DNA of 42,379 bases from the NCBI GenBank assembly GCA_016215705.1, contig JACRIR010000091.1:1-42379 (forward strand), written 5' to 3'. The translations under genes and the position numbers were made by a program. The notes below the pieces were generated by a model. The model was not told the DNA's origin and did not search any database. It saw nothing but the letters and a program-made list of their open reading frames with translations. Positions 1 through 42,379 of this stretch are shown here, piece after piece (within the stretch, counting starts at the first letter, position 1; each line of letters begins with the position of its first letter). This stretch comes from Candidatus Poribacteria bacterium. Lineage in GTDB: Bacteria > Abyssobacteria > SURF-5.

Positions 1-2
1 AC

Positions 3-3000
3 AATCTGCGGCAACTTGTTCGTGAAGTTGTGTTGCGTTTAGCAGGGAAGAACGACAAAGCCGTGCGGCAACTGGAACTTACGTACGGCGGCGGCAAGAC
101 TCACACATTGATTGCGCTCCGCCACCTCGTGCATGAACCCGCCTCGCTGCCAGACCTTCCCGCGGTGGCTGAATTCATTCAAGAGATTGGCCCTGCCTGC
201 GTCGCGGGCGCGACAGGCAGGCAGCAACCACCCAAGTGTCGCGTGGCGGGATTGTGTTTCGATAAGCTCGACGTTGAGAAGGGCATGGACGTATCCAGTC
301 CGGCTCGTGAGACGCGGACACTCAAACAGCCTTGGAGCGTGCTGGCGTATCAGATTGCCGGCGATGAGGGGCTTAAACTCTTGCACGCGGAAGGAAAGGC
401 CGAGGAACGCGAAACCGCCCCCGCGGAGAATCTGCTCACTGAACTGTTGGAGCTTCCAGGCAAAAAAGGGCTCGGAACTCTCATTCTCATTGACGAGGTC
501 CTGATGTATGCCCGCGAAAAAGTAGGGCAGGATCGCGAGTGGCGCAGCCGACTCGTGAATTTCTTCCAGTATCTCACTCAGGCTGCGACCAAGGTGGACC
601 GATGTTGTGTCGTTGCCTCACTTCTGGCGACAGACCCTAGCAAAAGCGATACGCTGGGACGCCAACTGCAAGCTGAGCTGTATGACATATTCCAGCGTCA
701 GCGCGAAGAGGCAGTTGAACCGGTGGTTAAGGAGGATGTCGCCGAGGTGTTACGCCGCAGATTCTTTACACCGAAATCGCTTAAGGACAGCGGAGTGTTC
801 CGCCAGCACGTCGTCGCGGCGCTTAAGGGAATTCAAGCGGTTGACGAACAGACCGCCAAACAGGGCGCCGAGGCTGAGGAACGATTCCTGAGAAGCTATC
901 CGTTTCATCCGGAACTTACCGAGGTTCTATATGGAAAGTGGACTACTCTTGACCGTTTCCAACGGACCAGGGGAGTGTTGAGAACATTTGCGCTGGCGCT
1001 TCGCGAAGCTGTGAATTGGGATACGAGCCCTCTTATAGGTCCCGCCGTCTTCCTGACTGCGCCCGGCAGAGAAGGGCTTTCAGAAGCAACAAGAGAACTG
1101 GTCACAGTTGCCGACACTGAGGACTGCGAAGGCAAGCAACAGCGTTGGACGGGTATCTTGGACGGCGAGTTTTCCCGGGCGCGACATATTCAGGAAGAGT
1201 CTGTTGGTCTGAAGCATCGAGAGATCGAGCAAGCGGTAATCGCCACGTTCCTGCACTCGCAACCCATCGGGCAGAGCGCACAGACAAAAGACCTTATGTT
1301 GCTTTTAGGGTCCAATCGTCCCGATAAGATTGAACTCGAGAAAGGTTTATCTCGCTGGGCTCAGACTAGTTATTGGCTCGATGATATTCACTCAGCCGTG
1401 CTTGAGACACAATTACCTGCCAACTGGCGATTGGGGAATCGTCCGAACCTGACTCAAATGCACGCCGTGGCAGCGAAGAATACCTCGGATGATCTGGTTC
1501 GCGCCCGGTTGCTCGATGAAATCAGCAAGGTCAAGACGCTCTCAGCAGGCGCATCAGCCGGTGGAGTTCGTGTTCACACGCTGCCGGGCAGACCAAGGGA
1601 CATAGAAGACGACGGGGCGTTCCATTACGCAATCCTCGGGCCCTCCGCCGCCTCGGAATCGGGCAAGCCAAGCAGCGAAGCAACACGGTTTCTTGATGAA
1701 ACGACCGGAACTGACAGACCTCGTGTGTATCGCAATTCCGTTTTGCTGCTGACACCGTCGCGCGATGGTCTGGAGATTGCTCTCGCTCGGGTGCGCGACT
1801 ACTTGGCCTGGGAGCAAGTCAAGGAGGAAGTCAAGAAACAGCAGAAGGACGGAAATGTGGATGCCGCGCGCATGCTGACCCTGCAAATCAACATCGACAA
1901 AGCAAAGGGGAAAATGCCTGAGGCAATCCGGCAGGCCTACTGTATTGTGGTCACTGTTTCTGAGAAAAACGATGTTCAAGCATTCAAGATCGTTGTCACT
2001 GACGAGTTGCATTTCAACATCGTGAAGCACGATAAGAGATCGCGTGTTCAGGACACGGCAGTGACGGCTGAGGCGCTTCTGCCCGACGGTCCGTATAATC
2101 TTTGGCGGCCAGGGGAGACATCGAGGCGGGTCAAGGACCTTGCCGGCGCATTTGCGCAGCTTCCGCATCTCCCCAAAATGCTCAAGGCGAGCGCGATTCT
2201 CGATACCCTCGTAAGCGGATGCGAGCAAGGAACATTTGTGCTCCGGCTGACGAGGCCGGATGGTTCTTTCCGGACATGGTGGATGTCGCGACCGGATGAG
2301 GCCGCCTTGAACGACCCTGCGTTGGAGCTTGTGCTTCCGGAAGGTGCGGAACTCTCCGATATTTCGTCTGAGTTGCTTGCGCCGGACAGACTTCCCGGCC
2401 TCTGGCAAGGAGAAGAGACTACTGTTAAGACGCTATTTAAATATTTCGCCGGATCAAACGCCGTCCAGGTGAATCGCGGCCAGTACCAAGAGCCACTTTT
2501 CATTCCTAAGGCGGACAAGAAGACCGTCGAGACGGCCATCAATTCCGCCGTCGAAAACGATATCATCTGGTTGCTGTCAGGACCGGCCAGTATCCTGGGC
2601 GAAACGATTCAGCCGGGCATACTGTCTGCAAACTCCACGTTTCGCAAACCTCCGGCCGCTATACTCGCCGGCGAAATCCTTCCTCAAAATCTGCCGGATG
2701 CATGGAAGGACGACATAGCCACAGGTCTCTCGATTGCCACGTCGTTGTCAATGAAGCAGGGAAAGACTCTGCCTTGGAAGACAGTGAGAGATGTCATAAG
2801 CGCCGCCCTGCAAGGTCGCTTCCTGATTCTCGAAGAAACCTCCGTAAAATGGCCATGCGATTTCCCCTCAGCCCAATTGGCAAAGTTCAAGGCAGTCTCC
2901 GGAGTTTCTGAAACCGAGACCAGCGGCGGCTACAGGACGGGCGCCGGAGCCGGCGTCCTGGTTGCAGATGCCGAACTGGAACCTGCGCAAATACAAGACC

Positions 3001-3170
3001 TCGGCGACATCGTTCCCAAACTGCTCGATATCAAAGCAAAGACCAATGTGCCCATAAAGTTCAGTGTTCGAATTGAAATGGGTGATGGAAAGGAATTGCC
3101 GCCCCAAGACGCGACAAAAGAAATCAACAAATTGCTGAAGGAAATAAAAGAAGACTTCCGGTTGCAGTGA
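3..3170 (+). CDS. DUF499 family P-loop ATPase, 5'-truncated by window edge
   Basis: The frame is open from base 3, so the N-terminus lies outside the window; 1,055 residues are visible. Walker A is GGGKTHT (nt 87-107), the distinctive GGGKTH form of DUF499 ATPases, and Walker B is LILIDE (nt 480-497). The remainder is a long body of unassigned function, ending in a family-typical tail rich in Lys and Glu that contains LPPQDATKEINKLLKE. Known of the family: DUF499 proteins are often encoded with a DUF1156 methyltransferase and helicases in ARMADA-type (DISARM-related) anti-phage islands. Inference: this is the promoter-distal end of such an operon. None of the partners is in the window, because the next gene downstream is on the other strand. 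An ATG or GTG inside the visible part (for example nt 30) would remove residues just before the P-loop and is not the true start. The family call is firm; the defence role is moderate. Confidence 0.85.
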   Translation, partial: NLRQLVREVVLRLAGKNDKAVRQLELTYGGGKTHTLIALRHLVHEPASLPDLPAVAEFIQEIGPACVAGATGRQQPPKCRVAGLCFDKLDVEKGMDVSSPARETRTLKQPWSVLAYQIAGDEGLKLLHAEGKAEERETAPAENLLTELLELPGKKGLGTLILIDEVLMYAREKVGQDREWRSRLVNFFQYLTQAATKVDRCCVVASLLATDPSKSDTLGRQLQAELYDIFQRQREEAVEPVVKEDVAEVLRRRFFTPKSLKDSGVFRQHVVAALKGIQAVDEQTAKQGAEAEERFLRSYPFHPELTEVLYGKWTTLDRFQRTRGVLRTFALALREAVNWDTSPLIGPAVFLTAPGREGLSEATRELVTVADTEDCEGKQQRWTGILDGEFSRARHIQEESVGLKHREIEQAVIATFLHSQPIGQSAQTKDLMLLLGSNRPDKIELEKGLSRWAQTSYWLDDIHSAVLETQLPANWRLGNRPNLTQMHAVAAKNTSDDLVRARLLDEISKVKTLSAGASAGGVRVHTLPGRPRDIEDDGAFHYAILGPSAASESGKPSSEATRFLDETTGTDRPRVYRNSVLLLTPSRDGLEIALARVRDYLAWEQVKEEVKKQQKDGNVDAARMLTLQINIDKAKGKMPEAIRQAYCIVVTVSEKNDVQAFKIVVTDELHFNIVKHDKRSRVQDTAVTAEALLPDGPYNLWRPGETSRRVKDLAGAFAQLPHLPKMLKASAILDTLVSGCEQGTFVLRLTRPDGSFRTWWMSRPDEAALNDPALELVLPEGAELSDISSELLAPDRLPGLWQGEETTVKTLFKYFAGSNAVQVNRGQYQEPLFIPKADKKTVETAINSAVENDIIWLLSGPASILGETIQPGILSANSTFRKPPAAILAGEILPQNLPDAWKDDIATGLSIATSLSMKQGKTLPWKTVRDVISAALQGRFLILEETSVKWPCDFPSAQLAKFKAVSGVSETETSGGYRTGAGAGVLVADAELEPAQIQDLGDIVPKLLDIKAKTNVPIKFSVRIEMGDGKELPPQDATKEINKLLKEIKEDFRLQ

Positions 3171-3267
3171 TCCTGAAAGCAATGGGGTGAAGAAGGAGCG
3201 GATGGCGACGGAAGGTGTGCCGCCGGCGAGTTTGCGAACAAATTTGCACCTACAAAAGAGACGCGGC

Positions 3268-3732
3268 TCATTCTAGTTTTATTTTGTCGAGAGTGGCGGC
3301 GATGCGGGCTTTGTGGATGGCGATGGTGCGGGTGTTCGTCTCGATCTGGAGAAGCAACTCGATGCGCGCGTGGAGGCTGAGCAGGACGGTGATGGTGAAT
3401 ATTCCGAAAAGGAGAACGCCGAGAAGAAACATGAGGGTTCTGGGCCAACCGGGAAACGGCGCCAGCACGCCGGTCGTTATAAGGCCGATGGTGAGAACCT
3501 CGACCGTGTGCGATGCGAACCGAGAGAACTTCAAAAAGCGGCCCATCTTCTTTCTCTCGTCGGGCGATATGAAGAGGCCCGCGTTGATCGTAGCCTGCTC
3601 TCCCCCGGCAGAGTCGAGAACGGCTTTGGCAGCATCTTCAGCGGGCACGGCGGAACTCGCCCCGCTTCTGCCCACCTGTTTCAAATAGTCCTCTATGTCG
3701 CTGATAAGTTTGTCGATTTCGCGTTGTTCCAT
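3268..3732 (-). CDS. Small two-TM membrane protein of unknown function
   Basis: A 154-residue product starting at ATG 3732, with a good Shine-Dalgarno (GGGAG, 9 nt upstream). An in-frame upstream extension exists but is translated from a GAAAGG-rich repeat tract, so it was discarded. Residues 1-25 form a charged helix (EREIDKLISDIEDYL-like). Hydrophobic segments at about 76-92 and 98-120 are separated by a short PFPGWP turn. Residues 121-154 form a charged amphipathic helix. I do not recognise the family. It converges on the DUF499 gene with about 100 bp between them, so it is not part of that operon. The arrangement (cytosolic helix, helical hairpin, cytosolic helix) resembles small membrane scaffolds, but no function can be assigned. 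Confidence 0.6.
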   Translation of the reverse strand: MEQREIDKLISDIEDYLKQVGRSGASSAVPAEDAAKAVLDSAGGEQATINAGLFISPDERKKMGRFLKFSRFASHTVEVLTIGLITTGVLAPFPGWPRTLMFLLGVLLFGIFTITVLLSLHARIELLLQIETNTRTIAIHKARIAATLDKIKLE

Positions 3733-3746
3733 TATGTTCTCCCAAG

Positions 3747-3786
3747 AAAAAGGCGAAAGGCGAAAGGAACAAGGCGAAAGGGGAAA
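3747..3786. repeat. GAAAGG-rich purine tract
   Basis: Imperfect iteration of GGCGAAAG and GAAAGGAACAAG units directly upstream of the small membrane protein start. Similar tracts occur at 12889-12952, 13079-13133 (other strand), 25684-25760, 29107-29183, 34759-34805 and 38361-38390. Confidence 0.6.
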
Positions 3787-3828
3787 TGCAACAAAGAAGA
3801 AGAATCGATCCTGGTTCCCATGCCTTAC

Positions 3829-3874
3829 CTTTCTTTCACAGTTAGTCACGCTGAAGGCGTGATTTGGCGCTCCT
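3829..3874 (+). repeat. TTTCTTTCACA...GGCGCTCC hairpin repeat, copy 1
   Basis: Matches the sequence at 25638-25685 over about 50 bp: a conserved TTTCTTTCACA block, a small stem (TCACGC-TGAA-GGCGTGA here, GACCAC...GTGGTC in the other copy), then GGCGCTCCTRAGAA. The stem sequence changes on both sides between copies, so pairing is kept. Confidence 0.6.
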
Positions 3875-4109
3875 AAGAAGATGGGGGAGCGAATCCATCA
3901 TTGTCATTCTGTTGAAGCTGAATCAGTACGAGTATGGGAAAAGCAATCCGTATGCCAATATTTGTTTCGGCGGATAGAAGTCCGCAAGTCTATTTCTTCC
4001 AGAGGGTTAACGATCTTGGAGGCGACGCAGCAGACATCATGGTGAAGACCGGAAGGGGTAATTCTTGCCAGTAAGGGGGGAAAAAGGAATCTGCCGGGCA
4101 CACAAGTAA

Positions 4110-4129
4110 GGGCGCAATTCATTGCGCCC
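4110..4129. repeat. GGGCGC-ATTCAT-GCGCCC palindrome
   Basis: A 20-bp palindrome GGGCGCAATTCATTGCGCCC followed by CCTGTACGCATGAAT. It belongs to the dispersed family with GTAGGGGC/GCCCCTAC arms. Confidence 0.7.
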
Positions 4130-4185
4130 CTGTACGCATGAATCCAGAAATGTTATGTCCGTGATGCAAGAAGTTAAGGAATTTT

Positions 4186-4209
4186 GTAGGGGCGCGATTC
4201 ATCGCGCCC
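4186..4209. repeat. GTAGGGGCGC palindrome, GATTCATC core
   Basis: GTAGGGGCGC followed by GATTCATC and GCGCCC, near-identical to the unit at 15737-15759. It is the second unit of a tandem pair with 4110-4129. Confidence 0.7.
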
Positions 4210-4287
4210 GAGGGACCGCATTCTATGCGAATGAATTCGCACTTACGGAGAGTTTTACAGAAGACGGATCGGCGGCAAGAAAAGCGC

Positions 4288-4330
4288 GCTTATTCGGGGA
4301 CACGATGCGGCATCATGTCCCCGAATAAGC
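4288..4330. repeat. 43-bp GGGGACAC palindrome
   Basis: Arms of 21 nt around a single central base, beginning GCTTATTCGGGGACAC and ending GTCCCCGAATAAGC. There is one mismatch, which would be a G-U pair in RNA. It lies 36 bp beyond the HDOD gene stop in that gene's direction and could terminate its transcript, though no clear T-run follows. Confidence 0.75.
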
Positions 4331-4365
4331 ACGCAGCGCCGAACAATCGCGGGGCGACGCCCCGT

Positions 4366-5223
4366 TCAGGCGACGGAACCCACCAGTATATCCAGGTGTT
4401 CCATCTTCTTGGAGATAAGGTCCGCCAGGCTCATCAGTTTGTCGCTGTCGAGGTTGAGGAGTCTGAAGGCGCTCTCATCTTTCGGGGAAGGCACGGCTTC
4501 CTTCTTTATATAGTTCCCGAACGCCTTTGAGACGGCGTCGGCAACGTGGACGATTGATGTGAGCACGTAGGATTCGCGACAACTGAACGGAGTATGATGG
4601 AACAGAATGCTGTCGGTCAGTATCGGAGGCAGATTCCATTTCTCGGTCACCCAATAACCAACGTCGCAGTGGGTGACACCGAGCACCCGGCGCTCCGCTT
4701 CAAGCAGCGAGATTTTCCGGGCCTCGGCCAGAGTGACGATTTCACGGAATTCATTCGGGAATTGCTGGTCGAGCACGATTCGGCCGATGTCGTGCAGCAA
4801 TCCGACGACAAACCCCTCGTTGGTCTGTGCATTGACTCGGCGCTGAAGCGCCTCGGCGGTGGTGGCTGTCGCGAAACAGTGTTCCCAGAACTGGTGGCGG
4901 TCAAACATCCTTGTGGGCTCAGCGAAGCGGCTGAATATCGAAACTGAGAGAGCTATGTTCTGGACTTCTGCAAAACCCATGAGGACGACTGCCTGCGAAA
5001 CACTGGAGATGTCGCGGTTGGCCCCATAGAATGCTGAGTTCGCAATCTTAAGAATCTTCGCCGTGATTACCGGGTCCTCTACTATCTCTCTCTCGACATC
5101 GCGCGCGTCGGCCATGGGATTGTTCATGACCTCGAGGATTCTCAAGATAACGCCCGGGAGCGTCGAGAGCTCTTTGATACGCTCGGCTCGTTCTTTGAGT
5201 GCGGAAACCGTCAAGGCAGCCAT
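4366..5223 (-). CDS. HDOD domain signalling protein
   Basis: 285 residues from ATG 5223, chosen because GGAGGGG lies 7-8 nt upstream; a longer in-frame start lacks a ribosome site. After a short N-terminal helix (ERAERIKELSTLPGV) the product carries an HDOD domain over most of its length. It contains the typical EVMNNP, ITAKILKIANSAFYG and LMGFAEVQNIALS segments. Unlike many HDOD domains, it keeps an HD pair in VGLLHDIGRIVL. HDOD proteins act in bacterial signalling (chemotaxis-like, c-di-GMP-linked or stress pathways), usually through protein contacts. No receiver, GGDEF or EAL domain is attached, so the partner is unknown. It stands alone, with repeat-rich gaps on both sides. Confidence 0.88.
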   Translation of the reverse strand: MAALTVSALKERAERIKELSTLPGVILRILEVMNNPMADARDVEREIVEDPVITAKILKIANSAFYGANRDISSVSQAVVLMGFAEVQNIALSVSIFSRFAEPTRMFDRHQFWEHCFATATTAEALQRRVNAQTNEGFVVGLLHDIGRIVLDQQFPNEFREIVTLAEARKISLLEAERRVLGVTHCDVGYWVTEKWNLPPILTDSILFHHTPFSCRESYVLTSIVHVADAVSKAFGNYIKKEAVPSPKDESAFRLLNLDSDKLMSLADLISKKMEHLDILVGSVA

Positions 5224-5547
5224 TTTAACCCCTCCAGTCCTGATTGTTCCCCGCCGACAATACTTTCGTCCTGCTTTCGCGAAGCCGCCAGTAGATTCCC
5301 CAAAGGTCATTTGAGGGGTTTTCCCCCGGCATCGCTATTCAGTGCGATGATAATAAGAGCAACTTCTGTGCCAAGAACTCTTTCTCTTGAAAAGGCTGGT
5401 TTTTGGCCTTTTTCTCAAACAAAATTGATGAAATCCATGAACTCCTGTACGTTTTTCGGAACCGAGCGGTTACGTTTTTGTAATAGAACTGACATTTTTG
5501 GGAATTAAAGTAACCCAAAAAAGGGCGCTGAATAGTGTGTGCGATAG

Positions 5548-5580
5548 ATCCCCCCTGCCCCCTTTGCGAAAGGGGGGGAT
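5548..5580. repeat. CCCCCTTT...AAAGGGGG palindrome, copy 1
   Basis: ATCCCCCCCTGCCCCCTTT, a short GCG loop, then an AAAGGGGGGGAT arm. It is the same class as 12841-12887 and 16548-16587. Confidence 0.65.
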
Positions 5581-5613
5581 ACGGGACGGCGAAGATGCGA
5601 GGCGCTTCGGAAA

Positions 5614-5637
5614 GGGCGCAACATGCTGCGCCCCTAC
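5614..5637. repeat. GGGCGC...GCGCCCCTAC palindrome, ACATGCT core
   Basis: GGGCGCAACATGCTGCGCCC followed by CTAC. It has the arms of the GTAGGGGC family, but the core is neither ATTCAT nor any other core seen in this window. Confidence 0.6.
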
Positions 5638-5640
5638 GAA

Positions 5641-5722
5641 CAAAAAAATGAACAGAATAAACAAACGAACGAACAACCGAACGGGAGCGAACGAGCAAAC
5701 GACCGACCGAGTGAACGAGCAA
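5641..5722. repeat. Degenerate tandem GAACGAAC-type array
   Basis: Roughly 80 bp made of 4- and 8-base units such as AACGAACG, ACCGAACG, GAGCGAAC and GACCGACC, strongly C-rich within an A/G-rich strand. It resembles slipped-strand microsatellite sequence. It has no coding support in any frame. Confidence 0.55.
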
Positions 5723-5786
5723 TCATTTGGAGAATTTCAAGAGATAGTGTTTGTGAAGAATCTCTCTTGCCCGCTTTGTCCTCGCG

Positions 5787-6758
5787 CTAAACCTCGTCCA
5801 GAACATAGAGAGGTGGCTGACCGGAGGCGACCCGTTTGAAATTGTCGAATGATTCGGTGAGGAATCGCATCGAGACCTCGCGAGTCACACCTGCCGTGTG
5901 CGGGGTAAGTATTATGTTTTCGGCTTTGAGCAGAGGGCTGTCGGCATTCAAGGGCTCTTCTTTGAATACGTCAACCGCTGCTGCCCCGATTATTCCCCGG
6001 TCAAGCGCTTCCGCGAGGGCCGCCTCGTCGACGACTTCGCCTCGGGAGGACTGTATGAAAAGGGCCGTCGATTTCATCATGCCAAACTGCCTTGCGCCGA
6101 TCATTCCGTTGGTCAGCTTTGTCAGGGGCACATGCACCGTTATCACATCCGATTCCGTAAGAATCTCATCGAGCGACGCCCTTCTCACGTTTAATTCCTT
6201 TTCGAGTTCTGGCGGAAACGTCAGGATATCGCTGTAGAGGGTGGTCACATCGAAGCCTTTCAAACGGCGCGCCACCTCTTTTCCTATTCTGCCGAGCCCG
6301 ATGATGCCAACGGTCTTCTTCCAGAGCTCGAAGCAGCCCTTAAGGAGCAATTCGCTCATTTTCCATTGTCCTTGTTTCATGGTGGCGTCGGATTCGGTCA
6401 ATCGTTTGTAGAGCGCTATGATGACCATAATCGTGTGTTCGGCGACCGCCACGGAGTTTGCGCCTGGAATATTTGCGACTGGAACACCGTGCGCTTTGGC
6501 GGCAGGAAGGTCCACGTTGTCGAAGCCGGCCCCCAGGCGCTGGATGAGCTTGAGCTTTTTTGCCGGTTTGATGATCTCCTTGGTAATAGGCTCGAGGCCC
6601 ACGAGGAAGAAGTCGGCGTCGGGCGCTTCCGAAATCGCTTTCTCGGCGTATGCCTTCCCGTCAGTTTCGGAAGAAACGATGACCGACGTCCATCCCTCGG
6701 GGAGCATTGCATCGATGAGAAACTTCGCGTTGGGGTTCACAAAACTGAGTATCTTCAT
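5787..6758 (-). CDS. D-2-hydroxyacid dehydrogenase (SerA-like)
   Basis: 323 residues from ATG 6758, with GGAG 8 nt upstream; an upstream in-frame ATG (6800) has no ribosome site. It is a D-isomer-specific 2-hydroxyacid dehydrogenase. The N-terminal substrate half contains RLGAGFDNVDL and the family pattern PVANIPGANSVAVAEHT. A Rossmann NAD-binding motif GIIGLGRIGKEV follows, with catalytic Arg in SSRGEVVDE, Glu in DVFKEEPL and His in TPHTAG. The reaction is NAD-linked oxidation or reduction of a 2-hydroxy/2-keto acid. It lacks the ACT or intervening domains of long PGDH, so phosphoglycerate versus another hydroxyacid cannot be decided. No serine-pathway neighbours are present. Confidence 0.88.
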   Translation of the reverse strand: MKILSFVNPNAKFLIDAMLPEGWTSVIVSSETDGKAYAEKAISEAPDADFFLVGLEPITKEIIKPAKKLKLIQRLGAGFDNVDLPAAKAHGVPVANIPGANSVAVAEHTIMVIIALYKRLTESDATMKQGQWKMSELLLKGCFELWKKTVGIIGLGRIGKEVARRLKGFDVTTLYSDILTFPPELEKELNVRRASLDEILTESDVITVHVPLTKLTNGMIGARQFGMMKSTALFIQSSRGEVVDEAALAEALDRGIIGAAAVDVFKEEPLNADSPLLKAENIILTPHTAGVTREVSMRFLTESFDNFKRVASGQPPLYVLDEV

Positions 6759-6887
6759 ATCAGGTTCTCCTCTGTTAGCGTCCTCGTCTTCATGCCACAA
6801 GTATCCTGATGTTCACGCCTTCTATGTCATTTGAGAGCATAATTGTACCTCAAAGGCACAAAGAGCGCAAAAAAGAGACAAGAAGCC

Positions 6888-6920
6888 TGATCACGAATAC
6901 TACGAACGGGACGAATTACA
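6888..6920 (+). repeat. CACGAATG-type short repeat, copy 1
   Basis: Three spaced ACGAA units (TCACGAAT, TACGAACG, GACGAATT). The pattern matches the opposite strand of 13029-13065, where the units are TCACGAAT, CACGAATG and GACGAATG. Confidence 0.45.
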
Positions 6921-7018
6921 TCTATAGAAATAGGAGTCGCGGATGGAAGACGGCGAATCCGCTTGTGTGTCCGCATCATTCCGCATCCATCACTCATCAT
7001 TGCTCCCTTTCGCCTTCT

Positions 7019-7924
7019 TCAGAGCAGCATCTCCTGCATCGGCGCATCGGGGTCGGCGAGCGCTTTCAGAGCGGGGAAACTTTGCAGAAGCACCGCCGGC
7101 GCCCGCACTCGCTTCCCGAGTAAGGCCGCTTTGAACATAAGCGCATTGCAGACAGCCTGCCCCCTGAAATGGTTGTTCGCAATCACATAAACCGACTGCG
7201 CTTTCTCCGCCATCTTTTGCGCTCGCGCTATCCACGGGGCCAGTTCTCGTTCCGTGTAGAGGTAATCATACCTCTCGTCCCTGCCGGCGGCCTCTCGGAA
7301 CCAGTTCTCTTTATTCCGGCCGTGGAGACGAATGTAAGCTATGTCGCCCACTATGCGATCGAGAGGTTTGAGGGACCCTCTGAAAAGGGGCTGATCGATC
7401 GAGCACAGGTTCGCCCCCATCTCATCGAGAGCAGCAAAAGCTTCCGGATTGTTCCATGAAAAATGTCGCACTTCGGCGACAAGGGGGATGTTTTCGATCC
7501 GGCGCACAAGTTCTCGCAGGTATGTCAGGTTTTCGGAGGTCATATGGAATGAATGCGGAAACTGCGCGAGCAACGCGCGGCCAAGGCCGGACTGGAAGAT
7601 GGGTCGAATTCGGGAAAGAAAGTCAGTCAACTCCGAAGGCTGCCAATGATCTTCGCGCGAATGCGTGAAACGCTGCCAAAGCTTGACGGTGAAAGAGAAG
7701 TCCTGGATGTCTCTCACGCGCTGACACCAATTCAGAACGTCGTCGGGGTCCGGCGGTCGGTAGAAGGTGTTGTTTATTTCAATGACGTCGACGAAGCCCG
7801 CCAGATATCTGAGGTGGTCGGCTGCACGGTTGTCGGACGGGGGATAGACAATTCCTTGCCAGTCAGGATAATACCAACCTGCGACACCGACCCTGATTCG
7901 CGCCTTCTCGTTCTGTGTGATCAT
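7019..7924 (-). CDS. DUF72 (YecE-like) TIM-barrel protein
   Basis: 301 residues from ATG 7924, with an AAGGGAT-like ribosome site. It is a full-length DUF72 protein with the hallmarks RVGVAGWYYPDW near the start, VIEINNTFYRPP, FTVKLWQRFTH, LAQFPHSF, VAEVRHFSW, AYIRLHGRN and VIANNHFRGQAVCNAL. The family adopts a TIM-barrel fold; its biochemical role is not established. The gene is monocistronic, on the same strand as the dehydrogenase but separated from it by 260 bp of non-coding sequence. Confidence 0.9.
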   Translation of the reverse strand: MITQNEKARIRVGVAGWYYPDWQGIVYPPSDNRAADHLRYLAGFVDVIEINNTFYRPPDPDDVLNWCQRVRDIQDFSFTVKLWQRFTHSREDHWQPSELTDFLSRIRPIFQSGLGRALLAQFPHSFHMTSENLTYLRELVRRIENIPLVAEVRHFSWNNPEAFAALDEMGANLCSIDQPLFRGSLKPLDRIVGDIAYIRLHGRNKENWFREAAGRDERYDYLYTERELAPWIARAQKMAEKAQSVYVIANNHFRGQAVCNALMFKAALLGKRVRAPAVLLQSFPALKALADPDAPMQEMLL

Positions 7925-8144
7925 GAGTATCCCTTGCGCATGCGTGTTTCGCCCCGTAGTATAACCTCACGCTCAGAGTCCATGCAAATCGCTATCTTGC
8001 ACGGTGCAATATTCACGTTGCGGTTTCGGGCGATCACCCGGGCGGCACATGGAAATAATGTACATGACAACTTGCTGTGTATCAAAGGCTTATAGAGGAA
8101 GGCGCCCTTTGACCCATGTGGCACGGATAATGCCCTTAGCTATT

Positions 8145-8174
8145 TATGAACGGGAAAACGATTCCTCGTTCATA
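8145..8174. promoter_or_regulatory. Inverted repeat in the leader of the acyltransferase gene
   Basis: Perfect 8-bp arms TATGAACG (8145-8152) and CGTTCATA (8167-8174) around a 14-base spacer, ending 6 bp before the AGGAGG ribosome site. It could be an operator or a leader hairpin. No regulator is identified. Confidence 0.3.
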
Positions 8175-8195
8175 CTTATAAGGAGGTTGAAGGTT

Positions 8196-8795
8196 ATGCG
8201 TCGAACGATCTTTGATACGCCGATTCTGAATACGTTACTGCACGGGGTATCGGCAGTTGTCTTGAGGATTATCGGATGGCGCAGAGAGGGCCGAGCGCCG
8301 GACATTCCGAAATATGTCGTGATAGCTGCACCTCATACGACCAACTGGGATTTGCCCATGGCGTTGCTGCTGGCCTTCGCATGTAGAATCAAAGTGTACT
8401 GGATGGGAAAGGACAGTATTTTCCGGTGGCCGTTCGGCGGTTTCTTCATGTGGCTTGGCGGAATCCCCGTGGACCGGGGCAAGTCGCACGGGATGGTCGG
8501 TCAGTTGATTCAGGTTTTTAGCGAGAACGAGAGGTTTGTTCTCGTGATGGCGCCCGAGGGAACCCGCAAGAGCGTTTTGTATTGGAAGTCAGGATTCTAC
8601 CACATCGCGATGGGGGCCCATGTGCCGATTGTGCTGGGGTATATTGACTATGGTCGCAAGGCGGGCGGGATCGGCCCGGTTATCACGCCCACCGGGGACA
8701 TAGACGTCGACATGGAGAAGTTCCGCGCGTTCTACGCCAATGTCACCGGCAAGCACGACCGCAACAAGCCAATCGCCGTCGCGACAAGGCATTAA
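8196..8795 (+). CDS. PlsC-type 1-acyl-glycerol-phosphate acyltransferase family protein
   Basis: 199 residues from ATG 8196, with AGGAGG at 8181-8186. It has the acyltransferase motif HX4D as HTTNWD (H47, D52), a GGIPVDR motif II and a PEGTR motif III (about residue 119). It lacks a long N-terminal membrane helix but has hydrophobic segments around the active site, as expected for a peripheral inner-membrane enzyme. The likely reaction is acyl transfer to a lysophospholipid or similar acceptor. The HTTNWD form belongs to a branch often annotated simply as glycerol acyltransferase, so PlsC itself is not claimed. It is followed by a GGGGACAC palindrome that separates it from the convergent VWA gene. 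Confidence 0.87.
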   Translation: MRRTIFDTPILNTLLHGVSAVVLRIIGWRREGRAPDIPKYVVIAAPHTTNWDLPMALLLAFACRIKVYWMGKDSIFRWPFGGFFMWLGGIPVDRGKSHGMVGQLIQVFSENERFVLVMAPEGTRKSVLYWKSGFYHIAMGAHVPIVLGYIDYGRKAGGIGPVITPTGDIDVDMEKFRAFYANVTGKHDRNKPIAVATRH

Positions 8796-8813
8796 GACAT
8801 AGACAGATTTGGA

Positions 8814-8854
8814 GAAAATAGGGGACACGATGCCGTATGGTGTCCCCTATTTTC
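8814..8854. terminator. GGGGACAC palindrome between convergent genes
   Basis: A 41-bp palindrome with arms GAAAATAGGGGACAC... and ...GTGTCCCCTATTTTC, and two mismatches near the centre. It lies 18 bp past the acyltransferase stop and 22 bp before the VWA gene stop. The strong GC stem flanked by A/T arms ending in TTTT on both strands fits a bidirectional terminator. It also belongs to the dispersed palindrome family. Confidence 0.55.
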
Positions 8855-8876
8855 TGTTCGGATGCGCGACGAATTC

Positions 8877-11312
8877 CTATACTCCGATCCGAGCGGCCAG
8901 GGATCGAAGTGCGCGGCGGAGCTCGAAGGGAGGCTTTTCAAATTCCTCGCGTGTGAACAGATTCTGGACGGCGGAACGCTCGACGAGCACGAGCGCCACC
9001 TCGCTGGTCTCGCGCGGAATGACATAGAAGCGCTTGCTCCACTCCGCTGTTTCACCGACCATGTAGCCTTCCAACAGTTCGCCGTCCTTGAAGATCACCT
9101 CGACTGGGTGTCCGGCGGGGCGCGATCCGGCGCCGGTAGATAGGCCACCCGTGAAACGGCCGGCCCTTCGTACCATGAACACCGCTTTCAGTTCCGAGAA
9201 TTCGATCACCATTCTCGCGTCCAAAGAGGGCGCTCCCTTGGGAAGGAACTCGAAACTTACGGCGTCGATATCCCACGAGATGAGCATCCCCCGGATCGAT
9301 CTGCCGTCGGCAAAGCGTACAATAGTCTCTCTGTAAACTTCAGGACATCTATAGAGGAGCACGAAATCGCCGATTGAGAGGATATCCTTGTCGCCGATTT
9401 CTTTCCCGCGCGTGTATGCGACATCATTGACCAGGATCGGGTTGTAATGAAGAGGCTGGACAAAAACGATTGTGCCAACGTCGGTCCTGGCGGTTGTGAT
9501 TCTCGCATGCATATCCGCCACGGAAGTATGCGGCAACACGATATCGGCTCCGCCGCCGCTTCCAATCGTGAGTGAACTAGTCGCCCTGAGTTTGCCCATC
9601 CGGCGCAGATTAAAGAACCGCATCTTTCGCGGGGTGGGATTCTTGATGATCTCGAGTGTTCCGGCGAGATCGGTGGAGGGAAAACCATATCGTCTGACTG
9701 CGTAGTAAACCATCCATAGTGTCACAATTGCCAGAAGCCCCAGCGCTGCCTTGGCCGCGAGCGATTTTGCGATTTGGGCGATCCTGGTGAATTGTTCATA
9801 GGTCGCTGCCATGGGAAGTTCGCGTTTGCCCCACCGGGACAGCCCTCTCTCGGTATAGAGTCTTACCGGGATATCGGTGGGATAGACGCCAACGCCGGGC
9901 TCATTTGTGACAAAAGATATCATGCCCTGCAGTTCCCATCCCTTGCTGAGCACAAAATCGGCGCCGGCAATGAGGTTGAGTTCTGCTGTCAATGTTCCCT
10001 GCGCTATCTTGAATCGCGGCCTGAGCTCGAGACCCGGCGGCAATGTGAAATTCGATTTCATGATCAGTGACTCTATTGGGATGTTCTTCGTGGGGAACAG
10101 CTCCATATTTGCCTCATATCGTGACCCGGGCGAGATCGGGCCGAAACCGAGGGAAGGCCTTCTCACCGAATGCCTGGCCTCTTCACCGAGCATGGCGCGC
10201 ATACGCGGGGCAAGCACGGTTTCAGATGCGGGCTTCTTTTGGAGGGATTCCTGATACGCCGCCGTGATGACGGCATGGGCGACGGCGTCTTGTCTCTCGA
10301 GGACCCGAATCTGCGGCTGAACCCTTGCCTTCAAACTAACTTGCGGAGGCGAGATTGCCAAATGTTTATCCGAGGGCAGGACGAAACTCAGCCTGCACAT
10401 GTAACTTCCCAGTCTCTCCGGAAACGTCACACTTATGTTTTCCTGCCACGAATCCCCCCGGCACACTATTTCTTGCGGGGCCACGGCCAAGGCTGCCGAA
10501 TAATGGCCGCCGTCTTCCTCGGCGATTTCGGCTACAACCGAGAAAGTCGTGCCACGGATGGCCGGCGTGCTTGGCTGAAACTCGACCGCAATTTCCCGGG
10601 TCAGATTCGGCGCCAGGACTGTTCCGAGGTCGTCTTTGGAAAGTCTCGGCTCCAGCCGCATGCCGGCGCGGCTGGCCCAATCGATAAACCAGCGCACGTC
10701 CGACTTCGCCTCGGGTTCGATCGGGGCTTTGAAAGCAAACCAATTGTTGTCAGGCAGTTCCTGAGCCTCGCGCTGTTTAAGGGACGTAAATGTGACAAGA
10801 TTCGGGATATCCTTCGGCGGGTTGTCTTTGTCATCGCTCAACCATATAAGCACCCTGCGCCTGTCCGGACTGCTTGCATATAATTGCTTTATTTCCTGCA
10901 ATCCCCGGTCCATGCCGGCGGAGAGGCTGGTGGCATACTCCGTTGGCGCCATTTCTTCAAGCACGGACAAGAGCCTGGCGATATCATAAGACGAAAGTAT
11001 CCGCGCGCGTTCAACCAGACGGGATGATGCGCCGAACGTCACGATTGTGACTCTGTCGCCCAGTTGGGCGGAGGACACGATCCGCTTGGCTTCGGCCTTC
11101 ACTTTGTCGAAAATGTCGGACATGCTCGTGCTTACGTCCACCACGATAATCAAGTCTTGTGTTTCTTCGGCGAGAGCAGCCGTGCAGAAAAGCAAGGTGA
11201 GAGCTATCACGAGCAAGCCGACAAGCAATCGGGGCGTGAAGGCGGGCACACGATGCCGCATTGTGTCCGCGATTTCCCGAAGCTTGAAAAGATAGATCGA
11301 CGAAAGTCGCAT
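8877..11312 (-). CDS. Membrane-anchored VWA-FHA protein 1
   Basis: 811 residues from ATG 11312 (AGGAAG about 9 nt upstream); ATG 11261 is an alternative. The order is: basic n-region and Sec signal peptide cleaved near TAALA-EE (about residue 48); VWA domain with MIDAS D59-x-S61-x-S63 (VVDVSTS); a long beta-rich region; a TM helix at about 520-545; an FHA-like segment (IGSGGGADIVLPHTSVADMHARI region, about 575-655); and two C-terminal beta modules beginning VRFADGRSIRGM and VIFKDGELLEGYM. The first module ends in an LKAVFMV pattern. Inference: the VWA domain is periplasmic and the FHA domain cytoplasmic, so the protein could link a periplasmic metal-dependent contact to phospho-peptide binding. 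It is a paralogue of the protein at 17961-20573. Residues about 15-24 are encoded by a remnant of the GGGGACAC palindrome. The domain reading is firm; the function is unknown. Confidence 0.8.
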   Translation of the reverse strand: MRLSSIYLFKLREIADTMRHRVPAFTPRLLVGLLVIALTLLFCTAALAEETQDLIIVVDVSTSMSDIFDKVKAEAKRIVSSAQLGDRVTIVTFGASSRLVERARILSSYDIARLLSVLEEMAPTEYATSLSAGMDRGLQEIKQLYASSPDRRRVLIWLSDDKDNPPKDIPNLVTFTSLKQREAQELPDNNWFAFKAPIEPEAKSDVRWFIDWASRAGMRLEPRLSKDDLGTVLAPNLTREIAVEFQPSTPAIRGTTFSVVAEIAEEDGGHYSAALAVAPQEIVCRGDSWQENISVTFPERLGSYMCRLSFVLPSDKHLAISPPQVSLKARVQPQIRVLERQDAVAHAVITAAYQESLQKKPASETVLAPRMRAMLGEEARHSVRRPSLGFGPISPGSRYEANMELFPTKNIPIESLIMKSNFTLPPGLELRPRFKIAQGTLTAELNLIAGADFVLSKGWELQGMISFVTNEPGVGVYPTDIPVRLYTERGLSRWGKRELPMAATYEQFTRIAQIAKSLAAKAALGLLAIVTLWMVYYAVRRYGFPSTDLAGTLEIIKNPTPRKMRFFNLRRMGKLRATSSLTIGSGGGADIVLPHTSVADMHARITTARTDVGTIVFVQPLHYNPILVNDVAYTRGKEIGDKDILSIGDFVLLYRCPEVYRETIVRFADGRSIRGMLISWDIDAVSFEFLPKGAPSLDARMVIEFSELKAVFMVRRAGRFTGGLSTGAGSRPAGHPVEVIFKDGELLEGYMVGETAEWSKRFYVIPRETSEVALVLVERSAVQNLFTREEFEKPPFELRRALRSLAARIGV
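11243..11275. repeat. GGGGACAC palindrome remnant inside coding sequence
   Basis: On the minus strand GGACACAATGCGGCATCG, followed by TGTGCCC, differs from the intergenic palindrome consensus at only two core positions. It lies in frame in the 5' end of the VWA-FHA gene, encoding the stretch around ADTMRHRVPA just before the signal-peptide hydrophobic core. The palindrome supplies an ATG (11261). Confidence 0.65.
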
Positions 11313-11393
11313 CCGGGGTCTTCCTACTCGACACCAGGTGGTCGTTTCACGGATTCTATCACGTGTCTCATCAGGGCAGGGATGCAAGGGCGG

Positions 11394-11413
11394 CCGACCG
11401 GGCCGCCCCTACG
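11394..11413. repeat. GTAGGGGC-type palindrome, GGCCGACCGGGCC core
   Basis: AAGGGCGGCCGACCGGGCC then GCCCCTAC: the same arm type as the other GTAGGGGC palindromes with a different core. It sits in the 268-bp gap between the VWA gene and the exporter operon. Confidence 0.5.
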
Positions 11414-11580
11414 CAAGACCGGAGGATACGTGACCGTATTTATGAAAACATGTGCCAAGAAGGCAGGAAAACCCTCTTTCCTTGGTTCGGATTTCCTATA
11501 ATGAAATACTCTTTGAGAACAAAACTATTTCTCATTGATGAAATACTAGCAACTTTTCCTCTCGATGTCAACCCTGGCGT

Positions 11581-12804
11581 TTATTCGTACCGCAGGGCTT
11601 CGATTGGATTGAGGCGCGAGGCGCGCCAGGCGGGATAGAAGCCGAAGAAAACGCCGACGGCGGCGGAGAAGCCGAGCGCCAGAGCGATAGATCCGGGCGA
11701 GGTGAAGACGGGCCAGTTATTGGTTCGCGAGATGATTTGGGCCGCTGCGACTCCGAGCATTGCGCCGAGTATTCCGCCAATGCCCGCGAGCACGATGGCT
11801 TCGACGAGGAACTGCAACAGAATATCTTTTCGCCTCGCGCCGACGGCCATGCGCAGGCCGATCTCGCGTGTACGTTCGGTGACTGAGACGAGCATTATGT
11901 TCATGATTCCGATTCCGCCCACTATGAGCGAGATGGATGCGATCACGGTCAGAAGAATAGTCATCAGGCGCGAGACCTGTGTGGTCATTTGCGTAACTTC
12001 GGTCATATCCATGATCGTGAAGTCGTCGTCGGTTTCCGGCGAGAGGTGATGCCGTTGTCTCAGAATCGCTCCGACCTCTTTGCGGGCCGGCTCGAGCGCC
12101 TCCAGAGAGACAAGGCTCACGAGTATCTGGCTTACGTCGCTGAATGGCGAGTTCTGAAGCACGCGGCGGACCGTTGTCCATGGGATGATGATCGTGTCGT
12201 CCTGGTCCTGCCCCCATGCGGCGCTTCCCTTGCGGGTCAATATGCCGATGACGCGAAAAACCATATTGCGAATGCGGATGGTCTTGCCGACGGGGTCTTC
12301 CTCACCGAACAACTGCTGCGCGACGGTCGCCCCGATCACGCACACGCGCGCGGCGGTAAGGACCTCCGATTCCGTAAAGAAGCTTCCTTCCGCTACCTCC
12401 CAGTTGCGGACGTCGAGATAGCTCGGTGTCGCGCCTTGAATAATAGTGGGCCAGTTGTTCTCTCCATATACCACTTGAGCGCCGGTTCGCACTATCGGGG
12501 TTACGGCCCGGACGTAAGCGGACTCGCGCAGGATGGCCTGGGCATCCTCGGCGGTCAGTGTTCGTTGGCTTCCCATGCCGCCATGGAACCCGCCCGTGCG
12601 AATGCTGCCGGGGAAGATAATCATCAAGTTATTGCCCATGCTTTTTATCTGGTCATTGATCATCACGGTGGCGCCCTGCCCGACGGCGACGACAGCAATC
12701 ACGGCCGAAATGCCGACAATGATTCCGAGCGTTGTCAGGAGCGAGCGTCCCTTGTTCCGGAGCAGCGCCCGCAAGGCAACACGAAGTATAACCAGCGCAT
12801 TCAT
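11581..12804 (-). CDS. macB: MacB-type ABC transporter permease (FtsX domain)
   Basis: 407 residues from ATG 12804, with GGGAG 9 nt upstream. The N-terminal TM helix includes LLTTLGIIVGISAVIAVVAVG, the classic start of MacB-PCD proteins. A periplasmic domain (about 45-280) follows, then three C-terminal TM helices with the FtsX signature TERTREIGLRMAVGARRKDIL. The ATPase is encoded separately upstream, so this is the split form of MacB. With the adjacent adaptor and ATPase it forms a tripartite-type export system, using ATP hydrolysis in the cytosol to drive mechanotransmission. The substrate is unknown. No outer-membrane TolC homologue is encoded in the window. A 326-bp repeat-filled gap separates it from the ATPase gene. 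Confidence 0.9.
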   Translation of the reverse strand: MNALVILRVALRALLRNKGRSLLTTLGIIVGISAVIAVVAVGQGATVMINDQIKSMGNNLMIIFPGSIRTGGFHGGMGSQRTLTAEDAQAILRESAYVRAVTPIVRTGAQVVYGENNWPTIIQGATPSYLDVRNWEVAEGSFFTESEVLTAARVCVIGATVAQQLFGEEDPVGKTIRIRNMVFRVIGILTRKGSAAWGQDQDDTIIIPWTTVRRVLQNSPFSDVSQILVSLVSLEALEPARKEVGAILRQRHHLSPETDDDFTIMDMTEVTQMTTQVSRLMTILLTVIASISLIVGGIGIMNIMLVSVTERTREIGLRMAVGARRKDILLQFLVEAIVLAGIGGILGAMLGVAAAQIISRTNNWPVFTSPGSIALALGFSAAVGVFFGFYPAWRASRLNPIEALRYE

Positions 12805-12840
12805 GAATTAATGCTCCCTGAGGATTTTGTCGTCATTTTC

Positions 12841-12887
12841 AAATCCCCTCTCACCCCTCTTTCGAAAAGAGGGGAAGGGGGGATTTT
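12841..12887. repeat. CCCCTCTTT...AAGAGGGG palindrome, copy 2
   Basis: AAATCCCCTCTCACCCCTC, a TTTCGAAAA turn, then GAGGGGAAGGGGGGATTTT. The nested arms make a long hairpin. It has the same plan as 16548-16587. Confidence 0.7.
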
Positions 12888-12888
12888 C

Positions 12889-12952
12889 GGCGAAAGGGCA
12901 AAGGCGAAAGGGAACCGAAGACGAAAGGAACAAGACGAAAAACGAAAGGAAA
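12889..12952. repeat. GAAAGG-rich purine tract
   Basis: Iterated GGCGAAAGG, AGACGAAAGG and AACAAGACGAAA units, following directly on the CCCCT/AGGGG palindrome. Confidence 0.55.
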
Positions 12953-12954
12953 TC

Positions 12955-12981
12955 GTCATTCTGAGCAAAGCGAAGAATGAC
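12955..12981. repeat. CATTCTGAGC...GAATGAC dispersed motif
   Basis: A 27-bp imperfect palindrome with arms GTCATTCT and AGAATGAC around GAGCAAAGCGA. It resembles the CATTCTGAGCGAAGCGAAGAAT-type repeat known from many bacterial genomes. A diverged relative may lie at about 3902-3923. Confidence 0.5.
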
Positions 12982-13028
12982 GGCGGAGGGCTCAGAATTC
13001 CGTCTTATTTCCAGATGTAAGCTTTTCA

Positions 13029-13065
13029 TTTGTGCCATTCGTCCCCATTCGTGACATTCGTGATC
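13029..13065 (-). repeat. CACGAATG-type short repeat, copy 2
   Basis: On the minus strand: TCACGAATG, TCACGAATGG, GGACGAATGGCAC. The spacing matches 6888-6920. Confidence 0.45.
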
Positions 13066-13078
13066 CAACTCTTTTTCT

Positions 13079-13133
13079 TCTTTAGTTTCTTTTCCCCTTT
13101 TCGTCTTTCGTCTTGCCCCTTTCGTCTCTTTCA
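13079..13133. repeat. Pyrimidine tract (complement of GAAAGG type)
   Basis: Iterated CTTTCGTC and CCCCTTTCGTC units that run into the 3' end of the ABC ATPase gene. Confidence 0.5.
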
Positions 13134-13799
13134 CACCACTTCCCCGTCTCGCAAGGTAATCACCCGTTGGGCGTAGCGAGCGATATCCTCTTCGTGCGTG
13201 ACCACGGCGATCGTGATGCCTTCGGCGTTGAGTTCCTTGAAAATGGCCATGATTTCTCGGCTCGATTTCGTGTCGAGGTTGCCGGTAGGCTCGTCCGCCA
13301 GAATCAGCGCTGGCCGGTTGACTAAGGCTCGAGCAATGGCCACCCGCTGCTGCTGGCCGCCTGAAAGCTGGCTCGGATGATGCCGAAGCCGCTCCTCGAG
13401 CCCTACTCGTCTGAGGACGGAGACGGCGCGATCTCGTTTTTCCCGGTTGGAAAGCCGGGAGCCGTAGAGAAGCGGCAGCTCGACGTTTTCGAGCGCCGAC
13501 GTGCGCGCCAGTAGCAAGTTGAAATTCTGGAATACGAACCCGATCTTGCGGTTGCGGATGCGGGCCAGCGCATCACCCGACAGCATTGTGACGTCCTGGT
13601 CATCGAGAAGATACCGGCCGCTCGTGGGGCGGTCGAGACACCCGAGTATGCTGAGAAGAGTGCTTTTGCCGGAGCCGGAGGAACCCATGATCGCCACCAG
13701 TTCGCCGGTATCGATATGGAAGGTGACTCCGTGCAAGGCGGGGATTTCGACCTCACCCATACGGTATATTTTTGTTATGTTTTCGAGGCTGATAAGCAT
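13131..13799 (-). CDS. macB: MacB/LolD-type ABC transporter ATPase
   Basis: 222 residues from ATG 13799. It is a complete ABC ATPase with Walker [11 protein letters not shown]-loop in FQNFNLL, signature LSGGQQQR, Walker [13 protein letters not shown] and H-loop VTHEED. The start [21 protein letters not shown] is characteristic of the MacB/LolD class. It forms the cytoplasmic motor for the permease at 11581-12804. It is separated from the upstream adaptor by 116 bp that include a degenerate palindrome (13823-13868). The ribosome site is weak (GAG in the region before ATG). LolD-like function is less likely because a MacA-type adaptor, not LolCE, is adjacent. Confidence 0.92.
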
Positions 13800-13822
13800 G
13801 GAATACTCAAGATTACGTTTTG

Positions 13823-13868
13823 GAAAATGGGGACGGACCCTATGCCACGGCTCTGTCCCTCTTTTTCC
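13823..13868. repeat. Degenerate palindrome in the adaptor-ATPase gap
   Basis: GAAAATGGGGACGGACCC ... GGCTCTGTCCCTCTTTTTC: imperfect arms resembling a decayed relative of the GGGGACAC palindromes. It lies between cotranscribed genes, so a terminator role is unlikely. Confidence 0.35.
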
Positions 13869-13915
13869 TCGCTCTCTCGCAATGATGACGTATCGTAAAT
13901 GATTGCATTCAGGAA

Positions 13916-15151
13916 TCAGCGGGTTGTCCGCTGCGCCGGGAAGCGCGGCGGAGCGAACGGGTTCACTGTGCCTTCCTTCTCGCCCTGTTCGGCGAGGCCG
14001 GTTATCACTTCCTGCCCTTCCCGAAGCTCTCCGGCCAGCACTTCGGTGAAGAAGCCGTCGGCTATGCCGAGCGTAACGGAGACGGCTTTCGGCCCTTCGG
14101 GCCCGGGCGTCCAGATTTCGGAACGGTTCCCTTGCTCGGGCGATGCCTTTGCCTCGGGGTTGCGGGTAGGAGAGCGAGAACCTGCTCGAGCGGCGTTTTC
14201 CGGCGGCTTGAAGCGGAGCGCAGAATTCGGCAGCTTGAGAACATTCTCACGGCGCGCCACCTCGCACGAGATGTTGGCAGTCATATTGGGGAAGAGTTTC
14301 TCGCCGGGATTCTCCGCATTGATGATCACGGGATACGTGACGACGTTCTGCAACGTGGCGGCGGCGAGGCGTATCTGGGCGACTGCGCCGTGGAACTTTG
14401 CATCGGGATAAGCGTCAACCGTAAAGCTCACGGGTTCTCCCACCCGGATGTTTCCGATATCAGCCTCGGGAATGCTCGCTTCAACTTGAATCTGCTTGAG
14501 GTCGGTGGCTATAACGAAGAGCGTCTGGGCCGAAAGACTTGCCACGACCGTTTGCCCTTCGTTCACATTGCGGTCAATGACCACCCCGTCCACAGGCGCC
14601 CGAATTGTCGTGTATCCGAGGTTGGTTTGCGAGAGATTCAGCGTGGCCTTGCTCTGCTCGACCACCGCCTTGCTGAGCTTGACCTGCGCTGTCAGCGCAT
14701 CCCGGTTTGCCACAGCGGCATCGAGCTCGGACTGCGCTACGAGGCCCTGCGCAGCCAAATCCTGCGCCCGCTTCAGGTCTCTTTCCGCCTGGCGCAATCT
14801 GGCTTCGATCTGTTCCACGTCGGCAATGCTTCTCTTGAGATTCGCTTCGTTTTGCGCCGTCTGCGCCTCGTAGGCGGCGGGGTCGATCTGCGCGACAATC
14901 TGGCCGCTCTTCACCCTGTCGTTGAAATCAACATAGAGTTTCTTGACGGGGCCATTGACCTGCGTGCCGACCTGGACCAGCTTGATAGGCTGGATGACGC
15001 CGGTCGCCTTCACCACCTGCACAATCTCGCCGCGCTCTAGTTTTGCGGTGCGGAACCGCTGGTTTGCGCCATTGCCCCGGCAAGCGACCATTGCCGCCGA
15101 GGCCGTTGCCACTACCGATGCCAAAACGAGAACAACAGATAAGCGTTTCAT
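13916..15151 (-). CDS. macA: MacA-type periplasmic adaptor (HlyD/RND-MFP family)
   Basis: 411 residues from ATG 15151, with GAGGAA 6 nt upstream. The leader ends at MVAC, a possible but weak lipobox (Cys24), so it may be a lipoprotein. Next come a beta-barrel strand and lipoyl half-motif (QVGTQVNGPVKKLYVDFNDRV), a coiled-coil hairpin (about 85-170, rich in Ala, Glu and Gln), the second lipoyl half (TTIRAPVDGVVIDRNVNEGQTV), a beta-barrel domain, and a membrane-proximal domain with a Pro/Arg-rich insert near 315-345. It bridges the inner-membrane ABC transporter to an outer-membrane channel. It is the first gene of the macA-ATPase-permease operon. The substrate cannot be read from sequence. Confidence 0.9.
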   Translation of the reverse strand: MKRLSVVLVLASVVATASAAMVACRGNGANQRFRTAKLERGEIVQVVKATGVIQPIKLVQVGTQVNGPVKKLYVDFNDRVKSGQIVAQIDPAAYEAQTAQNEANLKRSIADVEQIEARLRQAERDLKRAQDLAAQGLVAQSELDAAVANRDALTAQVKLSKAVVEQSKATLNLSQTNLGYTTIRAPVDGVVIDRNVNEGQTVVASLSAQTLFVIATDLKQIQVEASIPEADIGNIRVGEPVSFTVDAYPDAKFHGAVAQIRLAAATLQNVVTYPVIINAENPGEKLFPNMTANISCEVARRENVLKLPNSALRFKPPENAARAGSRSPTRNPEAKASPEQGNRSEIWTPGPEGPKAVSVTLGIADGFFTEVLAGELREGQEVITGLAEQGEKEGTVNPFAPPRFPAQRTTR

Positions 15152-15233
15152 GCTTTCCTCACGCTGAGTAGCGAACCGATGGTATCCAACAAATCACAAC
15201 ACTATAACGCCACATGGAGAGAGCCGTCAACTT

Positions 15234-15444
15234 CTGTACTACTCACGTCCGAAATCGCGAATTCTTGTTGTGATTTCTTGCACGAGCCTGACGCATATTG
15301 ATCACACGGGCGCAATGAATTGCGCCCCTACAGACATGAATGAAGAAAATCGGGGACACGATGTCGCATCGTGTCCCCGATTTTCTGAGACGCGATTCAT
15401 CGCGCCCGATGCTCGCTGTTTGGCTGCGGCCACGCCGCGCTGTG
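15234..15444 (+). repeat. Composite multi-hairpin repeat, copy B (with nested palindrome)
   Basis: About 211 bp from CTGTACTACTCACG to GCCGCGCTGTG. Stems: GAAATC...GATTTC; GGGCGCAAT...ATTGCGCCC; a nested 41-bp GGGGACAC palindrome (15345-15385); CGCGAT-TC-ATCGCG; GCGGC-CAC-GCCGC. Relative to copies A and C, the nested palindrome replaces about 27 bp including the GTAGGGG arm. Confidence 0.85.
15345..15385. repeat. 41-bp GGGGACAC palindrome nested in copy B
   Basis: Perfect 19-bp arms (GAAAATCGGGGACACGATG and its complement) around a TCG loop. It is the reverse complement of the palindrome at 38477-38517 with the same core. Confidence 0.9.
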
Positions 15445-15616
15445 TTTTTCCGTGGTTCTGTGTTCGGCCGTGGGAATGACATACTCCCACTTTTATTAGA
15501 CCAGCCTTCTGCCGCGAAGGTTAAATGTTGGAAGTTTTATTCGTGTTCCAAAACGTTTTGCCGTTGATTTGTGGCAAATGATATTGTAGGATGATTGGGG
15601 CGTTCTGAGCGCTTTA

Positions 15617-15794
15617 CTGTACTACTCACGTTTGAAATCGTGAATTTCTGTCGCGATTTCTTGCACGAATATAAGGCATATTAATTACACGGGCGCAATG
15701 GATTGCGCCTCTACAGGAGTATATGAGGGATTTCCGTAGGGGCGCGATTCATCGCGCCCGATACGGCGATTTGGTTGCGGCTTGCCGCGCTGTG
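15617..15794 (+). repeat. Composite multi-hairpin repeat, copy A
   Basis: 178 bp. Stems: GAAATCG (15634-15640) with CGATTTC (15654-15660); GGCGCAAT (15692-15699) with ATTGCGCC (15702-15709); GGGCGCGAT (15740-15748) with ATCGCGCCC (15751-15759); GCGGC (15777-15781) with GCCGC (15784-15788). It ends 21 bp before the Fe-S gene start, so it probably lies in that gene's leader. Confidence 0.85.
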
Positions 15795-15815
15795 GCTGAG
15801 ATGGAAGGAAATTCT

Positions 15816-16526
15816 ATGTACATCGATCAAGAACTCTGCAAGAAATGCCTCGACTGCAAACCTGTTTGCCCGATGGGCGCTTTCATATTGAAAGATAAGA
15901 AAGTCGTAGTTGACTACGAAACCTGCGTCGAATGCGGTGTATGCCTGCGATTCGAGATTTGTCCGGAGAACGCGATCAAGCAGGTGGATGAAATTCCGTA
16001 TCCTCGAATTCTCCGATCTGTCTTCTCCGACCCGCTCCAGCGCCACGAGAGCACGGGCATACTCGGGCGCGGCACCGAGGAAATGAAGACGAACGACGTC
16101 ACCAACCTGTTCCAGAAAGGGAAGATTGGTTTCTCGATTGAATTGGGACGTCCGGTGGGCGGCGCATATCTGAGAGATCTCGAGAAGGTAGTCAAGAAAG
16201 TCACGGCGATGGGGGTCACGTTTGCTGAGGACAATCCAGTGGTGCAATTGATCGCGGACCGCTCGACGGGAGCGCTCAAGCCTGAGATTCTCGGTGAGAG
16301 GGTGCTCAGCGCAATAGTCGAGTGTCTGGTTCCGGAAGAACGGGCTCTGCGGTTCATTGACGAAATGGCTGAATTTCTTAGAGCTGAGGTGGACTGTGTG
16401 GTCACAATGAGCGCTGTCTCTCGCGCCGATGATGACGGGAACTCTGCCTTCTTGCAGAAACTGAAAGAAGTCGGCAAGAACCCTTACCCAAACGGGAAAG
16501 TAAATATTGGGATGGCGATTGTGTAG
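15816..16526 (+). CDS. Di-[4Fe-4S] ferredoxin-like protein with C-terminal domain of unknown function
   Basis: 236 residues from ATG 15816, with AAGGAA about 6 nt upstream; a longer in-frame start at 15723 is translated from the composite repeat and was rejected. Residues 1-60 hold two cluster motifs: CKKCLDCKPVCP and CVECGVCLRFEICP. The second has one extra residue before its last Cys. The rest (about 75-236) is a distinct domain with GILGRGTEEMKTNDVT, IELGRPVGGAYLRD and ADRSTGALKPEILGERVLSA, which I cannot name. It has no TM segment, so it is likely cytosolic. It is followed by a Cys-rich gene and an FmdB-type gene on the same strand. A role in electron transfer or redox enzyme maturation is inference only. 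Confidence 0.8.
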   Translation: MYIDQELCKKCLDCKPVCPMGAFILKDKKVVVDYETCVECGVCLRFEICPENAIKQVDEIPYPRILRSVFSDPLQRHESTGILGRGTEEMKTNDVTNLFQKGKIGFSIELGRPVGGAYLRDLEKVVKKVTAMGVTFAEDNPVVQLIADRSTGALKPEILGERVLSAIVECLVPEERALRFIDEMAEFLRAEVDCVVTMSAVSRADDDGNSAFLQKLKEVGKNPYPNGKVNIGMAIV

Positions 16527-16547
16527 GAGCAGATATCAATGTACGGC

Positions 16548-16587
16548 AAAATCCCCCCTCGCCCCCCTTTGCAAAAGGGGGGAAGGG
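16548..16587. repeat. CCCCCTTT...AAAGGGGG palindrome, copy 3
   Basis: AAATCCCCCCTCGCCCCCC, TTTGCAAAA turn, then a GGGGGGAAGGG arm. It sits in the 102-bp gap between the Fe-S gene and the Cys-rich gene. It has the same plan as 12841-12887. Confidence 0.7.
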
Positions 16588-16628
16588 ACCGCATCGGCCC
16601 GTGATCCAATCTTTTTCTTGGAGGTTTC

Positions 16629-17234
16629 ATGACTCACACATTGAATCGAAGAGGCTTGTCTGAAGCGAGGCCCGGCGAAGAAATCGTGGTTCTCTGCATG
16701 GCGCAACGCTTGCGCAAAGCTGAGAAAGCCGAAGCGATGCAATCGCTCGCACGCACGGTTCTCAAATATAAGCCTGATAATTTTGTGGGCAAGCCGCTCG
16801 GTTTCGATGCGGAATCGGTGGAGGCAATGGCGCCGTACACCGGTGTGGTTACTGCCGTTTTCACCGACAAAGAGGTTGTTTGGAAACTTGTCGGAGACCT
16901 CAAGTCGCAGCGACTGGGTGTTTCCGTCGTGCTCTCAGGCTTGTTTACAGACGTGCGAGACACCTGTAAATGCACCGGCCTGAGGGAACACACGTATCAC
17001 ATCTCATTGGGCATCTTTGGGAAGACGGACTGTTTGCCCGGCGAAAACACCCTCGAGATCACGACGCAATGCGGCCACTCTCTGATTTCGCCGCATCTGG
17101 TGGATGCGGTCGTCAAGAAGATACGAAAAGGGAAAATGACGTGTGAGCAGGGTGCGCAGATGCTTATTAAGCCATGCGCCTGCGGCATCGGCAACCCGAA
17201 ACGCGTCGAAGAGATTCTCAGAAAAATGGTCTGA
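16629..17234 (+). CDS. Cys-rich cytosolic protein of unknown function
   Basis: 201 residues from ATG 16629, with TTGGAGG at 16617-16623. I do not recognise a named family. Visible features are a CKCTGLREHTYH segment, a CGHSLISPHLVDAV segment and a C-terminal MTCEQGAQMLIKPCACGIGNP segment, with CxC pairs that could bind a metal or Fe-S cluster. No signal peptide or TM helix is present. The gene lies 102 bp after the di-[4Fe-4S] gene on the same strand, so a shared function is plausible. The middle (ESVEAMAPYTGVVTAVFTDKEVVWKLV) is a compact alpha/beta stretch with no diagnostic motif. Confidence 0.65.
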   Translation: MTHTLNRRGLSEARPGEEIVVLCMAQRLRKAEKAEAMQSLARTVLKYKPDNFVGKPLGFDAESVEAMAPYTGVVTAVFTDKEVVWKLVGDLKSQRLGVSVVLSGLFTDVRDTCKCTGLREHTYHISLGIFGKTDCLPGENTLEITTQCGHSLISPHLVDAVVKKIRKGKMTCEQGAQMLIKPCACGIGNPKRVEEILRKMV

Positions 17235-17235
17235 T

Positions 17236-17367
17236 GAGATTGCCCCATAATTGGCGAACCAGGATGGCATCTCGCAGGCGCCAATTTATTCGCACAATCT
17301 TTTTGGGGGTTTTTTCTGCGTCGCGCGTACGAATAAATCGGCGCCTGCAGAATTACAGGACAGTCTC
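17236..17367. repeat. MITE-like element X with terminal inverted repeats
   Basis: About 132 bp beginning GAGATTGCCCCATAATT and ending AATTACAGGACAGTCTC; the ends are imperfect inverted repeats (about 13 of 17). An inner inverted repeat GCAGGCGCCAATTTATTCG (from 17275) pairs 18 of 19 with its complement ending at 17348. The layout matches 34625-34754. It begins 1 bp after the Cys-rich gene stop. Confidence 0.65.
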
Positions 17368-17422
17368 TAATAAGGGATTTTATCTGAAACGAGAAAGGTG
17401 AAACCGCGCAGGGGTAGTCGTC

Positions 17423-17917
17423 ATGCCGATTTATGAATTCCACTGTGAGAAGTGCAATACCATCTACAAGTTCTTTTCAAGAACTGTCAACACGGAGAGA
17501 ATCCCGAACTGCCCGAAGTGCAAGACGCCAAAATTGAAGCGAGTCATTTCACTTTTCTCGACCAGTTCCGGCAAGAAAGAAGAAGGAGACTCCGGCCCCG
17601 ACTTGCCGCCCATTGACGAAAAGAAAATGGAGAGGGCAATGGGGATGCTTGAGAAGGAGGCGGGCAAGATCAACGAAGATGATCCGCGTCAGGCGGCCTC
17701 TTTGATGAGAAAGCTCTTCGATGCCGCCGGGGCGCCAATGGGGACAGGAATGGAAGAAGCTTTGCGCCGTCTCGAGGCAGGTGAAGACCCGGACAAGATC
17801 GAGCAGGAAATGGGAGACCTGCTCGGCGGCGAAGACTTGTTCGACATGGGCGCAAAGGAGAAGAGGCGGCAGCCGAGCCCCAAGCCTAAATCGGACGAGA
17901 CCCTGTACGATCTGTAG
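17423..17917 (+). CDS. FmdB-type zinc-ribbon protein
   Basis: 164 residues from ATG 17423, with AGGGG upstream. The N-terminus MPIYEFHCEKCNTIYKFF with a later CPKCKTPKLKR gives the CxxC...CxxC zinc ribbon of the FmdB family, usually annotated as a putative regulatory protein. An acidic C-terminal extension (about 65-164) contains EEALRRLEAGEDPDKIEQEMGDLL, as seen in longer relatives. It ends in a basic, low-complexity tail. Its role is unknown; zinc-ribbon proteins of this type may bind nucleic acid or protein partners. It lies 188 bp after the Cys-rich gene, the gap being filled by MITE-like element X, so cotranscription is uncertain. Confidence 0.88.
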   Translation: MPIYEFHCEKCNTIYKFFSRTVNTERIPNCPKCKTPKLKRVISLFSTSSGKKEEGDSGPDLPPIDEKKMERAMGMLEKEAGKINEDDPRQAASLMRKLFDAAGAPMGTGMEEALRRLEAGEDPDKIEQEMGDLLGGEDLFDMGAKEKRRQPSPKPKSDETLYDL

Positions 17918-17941
17918 TATAATATGGGAGTGACCAATGTG

Positions 17942-17964
17942 TCTGCTGTCATGCAGATTCTTAT
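17942..17964. terminator. Weak hairpin between convergent genes
   Basis: TCTGC (17942-17946) pairs with GCAGA (17953-17957) around TGTCAT, followed by TTCTTATT. It lies between the FmdB-type gene and the VWA-FHA gene stops. The stem is only 5 bp. Confidence 0.3.
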
Positions 17965-20573
17965 TCCTTGACTGTGACGGTTCGGACGCTGGTGGAAGGA
18001 ATGTAGGCGTATTCCATTTCCTCTCGGTCGTCGGGTGTCAGAAGGATGACGCCGGATGAGTCCTCGCGACGATAGTTTCTGTGCACGATCCCCTCGATTG
18101 TTCTTCCATTCTCCAGCATAATCGCAGCCATTCTGCCTTGCCTCGACCGAATGCCTTTGGCATAGGAAGGGAGAAGTCCAAGCTTGCGATTGCTTTCATC
18201 CCGATAGAACTCGACGTAGCAGACTTCGACAAAGCGGAGCGTGAGGAACTCTTCGCGGGCTCCGGAGAAGGAGTTCATGTAGAAAACGCTTTGACCTAAA
18301 TCCCAATACTCCAGGATGCCTTCGTGGGTTCCTCCATCGTTCATGTGCGCCCGCACCTGGCGGCGACACTGCGGGTCCATGAATTCGAAGGTGTACGCGC
18401 CGATCCCTATCATATCCTTGTCTTTTATCTGCCGGGTCCCCTTTACGGTCTCTCCATTGATGACTATCGGTTCGTCGGAACTCGACTCGATATATACGCG
18501 GGTCGGATTCCTCTTTCTTCCCGCCCAGATGGAGCAGTGGAACGGCTTTACGGACTCATGCGAGAGACAGATGTCGTTCTTGGAATCGCTTCCCACCCCG
18601 AGGATGACAGCCTCTTGATATCGAGATATCTTTGCCAGATTGAGTATCTTGCCGTCGCGGACTCCGGAAATCCCCCGAGGGATCATGTGTCCGATCGGCC
18701 GGGCCCTGATAAGATGAACGAGCTTTGTCTTTACAATCTTATCCCTCAGATAATTCCTGGCATAGGCTTCCCATTTGCGAAGCTTCCGTCTTCCGAGATA
18801 CAGGACCGGCGAGCTTCCAACGGCAACAACGACCACAGCCACCGCGAATGGATGCCTGGCCACAGAAGCGAGCACCCGCTTGAGCCAATAGAGAAAAGTG
18901 TGAGGATTTATGACCTGGAGTTCCACATATTCGTTTGAAAATTCCACTGTGGGGTCAGAACAGGAAAGCCTGACCCGCCCAAGATAATCTTCCGACCGGG
19001 TGTGCTTCAGACGAGCGGGGCATTGAAGCTTCACGCGCAGGCTTTTCCTCAAAGGGTTGTCCGGCGCGTCAACAATTTCTGTCTCTATCTCTACCGCCCC
19101 TGGCAATTCGATAATGGCCTGCGGGATAATGTGCGCTTCTCCAAAGTATTCGGCGCTGAACTGTAACGCGCATTCGGCGACGTACTTCTCCCCGTTTTTC
19201 ATGGGCCCGATCATAAGTCTCTCGACAAGCGGAGTGACAACTACGGACTCGAAGTTGACGCGAGAGAGAGGGATTCCTTCCTTCAAGACCTTTTCCCATT
19301 TCTCCCATTCGGTCCTCACCCGACCCGGAATTGGACCGAGGGACAGAGGGCTGCTGTTCGGCGCCAGTCCCGTTTGCATTCCGCGCGAGGAGGCAAAAGG
19401 CGCAAAGGCAGGTCTCTTATCGAGCGGTCGAGTATCCACAGTTCCCTCGAATACCGTAGTTACCTGCCGCCGGGTGAGACCGTTGTAAGCGACTGCAAAC
19501 GAAGTTCCTTTTGCGCATACGGCCGCAAGAGGGGTCACCACTTCATAGCTCAGCAGGCCGCCGGTCGACGTGTCCAGAGTTGTCCAGACGGTTCCCTTCT
19601 CGAGTCTGATTTTCACGACGTTCAACTTAGTGTGCGAAAGCGTCTGAAGTCTCTCAAGAGCGATTGCGCTGTTGGTATCCAGGCCGATTCTCCCTCCTCG
19701 TCCCACGTTGATCACAACCCTCGATTTTCGGCCTGTCTTTACCTGGTCCCCTCCGAGCAGCTTAAGCGGCCCACCCTTTGGGACAGTCCACCAGACATCC
19801 GGCTGAACGCTTTCTTTCACGGTGATCTCATCCGTCTTGTCAATTATTGCCGCATCCAGCGGCTGCCAATCTTCGGAGTTTTCGATGAGGCCCTCCAGCA
19901 TTTCCCTTTCAGAAACCCCTGAAATCCGGCTGATTTCTTCGACGTCGAAAAAGCTGCCGTTGTATTTGTTCATCAGTGAGAGCAAGTCAGGGTCGATCCT
20001 ACCCTTCAGCGCAATGTAGCGCAGGAACCATTGCTTTCCGGGCGCGAACTTGTCAAACTGCGTCATTGCCTGCTCCATCGTATATGTGCGGAGAGTATCG
20101 GGCGAGGGATGGTCAATGCCGTCCGTCACGAGGATCAACCGGTAGAGATCGGCGACGCCATCATTGCAATACTTGTACAGATGCCCCGTCGCTTCGTTGA
20201 CAGCGGCGCCAAGATCGGAATAGAGCGAATCCGCCTTGATCGAGTCCAGGAGCGTAACGAGGGTCTCTTTCTTGGAATCCTCCAAGGAGGTGTAGCACGC
20301 CAACGTTGTTACGCGGTCACCAGCGAGCAGTATGGTGAAAGAGTCGCCGGCGCCGGACTCCTTTACGGTCTTTCTGAGAGTTCGTTTGATGTCGCTTATT
20401 ATCCACTGCATACTCGATGAGGTGTCGATAACGTATACGGTGGCAGTGCGCTTCCCGGCCTTGCCGGGCTCACTCGCCGCCTGGGTTTCCCTCGAGGCTG
20501 GATGGAGAACGGCCATTGCGAGAAAGCCGAGACAAATCAGACGCGCAACGTCTCTGCGGACAAGTTTTTTCAT
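17961..20573 (-). CDS. VWA-FecR-FHA protein 2
   Basis: 870 residues from ATG 20573, with GGAG 9 nt upstream; a TTG five codons earlier was rejected. Order: signal peptide (KKLVRRDVARLICLGFLAMAV, cleavage near TQAAS); VWA domain with MIDAS D50-T-S52-S-S54 (VIDTSSS) and a second acidic site in TDGIDHPS; a FecR-like beta region (about 265-380, LKLLGGDQVKTGRKSRVVI to VFEGTVDTRP) of the kind that senses or scaffolds periplasmic ligands; a beta-rich stretch; a TM helix (about 575-595); FHA-like segment (about 655-732, ILGVGSDSKNDICLSHESVK); and a C-terminal module pair like that of the 8877-11312 protein. The two share architecture and are paralogues, but only this one has the FecR-like insert. Inference: cell-envelope sensor or scaffold. 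No kinase or phosphatase is nearby. Confidence 0.78.
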   Translation of the reverse strand: MKKLVRRDVARLICLGFLAMAVLHPASRETQAASEPGKAGKRTATVYVIDTSSSMQWIISDIKRTLRKTVKESGAGDSFTILLAGDRVTTLACYTSLEDSKKETLVTLLDSIKADSLYSDLGAAVNEATGHLYKYCNDGVADLYRLILVTDGIDHPSPDTLRTYTMEQAMTQFDKFAPGKQWFLRYIALKGRIDPDLLSLMNKYNGSFFDVEEISRISGVSEREMLEGLIENSEDWQPLDAAIIDKTDEITVKESVQPDVWWTVPKGGPLKLLGGDQVKTGRKSRVVINVGRGGRIGLDTNSAIALERLQTLSHTKLNVVKIRLEKGTVWTTLDTSTGGLLSYEVVTPLAAVCAKGTSFAVAYNGLTRRQVTTVFEGTVDTRPLDKRPAFAPFASSRGMQTGLAPNSSPLSLGPIPGRVRTEWEKWEKVLKEGIPLSRVNFESVVVTPLVERLMIGPMKNGEKYVAECALQFSAEYFGEAHIIPQAIIELPGAVEIETEIVDAPDNPLRKSLRVKLQCPARLKHTRSEDYLGRVRLSCSDPTVEFSNEYVELQVINPHTFLYWLKRVLASVARHPFAVAVVVVAVGSSPVLYLGRRKLRKWEAYARNYLRDKIVKTKLVHLIRARPIGHMIPRGISGVRDGKILNLAKISRYQEAVILGVGSDSKNDICLSHESVKPFHCSIWAGRKRNPTRVYIESSSDEPIVINGETVKGTRQIKDKDMIGIGAYTFEFMDPQCRRQVRAHMNDGGTHEGILEYWDLGQSVFYMNSFSGAREEFLTLRFVEVCYVEFYRDESNRKLGLLPSYAKGIRSRQGRMAAIMLENGRTIEGIVHRNYRREDSSGVILLTPDDREEMEYAYIPSTSVRTVTVKE

Positions 20574-20972
20574 CCTCACAGGCTCCAAGAGTAATCAGAA
20601 CGTGGAACTGCGGGAACTCATCGCAAGGAGTCACAGCTTTTACGGGGGCGTATTTATTCGTGCCTCCGGTAGAGGCGCACAAACATGGGCATCCCCGCTG
20701 GAACGACAATCCCTCAACGCCCAATGACGGCAAAATTATAACAGCATGCGCATGGCTAGTCAAGTAAGTTTGCTTTTGTGTAAATAGCCTTATGAGTAAT
20801 GATGAAGTAGAGACAAATAGAGTTTTCCTAGCAGGCAATTCGCCGCGAGACAAACCCGGCGAGCCCCTGTCAAGGCCGGCGAGCCCCTCGACAAGCCATG
20901 ATAAAAAATGGTAGTATGCGATGCTGTCTCTGAGGTCTGAGAGAAGGACTCATCTAGGAAGGAATTCATCCA
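20574..20972. other. Divergent gap between VWA-FHA 2 and the MFS gene
   Basis: No coding sequence in 399 bases. It contains a GGGGGCGTATTTATTCGTGCC-like palindrome (about 20645-20665) and a tandem pair of CCGGCGAGCCCCT units (20857-20899). Promoters for both flanking genes are expected. No strong hexamer pair was identified. Confidence 0.5.
20857..20899. repeat. Two tandem CCGGCGAGCCCCT units
   Basis: CCGGCGAGCCCCTGTCAAGG then CCGGCGAGCCCCTCGACAAG: an imperfect ~21-bp direct duplication about 100 bp upstream of the MFS start. Confidence 0.6.
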
Positions 20973-22142
20973 TTGAATCGACGAGCGTTATCCGCAATTT
21001 TCGTTGTGATTGCGACGATGATGGTCGGTATCGGAATTATTGCGCCGCTGATGCCGGTGTATGCGCAACAGATGGGCGCGACCGGCATGTGGCTCGGGAT
21101 CATTTTCGCCGCGTTCGCAACGACACGCATGATATTCACACCGATGTTCGGGCGTATTTCCGACCGGTTTGGCAGGAAATGGTTCTTGCTGGCGGGTCTA
21201 TTGGCGTTCACTCTGCTTTCACTCGGGTACATGGTCTCGGACACGGTCTATGAGCTCACTCTGATGCGAATGGCGCACGGGTTTTCCTCCGCGCTGGTGG
21301 TCCCGATAGCGTTTGCATATGTCGGGGATTTGACGCCCGAAAAGCGGGAGGGCCGGTATATGGCGGTAATAAACTACGCCACGTTTGTTGGAATGGCGAT
21401 TGGCCCGTTTATGGGAGGCCGGTTGGCCGACGCTTATGGGATTCATTCGGCGTTTTGGGCATTGTTCGGGTTCGGTGTGCTTGCCTCGACGATGGTGCTG
21501 GTTTTGTTGCCGGATATTCGGTCGCCTCGCTCACTTGAAGAGAATCCTCTGCCCGGCTTCCGCCATATGCTGTCGGACAATCTCGTGAGGGGGCTCCTCA
21601 CAATCCGCGCCGGCAGCGCGGTCAGGCAAGCGATTGTGATGGCCTTTCTGCCGATTTTCGCGAAACACATCGGCCTGACCAAGACCCACATGGGCGCGCT
21701 GATCAGCGCCTTTATAATCACGGCGGCAGTAGTTCTTTATCCTGCGGGAGTGCTGGCCGACAGATTCAGCAGGACCCGGCTCATCATCGTTGGAGAGACT
21801 TGCGCCACGATATGCTTTGGAGTTTTTCCACTCGCACGGACTTTCCCTCAGCTTCTTGCCGGAGCAATCGCCGCCGGCATGGCGGGTGGACTCTCGATGC
21901 CGTCGCTCCTTGCCATCAACGCCGAAATAGGCCGCGACTACGGAATGGCTTCGATGATGGGTCTGTACGACGCGGCAATGGGCTTCGGGATGCTTTTCGC
22001 CACGCTCACGGCAGGGGCGTTGATGGACTTGTTGAGCGTGCGCGCGGTTTTCTACTATATCGTTATTCTGGGTTTGACGGGGGTTGCGGCATTCGTTTTT
22101 TTCACGAGGCGTCCGCGCGAGGCGCGCGGGGTTTCGGGTTGA
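20973..22142 (+). CDS. MFS transporter
   Basis: 389 residues from TTG 20973, with AAGGAA about 10 nt upstream; no better ATG precedes the first helix. Twelve hydrophobic segments. Motif A between TM2 and TM3 is GRISDRFGRK (60-69). A long cytoplasmic loop follows TM6. It is a drug/metabolite exporter-like MFS member of the inner membrane; the substrate is unknown. Its stop overlaps the TTG start of the GT39-like gene (TTGA at 22139-22142), so the two are translationally coupled. That pairing suggests a transporter whose substrate relates to glycan assembly, but this is inference. Confidence 0.9.
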   Translation: MNRRALSAIFVVIATMMVGIGIIAPLMPVYAQQMGATGMWLGIIFAAFATTRMIFTPMFGRISDRFGRKWFLLAGLLAFTLLSLGYMVSDTVYELTLMRMAHGFSSALVVPIAFAYVGDLTPEKREGRYMAVINYATFVGMAIGPFMGGRLADAYGIHSAFWALFGFGVLASTMVLVLLPDIRSPRSLEENPLPGFRHMLSDNLVRGLLTIRAGSAVRQAIVMAFLPIFAKHIGLTKTHMGALISAFIITAAVVLYPAGVLADRFSRTRLIIVGETCATICFGVFPLARTFPQLLAGAIAAGMAGGLSMPSLLAINAEIGRDYGMASMMGLYDAAMGFGMLFATLTAGALMDLLSVRAVFYYIVILGLTGVAAFVFFTRRPREARGVSG

Positions 22143-23869
22143 CAACATCGCTGACATTCACAGGAATAGGGCGCATTTCCGAGGCGCGAGGCTGCAAAGC
22201 AATCCTTGTTTGCCTGATGTTTGCTGTGTTCATCTTCTCAGCCCTCTCGAGCATGGCAGGGGACTCGCCGACCTTCGACGAGCAGTTTCATCTGTATTCG
22301 GGTTACAACTATTTGTTTTTGCGCGATTTTTCAATCGGCCTCGCCCAGCCGCCGTTGGCCCGCCTGCTGGCGGCGATTCCTTTGGCTGTGACGAATGATA
22401 ATAATCCTCCACGAGAGCTTTGGGCTGCTCCGCTACCCCGACACTCAGACTATTCGACCTGGTGGCAATACGAGGCCGCCCGGGATTTCTACTATGGTTT
22501 GAGCAATCCCGCAAGGTCTCTCTTCTGGTCAAGATTCGTCATGGTACTAGTCGGGGCCGCACTCGCCGCGTTCGTGTACAAGTGGTCTGTTGAAGCATTT
22601 GGTTTCAAGGCGGGCGTGCTGGCTCTGGTTTTCTGCATACTCGATCCGAACTTACTCGCCCATGCGCGTCTTGTAAACACGGACGTGGCCGCAACACTTG
22701 GCATTTTTGCAGCAGTCTATTCCATGTGGCGTTATTCAAGAACGCCGTCGCACAAGTGGCTCCTGGCGTCGGCTGCGGCTGCAGGCGCTGCAATTGTTTC
22801 CAAATATTCCGCTCTCGTTGTGTTGCCGATCCTCTCGCTGTTCGTTCTTGTCAATGTGTTGCTGCAGATGAGGGTCGGCGGCAATGTGTCAGTCCTTCGC
22901 GTTGCATGGCGCGCATCCGGGCGTCTCGTCGCCTTTTTCGCAGTGGTCCTTGTGGTGGTCTGGATATGCTATTTTCCGGATTTGAGTTCACAGTTTCAAC
23001 GTCCTTCTTCCAGAGAATTCTCGGAGGCAATGCGGATAGCCCCATCAAGTCACTCAAGAATCCTTTCCGCCGGGGAGCTTCTTTTTCCCTCACACTTTCT
23101 CCAGGGATTGACGTTGGTAGTTGCGCAGCAGAAACACCCGCCGCCGGCGTTCTTGATGGGAGAATATTCGAGCAGCGGATGGTGGCAGTATTTCCCGACG
23201 TGTTTCTTGATAAAGACGCCTATTCCGCTTATGGCCGCCCTCGGGCTATTTGTCTATCTTGCGTCACGACGGAAATTGAGTATTCATGCCGTCGCCAATT
23301 TGTACTTGATGCTGCCGCCAGTCATCATTTTCGGGTCTTCTATGGCAAGCGACTTGAATATAGGCATCCGCCATATTCTTCCGATTTATCCTTTTCTTTT
23401 TGTGCTGGCTGGGGGGATTGCAAGTTCCACGTTCGCGAATAGGATCGCCGGGAAACTTGTCGTAGTGGCTTTGTGCCTGTGGTCAGCCTTCGCATCAATC
23501 AGAACATACCCGCACTATCTTGCGTATTTCAACGAGCTAATTGGCGGGCCTGAAAACGGGTATCGCTACCTGATCGACTCTAATTTGGATTGGGGGCAGG
23601 ACCTGGATAGGCTGAGCAATTACCTGATAGAGAACAACGTACAGGACATCCGGCTGAAGTATTTCGGTACGGCGTTGCCCGAGAAGCATGGTATCAAGTA
23701 CCGACCTCTTCCGTGCGAGCCCGTTGCCGGCACGATTGCGATCAGCGTCACTTGTCTTCAGGGTCGAAATGGTCCGAGTTGTTACAGGTGGTTGAAGAAG
23801 CACGAGCCAATCGAAAGAATTGGCTATTCAATATTCATCTATAAGATTGGCGACCCGCCGCGCGAATGA
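22139..23869 (+). CDS. GT39/ArnT-like membrane glycosyltransferase
   Basis: 576 residues from TTG 22139, which overlaps the MFS stop in a TTGA arrangement. An open frame continues upstream over the MFS gene but is only its shadow. The first luminal loop after TM1 has the acidic pair D47-E48 (SPTFDEQFHLYSG) and IGLAQPPLARL, both typical of GT-C enzymes that use polyprenyl-phosphate sugars. About ten hydrophobic segments follow. A C-terminal segment reads SNLDWGQDLDRL, characteristic of this family. The likely role is transfer of a lipid-linked sugar to a lipid, protein or glycan on the periplasmic side of the inner membrane. The sugar and acceptor are unknown. Confidence 0.85.
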   Translation: MTTSLTFTGIGRISEARGCKAILVCLMFAVFIFSALSSMAGDSPTFDEQFHLYSGYNYLFLRDFSIGLAQPPLARLLAAIPLAVTNDNNPPRELWAAPLPRHSDYSTWWQYEAARDFYYGLSNPARSLFWSRFVMVLVGAALAAFVYKWSVEAFGFKAGVLALVFCILDPNLLAHARLVNTDVAATLGIFAAVYSMWRYSRTPSHKWLLASAAAAGAAIVSKYSALVVLPILSLFVLVNVLLQMRVGGNVSVLRVAWRASGRLVAFFAVVLVVVWICYFPDLSSQFQRPSSREFSEAMRIAPSSHSRILSAGELLFPSHFLQGLTLVVAQQKHPPPAFLMGEYSSSGWWQYFPTCFLIKTPIPLMAALGLFVYLASRRKLSIHAVANLYLMLPPVIIFGSSMASDLNIGIRHILPIYPFLFVLAGGIASSTFANRIAGKLVVVALCLWSAFASIRTYPHYLAYFNELIGGPENGYRYLIDSNLDWGQDLDRLSNYLIENNVQDIRLKYFGTALPEKHGIKYRPLPCEPVAGTIAISVTCLQGRNGPSCYRWLKKHEPIERIGYSIFIYKIGDPPRE

Positions 23870-23958
23870 TGCGCCCTTTCACAACTTCATCGTAACTGTC
23901 ACCTTTGCGACTCGAAACAGGGATTCTTCGCTTCGCCTTGGAAAATCGGGGATTGTCT

Positions 23959-24005
23959 CCCATAATTCGGGGACACGATGCGGCATCGTGTCCCCGAATT
24001 ATGGG
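23959..24005. terminator. GGGGACAC palindrome between convergent genes
   Basis: A 47-bp palindrome, 23-bp perfect arms (CCCATAATTCGGGGACACGA...) around one base. It lies 89 bp past the GT39-like stop and 4 bp before the stop of the facing gene. It is a plausible bidirectional terminator and a member of the dispersed family with the longest perfect arms in the window. Confidence 0.55.
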
Positions 24006-24009
24006 CCAT

Positions 24010-25566
24010 TTATCTCCGGGAGACGGCTTGGGGGGTCCAAAGATACATATCGGGTTTCTCCTGTTGTTCCCCGACAAAGGAGATATTGCGGAAACGGGGG
24101 AAATAGAATTGGAAGAGATTATGCTGCATTACGAACCAACCGGAACGATATTCGGGTGCAGGAGCAGCCAGTGAGTCCACGAAATAATACTCGCCATCCG
24201 ATGAGTAGTCGGGGGAACCCAGGAAGGATGTCATCGAGTCCCTGTACTGCGTTACAAGGCGACTAAACTTGAGGTCCTCTTTCATCCAACCATCTATAAC
24301 GTTTCTCGCTGTCCTCATGTTGTTGTAGTTGAACACAGTCAGAAGGGCGAGGGTCATCCCAAGCAGTGCGACACACATGCCCTTGGAGCTTTTGGCAGCG
24401 ATCTTCTCAAGAGAGGGTGGCAGCCTGAGTAGCAGTCCCAATGCTATGGAGACACCGGCGGCGGGATAATAGAAATACCACGGCGCCAGCGCATAATGAA
24501 CGTTTCCCAGAAGGCCGAGCACGTAGAAAATTCGACCAAAAGCAGTAAGGGCGAGCGTCAGGAGTCCGAAAACCAACCACGCCGCGGCAAAAGTCGCTTG
24601 CTTTCTTCTGTACAATAATTCCTTCGCCATCAGCGCCGACAAAAACATGTAAACCCAAGGATAGTGCTGTGGGAAATAGGGCACAAGCAATCGGGCCGCA
24701 TACAGGTAGAACTCCGGCCATAGGCCCTTGATCACGAGCATCTTTTCCTCAGACGGCAGCGGCGGTTTAAGTGAGCCTCCTTGAAAGGTAGTATCTTGCA
24801 ACGGGAAGTATCTATCATTCAAGTAAGTGCGCAGAATCAGGTAAATCAATGCAATCGAAAAAAAAGCGAGCATGATTCTTGCATGGTTTTGCAGGATTCC
24901 CTTGATGCCTTCCTTGAAACTCAGGCGTGCCAGCAGAAAAAGCCAGATTACCACTCCGCCAAAGAAGGCGGTCGTGAAGAATCCAAGACCAATCGTGAAA
25001 GAGAGCAACCCCAGATAGAAATACTTCGAGGGTGGAAAGCATGCCCGACAGGCAGATGTATGGTCATCTGTTCCTTCATTGCCGGAATTGACACAACTGG
25101 TAAAGAACTTCTCGAAGTAGATGCTCATCAAGAGTATGAAAGTCAGGCTCGTCACCCAATGACCGTTTATGCAGTTGTCAATGCAGTGGACAGCCGGAAA
25201 CGCGAAGCAAAACGTGGCCGAGCCTATAGCCGACAAAATGACGGATTCCGTCTGAGCGCGCACAATTCGAAATATGAGATACGTGTTTATCAGGTGAAAG
25301 CCGACGATGGCAAGGCGGAGTGGAACTGCGTTCTCAAAAACCAGGTGGAGTCCACCCATGAGAAGGCGATACAATGGGAGAAAGTGATTTCGCCAAGGAA
25401 TTAGTAAGGACTTTGCCAGGCCATGCTGCGTGACTTGAGACAAGAATAGGTAATCGTCGATGCGATAGTGGCCGTTATGTATTTCGGGCAAATATGTGAA
25501 GACGATGCCTGCCAGGATGAAAAACAAAACGATTGCATTCAGCAGGCGTTCTTGACGTTGAAGCAT
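24010..25566 (-). CDS. Polytopic GT-C-like membrane protein
   Basis: 518 residues from ATG 25566, with GGAG 7 nt upstream. An in-frame ATG further up is translated from the GGGGACAC palindrome and was rejected. About eleven hydrophobic segments. An early luminal loop has HYRIDDYLFL (acidic pair D37-D38), the type of pair used for catalysis in GT-C enzymes. A soluble C-terminal tail (about 430-518) follows. It is weakly similar in plan to O-antigen or mannosyltransferase-like proteins, but no family-specific motif was recognised. It follows the acyltransferase-3 gene on the same strand after a 223-bp repeat-filled gap. Confidence 0.65.
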   Translation of the reverse strand: MLQRQERLLNAIVLFFILAGIVFTYLPEIHNGHYRIDDYLFLSQVTQHGLAKSLLIPWRNHFLPLYRLLMGGLHLVFENAVPLRLAIVGFHLINTYLIFRIVRAQTESVILSAIGSATFCFAFPAVHCIDNCINGHWVTSLTFILLMSIYFEKFFTSCVNSGNEGTDDHTSACRACFPPSKYFYLGLLSFTIGLGFFTTAFFGGVVIWLFLLARLSFKEGIKGILQNHARIMLAFFSIALIYLILRTYLNDRYFPLQDTTFQGGSLKPPLPSEEKMLVIKGLWPEFYLYAARLLVPYFPQHYPWVYMFLSALMAKELLYRRKQATFAAAWLVFGLLTLALTAFGRIFYVLGLLGNVHYALAPWYFYYPAAGVSIALGLLLRLPPSLEKIAAKSSKGMCVALLGMTLALLTVFNYNNMRTARNVIDGWMKEDLKFSRLVTQYRDSMTSFLGSPDYSSDGEYYFVDSLAAPAPEYRSGWFVMQHNLFQFYFPRFRNISFVGEQQEKPDMYLWTPQAVSRR

Positions 25567-25586
25567 CTCGGCGCTCCTGAGAAACT

Positions 25587-25629
25587 CTTTAATTGGGGAC
25601 ACCATGCGGCATGGTGTCCCCAATTAAAG
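25587..25629. repeat. GGGGACAC palindrome (CACC variant) in a gene leader
   Basis: Perfect 21-bp arms around one base, CTTTAATTGGGGACACC... It sits just upstream of the ribosome site of the GT-C-like gene, so it may form a leader hairpin there. The palindrome core reads ACACCATG rather than ACACGATG, with the matching change on the other arm. Confidence 0.85.
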
Positions 25630-25637
25630 ACAGCCGC

Positions 25638-25685
25638 GTTTCTTTCACAATTGACCACACCAAGGCGTGGTCAGGCGCTCCTGAG
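25638..25685 (+). repeat. TTTCTTTCACA...GGCGCTCC hairpin repeat, copy 2
   Basis: TTTCTTTCACAATT, stem GACCAC...GTGGTC, then GGCGCTCCTGAGAA. A truncated third copy of the GGCGCTCCTGAGAA end is at 25570-25584, within the ribosome-site region of the GT-C-like gene. Confidence 0.6.
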
Positions 25686-25760
25686 AAAGAGGCGAAAGAT
25701 TTCGGCGAGCTGAATCGAGCCGGAACAAGGCGAAGGAGAAAAAGCCGAAGAAACAGAAAG
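25684..25760. repeat. GAAAGG-rich purine tract
   Basis: Units such as GGCGAAAGA, GAACAAGGCGAAGG and AGCCGAAGAAAC run from the hairpin repeat up to the acyltransferase gene end. Confidence 0.5.
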
Positions 25761-25788
25761 ATGATATTCATAGCTCATGAGTCGTCTT

Positions 25789-26898
25789 TCAACCCCTCGC
25801 AATCCTGTTCTGAACCTGATTCTCCACTACGTCAATCAGCGTTCCCGTCGCCAAAAGAATCATAATCAAGAGAATATATATGAGGTACGTGTTTTGGACA
25901 CCGGTTCTGCGGATAAGCTCATAGGCCGGATTCCAAAGCGCGTAGTGAAACAGGAAAATGCCAAAAGAGTGTCTGCCCATAAACGAAAGATTCTTTGACA
26001 GTAAAGATGGGAAATGTCGACTTCCATGCCATAGAATCATGAAGAGGGATATCCCGATTGTCATGTCGGACATGGCGGTTGTCAGCATTGAGCAGTGGAA
26101 TAGGATTCCACAGAAATAGAGAGGTATTGCGATGAAGAGAGGAATATTGACCCAAGCTGGGACATGGTTCTTGACATGATAGGCAAATGACATGCCGAAA
26201 ACAAATTCAGCCAATCGACATCCGAAGAAAGCGCCGAACGAAAAGTATGGGTGAAATCTATCTATCCAGTAGACACCGAGAAAGCGAAAGATTACCGTGG
26301 TGACAATGGAAAGCGCAAGAATTCGGGTGGGGCCGCAACGCGCAATGAGTTTGCTCAAATAAGGGAAAAACAAATAGAGTTGCAGTAATAACCCCATATA
26401 CCACACTGCAGGGTTGATGCTGTAGAAGTATTCGGGTACAAACACATGCAGACCTAATGCGTGGAGAATCGAGTCCATCGTGAATCGCGACAATTTCCAC
26501 GAGGGGAGCAGATGCATATCCGAATACTGCAAAATGATGGAAACGACCAGACTTATCCAGTACATTGGCAGAATTCTGCGCGCTCTTCGGAGATACCACT
26601 GTGGAAGCTTCATTCCCTTCCCAAGAAACGAAACTGTCAGCCCGAAACCGCTGGCGATGAGGAAAACATGAACTCCCTGGTATCCGAAGCTGCTTGCAAT
26701 ACTGGCAAGGGAAATGAGCGATTCTCTCGATCTGAATATTGGAGCAATCAGACCCGACAAGGGTGGAACGGACCGAGGATAAAGCAATGAACAATAAATA
26801 AGAGCAAAAGAGGAACGAAACGGGGGAAGTAACATCATGTGGAAGGCGACGATCCAAAGGATAGCAATACCTTTGATGGCATCCAGGCGTTCATTCAC
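25789..26898 (-). CDS. Acyltransferase-3 family membrane protein
   Basis: 369 residues from GTG 26898; the family N-terminus RLDAIKGIAILWIVAFH begins at once, which fixes the start despite a weak ribosome site. About ten TM helices. The RLDAIKGIAIL...H pair is the first acyltransferase-3 motif, and FLIASGFGLTVSF is the second. RRARRILPMYW is typical of this family, which O-acylates surface polysaccharides or lipids using acyl donors from the cytosol. The gene lies 31 bp after the SGNH-like gene, so the two form a likely transmembrane acyl-relay pair. Confidence 0.9.
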   Translation of the reverse strand: MNERLDAIKGIAILWIVAFHMMLLPPFRSSFALIYCSLLYPRSVPPLSGLIAPIFRSRESLISLASIASSFGYQGVHVFLIASGFGLTVSFLGKGMKLPQWYLRRARRILPMYWISLVVSIILQYSDMHLLPSWKLSRFTMDSILHALGLHVFVPEYFYSINPAVWYMGLLLQLYLFFPYLSKLIARCGPTRILALSIVTTVIFRFLGVYWIDRFHPYFSFGAFFGCRLAEFVFGMSFAYHVKNHVPAWVNIPLFIAIPLYFCGILFHCSMLTTAMSDMTIGISLFMILWHGSRHFPSLLSKNLSFMGRHSFGIFLFHYALWNPAYELIRRTGVQNTYLIYILLIMILLATGTLIDVVENQVQNRIARG

Positions 26899-26929
26899 GA
26901 AAGAATACTAGCGTAGCATGGGAAGATTG

Positions 26930-27931
26930 TCAACCGTGCGGAGATACCACTGCCATATCGCTCTCGGAAGGGTAATATGTTTCGGCGAAGAGTTCTTTTT
27001 CAATAAGTTGTTGAACAATTCGTATGCCCTCGTTTTTCAGGTGAAACAAATCTCTGAAGCAATCGGCAGTAAGGACATCGGACAGGTCAACGATGGGCAA
27101 ACCGCTTTCGGCCATTGCCTGCCTGAGATTCGTTCTTGCAAGAAACACGCTGTTTATGTGTCCGATATCATTCCGAAGAGGTTTCAGGGGCAAAGAAGGG
27201 TGCATTACGAACACAATATCAGGGTGTTTTGCGTGTAGCTCACGAAAGAAGGTCAGGTCAATCTTTTCAGGATCTATTGGTGAAAGCAGTTTTAGCTGCA
27301 TTTGAAGCATGAATAGCTCGACAGGGGAAAGATTGGAAAGACCGAGTTCGTCCACCAGAGTGTCCAGGTCTCTATCGGGCAGCTTGTCCTCATACGACAT
27401 CGCGAGCGTCATCATGGGAATAAAGCTCGCTCTCTTCAGTTCTGCGCGCAATATTGCCATTCGTCGAATCGGCTGCCACACAACGACGTTGCGCACCCGG
27501 TCGTTTCCGGGCGCCAGCGCAAGCAGCGTAACGACACACAGGACCTTGTCGTCTCTGCATTGATGTGTGACTATGTATGAGATTTCATTAGTCTGCAGAG
27601 CCGGAAGGCTCAGATTAAAAGCGGGGCCAACTCTTCCTAGGTCTTCGGCATATGAGGGTCCTATAATGACGGTCTTCCGTCCAGCGTCAGAACCTTGATA
27701 GTCTTGCATCTGTCTGTCGAGCCGAAGAAGAGTGGTCTCGAAGGCGGTCTTCGGCAAGCGATTGAAGTCAATATGGTCGAAAGACCCCAGGGCAATGGAG
27801 ACGATTCCGCCGAGGAAAACGAGGTAGCAGAAGATTATTTGCCGCAACTTCTTCACGCTCAAGCCATTCCCATCTTTCTCGGAGAATAAGATGAAAGCCT
27901 CGATTCCCGCTCCAGCCCTGTACCTCTGCAT
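26930..27931 (-). CDS. SGNH-like envelope protein paired with the acyltransferase
   Basis: 333 residues from ATG 27931 (weak ribosome site; TTG 27862 or GTG 27856 are alternatives, the latter starting just before the hydrophobic segment). One N-terminal membrane segment (LRQIIFCYLVFLGGIVSIAL). The rest is periplasmic. VIIGPSYAEDLG stands where an SGNH block I would be, but with Pro for Asp. A C-terminal ADCFRDLFHLKNEG carries the DxxH block V and closely matches DCFLDFNHLNAEG in the protein at 40070-41299. DltD/AlgX-like proteins of this type complete O-acylation begun by a membrane acyltransferase. It is upstream of the acyltransferase-3 gene in the same operon. Family assignment is moderate. 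Confidence 0.6.
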   Translation of the reverse strand: MQRYRAGAGIEAFILFSEKDGNGLSVKKLRQIIFCYLVFLGGIVSIALGSFDHIDFNRLPKTAFETTLLRLDRQMQDYQGSDAGRKTVIIGPSYAEDLGRVGPAFNLSLPALQTNEISYIVTHQCRDDKVLCVVTLLALAPGNDRVRNVVVWQPIRRMAILRAELKRASFIPMMTLAMSYEDKLPDRDLDTLVDELGLSNLSPVELFMLQMQLKLLSPIDPEKIDLTFFRELHAKHPDIVFVMHPSLPLKPLRNDIGHINSVFLARTNLRQAMAESGLPIVDLSDVLTADCFRDLFHLKNEGIRIVQQLIEKELFAETYYPSESDMAVVSPHG

Positions 27932-28070
27932 CTTCGTCTCTCTATGCTGCTCTGGAAGGCGTAAACTGATGAATGACGAAGGGCATTTGAATTATAGCTT
28001 GCTGAGAACGGCCAAATCAAACCTTGAAGATCGGCGATTTCCTCTTGCGGCAGGAATTTAAGGCAAGGTC

Positions 28071-28100
28071 TTGACCCGCATTGCCTTTTTCTGTTAGCAT
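28071..28100 (+). promoter_or_regulatory. Possible sigma-70-type promoter of the epimerase operon
   Basis: TTGACC (28071-28076) followed after 18 bp by TAGCAT (28095-28100), about 60 bp upstream of the GDP-fucose synthase start. The hexamers match only 5/6 and 4/6. Confidence 0.3.
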
Positions 28101-28144
28101 TTTGCCGACAATAGACCGCCAATGGGCATGGGGGCATTTGGTAG

Positions 28145-29183
<1,039 letters not shown>

Positions 29184-29354
29184 GTTCCACCACTGAAAGG
29201 TAAGCTTCCTGATTTTGCGAAATCTGAGCCTTTGTTGCCGGAGTTTTCCCCTTTCATCTCGTTTCTTTCGTCTTTCGTATTGTGTTGAAACGGCTGTGGC
29301 CCATGCGTACAATGGCCCTCACCAGACAGTAAAACCGGGTTGGAGAATCTGCTG

Positions 29355-30818
29355 ATGGAAAAGGCGCAGCTTGCCGCCCAGTTCGACGCTATGGCGTCCG
29401 TCCGCGACGAGTGGAAGCGGAAAAACCGGTACTATTACGCCGAACTCGAGAAGATATGCGGATCACTCATCCCGCCGCGCAAGTCGGTTCTTGAAATAGG
29501 CTGTGGCACGGGTGACCTGCTGAACAGTGTCAGGCCCGGGCGTGGACTGGGGATTGACCTCAGCGGCGGCATGGTGGACGCCGCTCGCAAGAAGTATCCG
29601 CACCTGGAGTTCAGGCAGGGAGACGCTGAAGCCCTCGATGTCAATGAGAAGTTCGACTATGTCATCATGTCGGACCTCATGGGGTTTCTGACCGACATCT
29701 GGCAGGCGTTCGTCGAACTCCATAAAGTCTGCCGGCCTGACACTGGAATTATCATCACTCACTACAACTACCTTTGGGAGCCGATTCTAAACCTCGGCGA
29801 GAGATTCGGCCTCAAAATGCCGCAGCAGCGCCAGAACTGGCTCGCTTTCCACGATCTCAAGAACTTGCTGTCGATTACCGGATTCGAAGTCGAACGGGAA
29901 GAGTTTCATCTGCTCCTGCCGAAGAAAGCGCCTATAATCTCGACGCTCGCAAACGAATATCTTGTGCATCTCCCCGGCGTACACCATTTGTGTTTGCTCG
30001 AGGTTCTCGAGGTACGCCCGCTGACTTCGCCTCGTCCAAGAAAAGAATACTCTTGCTCGATAATCGTTCCCACGCGCAACGAAGCGGGGAACATAGAAGG
30101 GTGCTTCGAGCGGACGCCCGAACTCGGGCTTTGGACGGAGCTAATCTTCGTGGACGGCGATTCGACCGACGGGACGGTCGAAAAGATACAGGAGATGATG
30201 CAACGATACGAGGGCAAGCGCCGGATCAAATTCATCCGCCAGTCGCCGGCGACCGGCAAGGCCGACGCCGTTCGCAAGGGCTTTGCGGCTGCGACAGGCG
30301 ACATTTTCATGATCCTCGATTCCGACCTTACGGTCCCGCCGGAAGATTTGCCGAAGTTTTATGCGCCTCTGGCAGAAGGGACAGCGGAGTTCATAAACGG
30401 CTCGAGACTGGTGTATCCGATGGAAAAGCAGGCGATGCGCCTTCTGAACATTATCGCGAACAAGCTTTTCAGCTATGCGTTCACGTGGTTACTCGAGCAG
30501 AGGACAACCGACACGTTATGCGGCACGAAAGTGCTCTTCAAAAAGGACTATCATCGAATAGAGGATGGTCGAAGTTTTTTCGGGGATTTCGACCCGTTCG
30601 GGGATTTCGACCTGCTGTTCGGGGCGTCGCGTCTCGGGCTGAAGTTTGCGGAGATACCCGTCCGATACCGCGCTCGCACGTATGGCGACATCAAGATAGA
30701 GCGATTCAAGCATGGCTGGCTCCTCCTGAAGATGACCGTGATTGCGTTCCGGAAACTGAAGCTTACGCGCTGGCGCGAGTCGATACGGCATTTCTTCCGG
30801 ATGCTGAAGACGGGATAA
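29355..30818 (+). CDS. SAM methyltransferase fused to GT2 glycosyltransferase
   Basis: 487 residues from ATG 29355, chosen because TGGAG is 9 nt upstream; a TTG five codons earlier is possible. Domain 1 (about 1-215) is a class I SAM methyltransferase with motif VLEIGCGTGDLL (residues 45-56) and DYVIMSDLMGFL. Domain 2 (about 230-487) is a family 2 glycosyltransferase resembling dolichol-phosphate mannosyltransferases, with VPTRNEAGNIEG, VDGDSTDGT, DSD (about 320) as DxD, and GDFDLLFGASRLGLKFAEIP. No TM helix is evident. The fusion suggests the same acceptor sugar or lipid is methylated and glycosylated, or that the two activities are simply channelled. It is followed 13 bp later by a Gfo/Idh/MocA gene. 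The acceptor is unknown. Confidence 0.85.
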   Translation: MEKAQLAAQFDAMASVRDEWKRKNRYYYAELEKICGSLIPPRKSVLEIGCGTGDLLNSVRPGRGLGIDLSGGMVDAARKKYPHLEFRQGDAEALDVNEKFDYVIMSDLMGFLTDIWQAFVELHKVCRPDTGIIITHYNYLWEPILNLGERFGLKMPQQRQNWLAFHDLKNLLSITGFEVEREEFHLLLPKKAPIISTLANEYLVHLPGVHHLCLLEVLEVRPLTSPRPRKEYSCSIIVPTRNEAGNIEGCFERTPELGLWTELIFVDGDSTDGTVEKIQEMMQRYEGKRRIKFIRQSPATGKADAVRKGFAAATGDIFMILDSDLTVPPEDLPKFYAPLAEGTAEFINGSRLVYPMEKQAMRLLNIIANKLFSYAFTWLLEQRTTDTLCGTKVLFKKDYHRIEDGRSFFGDFDPFGDFDLLFGASRLGLKFAEIPVRYRARTYGDIKIERFKHGWLLLKMTVIAFRKLKLTRWRESIRHFFRMLKTG

Positions 30819-30831
30819 GGAGACGTCCACA

Positions 30832-31887
30832 ATGTCGAAGGTGCGAATCGGAGTAATCGGGTGCGGGGTGATTTCGGACCTGACCGTTTGGGGCTACCGG
30901 GAGGATGAGCGGGTCCGGATTCATGCGGTATGTGACTCGGACAAGGGCAAGGCGGAAACAAAGGCCCGCGAGTGGGGCGCGGAGAAAGTCTATACCGATT
31001 ATCGACAATTGCTTGGTGACAAGGGTGTCGAGGCTGTCGAGATAATCACCCCACACCATCTCCATTGTCCGATGACGGTTGACGCGGCGAGGGCAGGAAA
31101 GCACATTTCTGTTCAGAAACCGATGGCTCGCACCGTGTCGGAATGTCGCGAGATGATTGCAGCGGCGGACGCCGCAAAAGTCATTCTTCGGGTGAACGAC
31201 CCTTACGTTTTCTATCCGCCGATTGTGAAAGCCAAGCAGATGATCGAGTCCGGTGAGATCGGCGCCGTGAGCATGATTCGCGTGCGCACGACGGTGGGGA
31301 GCATGGACTGCGGCTGGAAGGTGGACCCTAGCGCGTGGATGTGGCGCTTCGACAAGACCACGAGCGGCGGCGGCAACATGCTCGATGATATGCACCACAA
31401 GTTTGCGGTCGCGCTCTTTCTTGGAGGCGATGTCGAGAAAGTGTCGGCGTTCATCGAGAACCGCGATTTTTTCGTTGACGCTCCGGCGACCGTCATGTGG
31501 AAACACAAGGCCGACCAGCGCTACGGCGTGATGGAGTGCGTTCACGCCTCGGATCTGTATATAAAGACGAAGTATTACAACTGCGAGGAACGGTTCGAAA
31601 TCACCGGTTCACGGGGAATCTTGTGGGTCACTCGCTGCACGGGCCAACTTATGGACATTCCGGCGCTGATAATGTGCCGCGACGGCGAGACCTGCGGCTA
31701 TAACGATATTCCGGCCGAATGGGAGGAGGGTTTCAAGGGTTCCAATAGGCACTTCATTGATTGCCTGCTCGAGGGCTCGAGCCCGCATCTATCCGGCGAT
31801 GAAGCCGTCAAGATAATGCAGTTTGCGCTCTCGACGTATGCCTCCGACGACGCGCAAGCGCCAATCAACCCTGAGTCGATTACATAA
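30832..31887 (+). CDS. Gfo/Idh/MocA family oxidoreductase
   Basis: 351 residues from ATG 30832; AAGGAG overlaps the end of the upstream gene (its TAA is at 30816-30818), so the two are tightly linked. An N-terminal Rossmann fold IGVIGCGVISDLT is followed by a VQKPMA motif (about 94-99; QKP in place of the usual EKP). The C-terminal alpha/beta domain has GGGNMLDDMHHKF, with D and H at the typical catalytic positions. It is an NAD(P)-dependent sugar or sugar-nucleotide dehydrogenase. Its place after the methyltransferase-GT2 gene suggests modification of a sugar for the same glycan. The gene stop is 3 bp from the convergent YfhO gene stop. Confidence 0.9.
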   Translation: MSKVRIGVIGCGVISDLTVWGYREDERVRIHAVCDSDKGKAETKAREWGAEKVYTDYRQLLGDKGVEAVEIITPHHLHCPMTVDAARAGKHISVQKPMARTVSECREMIAAADAAKVILRVNDPYVFYPPIVKAKQMIESGEIGAVSMIRVRTTVGSMDCGWKVDPSAWMWRFDKTTSGGGNMLDDMHHKFAVALFLGGDVEKVSAFIENRDFFVDAPATVMWKHKADQRYGVMECVHASDLYIKTKYYNCEERFEITGSRGILWVTRCTGQLMDIPALIMCRDGETCGYNDIPAEWEEGFKGSNRHFIDCLLEGSSPHLSGDEAVKIMQFALSTYASDDAQAPINPESIT

Positions 31888-31890
31888 TCG

Positions 31891-34368
31891 CTACGGTTTT
31901 TGTCTCGCGCCCGGAGCGCGGGGCAGCAGCCGGGCATATTTTCGTCTTTCTTTGCCGCGAGGCTGCGCCGTTTTTCCGGGCTCGGTTTCCCACGGCGACA
32001 TTTCTCTTGCGCGCCTGCGCGCGACATCAAACGCGAGAGACAGGGAAAAAGCCACGACCGAGAGGATGCTTATCCAGCGGCCCATGCGGAATCCGAGCGG
32101 TCTGTATTCCAACTCAATCGCATGCTTTCCCGCGCCGACGGGAATTGCCATGAAAAGATAGTCTGCGCGATATATTTTCGATCGATTCCCATCCACCTTT
32201 GCGTGCCAGCCGGGGACATAAGTGTCGTTCACGAGAACGAATCCGGGCTCCGGCACATCCACGATGATATCGGTTTCGCCTTCGGTTCTCGGCTTTACAA
32301 TCAACTCGGGAGAGGACAGCTTGTCTGGAACAGCGCTCGGCTCCGGAGCGGTGGCCGGCGGTTCGGGTTCTTCCTCAAGAATTGCCGTCTTCCGATAGTT
32401 GAATGACGGGTCTGCCAGCCGTTTGATGGCGGCGTGTTTTCCCTGAATCACCTCGACGTTCTTGACGTATAGGGCCCGGGGGAGAGCGTCGGGGTTTTCA
32501 TAAATGGTGAGTTTGCCCGAGAATACCCGTCTAAGATTAAAGCCTTTGGGTATGCGCTGAAGCGGGACTTTCTCGGGGTAAAGATCGCGACCCGGGTCGT
32601 CGATTATGTAGCGCGCGCCGAGCACGTTGAGCATGCGCGGATTCACGCTTTCAGATGTCCAGTGTAACGCGCCGGTGAAGGGCAATTCACGTGACGGCTC
32701 GCCTCCCGTATCGAGATAAGCGCAGAACTCAGCAAACCGCTGAAGTGAGAGCGTCTCGTATCCGCTGGTTTCGCGAATTCTTTCGACCAGTCCGAAATTC
32801 GCGTTAACCAGATAGTTCTTCCAATCGCGTTTTCTGTGGAATACGTGAACGCGGTCGAGCCCGACGTTTTTCTGCAGGAACTCCCTCTCTTCTTTCAAGT
32901 CAGGAAACACGTTTCGCGTAATCCACGGGTAAGTTACAGGGTCGGAAATGTACAAGATGAGGTCGAGCGCCACAAGCAAGATTGCCAGGAATCCAACAAT
33001 GTTCGCCGACCTGCCGCTGGCGCCAAGGAGACAGCCGACGAGCAGAATTGCCACGAATACTGCGCCGGCCTTTGGAATCAGAAGAAGAAAAGCGACGCAG
33101 ATAGCGAGAAGGATTCCGTAGCGAGCAGCGGCATTCTTGAACGGCTTTGGCTTTGCAAGAACGTCCTCGACAAGGTGATTACAGCCGATGCCGGCTAGAG
33201 TGGCGATCGAGAAGGCAGTAAGTATAAGCTGCCGGTTAGGAAGGCGGAACCATGCGCCCATGGGAAGGGAAAAATATAGATTGAACAAAGGCGTGTGCGC
33301 CCCAAACGCAATCAATGTCGATATTACGGCCAACGCCGAAAAGAACACGAGGTCGCGCCACCGTTTCCGCTGGACAAACGCAAACGCCGCCATGATAAGC
33401 GTCACAAGACCCGGGTACAAAGCGTATTGGCTCCATTTAAAAGAACCCGGATTTATGAGCGCAGCGAAGAATGTCGACGGATAGAGCGAGCCCCCGGACA
33501 GAACCGCCTCGAGAGTCAATCCTCCCGGCGGACGGGCGCTCAACCTCGAGAGTTGGAAAGTGGGTATCCATTGAATTGCCGCAAGCATCGCCGGTATTGC
33601 GATAAGCCCGACCGCGACAAGCGCGAAGGAACGACCTAAGAGGCGCGGCTCGCGTTCATGCGCCAGAACTCTCACGAGAGAGAGGAAAATCAGATATGCG
33701 ATTGCGCCGCGCACAGTGTACACGAATCCGTCCGCGTAGCCTGCAAGGAACTGACAGGCGACTGAAGCGCCAAGCAAGACGGAATCGGTCCACCGTGAAT
33801 GGAAGAAGGTTCGGTGAATGAAATAGAAAATAATGGGAATCCATGCGTGAGACAGGACATTCTGCGGCCAGGTAAGTGGGTAGCAGACGAACGAGCAAAG
33901 CATATACGCCGTTCCCGCAAGAGCGGCAGCGGCGTGGGCGCAGCCGAGCTCACGCATCCACAAGTACATGAAAAGGCCCGCGACAACGAAGTGCAGGAGG
34001 TAGGTCAAACTGAAAGCGAGTTCGACTCGCAGAAACCAATGAAAGAAGCCAAGTGGATAAAACAAGGCCGTGGGCTGGTAAGTCGCCAGAAAGGGCATTC
34101 CGCAATTTGTGTACGGATTCCACAAAGGCATTCTGCCCGCTTTCAATTGTGTGAACCCGTACTCGTGCGCCGGCAAGTGATATGCATACATATCCATGTT
34201 CGAGCCGGCGGGAAGTTGCTGCTTCGCGTCCGTGTGCTCGACTCTTGCCCACCAGAAAATGAAGGCGAACGCGATGATTATTGCAATACTCAAGAAGCGC
34301 GCATTGAAGACAAGCGCGGACCATTCTCCCTTTTTTCGGTGGGTAAATGCGTCGCGAGTTATCTTCAT
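31891..34368 (-). CDS. YfhO-like polytopic membrane protein
   Basis: 825 residues from ATG 34368; ribosome site weak. N-terminal TM helix then a luminal loop with DMYAYHLPAHEYGFTQLKAG and LWNPYTNCGMPFLATYQPT, characteristic of YfhO/GT-C proteins. About eleven TM helices to about residue 490, then a large periplasmic domain of about 280 residues, and a final TM helix (about 785-805) preceded by VNDTYVPGWHAKVDG, also typical of YfhO. YfhO proteins act in glycosylation of lipoteichoic acid or related surface polymers in some bacteria; here the substrate is unknown. Facing convergent gene with a 3-bp gap, so transcripts must overlap at the ends. Confidence 0.87.
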   Translation of the reverse strand: MKITRDAFTHRKKGEWSALVFNARFLSIAIIIAFAFIFWWARVEHTDAKQQLPAGSNMDMYAYHLPAHEYGFTQLKAGRMPLWNPYTNCGMPFLATYQPTALFYPLGFFHWFLRVELAFSLTYLLHFVVAGLFMYLWMRELGCAHAAAALAGTAYMLCSFVCYPLTWPQNVLSHAWIPIIFYFIHRTFFHSRWTDSVLLGASVACQFLAGYADGFVYTVRGAIAYLIFLSLVRVLAHEREPRLLGRSFALVAVGLIAIPAMLAAIQWIPTFQLSRLSARPPGGLTLEAVLSGGSLYPSTFFAALINPGSFKWSQYALYPGLVTLIMAAFAFVQRKRWRDLVFFSALAVISTLIAFGAHTPLFNLYFSLPMGAWFRLPNRQLILTAFSIATLAGIGCNHLVEDVLAKPKPFKNAAARYGILLAICVAFLLLIPKAGAVFVAILLVGCLLGASGRSANIVGFLAILLVALDLILYISDPVTYPWITRNVFPDLKEEREFLQKNVGLDRVHVFHRKRDWKNYLVNANFGLVERIRETSGYETLSLQRFAEFCAYLDTGGEPSRELPFTGALHWTSESVNPRMLNVLGARYIIDDPGRDLYPEKVPLQRIPKGFNLRRVFSGKLTIYENPDALPRALYVKNVEVIQGKHAAIKRLADPSFNYRKTAILEEEPEPPATAPEPSAVPDKLSSPELIVKPRTEGETDIIVDVPEPGFVLVNDTYVPGWHAKVDGNRSKIYRADYLFMAIPVGAGKHAIELEYRPLGFRMGRWISILSVVAFSLSLAFDVARRRAREMSPWETEPGKTAQPRGKERRKYARLLPRAPGARQKP

Positions 34369-34543
34369 TGTGGCCGGTTCAGGCTCGAATAGACATTCGC
34401 ATTCTGCTTGTCAGACGAAAAGAGACTCATCTCAAAAAATAATTATATCATACTGTCTATCTTTGCTCTTCTTTTGCTTCTTTCGGATTCTCGACTAGTA
34501 TCATGCCATGACGATATCTTTGGGTATTGACGCGCGGTTCTTC

Positions 34544-34571
34544 GTAGGGGCACGGCGCGCCGTACCCCTAC
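34544..34571. repeat. GTAGGGGC palindrome, GGCGCGCC core
   Basis: A 28-bp near-perfect palindrome GTAGGGGCACGGCGCGCC followed by GTACCCCTAC. It has the family arms with a different core. Confidence 0.75.
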
Positions 34572-34624
34572 AAGCACCCATAGAATTAACTTGATCCGAC
34601 ACTAGGGATATTCGATTCCTCCTG

Positions 34625-34754
34625 GAGACTGTTCCGTGATTTGCGAATCGGGATGGGATTCTGTGGGCGCCATACGTTCGCACAAACTTTTCGGACGCTT
34701 TCCGCGTCGAGTGTGCGAATAAGTTCGCACGTACAGGATTAGGGGACAGTCCTC
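34625..34754. repeat. MITE-like element Y
   Basis: About 130 bp; ends GAGACTGTTCCGTGATT and AATC/ATTAGGGGACAGTCCTC are imperfect inverted repeats. A perfect inner hairpin GTGCGAA-TAAG-TTCGCAC is present. It aligns with element X (17236-17367) through TTCGCACAAA/TTTT, GCGTCG and the ACAGGA...GACAGTC end. Confidence 0.6.
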
Positions 34755-34758
34755 CTAT

Positions 34759-34805
34759 CCCACTTTCGTCTTTTCCCTTTCGCCTCATTTTCTCTTTGAC
34801 TGTTT
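34759..34805. repeat. Pyrimidine tract (complement of GAAAGG type)
   Basis: CTTTCGTCTTTTCCCTTTCG, then CCTCATTTTCTCTTTGACTG; it abuts element Y. Confidence 0.45.
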
Positions 34806-34861
34806 TCGTCAAGAGAGGTATCATGATGGGACATTTCGAGGAATCTCTGGTGATCCTGTGA

Positions 34862-35036
34862 CACAGCGCGGCGGAACCGCAACCAAAACGCCACATCGGG
34901 CGCGATGAATCGCGCCCCTACGGAAATCCCTCGTATACTCCTGTAGGGGCGCAATTCATTGCGCCCGTGTGAGTTTCATACGGTATGTCATGAGAATCGC
35001 GACAGGAATTCGAGATTTCGAATGTGCGTAGTACAG
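34862..35036 (-). repeat. Composite multi-hairpin repeat, copy C
   Basis: 175 bp in reverse orientation, without the nested GGGGACAC palindrome. It keeps the GGGCGCAAT-GA-ATTGCGCCC and GGGCGCGAT-TC-ATCGCGCCC stems, the GGAGTATA...GAGGGATTTCCGTAGGGG spacer seen in copy A, and a GCGG-TT-CCGC stem where A has GCGGC-TT-GCCGC. Confidence 0.85.
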
Positions 35037-35109
35037 AGAGCGGACGCGGACATCAGAGGCGGCGGATTTTAGGAACCTGGGCCGAGATGGGCATGAAACG
35101 GAGATTATT

Positions 35110-35934
35110 GTGACAGACAAACCCTTCCCTTTTCCCATAATAGATTTTCATGTGCACCTTTTCCCCGACAAGCTCTTCGAGGCAATTTGGAAGTCGTTCA
35201 AAGTCAACTACCAATGGAATGTCAAATATCAAATATACACTCCACAAGTCATTCGGTTTCTAAGAGAGAGAGGCGTTAAGAAGATCGTCTACTCCAATTA
35301 TGCGCATAAGGCCGGCGTCGCGAAGGCGCTGAATTCCTGGAATATTGAGCTTTTGGAGCAAGAGCCTGAGCTTTACTGTTTTGCGGCGTTTCATCCGGAC
35401 GATCCGGATCATATGGAAGACGCCATGCGATTGTTGCGACATCCACGGGTGCTAGGGTTTAAGCTGCAACTCCTGGTGCAGAGGTTCTATCCCCACGATG
35501 AGAGGCTTTTCCCGCTCTACCAGGCCGTCATCGGGGCGGGAAAGCGTATTCTGATGCATGTCGGGACCGGCCCCATAGGCAACGAGTTCGTGGGTATCAC
35601 GCATTTTCGCAAGCTTCTGGCGCGATACCCGCAACTCAAAGTGAATGTGCCTCACATGGGCGAACTCGAGATACCGCAGTTTCTTGAGTTGCTTGCGGAA
35701 TATCCGGGTGTGTATTTCGATACGGCATTCGCGTTCTGGCCAAGCCAACACAGGGTATACAAGGTGACGCCGGATGACCTCGTGAGTCACCAGGACCGAA
35801 TCGTATATGGCTCCGATTTCCCCAACCTCATTTTCGATTGGGACATGGAAATCCGCGCGCTGAAGGAGATGAATCTGGGAGATGCGTTCTATCGAAAAGT
35901 CTTTTTTGAAAACGGGCTTGGGCTCTTGGAATGA
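35110..35934 (+). CDS. Amidohydrolase-2 family metal-dependent hydrolase
   Basis: 274 residues from GTG 35110, with GGAG 6 nt upstream. It is a TIM-barrel amidohydrolase (PF04909-type) with the metal-binding H14-x-H16 in IDFHVHLFPD. Further family residues are His in LMHVGTGPIGNE and VPHMGE, and Asp in YGSDFPN. Such enzymes decarboxylate or hydrolyse small acids and amides. The substrate is unknown, and the neighbours (YfhO, MsrAB) do not point to one. It stands alone after the composite repeat C and is followed by a palindrome at its 3' end. Confidence 0.88.
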   Translation: MTDKPFPFPIIDFHVHLFPDKLFEAIWKSFKVNYQWNVKYQIYTPQVIRFLRERGVKKIVYSNYAHKAGVAKALNSWNIELLEQEPELYCFAAFHPDDPDHMEDAMRLLRHPRVLGFKLQLLVQRFYPHDERLFPLYQAVIGAGKRILMHVGTGPIGNEFVGITHFRKLLARYPQLKVNVPHMGELEIPQFLELLAEYPGVYFDTAFAFWPSQHRVYKVTPDDLVSHQDRIVYGSDFPNLIFDWDMEIRALKEMNLGDAFYRKVFFENGLGLLE

Positions 35935-35941
35935 TGGAAAA

Positions 35942-35974
35942 ACCGGGGACACCTTGCCGCAAGGTGTCCCCGAT
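35942..35974. terminator. GGGGACAC palindrome (CACC variant) between convergent genes
   Basis: Arms CGGGGACACCTTGC and GCAAGGTGTCCCCG are perfect around one base. It lies 8 bp after the amidohydrolase stop and 3 bp before the MsrAB stop. It is compatible with a shared terminator. Its core TTGC-C-GCAA differs from the ATGC of the others, again with both arms changed. Confidence 0.55.
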
Positions 35975-35977
35975 TCT

Positions 35978-37105
35978 TCACTCCTTTTTGCCGTCAAACA
36001 GTGTCGCGTACTCACCGTACCCGTTTTTCTCCAAGTCGTCTTTGGGTATGAATCTCAAGGCTGCTGAATTCATGCAATAGCGAAGTCCGGTCGGTTTCGG
36101 CCCATCCCGAAACACATGACCGAGATGCGAATCAGCGTGCTTGCTCCTCACCTCGACACGCTTCACGAACAGGCGCCTGTCCTCTCTCTCGACGATGTTG
36201 CCGGACTCGAGCGGCTTTGTGAAACTCGGCCAGCCGGTACCCGAATCGTACTTGTCGAGCGAACTGAACAGAGGCTCGCCGGACACAATATCGACGTAGA
36301 TACCCTGTTTCTTATTGTCCCAATACTCGTTTTGGAAGGACGGTTCAGTTCCTTCTTTTTGGGTCACCTTGTATTGGAGAGGAGACAAGGTTTTTCTCAG
36401 TGTCGCATCATCAGGTTTCTTGTACACATCGCGTTGTTCGGAGATTACGCTTTCCTTTGATTTTTCCCACACCTCACTTAGAAACTGGTCACGACCGGAG
36501 CCGTGTCGATAGAACTTGTATTTCAAGGAATGCGTCTTGTAGTAATCCTGGTGGTACGCTTCGGCCTCATAGAACCTGGTAAACGGCAGGATTTCCGTCG
36601 AGATCGGTTTTTGGAAGGCGCCGGATCTTCCGATCGCCTCCTTCGATTTCTCTGCCAGCCTTTTTTGCTCATCGTCGTGGTAGAAGATGGCGCTCCGATA
36701 CTGAGCGCCGCGGTCCACAAACTGGCCGCCGGCATCCGTCGGATCGATATGCTTCCAGAAGAAGTCGAGTAGATTCTCGTATGCTACCCGAGAAGGATCG
36801 TAGTAAACCTGGACAGCCTCGAGGTGGCCCGTTGTTCCCGAGGAGACTTCCGCATAGGTCGGGTTGTCCTTCTGGCCGCCGGTATAGCCGGAAACAACCT
36901 TTACGACGCCGGGCAATTTTTCAAAATCAGCTTCCACGCACCAAAAGCAGCCACCCGCAAAGGTCGCTACTTGTTTCGTTTTGATCTCGGTAGTCATGTC
37001 GTCATTCACCCCATGCTGAGCCATGCCCATTTTTTGGCATCCGTACACGGCAAATGCCAGAAAGGCACATAGCAGCATGATTTTTGTTCCATTCACCATA
37101 GTCAT
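35978..37105 (-). CDS. msrAB: MsrAB methionine sulfoxide reductase, lipoprotein-type leader
   Basis: 375 residues from ATG 37105, with AAGGAGG 6 nt upstream. Leader [15 protein letters not shown]-like with lipobox VYGC (Cys23), indicating an envelope lipoprotein. MsrA domain (about 45-205) has catalytic C53 in GGCFWC. MsrB domain (about 225-365) has [20 protein letters not shown] and [11 protein letters not shown] with catalytic Cys near 341. The CxxC zinc pairs seen in some MsrB are absent, as in many fused forms. It repairs R- and S-methionine sulfoxides in exported proteins. It is divergent from the DUF849 gene, with 224 bp between. Confidence 0.94.
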
Positions 37106-37329
37106 TCAAAACCTCCTTAATCAACTGTGCAAGGTGTTTTGTCCTTTGGCAAGGCGTCCATGAAAGAGGGAAGCCTGTCCTCGACTCCGATCGGGGAGCG
37201 GGAATCCATTTTGTCTTTGGCCTTGAAATCAAGAATGTCGTCGAGTATGATGATTGCGCCGCTCTATGTGCACCCGCGATTCATATCTTCTTTGTGTCGT
37301 TTTGAAAAGGAATGAGGAGGAACGAAAAT

Positions 37330-38361
37330 ATGTCGCTCGGTATGGCAGATACCTGTTGGAGGTTCACCGACAATCGCGAATGGCGCGAGCATTTTGCGAA
37401 GTGGCCGCCGGTCATTGTTACGTGCGCGATAACCGGTGGCGTACACGGCAAGGCTGCGAATCCGAATCTTCCCGAAACACCGGAGGAGCAGGCTGATTCC
37501 GCGTACGAGGCATACAAGGCGGGTGCAAGCATGGCGCATATTCATGCCCGGGATCCCAACATGAACTATGCGACGAACTCCGCGAATGGCGAGGACTTTT
37601 ATAAGGCGAATCATCTCATCCGCGAACGGTGTCCCGACCTTATCGTCAACAACACGTGCTCGGGTTTGTTCAAAGAGGACAATGAGGACGTAATCACGAA
37701 ATTCTTCGCCGACTGCAACCCGGAGGTCGCTTCGCTCGATGTCGGTATGCTCTACATGCGCATGAGAGTGAAATCGCCGTTCCCGCTTTCCGACCCTGAC
37801 GAAAACACAATCGAATTCTTGAAGGGGAGGGGACTGACCATCGTTGACGAGAAGACGCTCCAATACGAGGGAGTTGATATGCTCGGTTACACGAAGACCG
37901 AGAAGTTCGCGCGGGCGATGAAAGCCGGCAACGTAAAACCCGAGCTTGAGGTCTTCAATAGCCAGAGTTGGTGGTTCGTCGACAATCTCATCAACCGGAA
38001 GCTTATCGAGCCGCCTTATTGGTGCCAGTTGGTCTTCGGGCAAGACGGCGCTTGCAGTCCGCCCACAGTCATGTCGGCTATGGACATGATAGCCAATATG
38101 CCGCCGAACTCAATGTTTTCGGCCATTGGAACAGGCTCGCTTGAACTTCCGATTATCACGCTCAGCTTGATCATGGGCGGCCATTTGAGGGTTGGTCTCG
38201 AGGACAACGTCTACTATCGCAGGGGTGAGAAAGCGAAAAACAACGCTCAGTTGGTCGAGAGAGCCGTCAGATTGATACATGAGCTGAATCGCGAAGTCGC
38301 CACACCGGCACAGGCGCGCGAGATGCTTGGGATAAGCCGGACGCCGAAGCAGTATCCGTGA
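37330..38361 (+). CDS. DUF849/BKACE family (beta-keto acid cleavage) enzyme
   Basis: 343 residues from ATG 37330, with GGAGG 9 nt upstream; an in-frame ATG at 37312 overlaps that ribosome site and was rejected. It is a TIM-barrel BKACE protein with CAITGG near the N-terminus and H70-I-H72 in HIHARD (zinc ligands). EVFNSQSWW, FGQDGA and GGHLRVGLEDN also match the family. BKACE enzymes condense a beta-keto acid with acetyl-CoA to give acetoacetate and an acyl-CoA; the specific acid is not predictable here. No KDD/KCE lysine-degradation partner genes are adjacent. Followed by a repeat-rich gap. Confidence 0.92.
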   Translation: MSLGMADTCWRFTDNREWREHFAKWPPVIVTCAITGGVHGKAANPNLPETPEEQADSAYEAYKAGASMAHIHARDPNMNYATNSANGEDFYKANHLIRERCPDLIVNNTCSGLFKEDNEDVITKFFADCNPEVASLDVGMLYMRMRVKSPFPLSDPDENTIEFLKGRGLTIVDEKTLQYEGVDMLGYTKTEKFARAMKAGNVKPELEVFNSQSWWFVDNLINRKLIEPPYWCQLVFGQDGACSPPTVMSAMDMIANMPPNSMFSAIGTGSLELPIITLSLIMGGHLRVGLEDNVYYRRGEKAKNNAQLVERAVRLIHELNREVATPAQAREMLGISRTPKQYP

Positions 38362-38390
38362 AGAGAGGCGAAAGGCGAAAGGGGGAGAAA
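38361..38390. repeat. GAAAGG-rich purine tract
   Basis: GAAGAGAGGCGAAAGGCGAA then AGGGGGAGAA, starting at the DUF849 gene stop. Confidence 0.55.
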
Positions 38391-38417
38391 GCGCGACGTG
38401 CCTAGAGTGCGCTGGAG

Positions 38418-38629
38418 CACAGGGCAGCACAGCCGCACCCAAACAGCGCGCATCGGGCGCGATGAATCGCATCTCAGAAAATCGGGGACACGATGCGACA
38501 TCGTGTCCCCGATTTTCTTCATTCTTGTCCGCAGGGGCGCAATTCATTTGCGCCCGTGTGATTAATATGCACTGAGTTCGCGCAAGGAATCACGACAGGA
38601 ATTCATGATTTCGAACATGAGTAGCACAG
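38418..38629 (-). repeat. Composite multi-hairpin repeat, copy D (with nested palindrome)
   Basis: 212 bp in reverse orientation. Like copy B it carries the 41-bp palindrome (38477-38517) in place of the A/C spacer. Its first stem is GAAATCA...TGATTCC (A has GAAATCG...CGATTTC), with covarying G-C to A-T positions, and its last stem GCGGC-TGT-GCTGC has a G-U pair. Confidence 0.85.
38477..38517. repeat. 41-bp GGGGACAC palindrome nested in copy D
   Basis: Same as 15345-15385 in reverse orientation; 19-bp arms perfect. Confidence 0.9.
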
Positions 38630-38644
38630 TTTCCGACCACGCAA

Positions 38645-40066
38645 TCAGAACTGGAAATAGAGGAAGCTCGTCCCGCGTTGCGAGAAGATCGTTATCACAA
38701 TTATTAGTATTGCGAAGACGAATGCTCGAGCGAGCCGAGGGGCGGGCAGATGGATTCTGTCCCTTACCGAATGGATCAACCACTGCCCGACGAAGAGGCA
38801 AAGCAACAGCGGGCCGAGCGTCGGCGGGAGATTCGATTCGAGGTAGCCGGGCGCGAAGTGGAGCAGTTGGCTGAGAAAGGCTTTGACAAAGTCGAGGCCG
38901 GGCGCCCGGAAAAACAGCCACCCCAGGCACACAAGATTGTAGGTGAGAAGCACCGAGAAGAAGTTGCGCATGGGGCCGCCCCTGTCCTCAGCGGGTTCTT
39001 TTTCGGACGCCCGGCGCTTTTCTTGAAAGAACCTGGTTATCATCAGAGCGATTCCGTGAAGGGCGCCCCAATACACGAAAGTCCACGCGGCGCCGTGCCA
39101 CAGCCCTCCAATGACCATCGTCATGAAGAGACTGAAGTACAGTCGCAGTTCTCCTTTCCTGGAGCCACCAAGGGGAATGTACAGGTAGTCTCTCAGCCAC
39201 GTCGAGAGCGTGATATGCCACCGCCGCCAGAACTCGCGCACGTTTCGAGCCACATAAGGGAAATTGAAATTGACGGGCAGTTCGAACCCGAGCAGTTTTG
39301 CGGAGCCCCTCGCGATGTCGGAGTATCCCGCGAAATCAAAGTAAATCTGGAAGCTGAACGCATACAGCAGAAGCAGACAATCCAATCCGCTCGAGGGAAT
39401 CGAAGCCTTGCCGACAAAGCGAGGATCTACGAGGGATGCGAGATAGTCAGCGATGACGACCTTCTTAAAGAGGCCGAAAAGTATCAGGGTGATCCCATCG
39501 TCGAACTGCTTGCTGTCGGCTGCGCAAGAGCGTGACGCAATCTGCGGCATGAGTATGTGCGCCCTGACGATGGGCCCGGCGATAAGATGCGGGAAAAAGA
39601 GTATGTACAGCAAGAACACCCAATACCTTTCGAGCGAGGCTTTCCCGCGGTAAATGTCCATTGCGTAACTGAGGAGTTGGAAAGTATAGAAAGAAATCCC
39701 CAAGGGAAGGATGAGGTTGAACTTTCTGCTGACGAGGTCGAAGCCGAACAGCACGTTGAAAACCGAAACGGCATTGGAATAGAGGAAGCTCGAGTATTTG
39801 AAATACGCCAGTGGCGACAATGCGACGATGAGGCAGAGTATCAGCCAGAACTTTCTCCCTGTCTCCCGTTTGGACATCTGCCGGAGAAAGACATAGTAAA
39901 GTGTCACGGTGCCGAGCAGGAGCAGGATGTATTCCGCTTTCCAACTCATGTAGAAAAAGATGCTGGCGGCAAAGAGCAGATAAGTTCGGGCCCTCGGACT
40001 TAGCGCATAGTAAAGCGCAACAACCACCACGAGAAATACGCCATATTCCAATGTATTAAAAAGCAC
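38645..40066 (-). CDS. MBOAT family O-acyltransferase (AlgI-like)
   Basis: 473 residues from GTG 40066, with AAGGA 8 nt upstream. About ten to eleven TM helices. Conserved MBOAT residues are present: ISFYTFQLLSYAMDIYRG, LIAGPIVRAHILMPQI, REFWRRWHITLSTWLRDYLY and H324 in GGLWHGAAW, the catalytic His, with H337 in WGALHGIAL. The enzyme moves an acyl (usually acetyl) group across the inner membrane to a periplasmic SGNH partner. Its neighbour 4 bp upstream encodes such a partner. The usual target is an exported polysaccharide; it is unknown here. Confidence 0.93.
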   Translation of the reverse strand: MLFNTLEYGVFLVVVVALYYALSPRARTYLLFAASIFFYMSWKAEYILLLLGTVTLYYVFLRQMSKRETGRKFWLILCLIVALSPLAYFKYSSFLYSNAVSVFNVLFGFDLVSRKFNLILPLGISFYTFQLLSYAMDIYRGKASLERYWVFLLYILFFPHLIAGPIVRAHILMPQIASRSCAADSKQFDDGITLILFGLFKKVVIADYLASLVDPRFVGKASIPSSGLDCLLLLYAFSFQIYFDFAGYSDIARGSAKLLGFELPVNFNFPYVARNVREFWRRWHITLSTWLRDYLYIPLGGSRKGELRLYFSLFMTMVIGGLWHGAAWTFVYWGALHGIALMITRFFQEKRRASEKEPAEDRGGPMRNFFSVLLTYNLVCLGWLFFRAPGLDFVKAFLSQLLHFAPGYLESNLPPTLGPLLLCLFVGQWLIHSVRDRIHLPAPRLARAFVFAILIIVITIFSQRGTSFLYFQF

Positions 40067-40069
40067 GTT

Positions 40070-41299
40070 TCAGTCCTTTTCGTTCAGAGAAGACAGTTGC
40101 TTTCCCGCATTCCCGTCGGACAGACGCGCGAACCCATTCTTGGAAATCTCGTCAGTGACCGTGTCCGCAAGCATAAGCGAAAACTGTTTCCGCCCTTCAG
40201 CGTTCAGGTGGTTGAAATCCAGGAAACAGTCCCGACTCAAATGCTCGCTGAAATCATAGAAGGTTACGTTGTTCTTCTTCCAGAAAGGCGCCAGCCGTGA
40301 ATCCACGAACTCTCGCGGCGTATGAATTCCGAAGTCGCCGAGAATAGGGTTCACCGGCATGTGCATTGTCACGAGATGAATGTTCTTGCTTTTGCAGATG
40401 GCGATCATTTGCTCCAGATACTTCAAGTTTGTTTCGATTTTTGCAGATGCCTGATCGTATATGCTGCTATCGAGAAAAAAATCCATGTACACCTTGGCTC
40501 GAATACCGCTGAGGTAGTCGCGGTAGGCGGAGATGTCGCCGGTCTCAAGCCATTTCTGCCAATGCGGGTCAGGGGAAGAGTTCGAGGCCGCAGCAATGCT
40601 GACGGGCGGGAAGAACTGGTAGTAGTAGGCGCCGAGACGGCAATAGGAGAATTCTTTCAGCCATCCTTTGTATCTGTAGAGACTCCAGTGACGCCGAAGC
40701 ATTTCATCGGCATAATCATTCATCTTGTCAAGTCGAGCGTTCTCCACGCTTAGCGGCTTGTTCCAATAGATGCCGGCGTGAACAGGCGCAGATGGATAGT
40801 CGGGAACATGCGTAAAGTCTCCGAAGAAAACGCCGTAGACCAGGATGTCAATGCCATTCTTGGCGATCTGATCTGTGATAAACGGGGTCTCGTAGCATCT
40901 AAGGCCGCCGCAGTTGAGGTTGTAACATCGGATCGACTTGCCCTTGAATCTTTCATAGAGCAGACTCTTGATCCATTGATGATCGACGCCTGCGCCGACG
41001 GTCGAGTCTCCGAGAAACAGAATCTTGATGCGGTCACCGCTCTTCTTCCTCGAGGAATTGATTCTGAGAATATCGCTGTTGATATTCATTACGCTGAAGA
41101 AATCGGAGTCCCTGACTCTGTCCGAGAAAGCGGGTGGCAGACCGGTGACTCCGTGGCGGGGAGGAGGAATTTTCCAAAGCAGCCCGCGGGAAAAGAGGAG
41201 CCAATCCGTGAGGCAAATCATGAGGACGACATAGACGAAAATAAGGAAGAGCCTCGCCGGTTTCAGGGCCAATCCGGCCGCTCGAAGGTGTAGGCGCAT
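40070..41299 (-). CDS. SGNH-type O-acetyltransferase partner (AlgX/AlgJ-like)
   Basis: 409 residues from ATG 41299; the ribosome site is weak but no in-frame start nearer the operon is better. N-terminal membrane anchor (ARLFLIFVYVVLMICLTDWLL), then a periplasmic SGNH domain: G97-D98-S99 in LFLGDSTVGAG (block I), an N in LNCGGLRCYE, and DxxH in DCFLDFNHLNAEG (near 380; block V). It probably accepts an acyl group from the MBOAT protein encoded 3 bp downstream and transfers it to the exported glycan. It is the middle gene of DUF362-SGNH-MBOAT; its start is 14 bp after the DUF362 stop. Confidence 0.85.
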   Translation of the reverse strand: MRLHLRAAGLALKPARLFLIFVYVVLMICLTDWLLFSRGLLWKIPPPRHGVTGLPPAFSDRVRDSDFFSVMNINSDILRINSSRKKSGDRIKILFLGDSTVGAGVDHQWIKSLLYERFKGKSIRCYNLNCGGLRCYETPFITDQIAKNGIDILVYGVFFGDFTHVPDYPSAPVHAGIYWNKPLSVENARLDKMNDYADEMLRRHWSLYRYKGWLKEFSYCRLGAYYYQFFPPVSIAAASNSSPDPHWQKWLETGDISAYRDYLSGIRAKVYMDFFLDSSIYDQASAKIETNLKYLEQMIAICKSKNIHLVTMHMPVNPILGDFGIHTPREFVDSRLAPFWKKNNVTFYDFSEHLSRDCFLDFNHLNAEGRKQFSLMLADTVTDEISKNGFARLSDGNAGKQLSSLNEKD

Positions 41300-41313
41300 A
41301 GACGGTTTTCTTC

Positions 41314-42378
41314 TTACACTGTGGCCGCGGGTAAGGATACCATGCCGGAAATTTTTTGTCTGGTTTCGGTTGGAACCATCTCGTTTGCAGGCGATATGGT
41401 CACCTGGGGAATGCCGCCCCAAAGCCGGTAGGCGCGGTTGAGCGCCCGGTCATCCCATATCGTGTCGATATCTTTTCTGATGAGCCGTTGTGCAGTGAGG
41501 GCGGAGCCCATCCCCCCAAGCCACCTGGTCACGACGCGGTTGGCAAGATTGACAACGAATTGTGACTTGTACGGATCGCGAGAAGCGCTCCTTTCACTTT
41601 CGGGGGCAAGCGCCTGATTCTCCAGCAGCCATGCCAGTGAAACCATATCGTGGGCGACAATGTCTTCGGAAGCGATAATCAAGCCGGTCTCCGGCTCGGT
41701 CATGTATCCCTTATCCGGCCCGAAAGTGGCAAGGGTTTGCGTCGCGGTCGTCAATACAAGGCGCTGTCTCTCACGAAGCGAGGAAACCGTGTTCCCCTCT
41801 GCCGTCTTTTCATGGAAGGTGGCGGCATCGTGATGATACTCGAGGCGCGTGTCGGTGCGCCAATATCCGACCGCTGCCTTCAGGCCAAGCGTGCTCCCTG
41901 CCAGAATATGACGCCCGCAGCGGGGCATGAGCACGATGTGGTCGACCTCTCTGACTATTTTGGGCATCATGACGCTCGCCTTCCAGTGCGAGCCTGACGC
42001 GGGGCTGTCTTCAAAGAACGCCTCCCATCCCTGCTCCTCGGGAAAGAAAAGTTCGGCGCCTCCGGCTTCGGCAGCCTGCGCTATCCCGCACCTCGTCATG
42101 AGTTCGCGTGAACTGCCCGTCAACCTATTGCGGAAGAACCGCACATTCTCGATGCCGGATGTGTCGGAGACGATCACGCGGTCCGCTCCCTTTTCCTTCA
42201 GGAGCGCCGCCACTGCGCGGACGGCAGTCGGGTTTGTGGTGGCCGGATACGGATTGCCCGAATTCACGACCGGTTTGATCAAGACCGTGTCGCCCTCCGA
42301 CAGCCACGAGAAATCGGTAGCGGATTCGGCTGCCTCTCGGATCGCCTCTGCCAAAAACTCTTCCGACGAGCCCTTCCT
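41314..42378 (-). CDS. DUF362 domain protein, 5'-truncated by window edge
   Basis: The frame runs open to the right edge, giving GSSEEFLAEAIREA before the visible TTG; the true start is outside the window. 354 residues are seen. Family signs: DTVLIKPVVNSGNPYPATTNP, VSDTSG, and VMMPKIVREVDHIVLMPRCGRHILAG, the DUF362 core. No CxxC cluster motif is visible, in contrast to DUF362 proteins fused to ferredoxin domains. The family function is not established. It leads the operon with the SGNH and MBOAT genes (14-bp and 3-bp gaps), which suggests a linked role in glycan modification, but that is inference from position. Confidence 0.85.
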   Translation of the reverse strand, partial: RKGSSEEFLAEAIREAAESATDFSWLSEGDTVLIKPVVNSGNPYPATTNPTAVRAVAALLKEKGADRVIVSDTSGIENVRFFRNRLTGSSRELMTRCGIAQAAEAGGAELFFPEEQGWEAFFEDSPASGSHWKASVMMPKIVREVDHIVLMPRCGRHILAGSTLGLKAAVGYWRTDTRLEYHHDAATFHEKTAEGNTVSSLRERQRLVLTTATQTLATFGPDKGYMTEPETGLIIASEDIVAHDMVSLAWLLENQALAPESERSASRDPYKSQFVVNLANRVVTRWLGGMGSALTAQRLIRKDIDTIWDDRALNRAYRLWGGIPQVTISPANEMVPTETRQKISGMVSLPAATV

Positions 42379-42379
42379 C

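Follow-up and report, generated by a model that had tools for sequence, protein, structure and literature searches.

Families of GTAG-tagged REPs are treated by Di Nocera et al. (2013), who give 24 family consensuses and report REP dimers inside longer repeated palindromes in Anabaena variabilis (PMC3733652). Such families display a GTAG tag, a perfect palindrome, hundreds of copies and inverse dimers with GTAG inside (TT dimers), as does the repeat unit described here. Yet the dimer of the unit lies between two different end hairpins and not within one palindrome, and its ends also enclose interiors free of REPs. The palindrome of the unit, GGGCGCRATTCATYGCGCCC, is likened to these families by its architecture and may be one of the 24. 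In the REPIN (Bertels and Rainey 2011, PMC3116915), two REPs likewise stand in inverse orientation at a constant distance and form one long hairpin, and the REPIN is associated with RAYT transposases, as the REP of the unit is in other genomes. Unlike a REPIN, the unit has a conserved part extending beyond the doublet, and no cognate RAYT was found in its host MAG. BOX elements of Streptococcus pneumoniae resemble the unit in layout only, as they combine fixed end modules (boxA and boxC) with a variable interior and stem-loops, occur in ~100 copies and show mutual insertion with other repeats; a BOX, however, repeats a single module in its interior, is bounded by terminal inverted repeats and duplicates its target (PMC3049150), whereas the unit lacks terminal inverted repeats and is found with interiors of several unrelated kinds. 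Finally, IS200/IS605-family ends share with the unit a hairpin near each end, the lack of terminal inverted repeats and the lack of visible target duplication, but no autonomous parent with the unit's ends was found.

The window, i.e., the whole stretch of 42,379 nt analysed here, is one contig (C4) of a MAG from Candidatus Poribacteria bacterium (Abyssobacteria, SURF-5) that comprises 5.47 Mb in 270 contigs and is 92% complete. The multi-hairpin unit of 175-212 bp proposed in the initial annotation was recovered at all four of its positions and with its four stems in constant order, namely as copies A (15234-15444) and B (15617-15794) on the plus strand and copies C (34862-35036) and D (38418-38629) on the minus strand. 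Copy B, with 178 bp, is canonical, and the length difference among copies is due to a nested palindrome present in A (15343-15387) and D (38475-38521). From the left, the unit is composed of a left end module (5m), a spacer of ~25-30 nt, an inverted REP, a 21-nt spacer, a direct REP and a right end module (3m). The 5m, ~44 nt long, comprises CTGTACTACTCACG and the hairpin GAAATCRYG/CRYGATTTC and is located at 15617-15660 (+) in copy B and at 15234-15277 (+), 34993-35036 (-) and 38586-38629 (-) in the other copies. The inverted REP, GGGCGCAATGAATTGCGCC-CCTAC, has its GTAG pointing inwards and occupies 15691-15714 (-) in copy B, with counterparts at 15308-15331 (-), 34943-34966 (+) and, in degenerate form, 38531-38555. 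The direct REP, GTAG-GGGCGCGATTCATCGCGCCC, is found at 15736-15759 (+) in copy B (GTAGGGGCGCGATTCATCGCGCCC) and at 34898-34921 (-) in copy C; only the portion after GTAGGGG remains in A and D, where the nested palindrome (GGGGACACGATG..CATCGTGTCCCC, 43-47 nt) replaces the foot of the right REP. The 3m, GGTTGCGGC..GCCGCGCTGTG, closes the unit at 15772-15794 (+) in copy B and at 15422-15444 (+), 34862-34884 (-) and 38418-38440 (-) in the others. At the centre, the two GTAG-GGGCGCRATTCATYGCGCCC palindromes, with GTAG inwards and 45 nt from start to start, form one long hairpin, and beyond this REP doublet the unit is conserved over ~70 bp on its left side and ~35 bp on its right. In total, the window holds four 5m against none expected from dinucleotide shuffles, and seven REP cores, again against none expected.

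The core of the unit is a REP doublet of the known GTAG REP/REPIN kind (BIME, 'TT dimer'). The GTAG tetranucleotide stands at the foot of the palindrome, which occurs 243 times in the genome, compared to no occurrence of a reversed control pattern, and is mainly extragenic. Of 25 close pairs among exact matches, 22 stand in -/+ orientation at a distance of exactly 45 nt, and the inverse orientation, regular spacing and joint folding are those of a BIME or REPIN. For the core, the GTAG tag, the inverse pairing, a copy number in the hundreds and the RAYT neighbours elsewhere bear out the 'REP relative' among the options first proposed. The accompanying view that all copies are intergenic is correct in the window only if the ferredoxin gene starts at the ATG at 15817 and not at 15723, and elsewhere three of 74 framed elements lie inside called ORFs. 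One of these, a copy of the unit (L021, G000:C186:14499-14674), lies in frame within an ORF of 977 aa encoding a TPR/glycosyltransferase protein. The interdomain linker in which it is found contains two further palindromes of REP-like type, which are likewise read through as peptide (..VGANSFARF..VGARFIAP..). Elsewhere in the window (4106-4209), two REP cores are found 80 nt apart in direct, not inverted, orientation and without end modules.

The same palindrome is present in more than 100 contigs of many phyla and groups, including Armatimonadota, Acidobacteria, Gallionella, Gemmatimonadota, Chloroflexi, Nitrospirae, Eggerthellaceae and Omnitrophota, among others. A search of one paper collection for the exact REP sequence returned no paper printing the CGATTCATCG version, and one on repeats in Abyssubacteria returned nothing relevant; to our knowledge, no REP family has been described in Abyssobacteria before. 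Genomes containing the REP were searched with the RAYT flanked by GTAG REPs in sister genome G001. In Gallionella (L172), the exact REP occurs at 1275-1298 and 1435-1458, together with two close variants, beside a RAYT-family ORF that is still open where the retrieved contig stops, and the REPs there represent both variants seen in the window, CAATTCATTG and CGATTCATCG. Similarly, several REPs of the CGATTCATCG variant adjoin RAYT-family ORFs in an Armatimonadota genome (L179, L184 and L188), and the ORFs of L179 and L184 contain the motif MPNHVH. SURF_17 encodes a related RAYT accompanied by a different GTAG REP (L173). As the REP family adjoins RAYT genes in these other genomes, it is presumably a RAYT substrate. 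The host MAG, 92% complete, yielded no REP-associated RAYT in this search, and its three Y1 genes are one DnaA_C-type RAYT and two near-identical RAYTs with the TIR TTATTCCGGGGACATAATACCTATTT. The former (L034, 1-1034, G000:C225) encodes a RAYT-like Y1 transposase whose C terminus holds a DNA-binding domain of DnaA type; inverted repeats of 31 nt (GGGGTCAGGTCTTGAAATTTGAATTAA) border the gene, and one REP-like site lies ~2.5 kb from it. The latter two (L035, 1-2412, G000:C28) lie 1 kb apart with a common terminal repeat and an unrelated ORF between them. Both kinds were rejected as direct parents, as the REP is absent from their ends and each has its own terminal inverted repeats.

Using copy B as query, 49 matching pieces were identified in the MAG, and searching the retrieved loci with a profile gave ~40 near-full places; as several contigs stop within a copy, the copy count is a lower bound. 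The unit and its separate modules were also found in SURF_17 (Candidatus Abyssobacteria, sister genus). The family-mate genome G002 was identified with SURF_17, a 3-kb stretch of L110 matching G002 at 100%, which places the host in the Abyssobacteria lineage. The exact left-module pattern gave no match in a wider collection of genome contigs, which possibly excludes the host genome's own records. Outside the unit ends, the flanks share ~0 bits of information, and the ends are therefore sharp. The two bases preceding the left end are most often CT (C in 29 and T in 33 of 56), a lean that may be read as a weak hint, as it matches the CT dinucleotide cleaved by TnpA-REP of E. coli (PMC8266576). 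Inspection of 29 flank pairs of filled sites revealed no target duplication. The end modules themselves have 78 (5m) and 133 (3m) matches in the genome, compared to none for either reversed pattern, and both occur also without REPs. When considering the 3m matches listed (100 of 133), at least 33 of the 78 5m sites have a same-strand 3m downstream, with a spacing of 151-315 bp in 32 of the 33 pairs and of 481 bp in one. Of the framed interiors that were read, some hold the REP doublet, with or without the nested palindrome, and one (L214) holds only a GGGGACACCATG palindrome; a further group (L215-L223, L229, L247 and L250) combines pyrimidine tracts with repeats of the AATCCGTG/ATCTGCGG type (ATCYGYG). 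The members of this group are intergenic, oriented mosaics in which the pyrimidine tracts (CTTCTTCTTTTTC) and the AATCCGTG/ATCTGCGG repeats meet at CYGYG-like steps, and those that were read share the strand of the 5m-3m frame. As the 5m and 3m ends bound other interiors too, what spreads in this lineage is apparently the framed element as a whole. It could tentatively be speculated that a distinct class of mobile elements exists in which two fixed, non-inverted end hairpins move as a cassette and the interior (REP doublet, TIR-type palindrome or pyrimidine/ATCYGYG repeats) is exchanged, with the REPINs as passengers of another single-strand system.

The nested palindrome of copies A and D (AGAAAATCGGGGACACGATGTCGCATCGTGTCCCCGATTTTCT) has independent copies elsewhere and belongs to a separate, very abundant repeat family (GGGGACACGATG..CATCGTGTCCCC, GGGGACA) with 85 distinct versions in 743 kb. 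In the window, GGGGACACGATG..CATCGTGTCCCC is found at 4296-4322, 8821-8847, 11244-11270, 15352-15378, 23969-23995, 25595-25621, 35945-35971 and 38484-38510. Copies A, D and others have in common both this nested palindrome and the junction at which it sits, and the composite has therefore multiplied after that insertion. Among the parts of the unit, it is only here that strong compensatory change is seen, as 944 of 1105 cells are Watson-Crick paired, compared to a shuffled maximum of 719. For example, the inner stems are CGATG/CATCG (35) and CCATG/CATGG (20), and the outer stems include AAAATC/GATTTT, TAATTC/GAATTA and TTATTC/GAATAA. Subfamilies each spreading as a palindrome would match this pattern without selection for the fold. 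The CGGGGACA motif recurs in the TIRs of the two C28 RAYT genes, and the palindrome family may thus be a TIR-derived mini-element.

From the four copies in the window, it had initially been argued that covariation maintains the fold of the unit rather than its primary sequence. However, the first stem of copy A reads GAAATCG/TGATTTC with a G-T pair, the stem GAAATCG/CGATTTC belonging to copy B; GAAATCA/TGATTCC of copy D contains an A.C mismatch, and the G-T changes of the right stem are one-sided. When all four stems were scored on an alignment of 30 full genomic copies, the covariation score was 0.051 compared to 0.052 in shuffled controls, with two cells changed on both sides (shuffled mean 3.3), one pair with double changes (shuffled 1.2) and 93.7% paired cells in both data and shuffles. 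The pair at alignment columns 25-39 of the first stem, on which the argument rested, is unpaired in 16 of the 30 copies. In general, the REP stems are almost invariant in sequence, the 5m and 3m stems change mostly one side at a time, and no pair type changed on both sides was seen among the commonest types listed for 122 distinct 3m hairpins; as the end stems vary without compensation, conservation of the fold over the primary sequence is refuted for the unit. A structured non-coding or cis-regulatory RNA with a conserved fold is accordingly very unlikely. Such an RNA would agree with the fixed order of the four stems and with the folding of copy B, which is better than that of shuffled sequence on both the plus (z = -5.2) and the minus strand (z = -3.9), as well as with a slight excess of G-T over A-C on the unit strand in the 5m (100:51, mostly from two columns) and in the 3m stems (35:21, p = 0.08). 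Yet it is largely refuted by the covariation scores, by the absence of any Rfam family match in the window at the gathering threshold, by the complete replacement of the interior in many elements, and by neighbour genes that are unrelated and stand in no constant orientation to the unit. The genomic context was assessed for 74 framed elements in 743 kb chosen around known copies, and its numbers are approximate, as gene calling relied on a simple codon score. Here, co-directional, divergent and convergent gaps held 35, 15 and 10 elements compared to 164, 56 and 31 among all gaps of at least 150 bp, showing no preference, and elements between co-directional genes showed no orientation bias (15 same and 20 opposite, p = 0.50). 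These counts also bear on a role as bidirectional terminators or mRNA-stabilising hairpins selected at gene ends. While the strong palindromes would suit this role, which has been proposed for REPs of other bacteria (PMC3733652), the elements show no enrichment on the downstream side of genes, their share of divergent gaps is as expected, and three of the four copies in the window (A, B and C) are flanked by genes in divergent orientation, making the role highly improbable. Orientation relative to raw GC skew (24 compared to 50 elements, p = 0.003) was suggestive of a lagging-strand insertion bias, but the bias was not robust after transcription correction (30 compared to 44, p = 0.13) or by region.

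The dispersed and mostly intergenic elements of 150-265 bp with sharp ends could recall a classical MITE, an element that carries terminal inverted repeats, duplicates its target and is mobilised by a DDE transposase. However, the ends are not mutual inverted repeats (CTGTACTACT compared to the reverse complement CACAGCGCGG), which refutes this origin as stated, and with no target duplication found on inspecting the flanks, it is scarcely credible. More closely related to the explanation preferred here, and differing from it in the enzyme that moves the frame, is the possibility that an IS200/IS605-like element has 5m as its left and 3m as its right end and that the units are its internal deletions carrying REP doublets as cargo. 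In favour of this, 5m and 3m keep their order and strand around a variable interior, a hairpin lies near each sharp end, terminal inverted repeats are lacking and no target duplication was observed. Yet no parent element was found, none of the 5m-3m pairs found spans a gene (the longest spacing among the 3m matches listed being 481 bp), and none of the three Y1 genes of the host lies between a 5m and a 3m, leaving such a descent possible but rather doubtful. The unit is probably a non-autonomous mosaic repeat derived from mobile DNA, in which a REP doublet core is set between two fixed end hairpins. In such a repeat, the doublet, once single-stranded, would form a hairpin, which a RAYT/TnpA-REP (HUH, Y1) transposase would cleave and transfer. 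The frame would most likely be copied through single-strand transposition of the HUH/Y1 kind, either at the end hairpins or at the REPs, with the whole frame apparently moving as a unit, and HUH activity may be present in this lineage or have been so in the past. The copies themselves are most likely selfish or of no consequence to the host, and they may incidentally influence neighbouring transcripts.

For the reading of genomes, the unit provides a caution, as the covariation suggested by four copies vanished with thirty. One REP family and its RAYT can now be placed in many phyla, Abyssobacteria among them. Finally, REPINs located in a modular frame that also holds other interiors offer a testable case of small bacterial repeats capturing each other.
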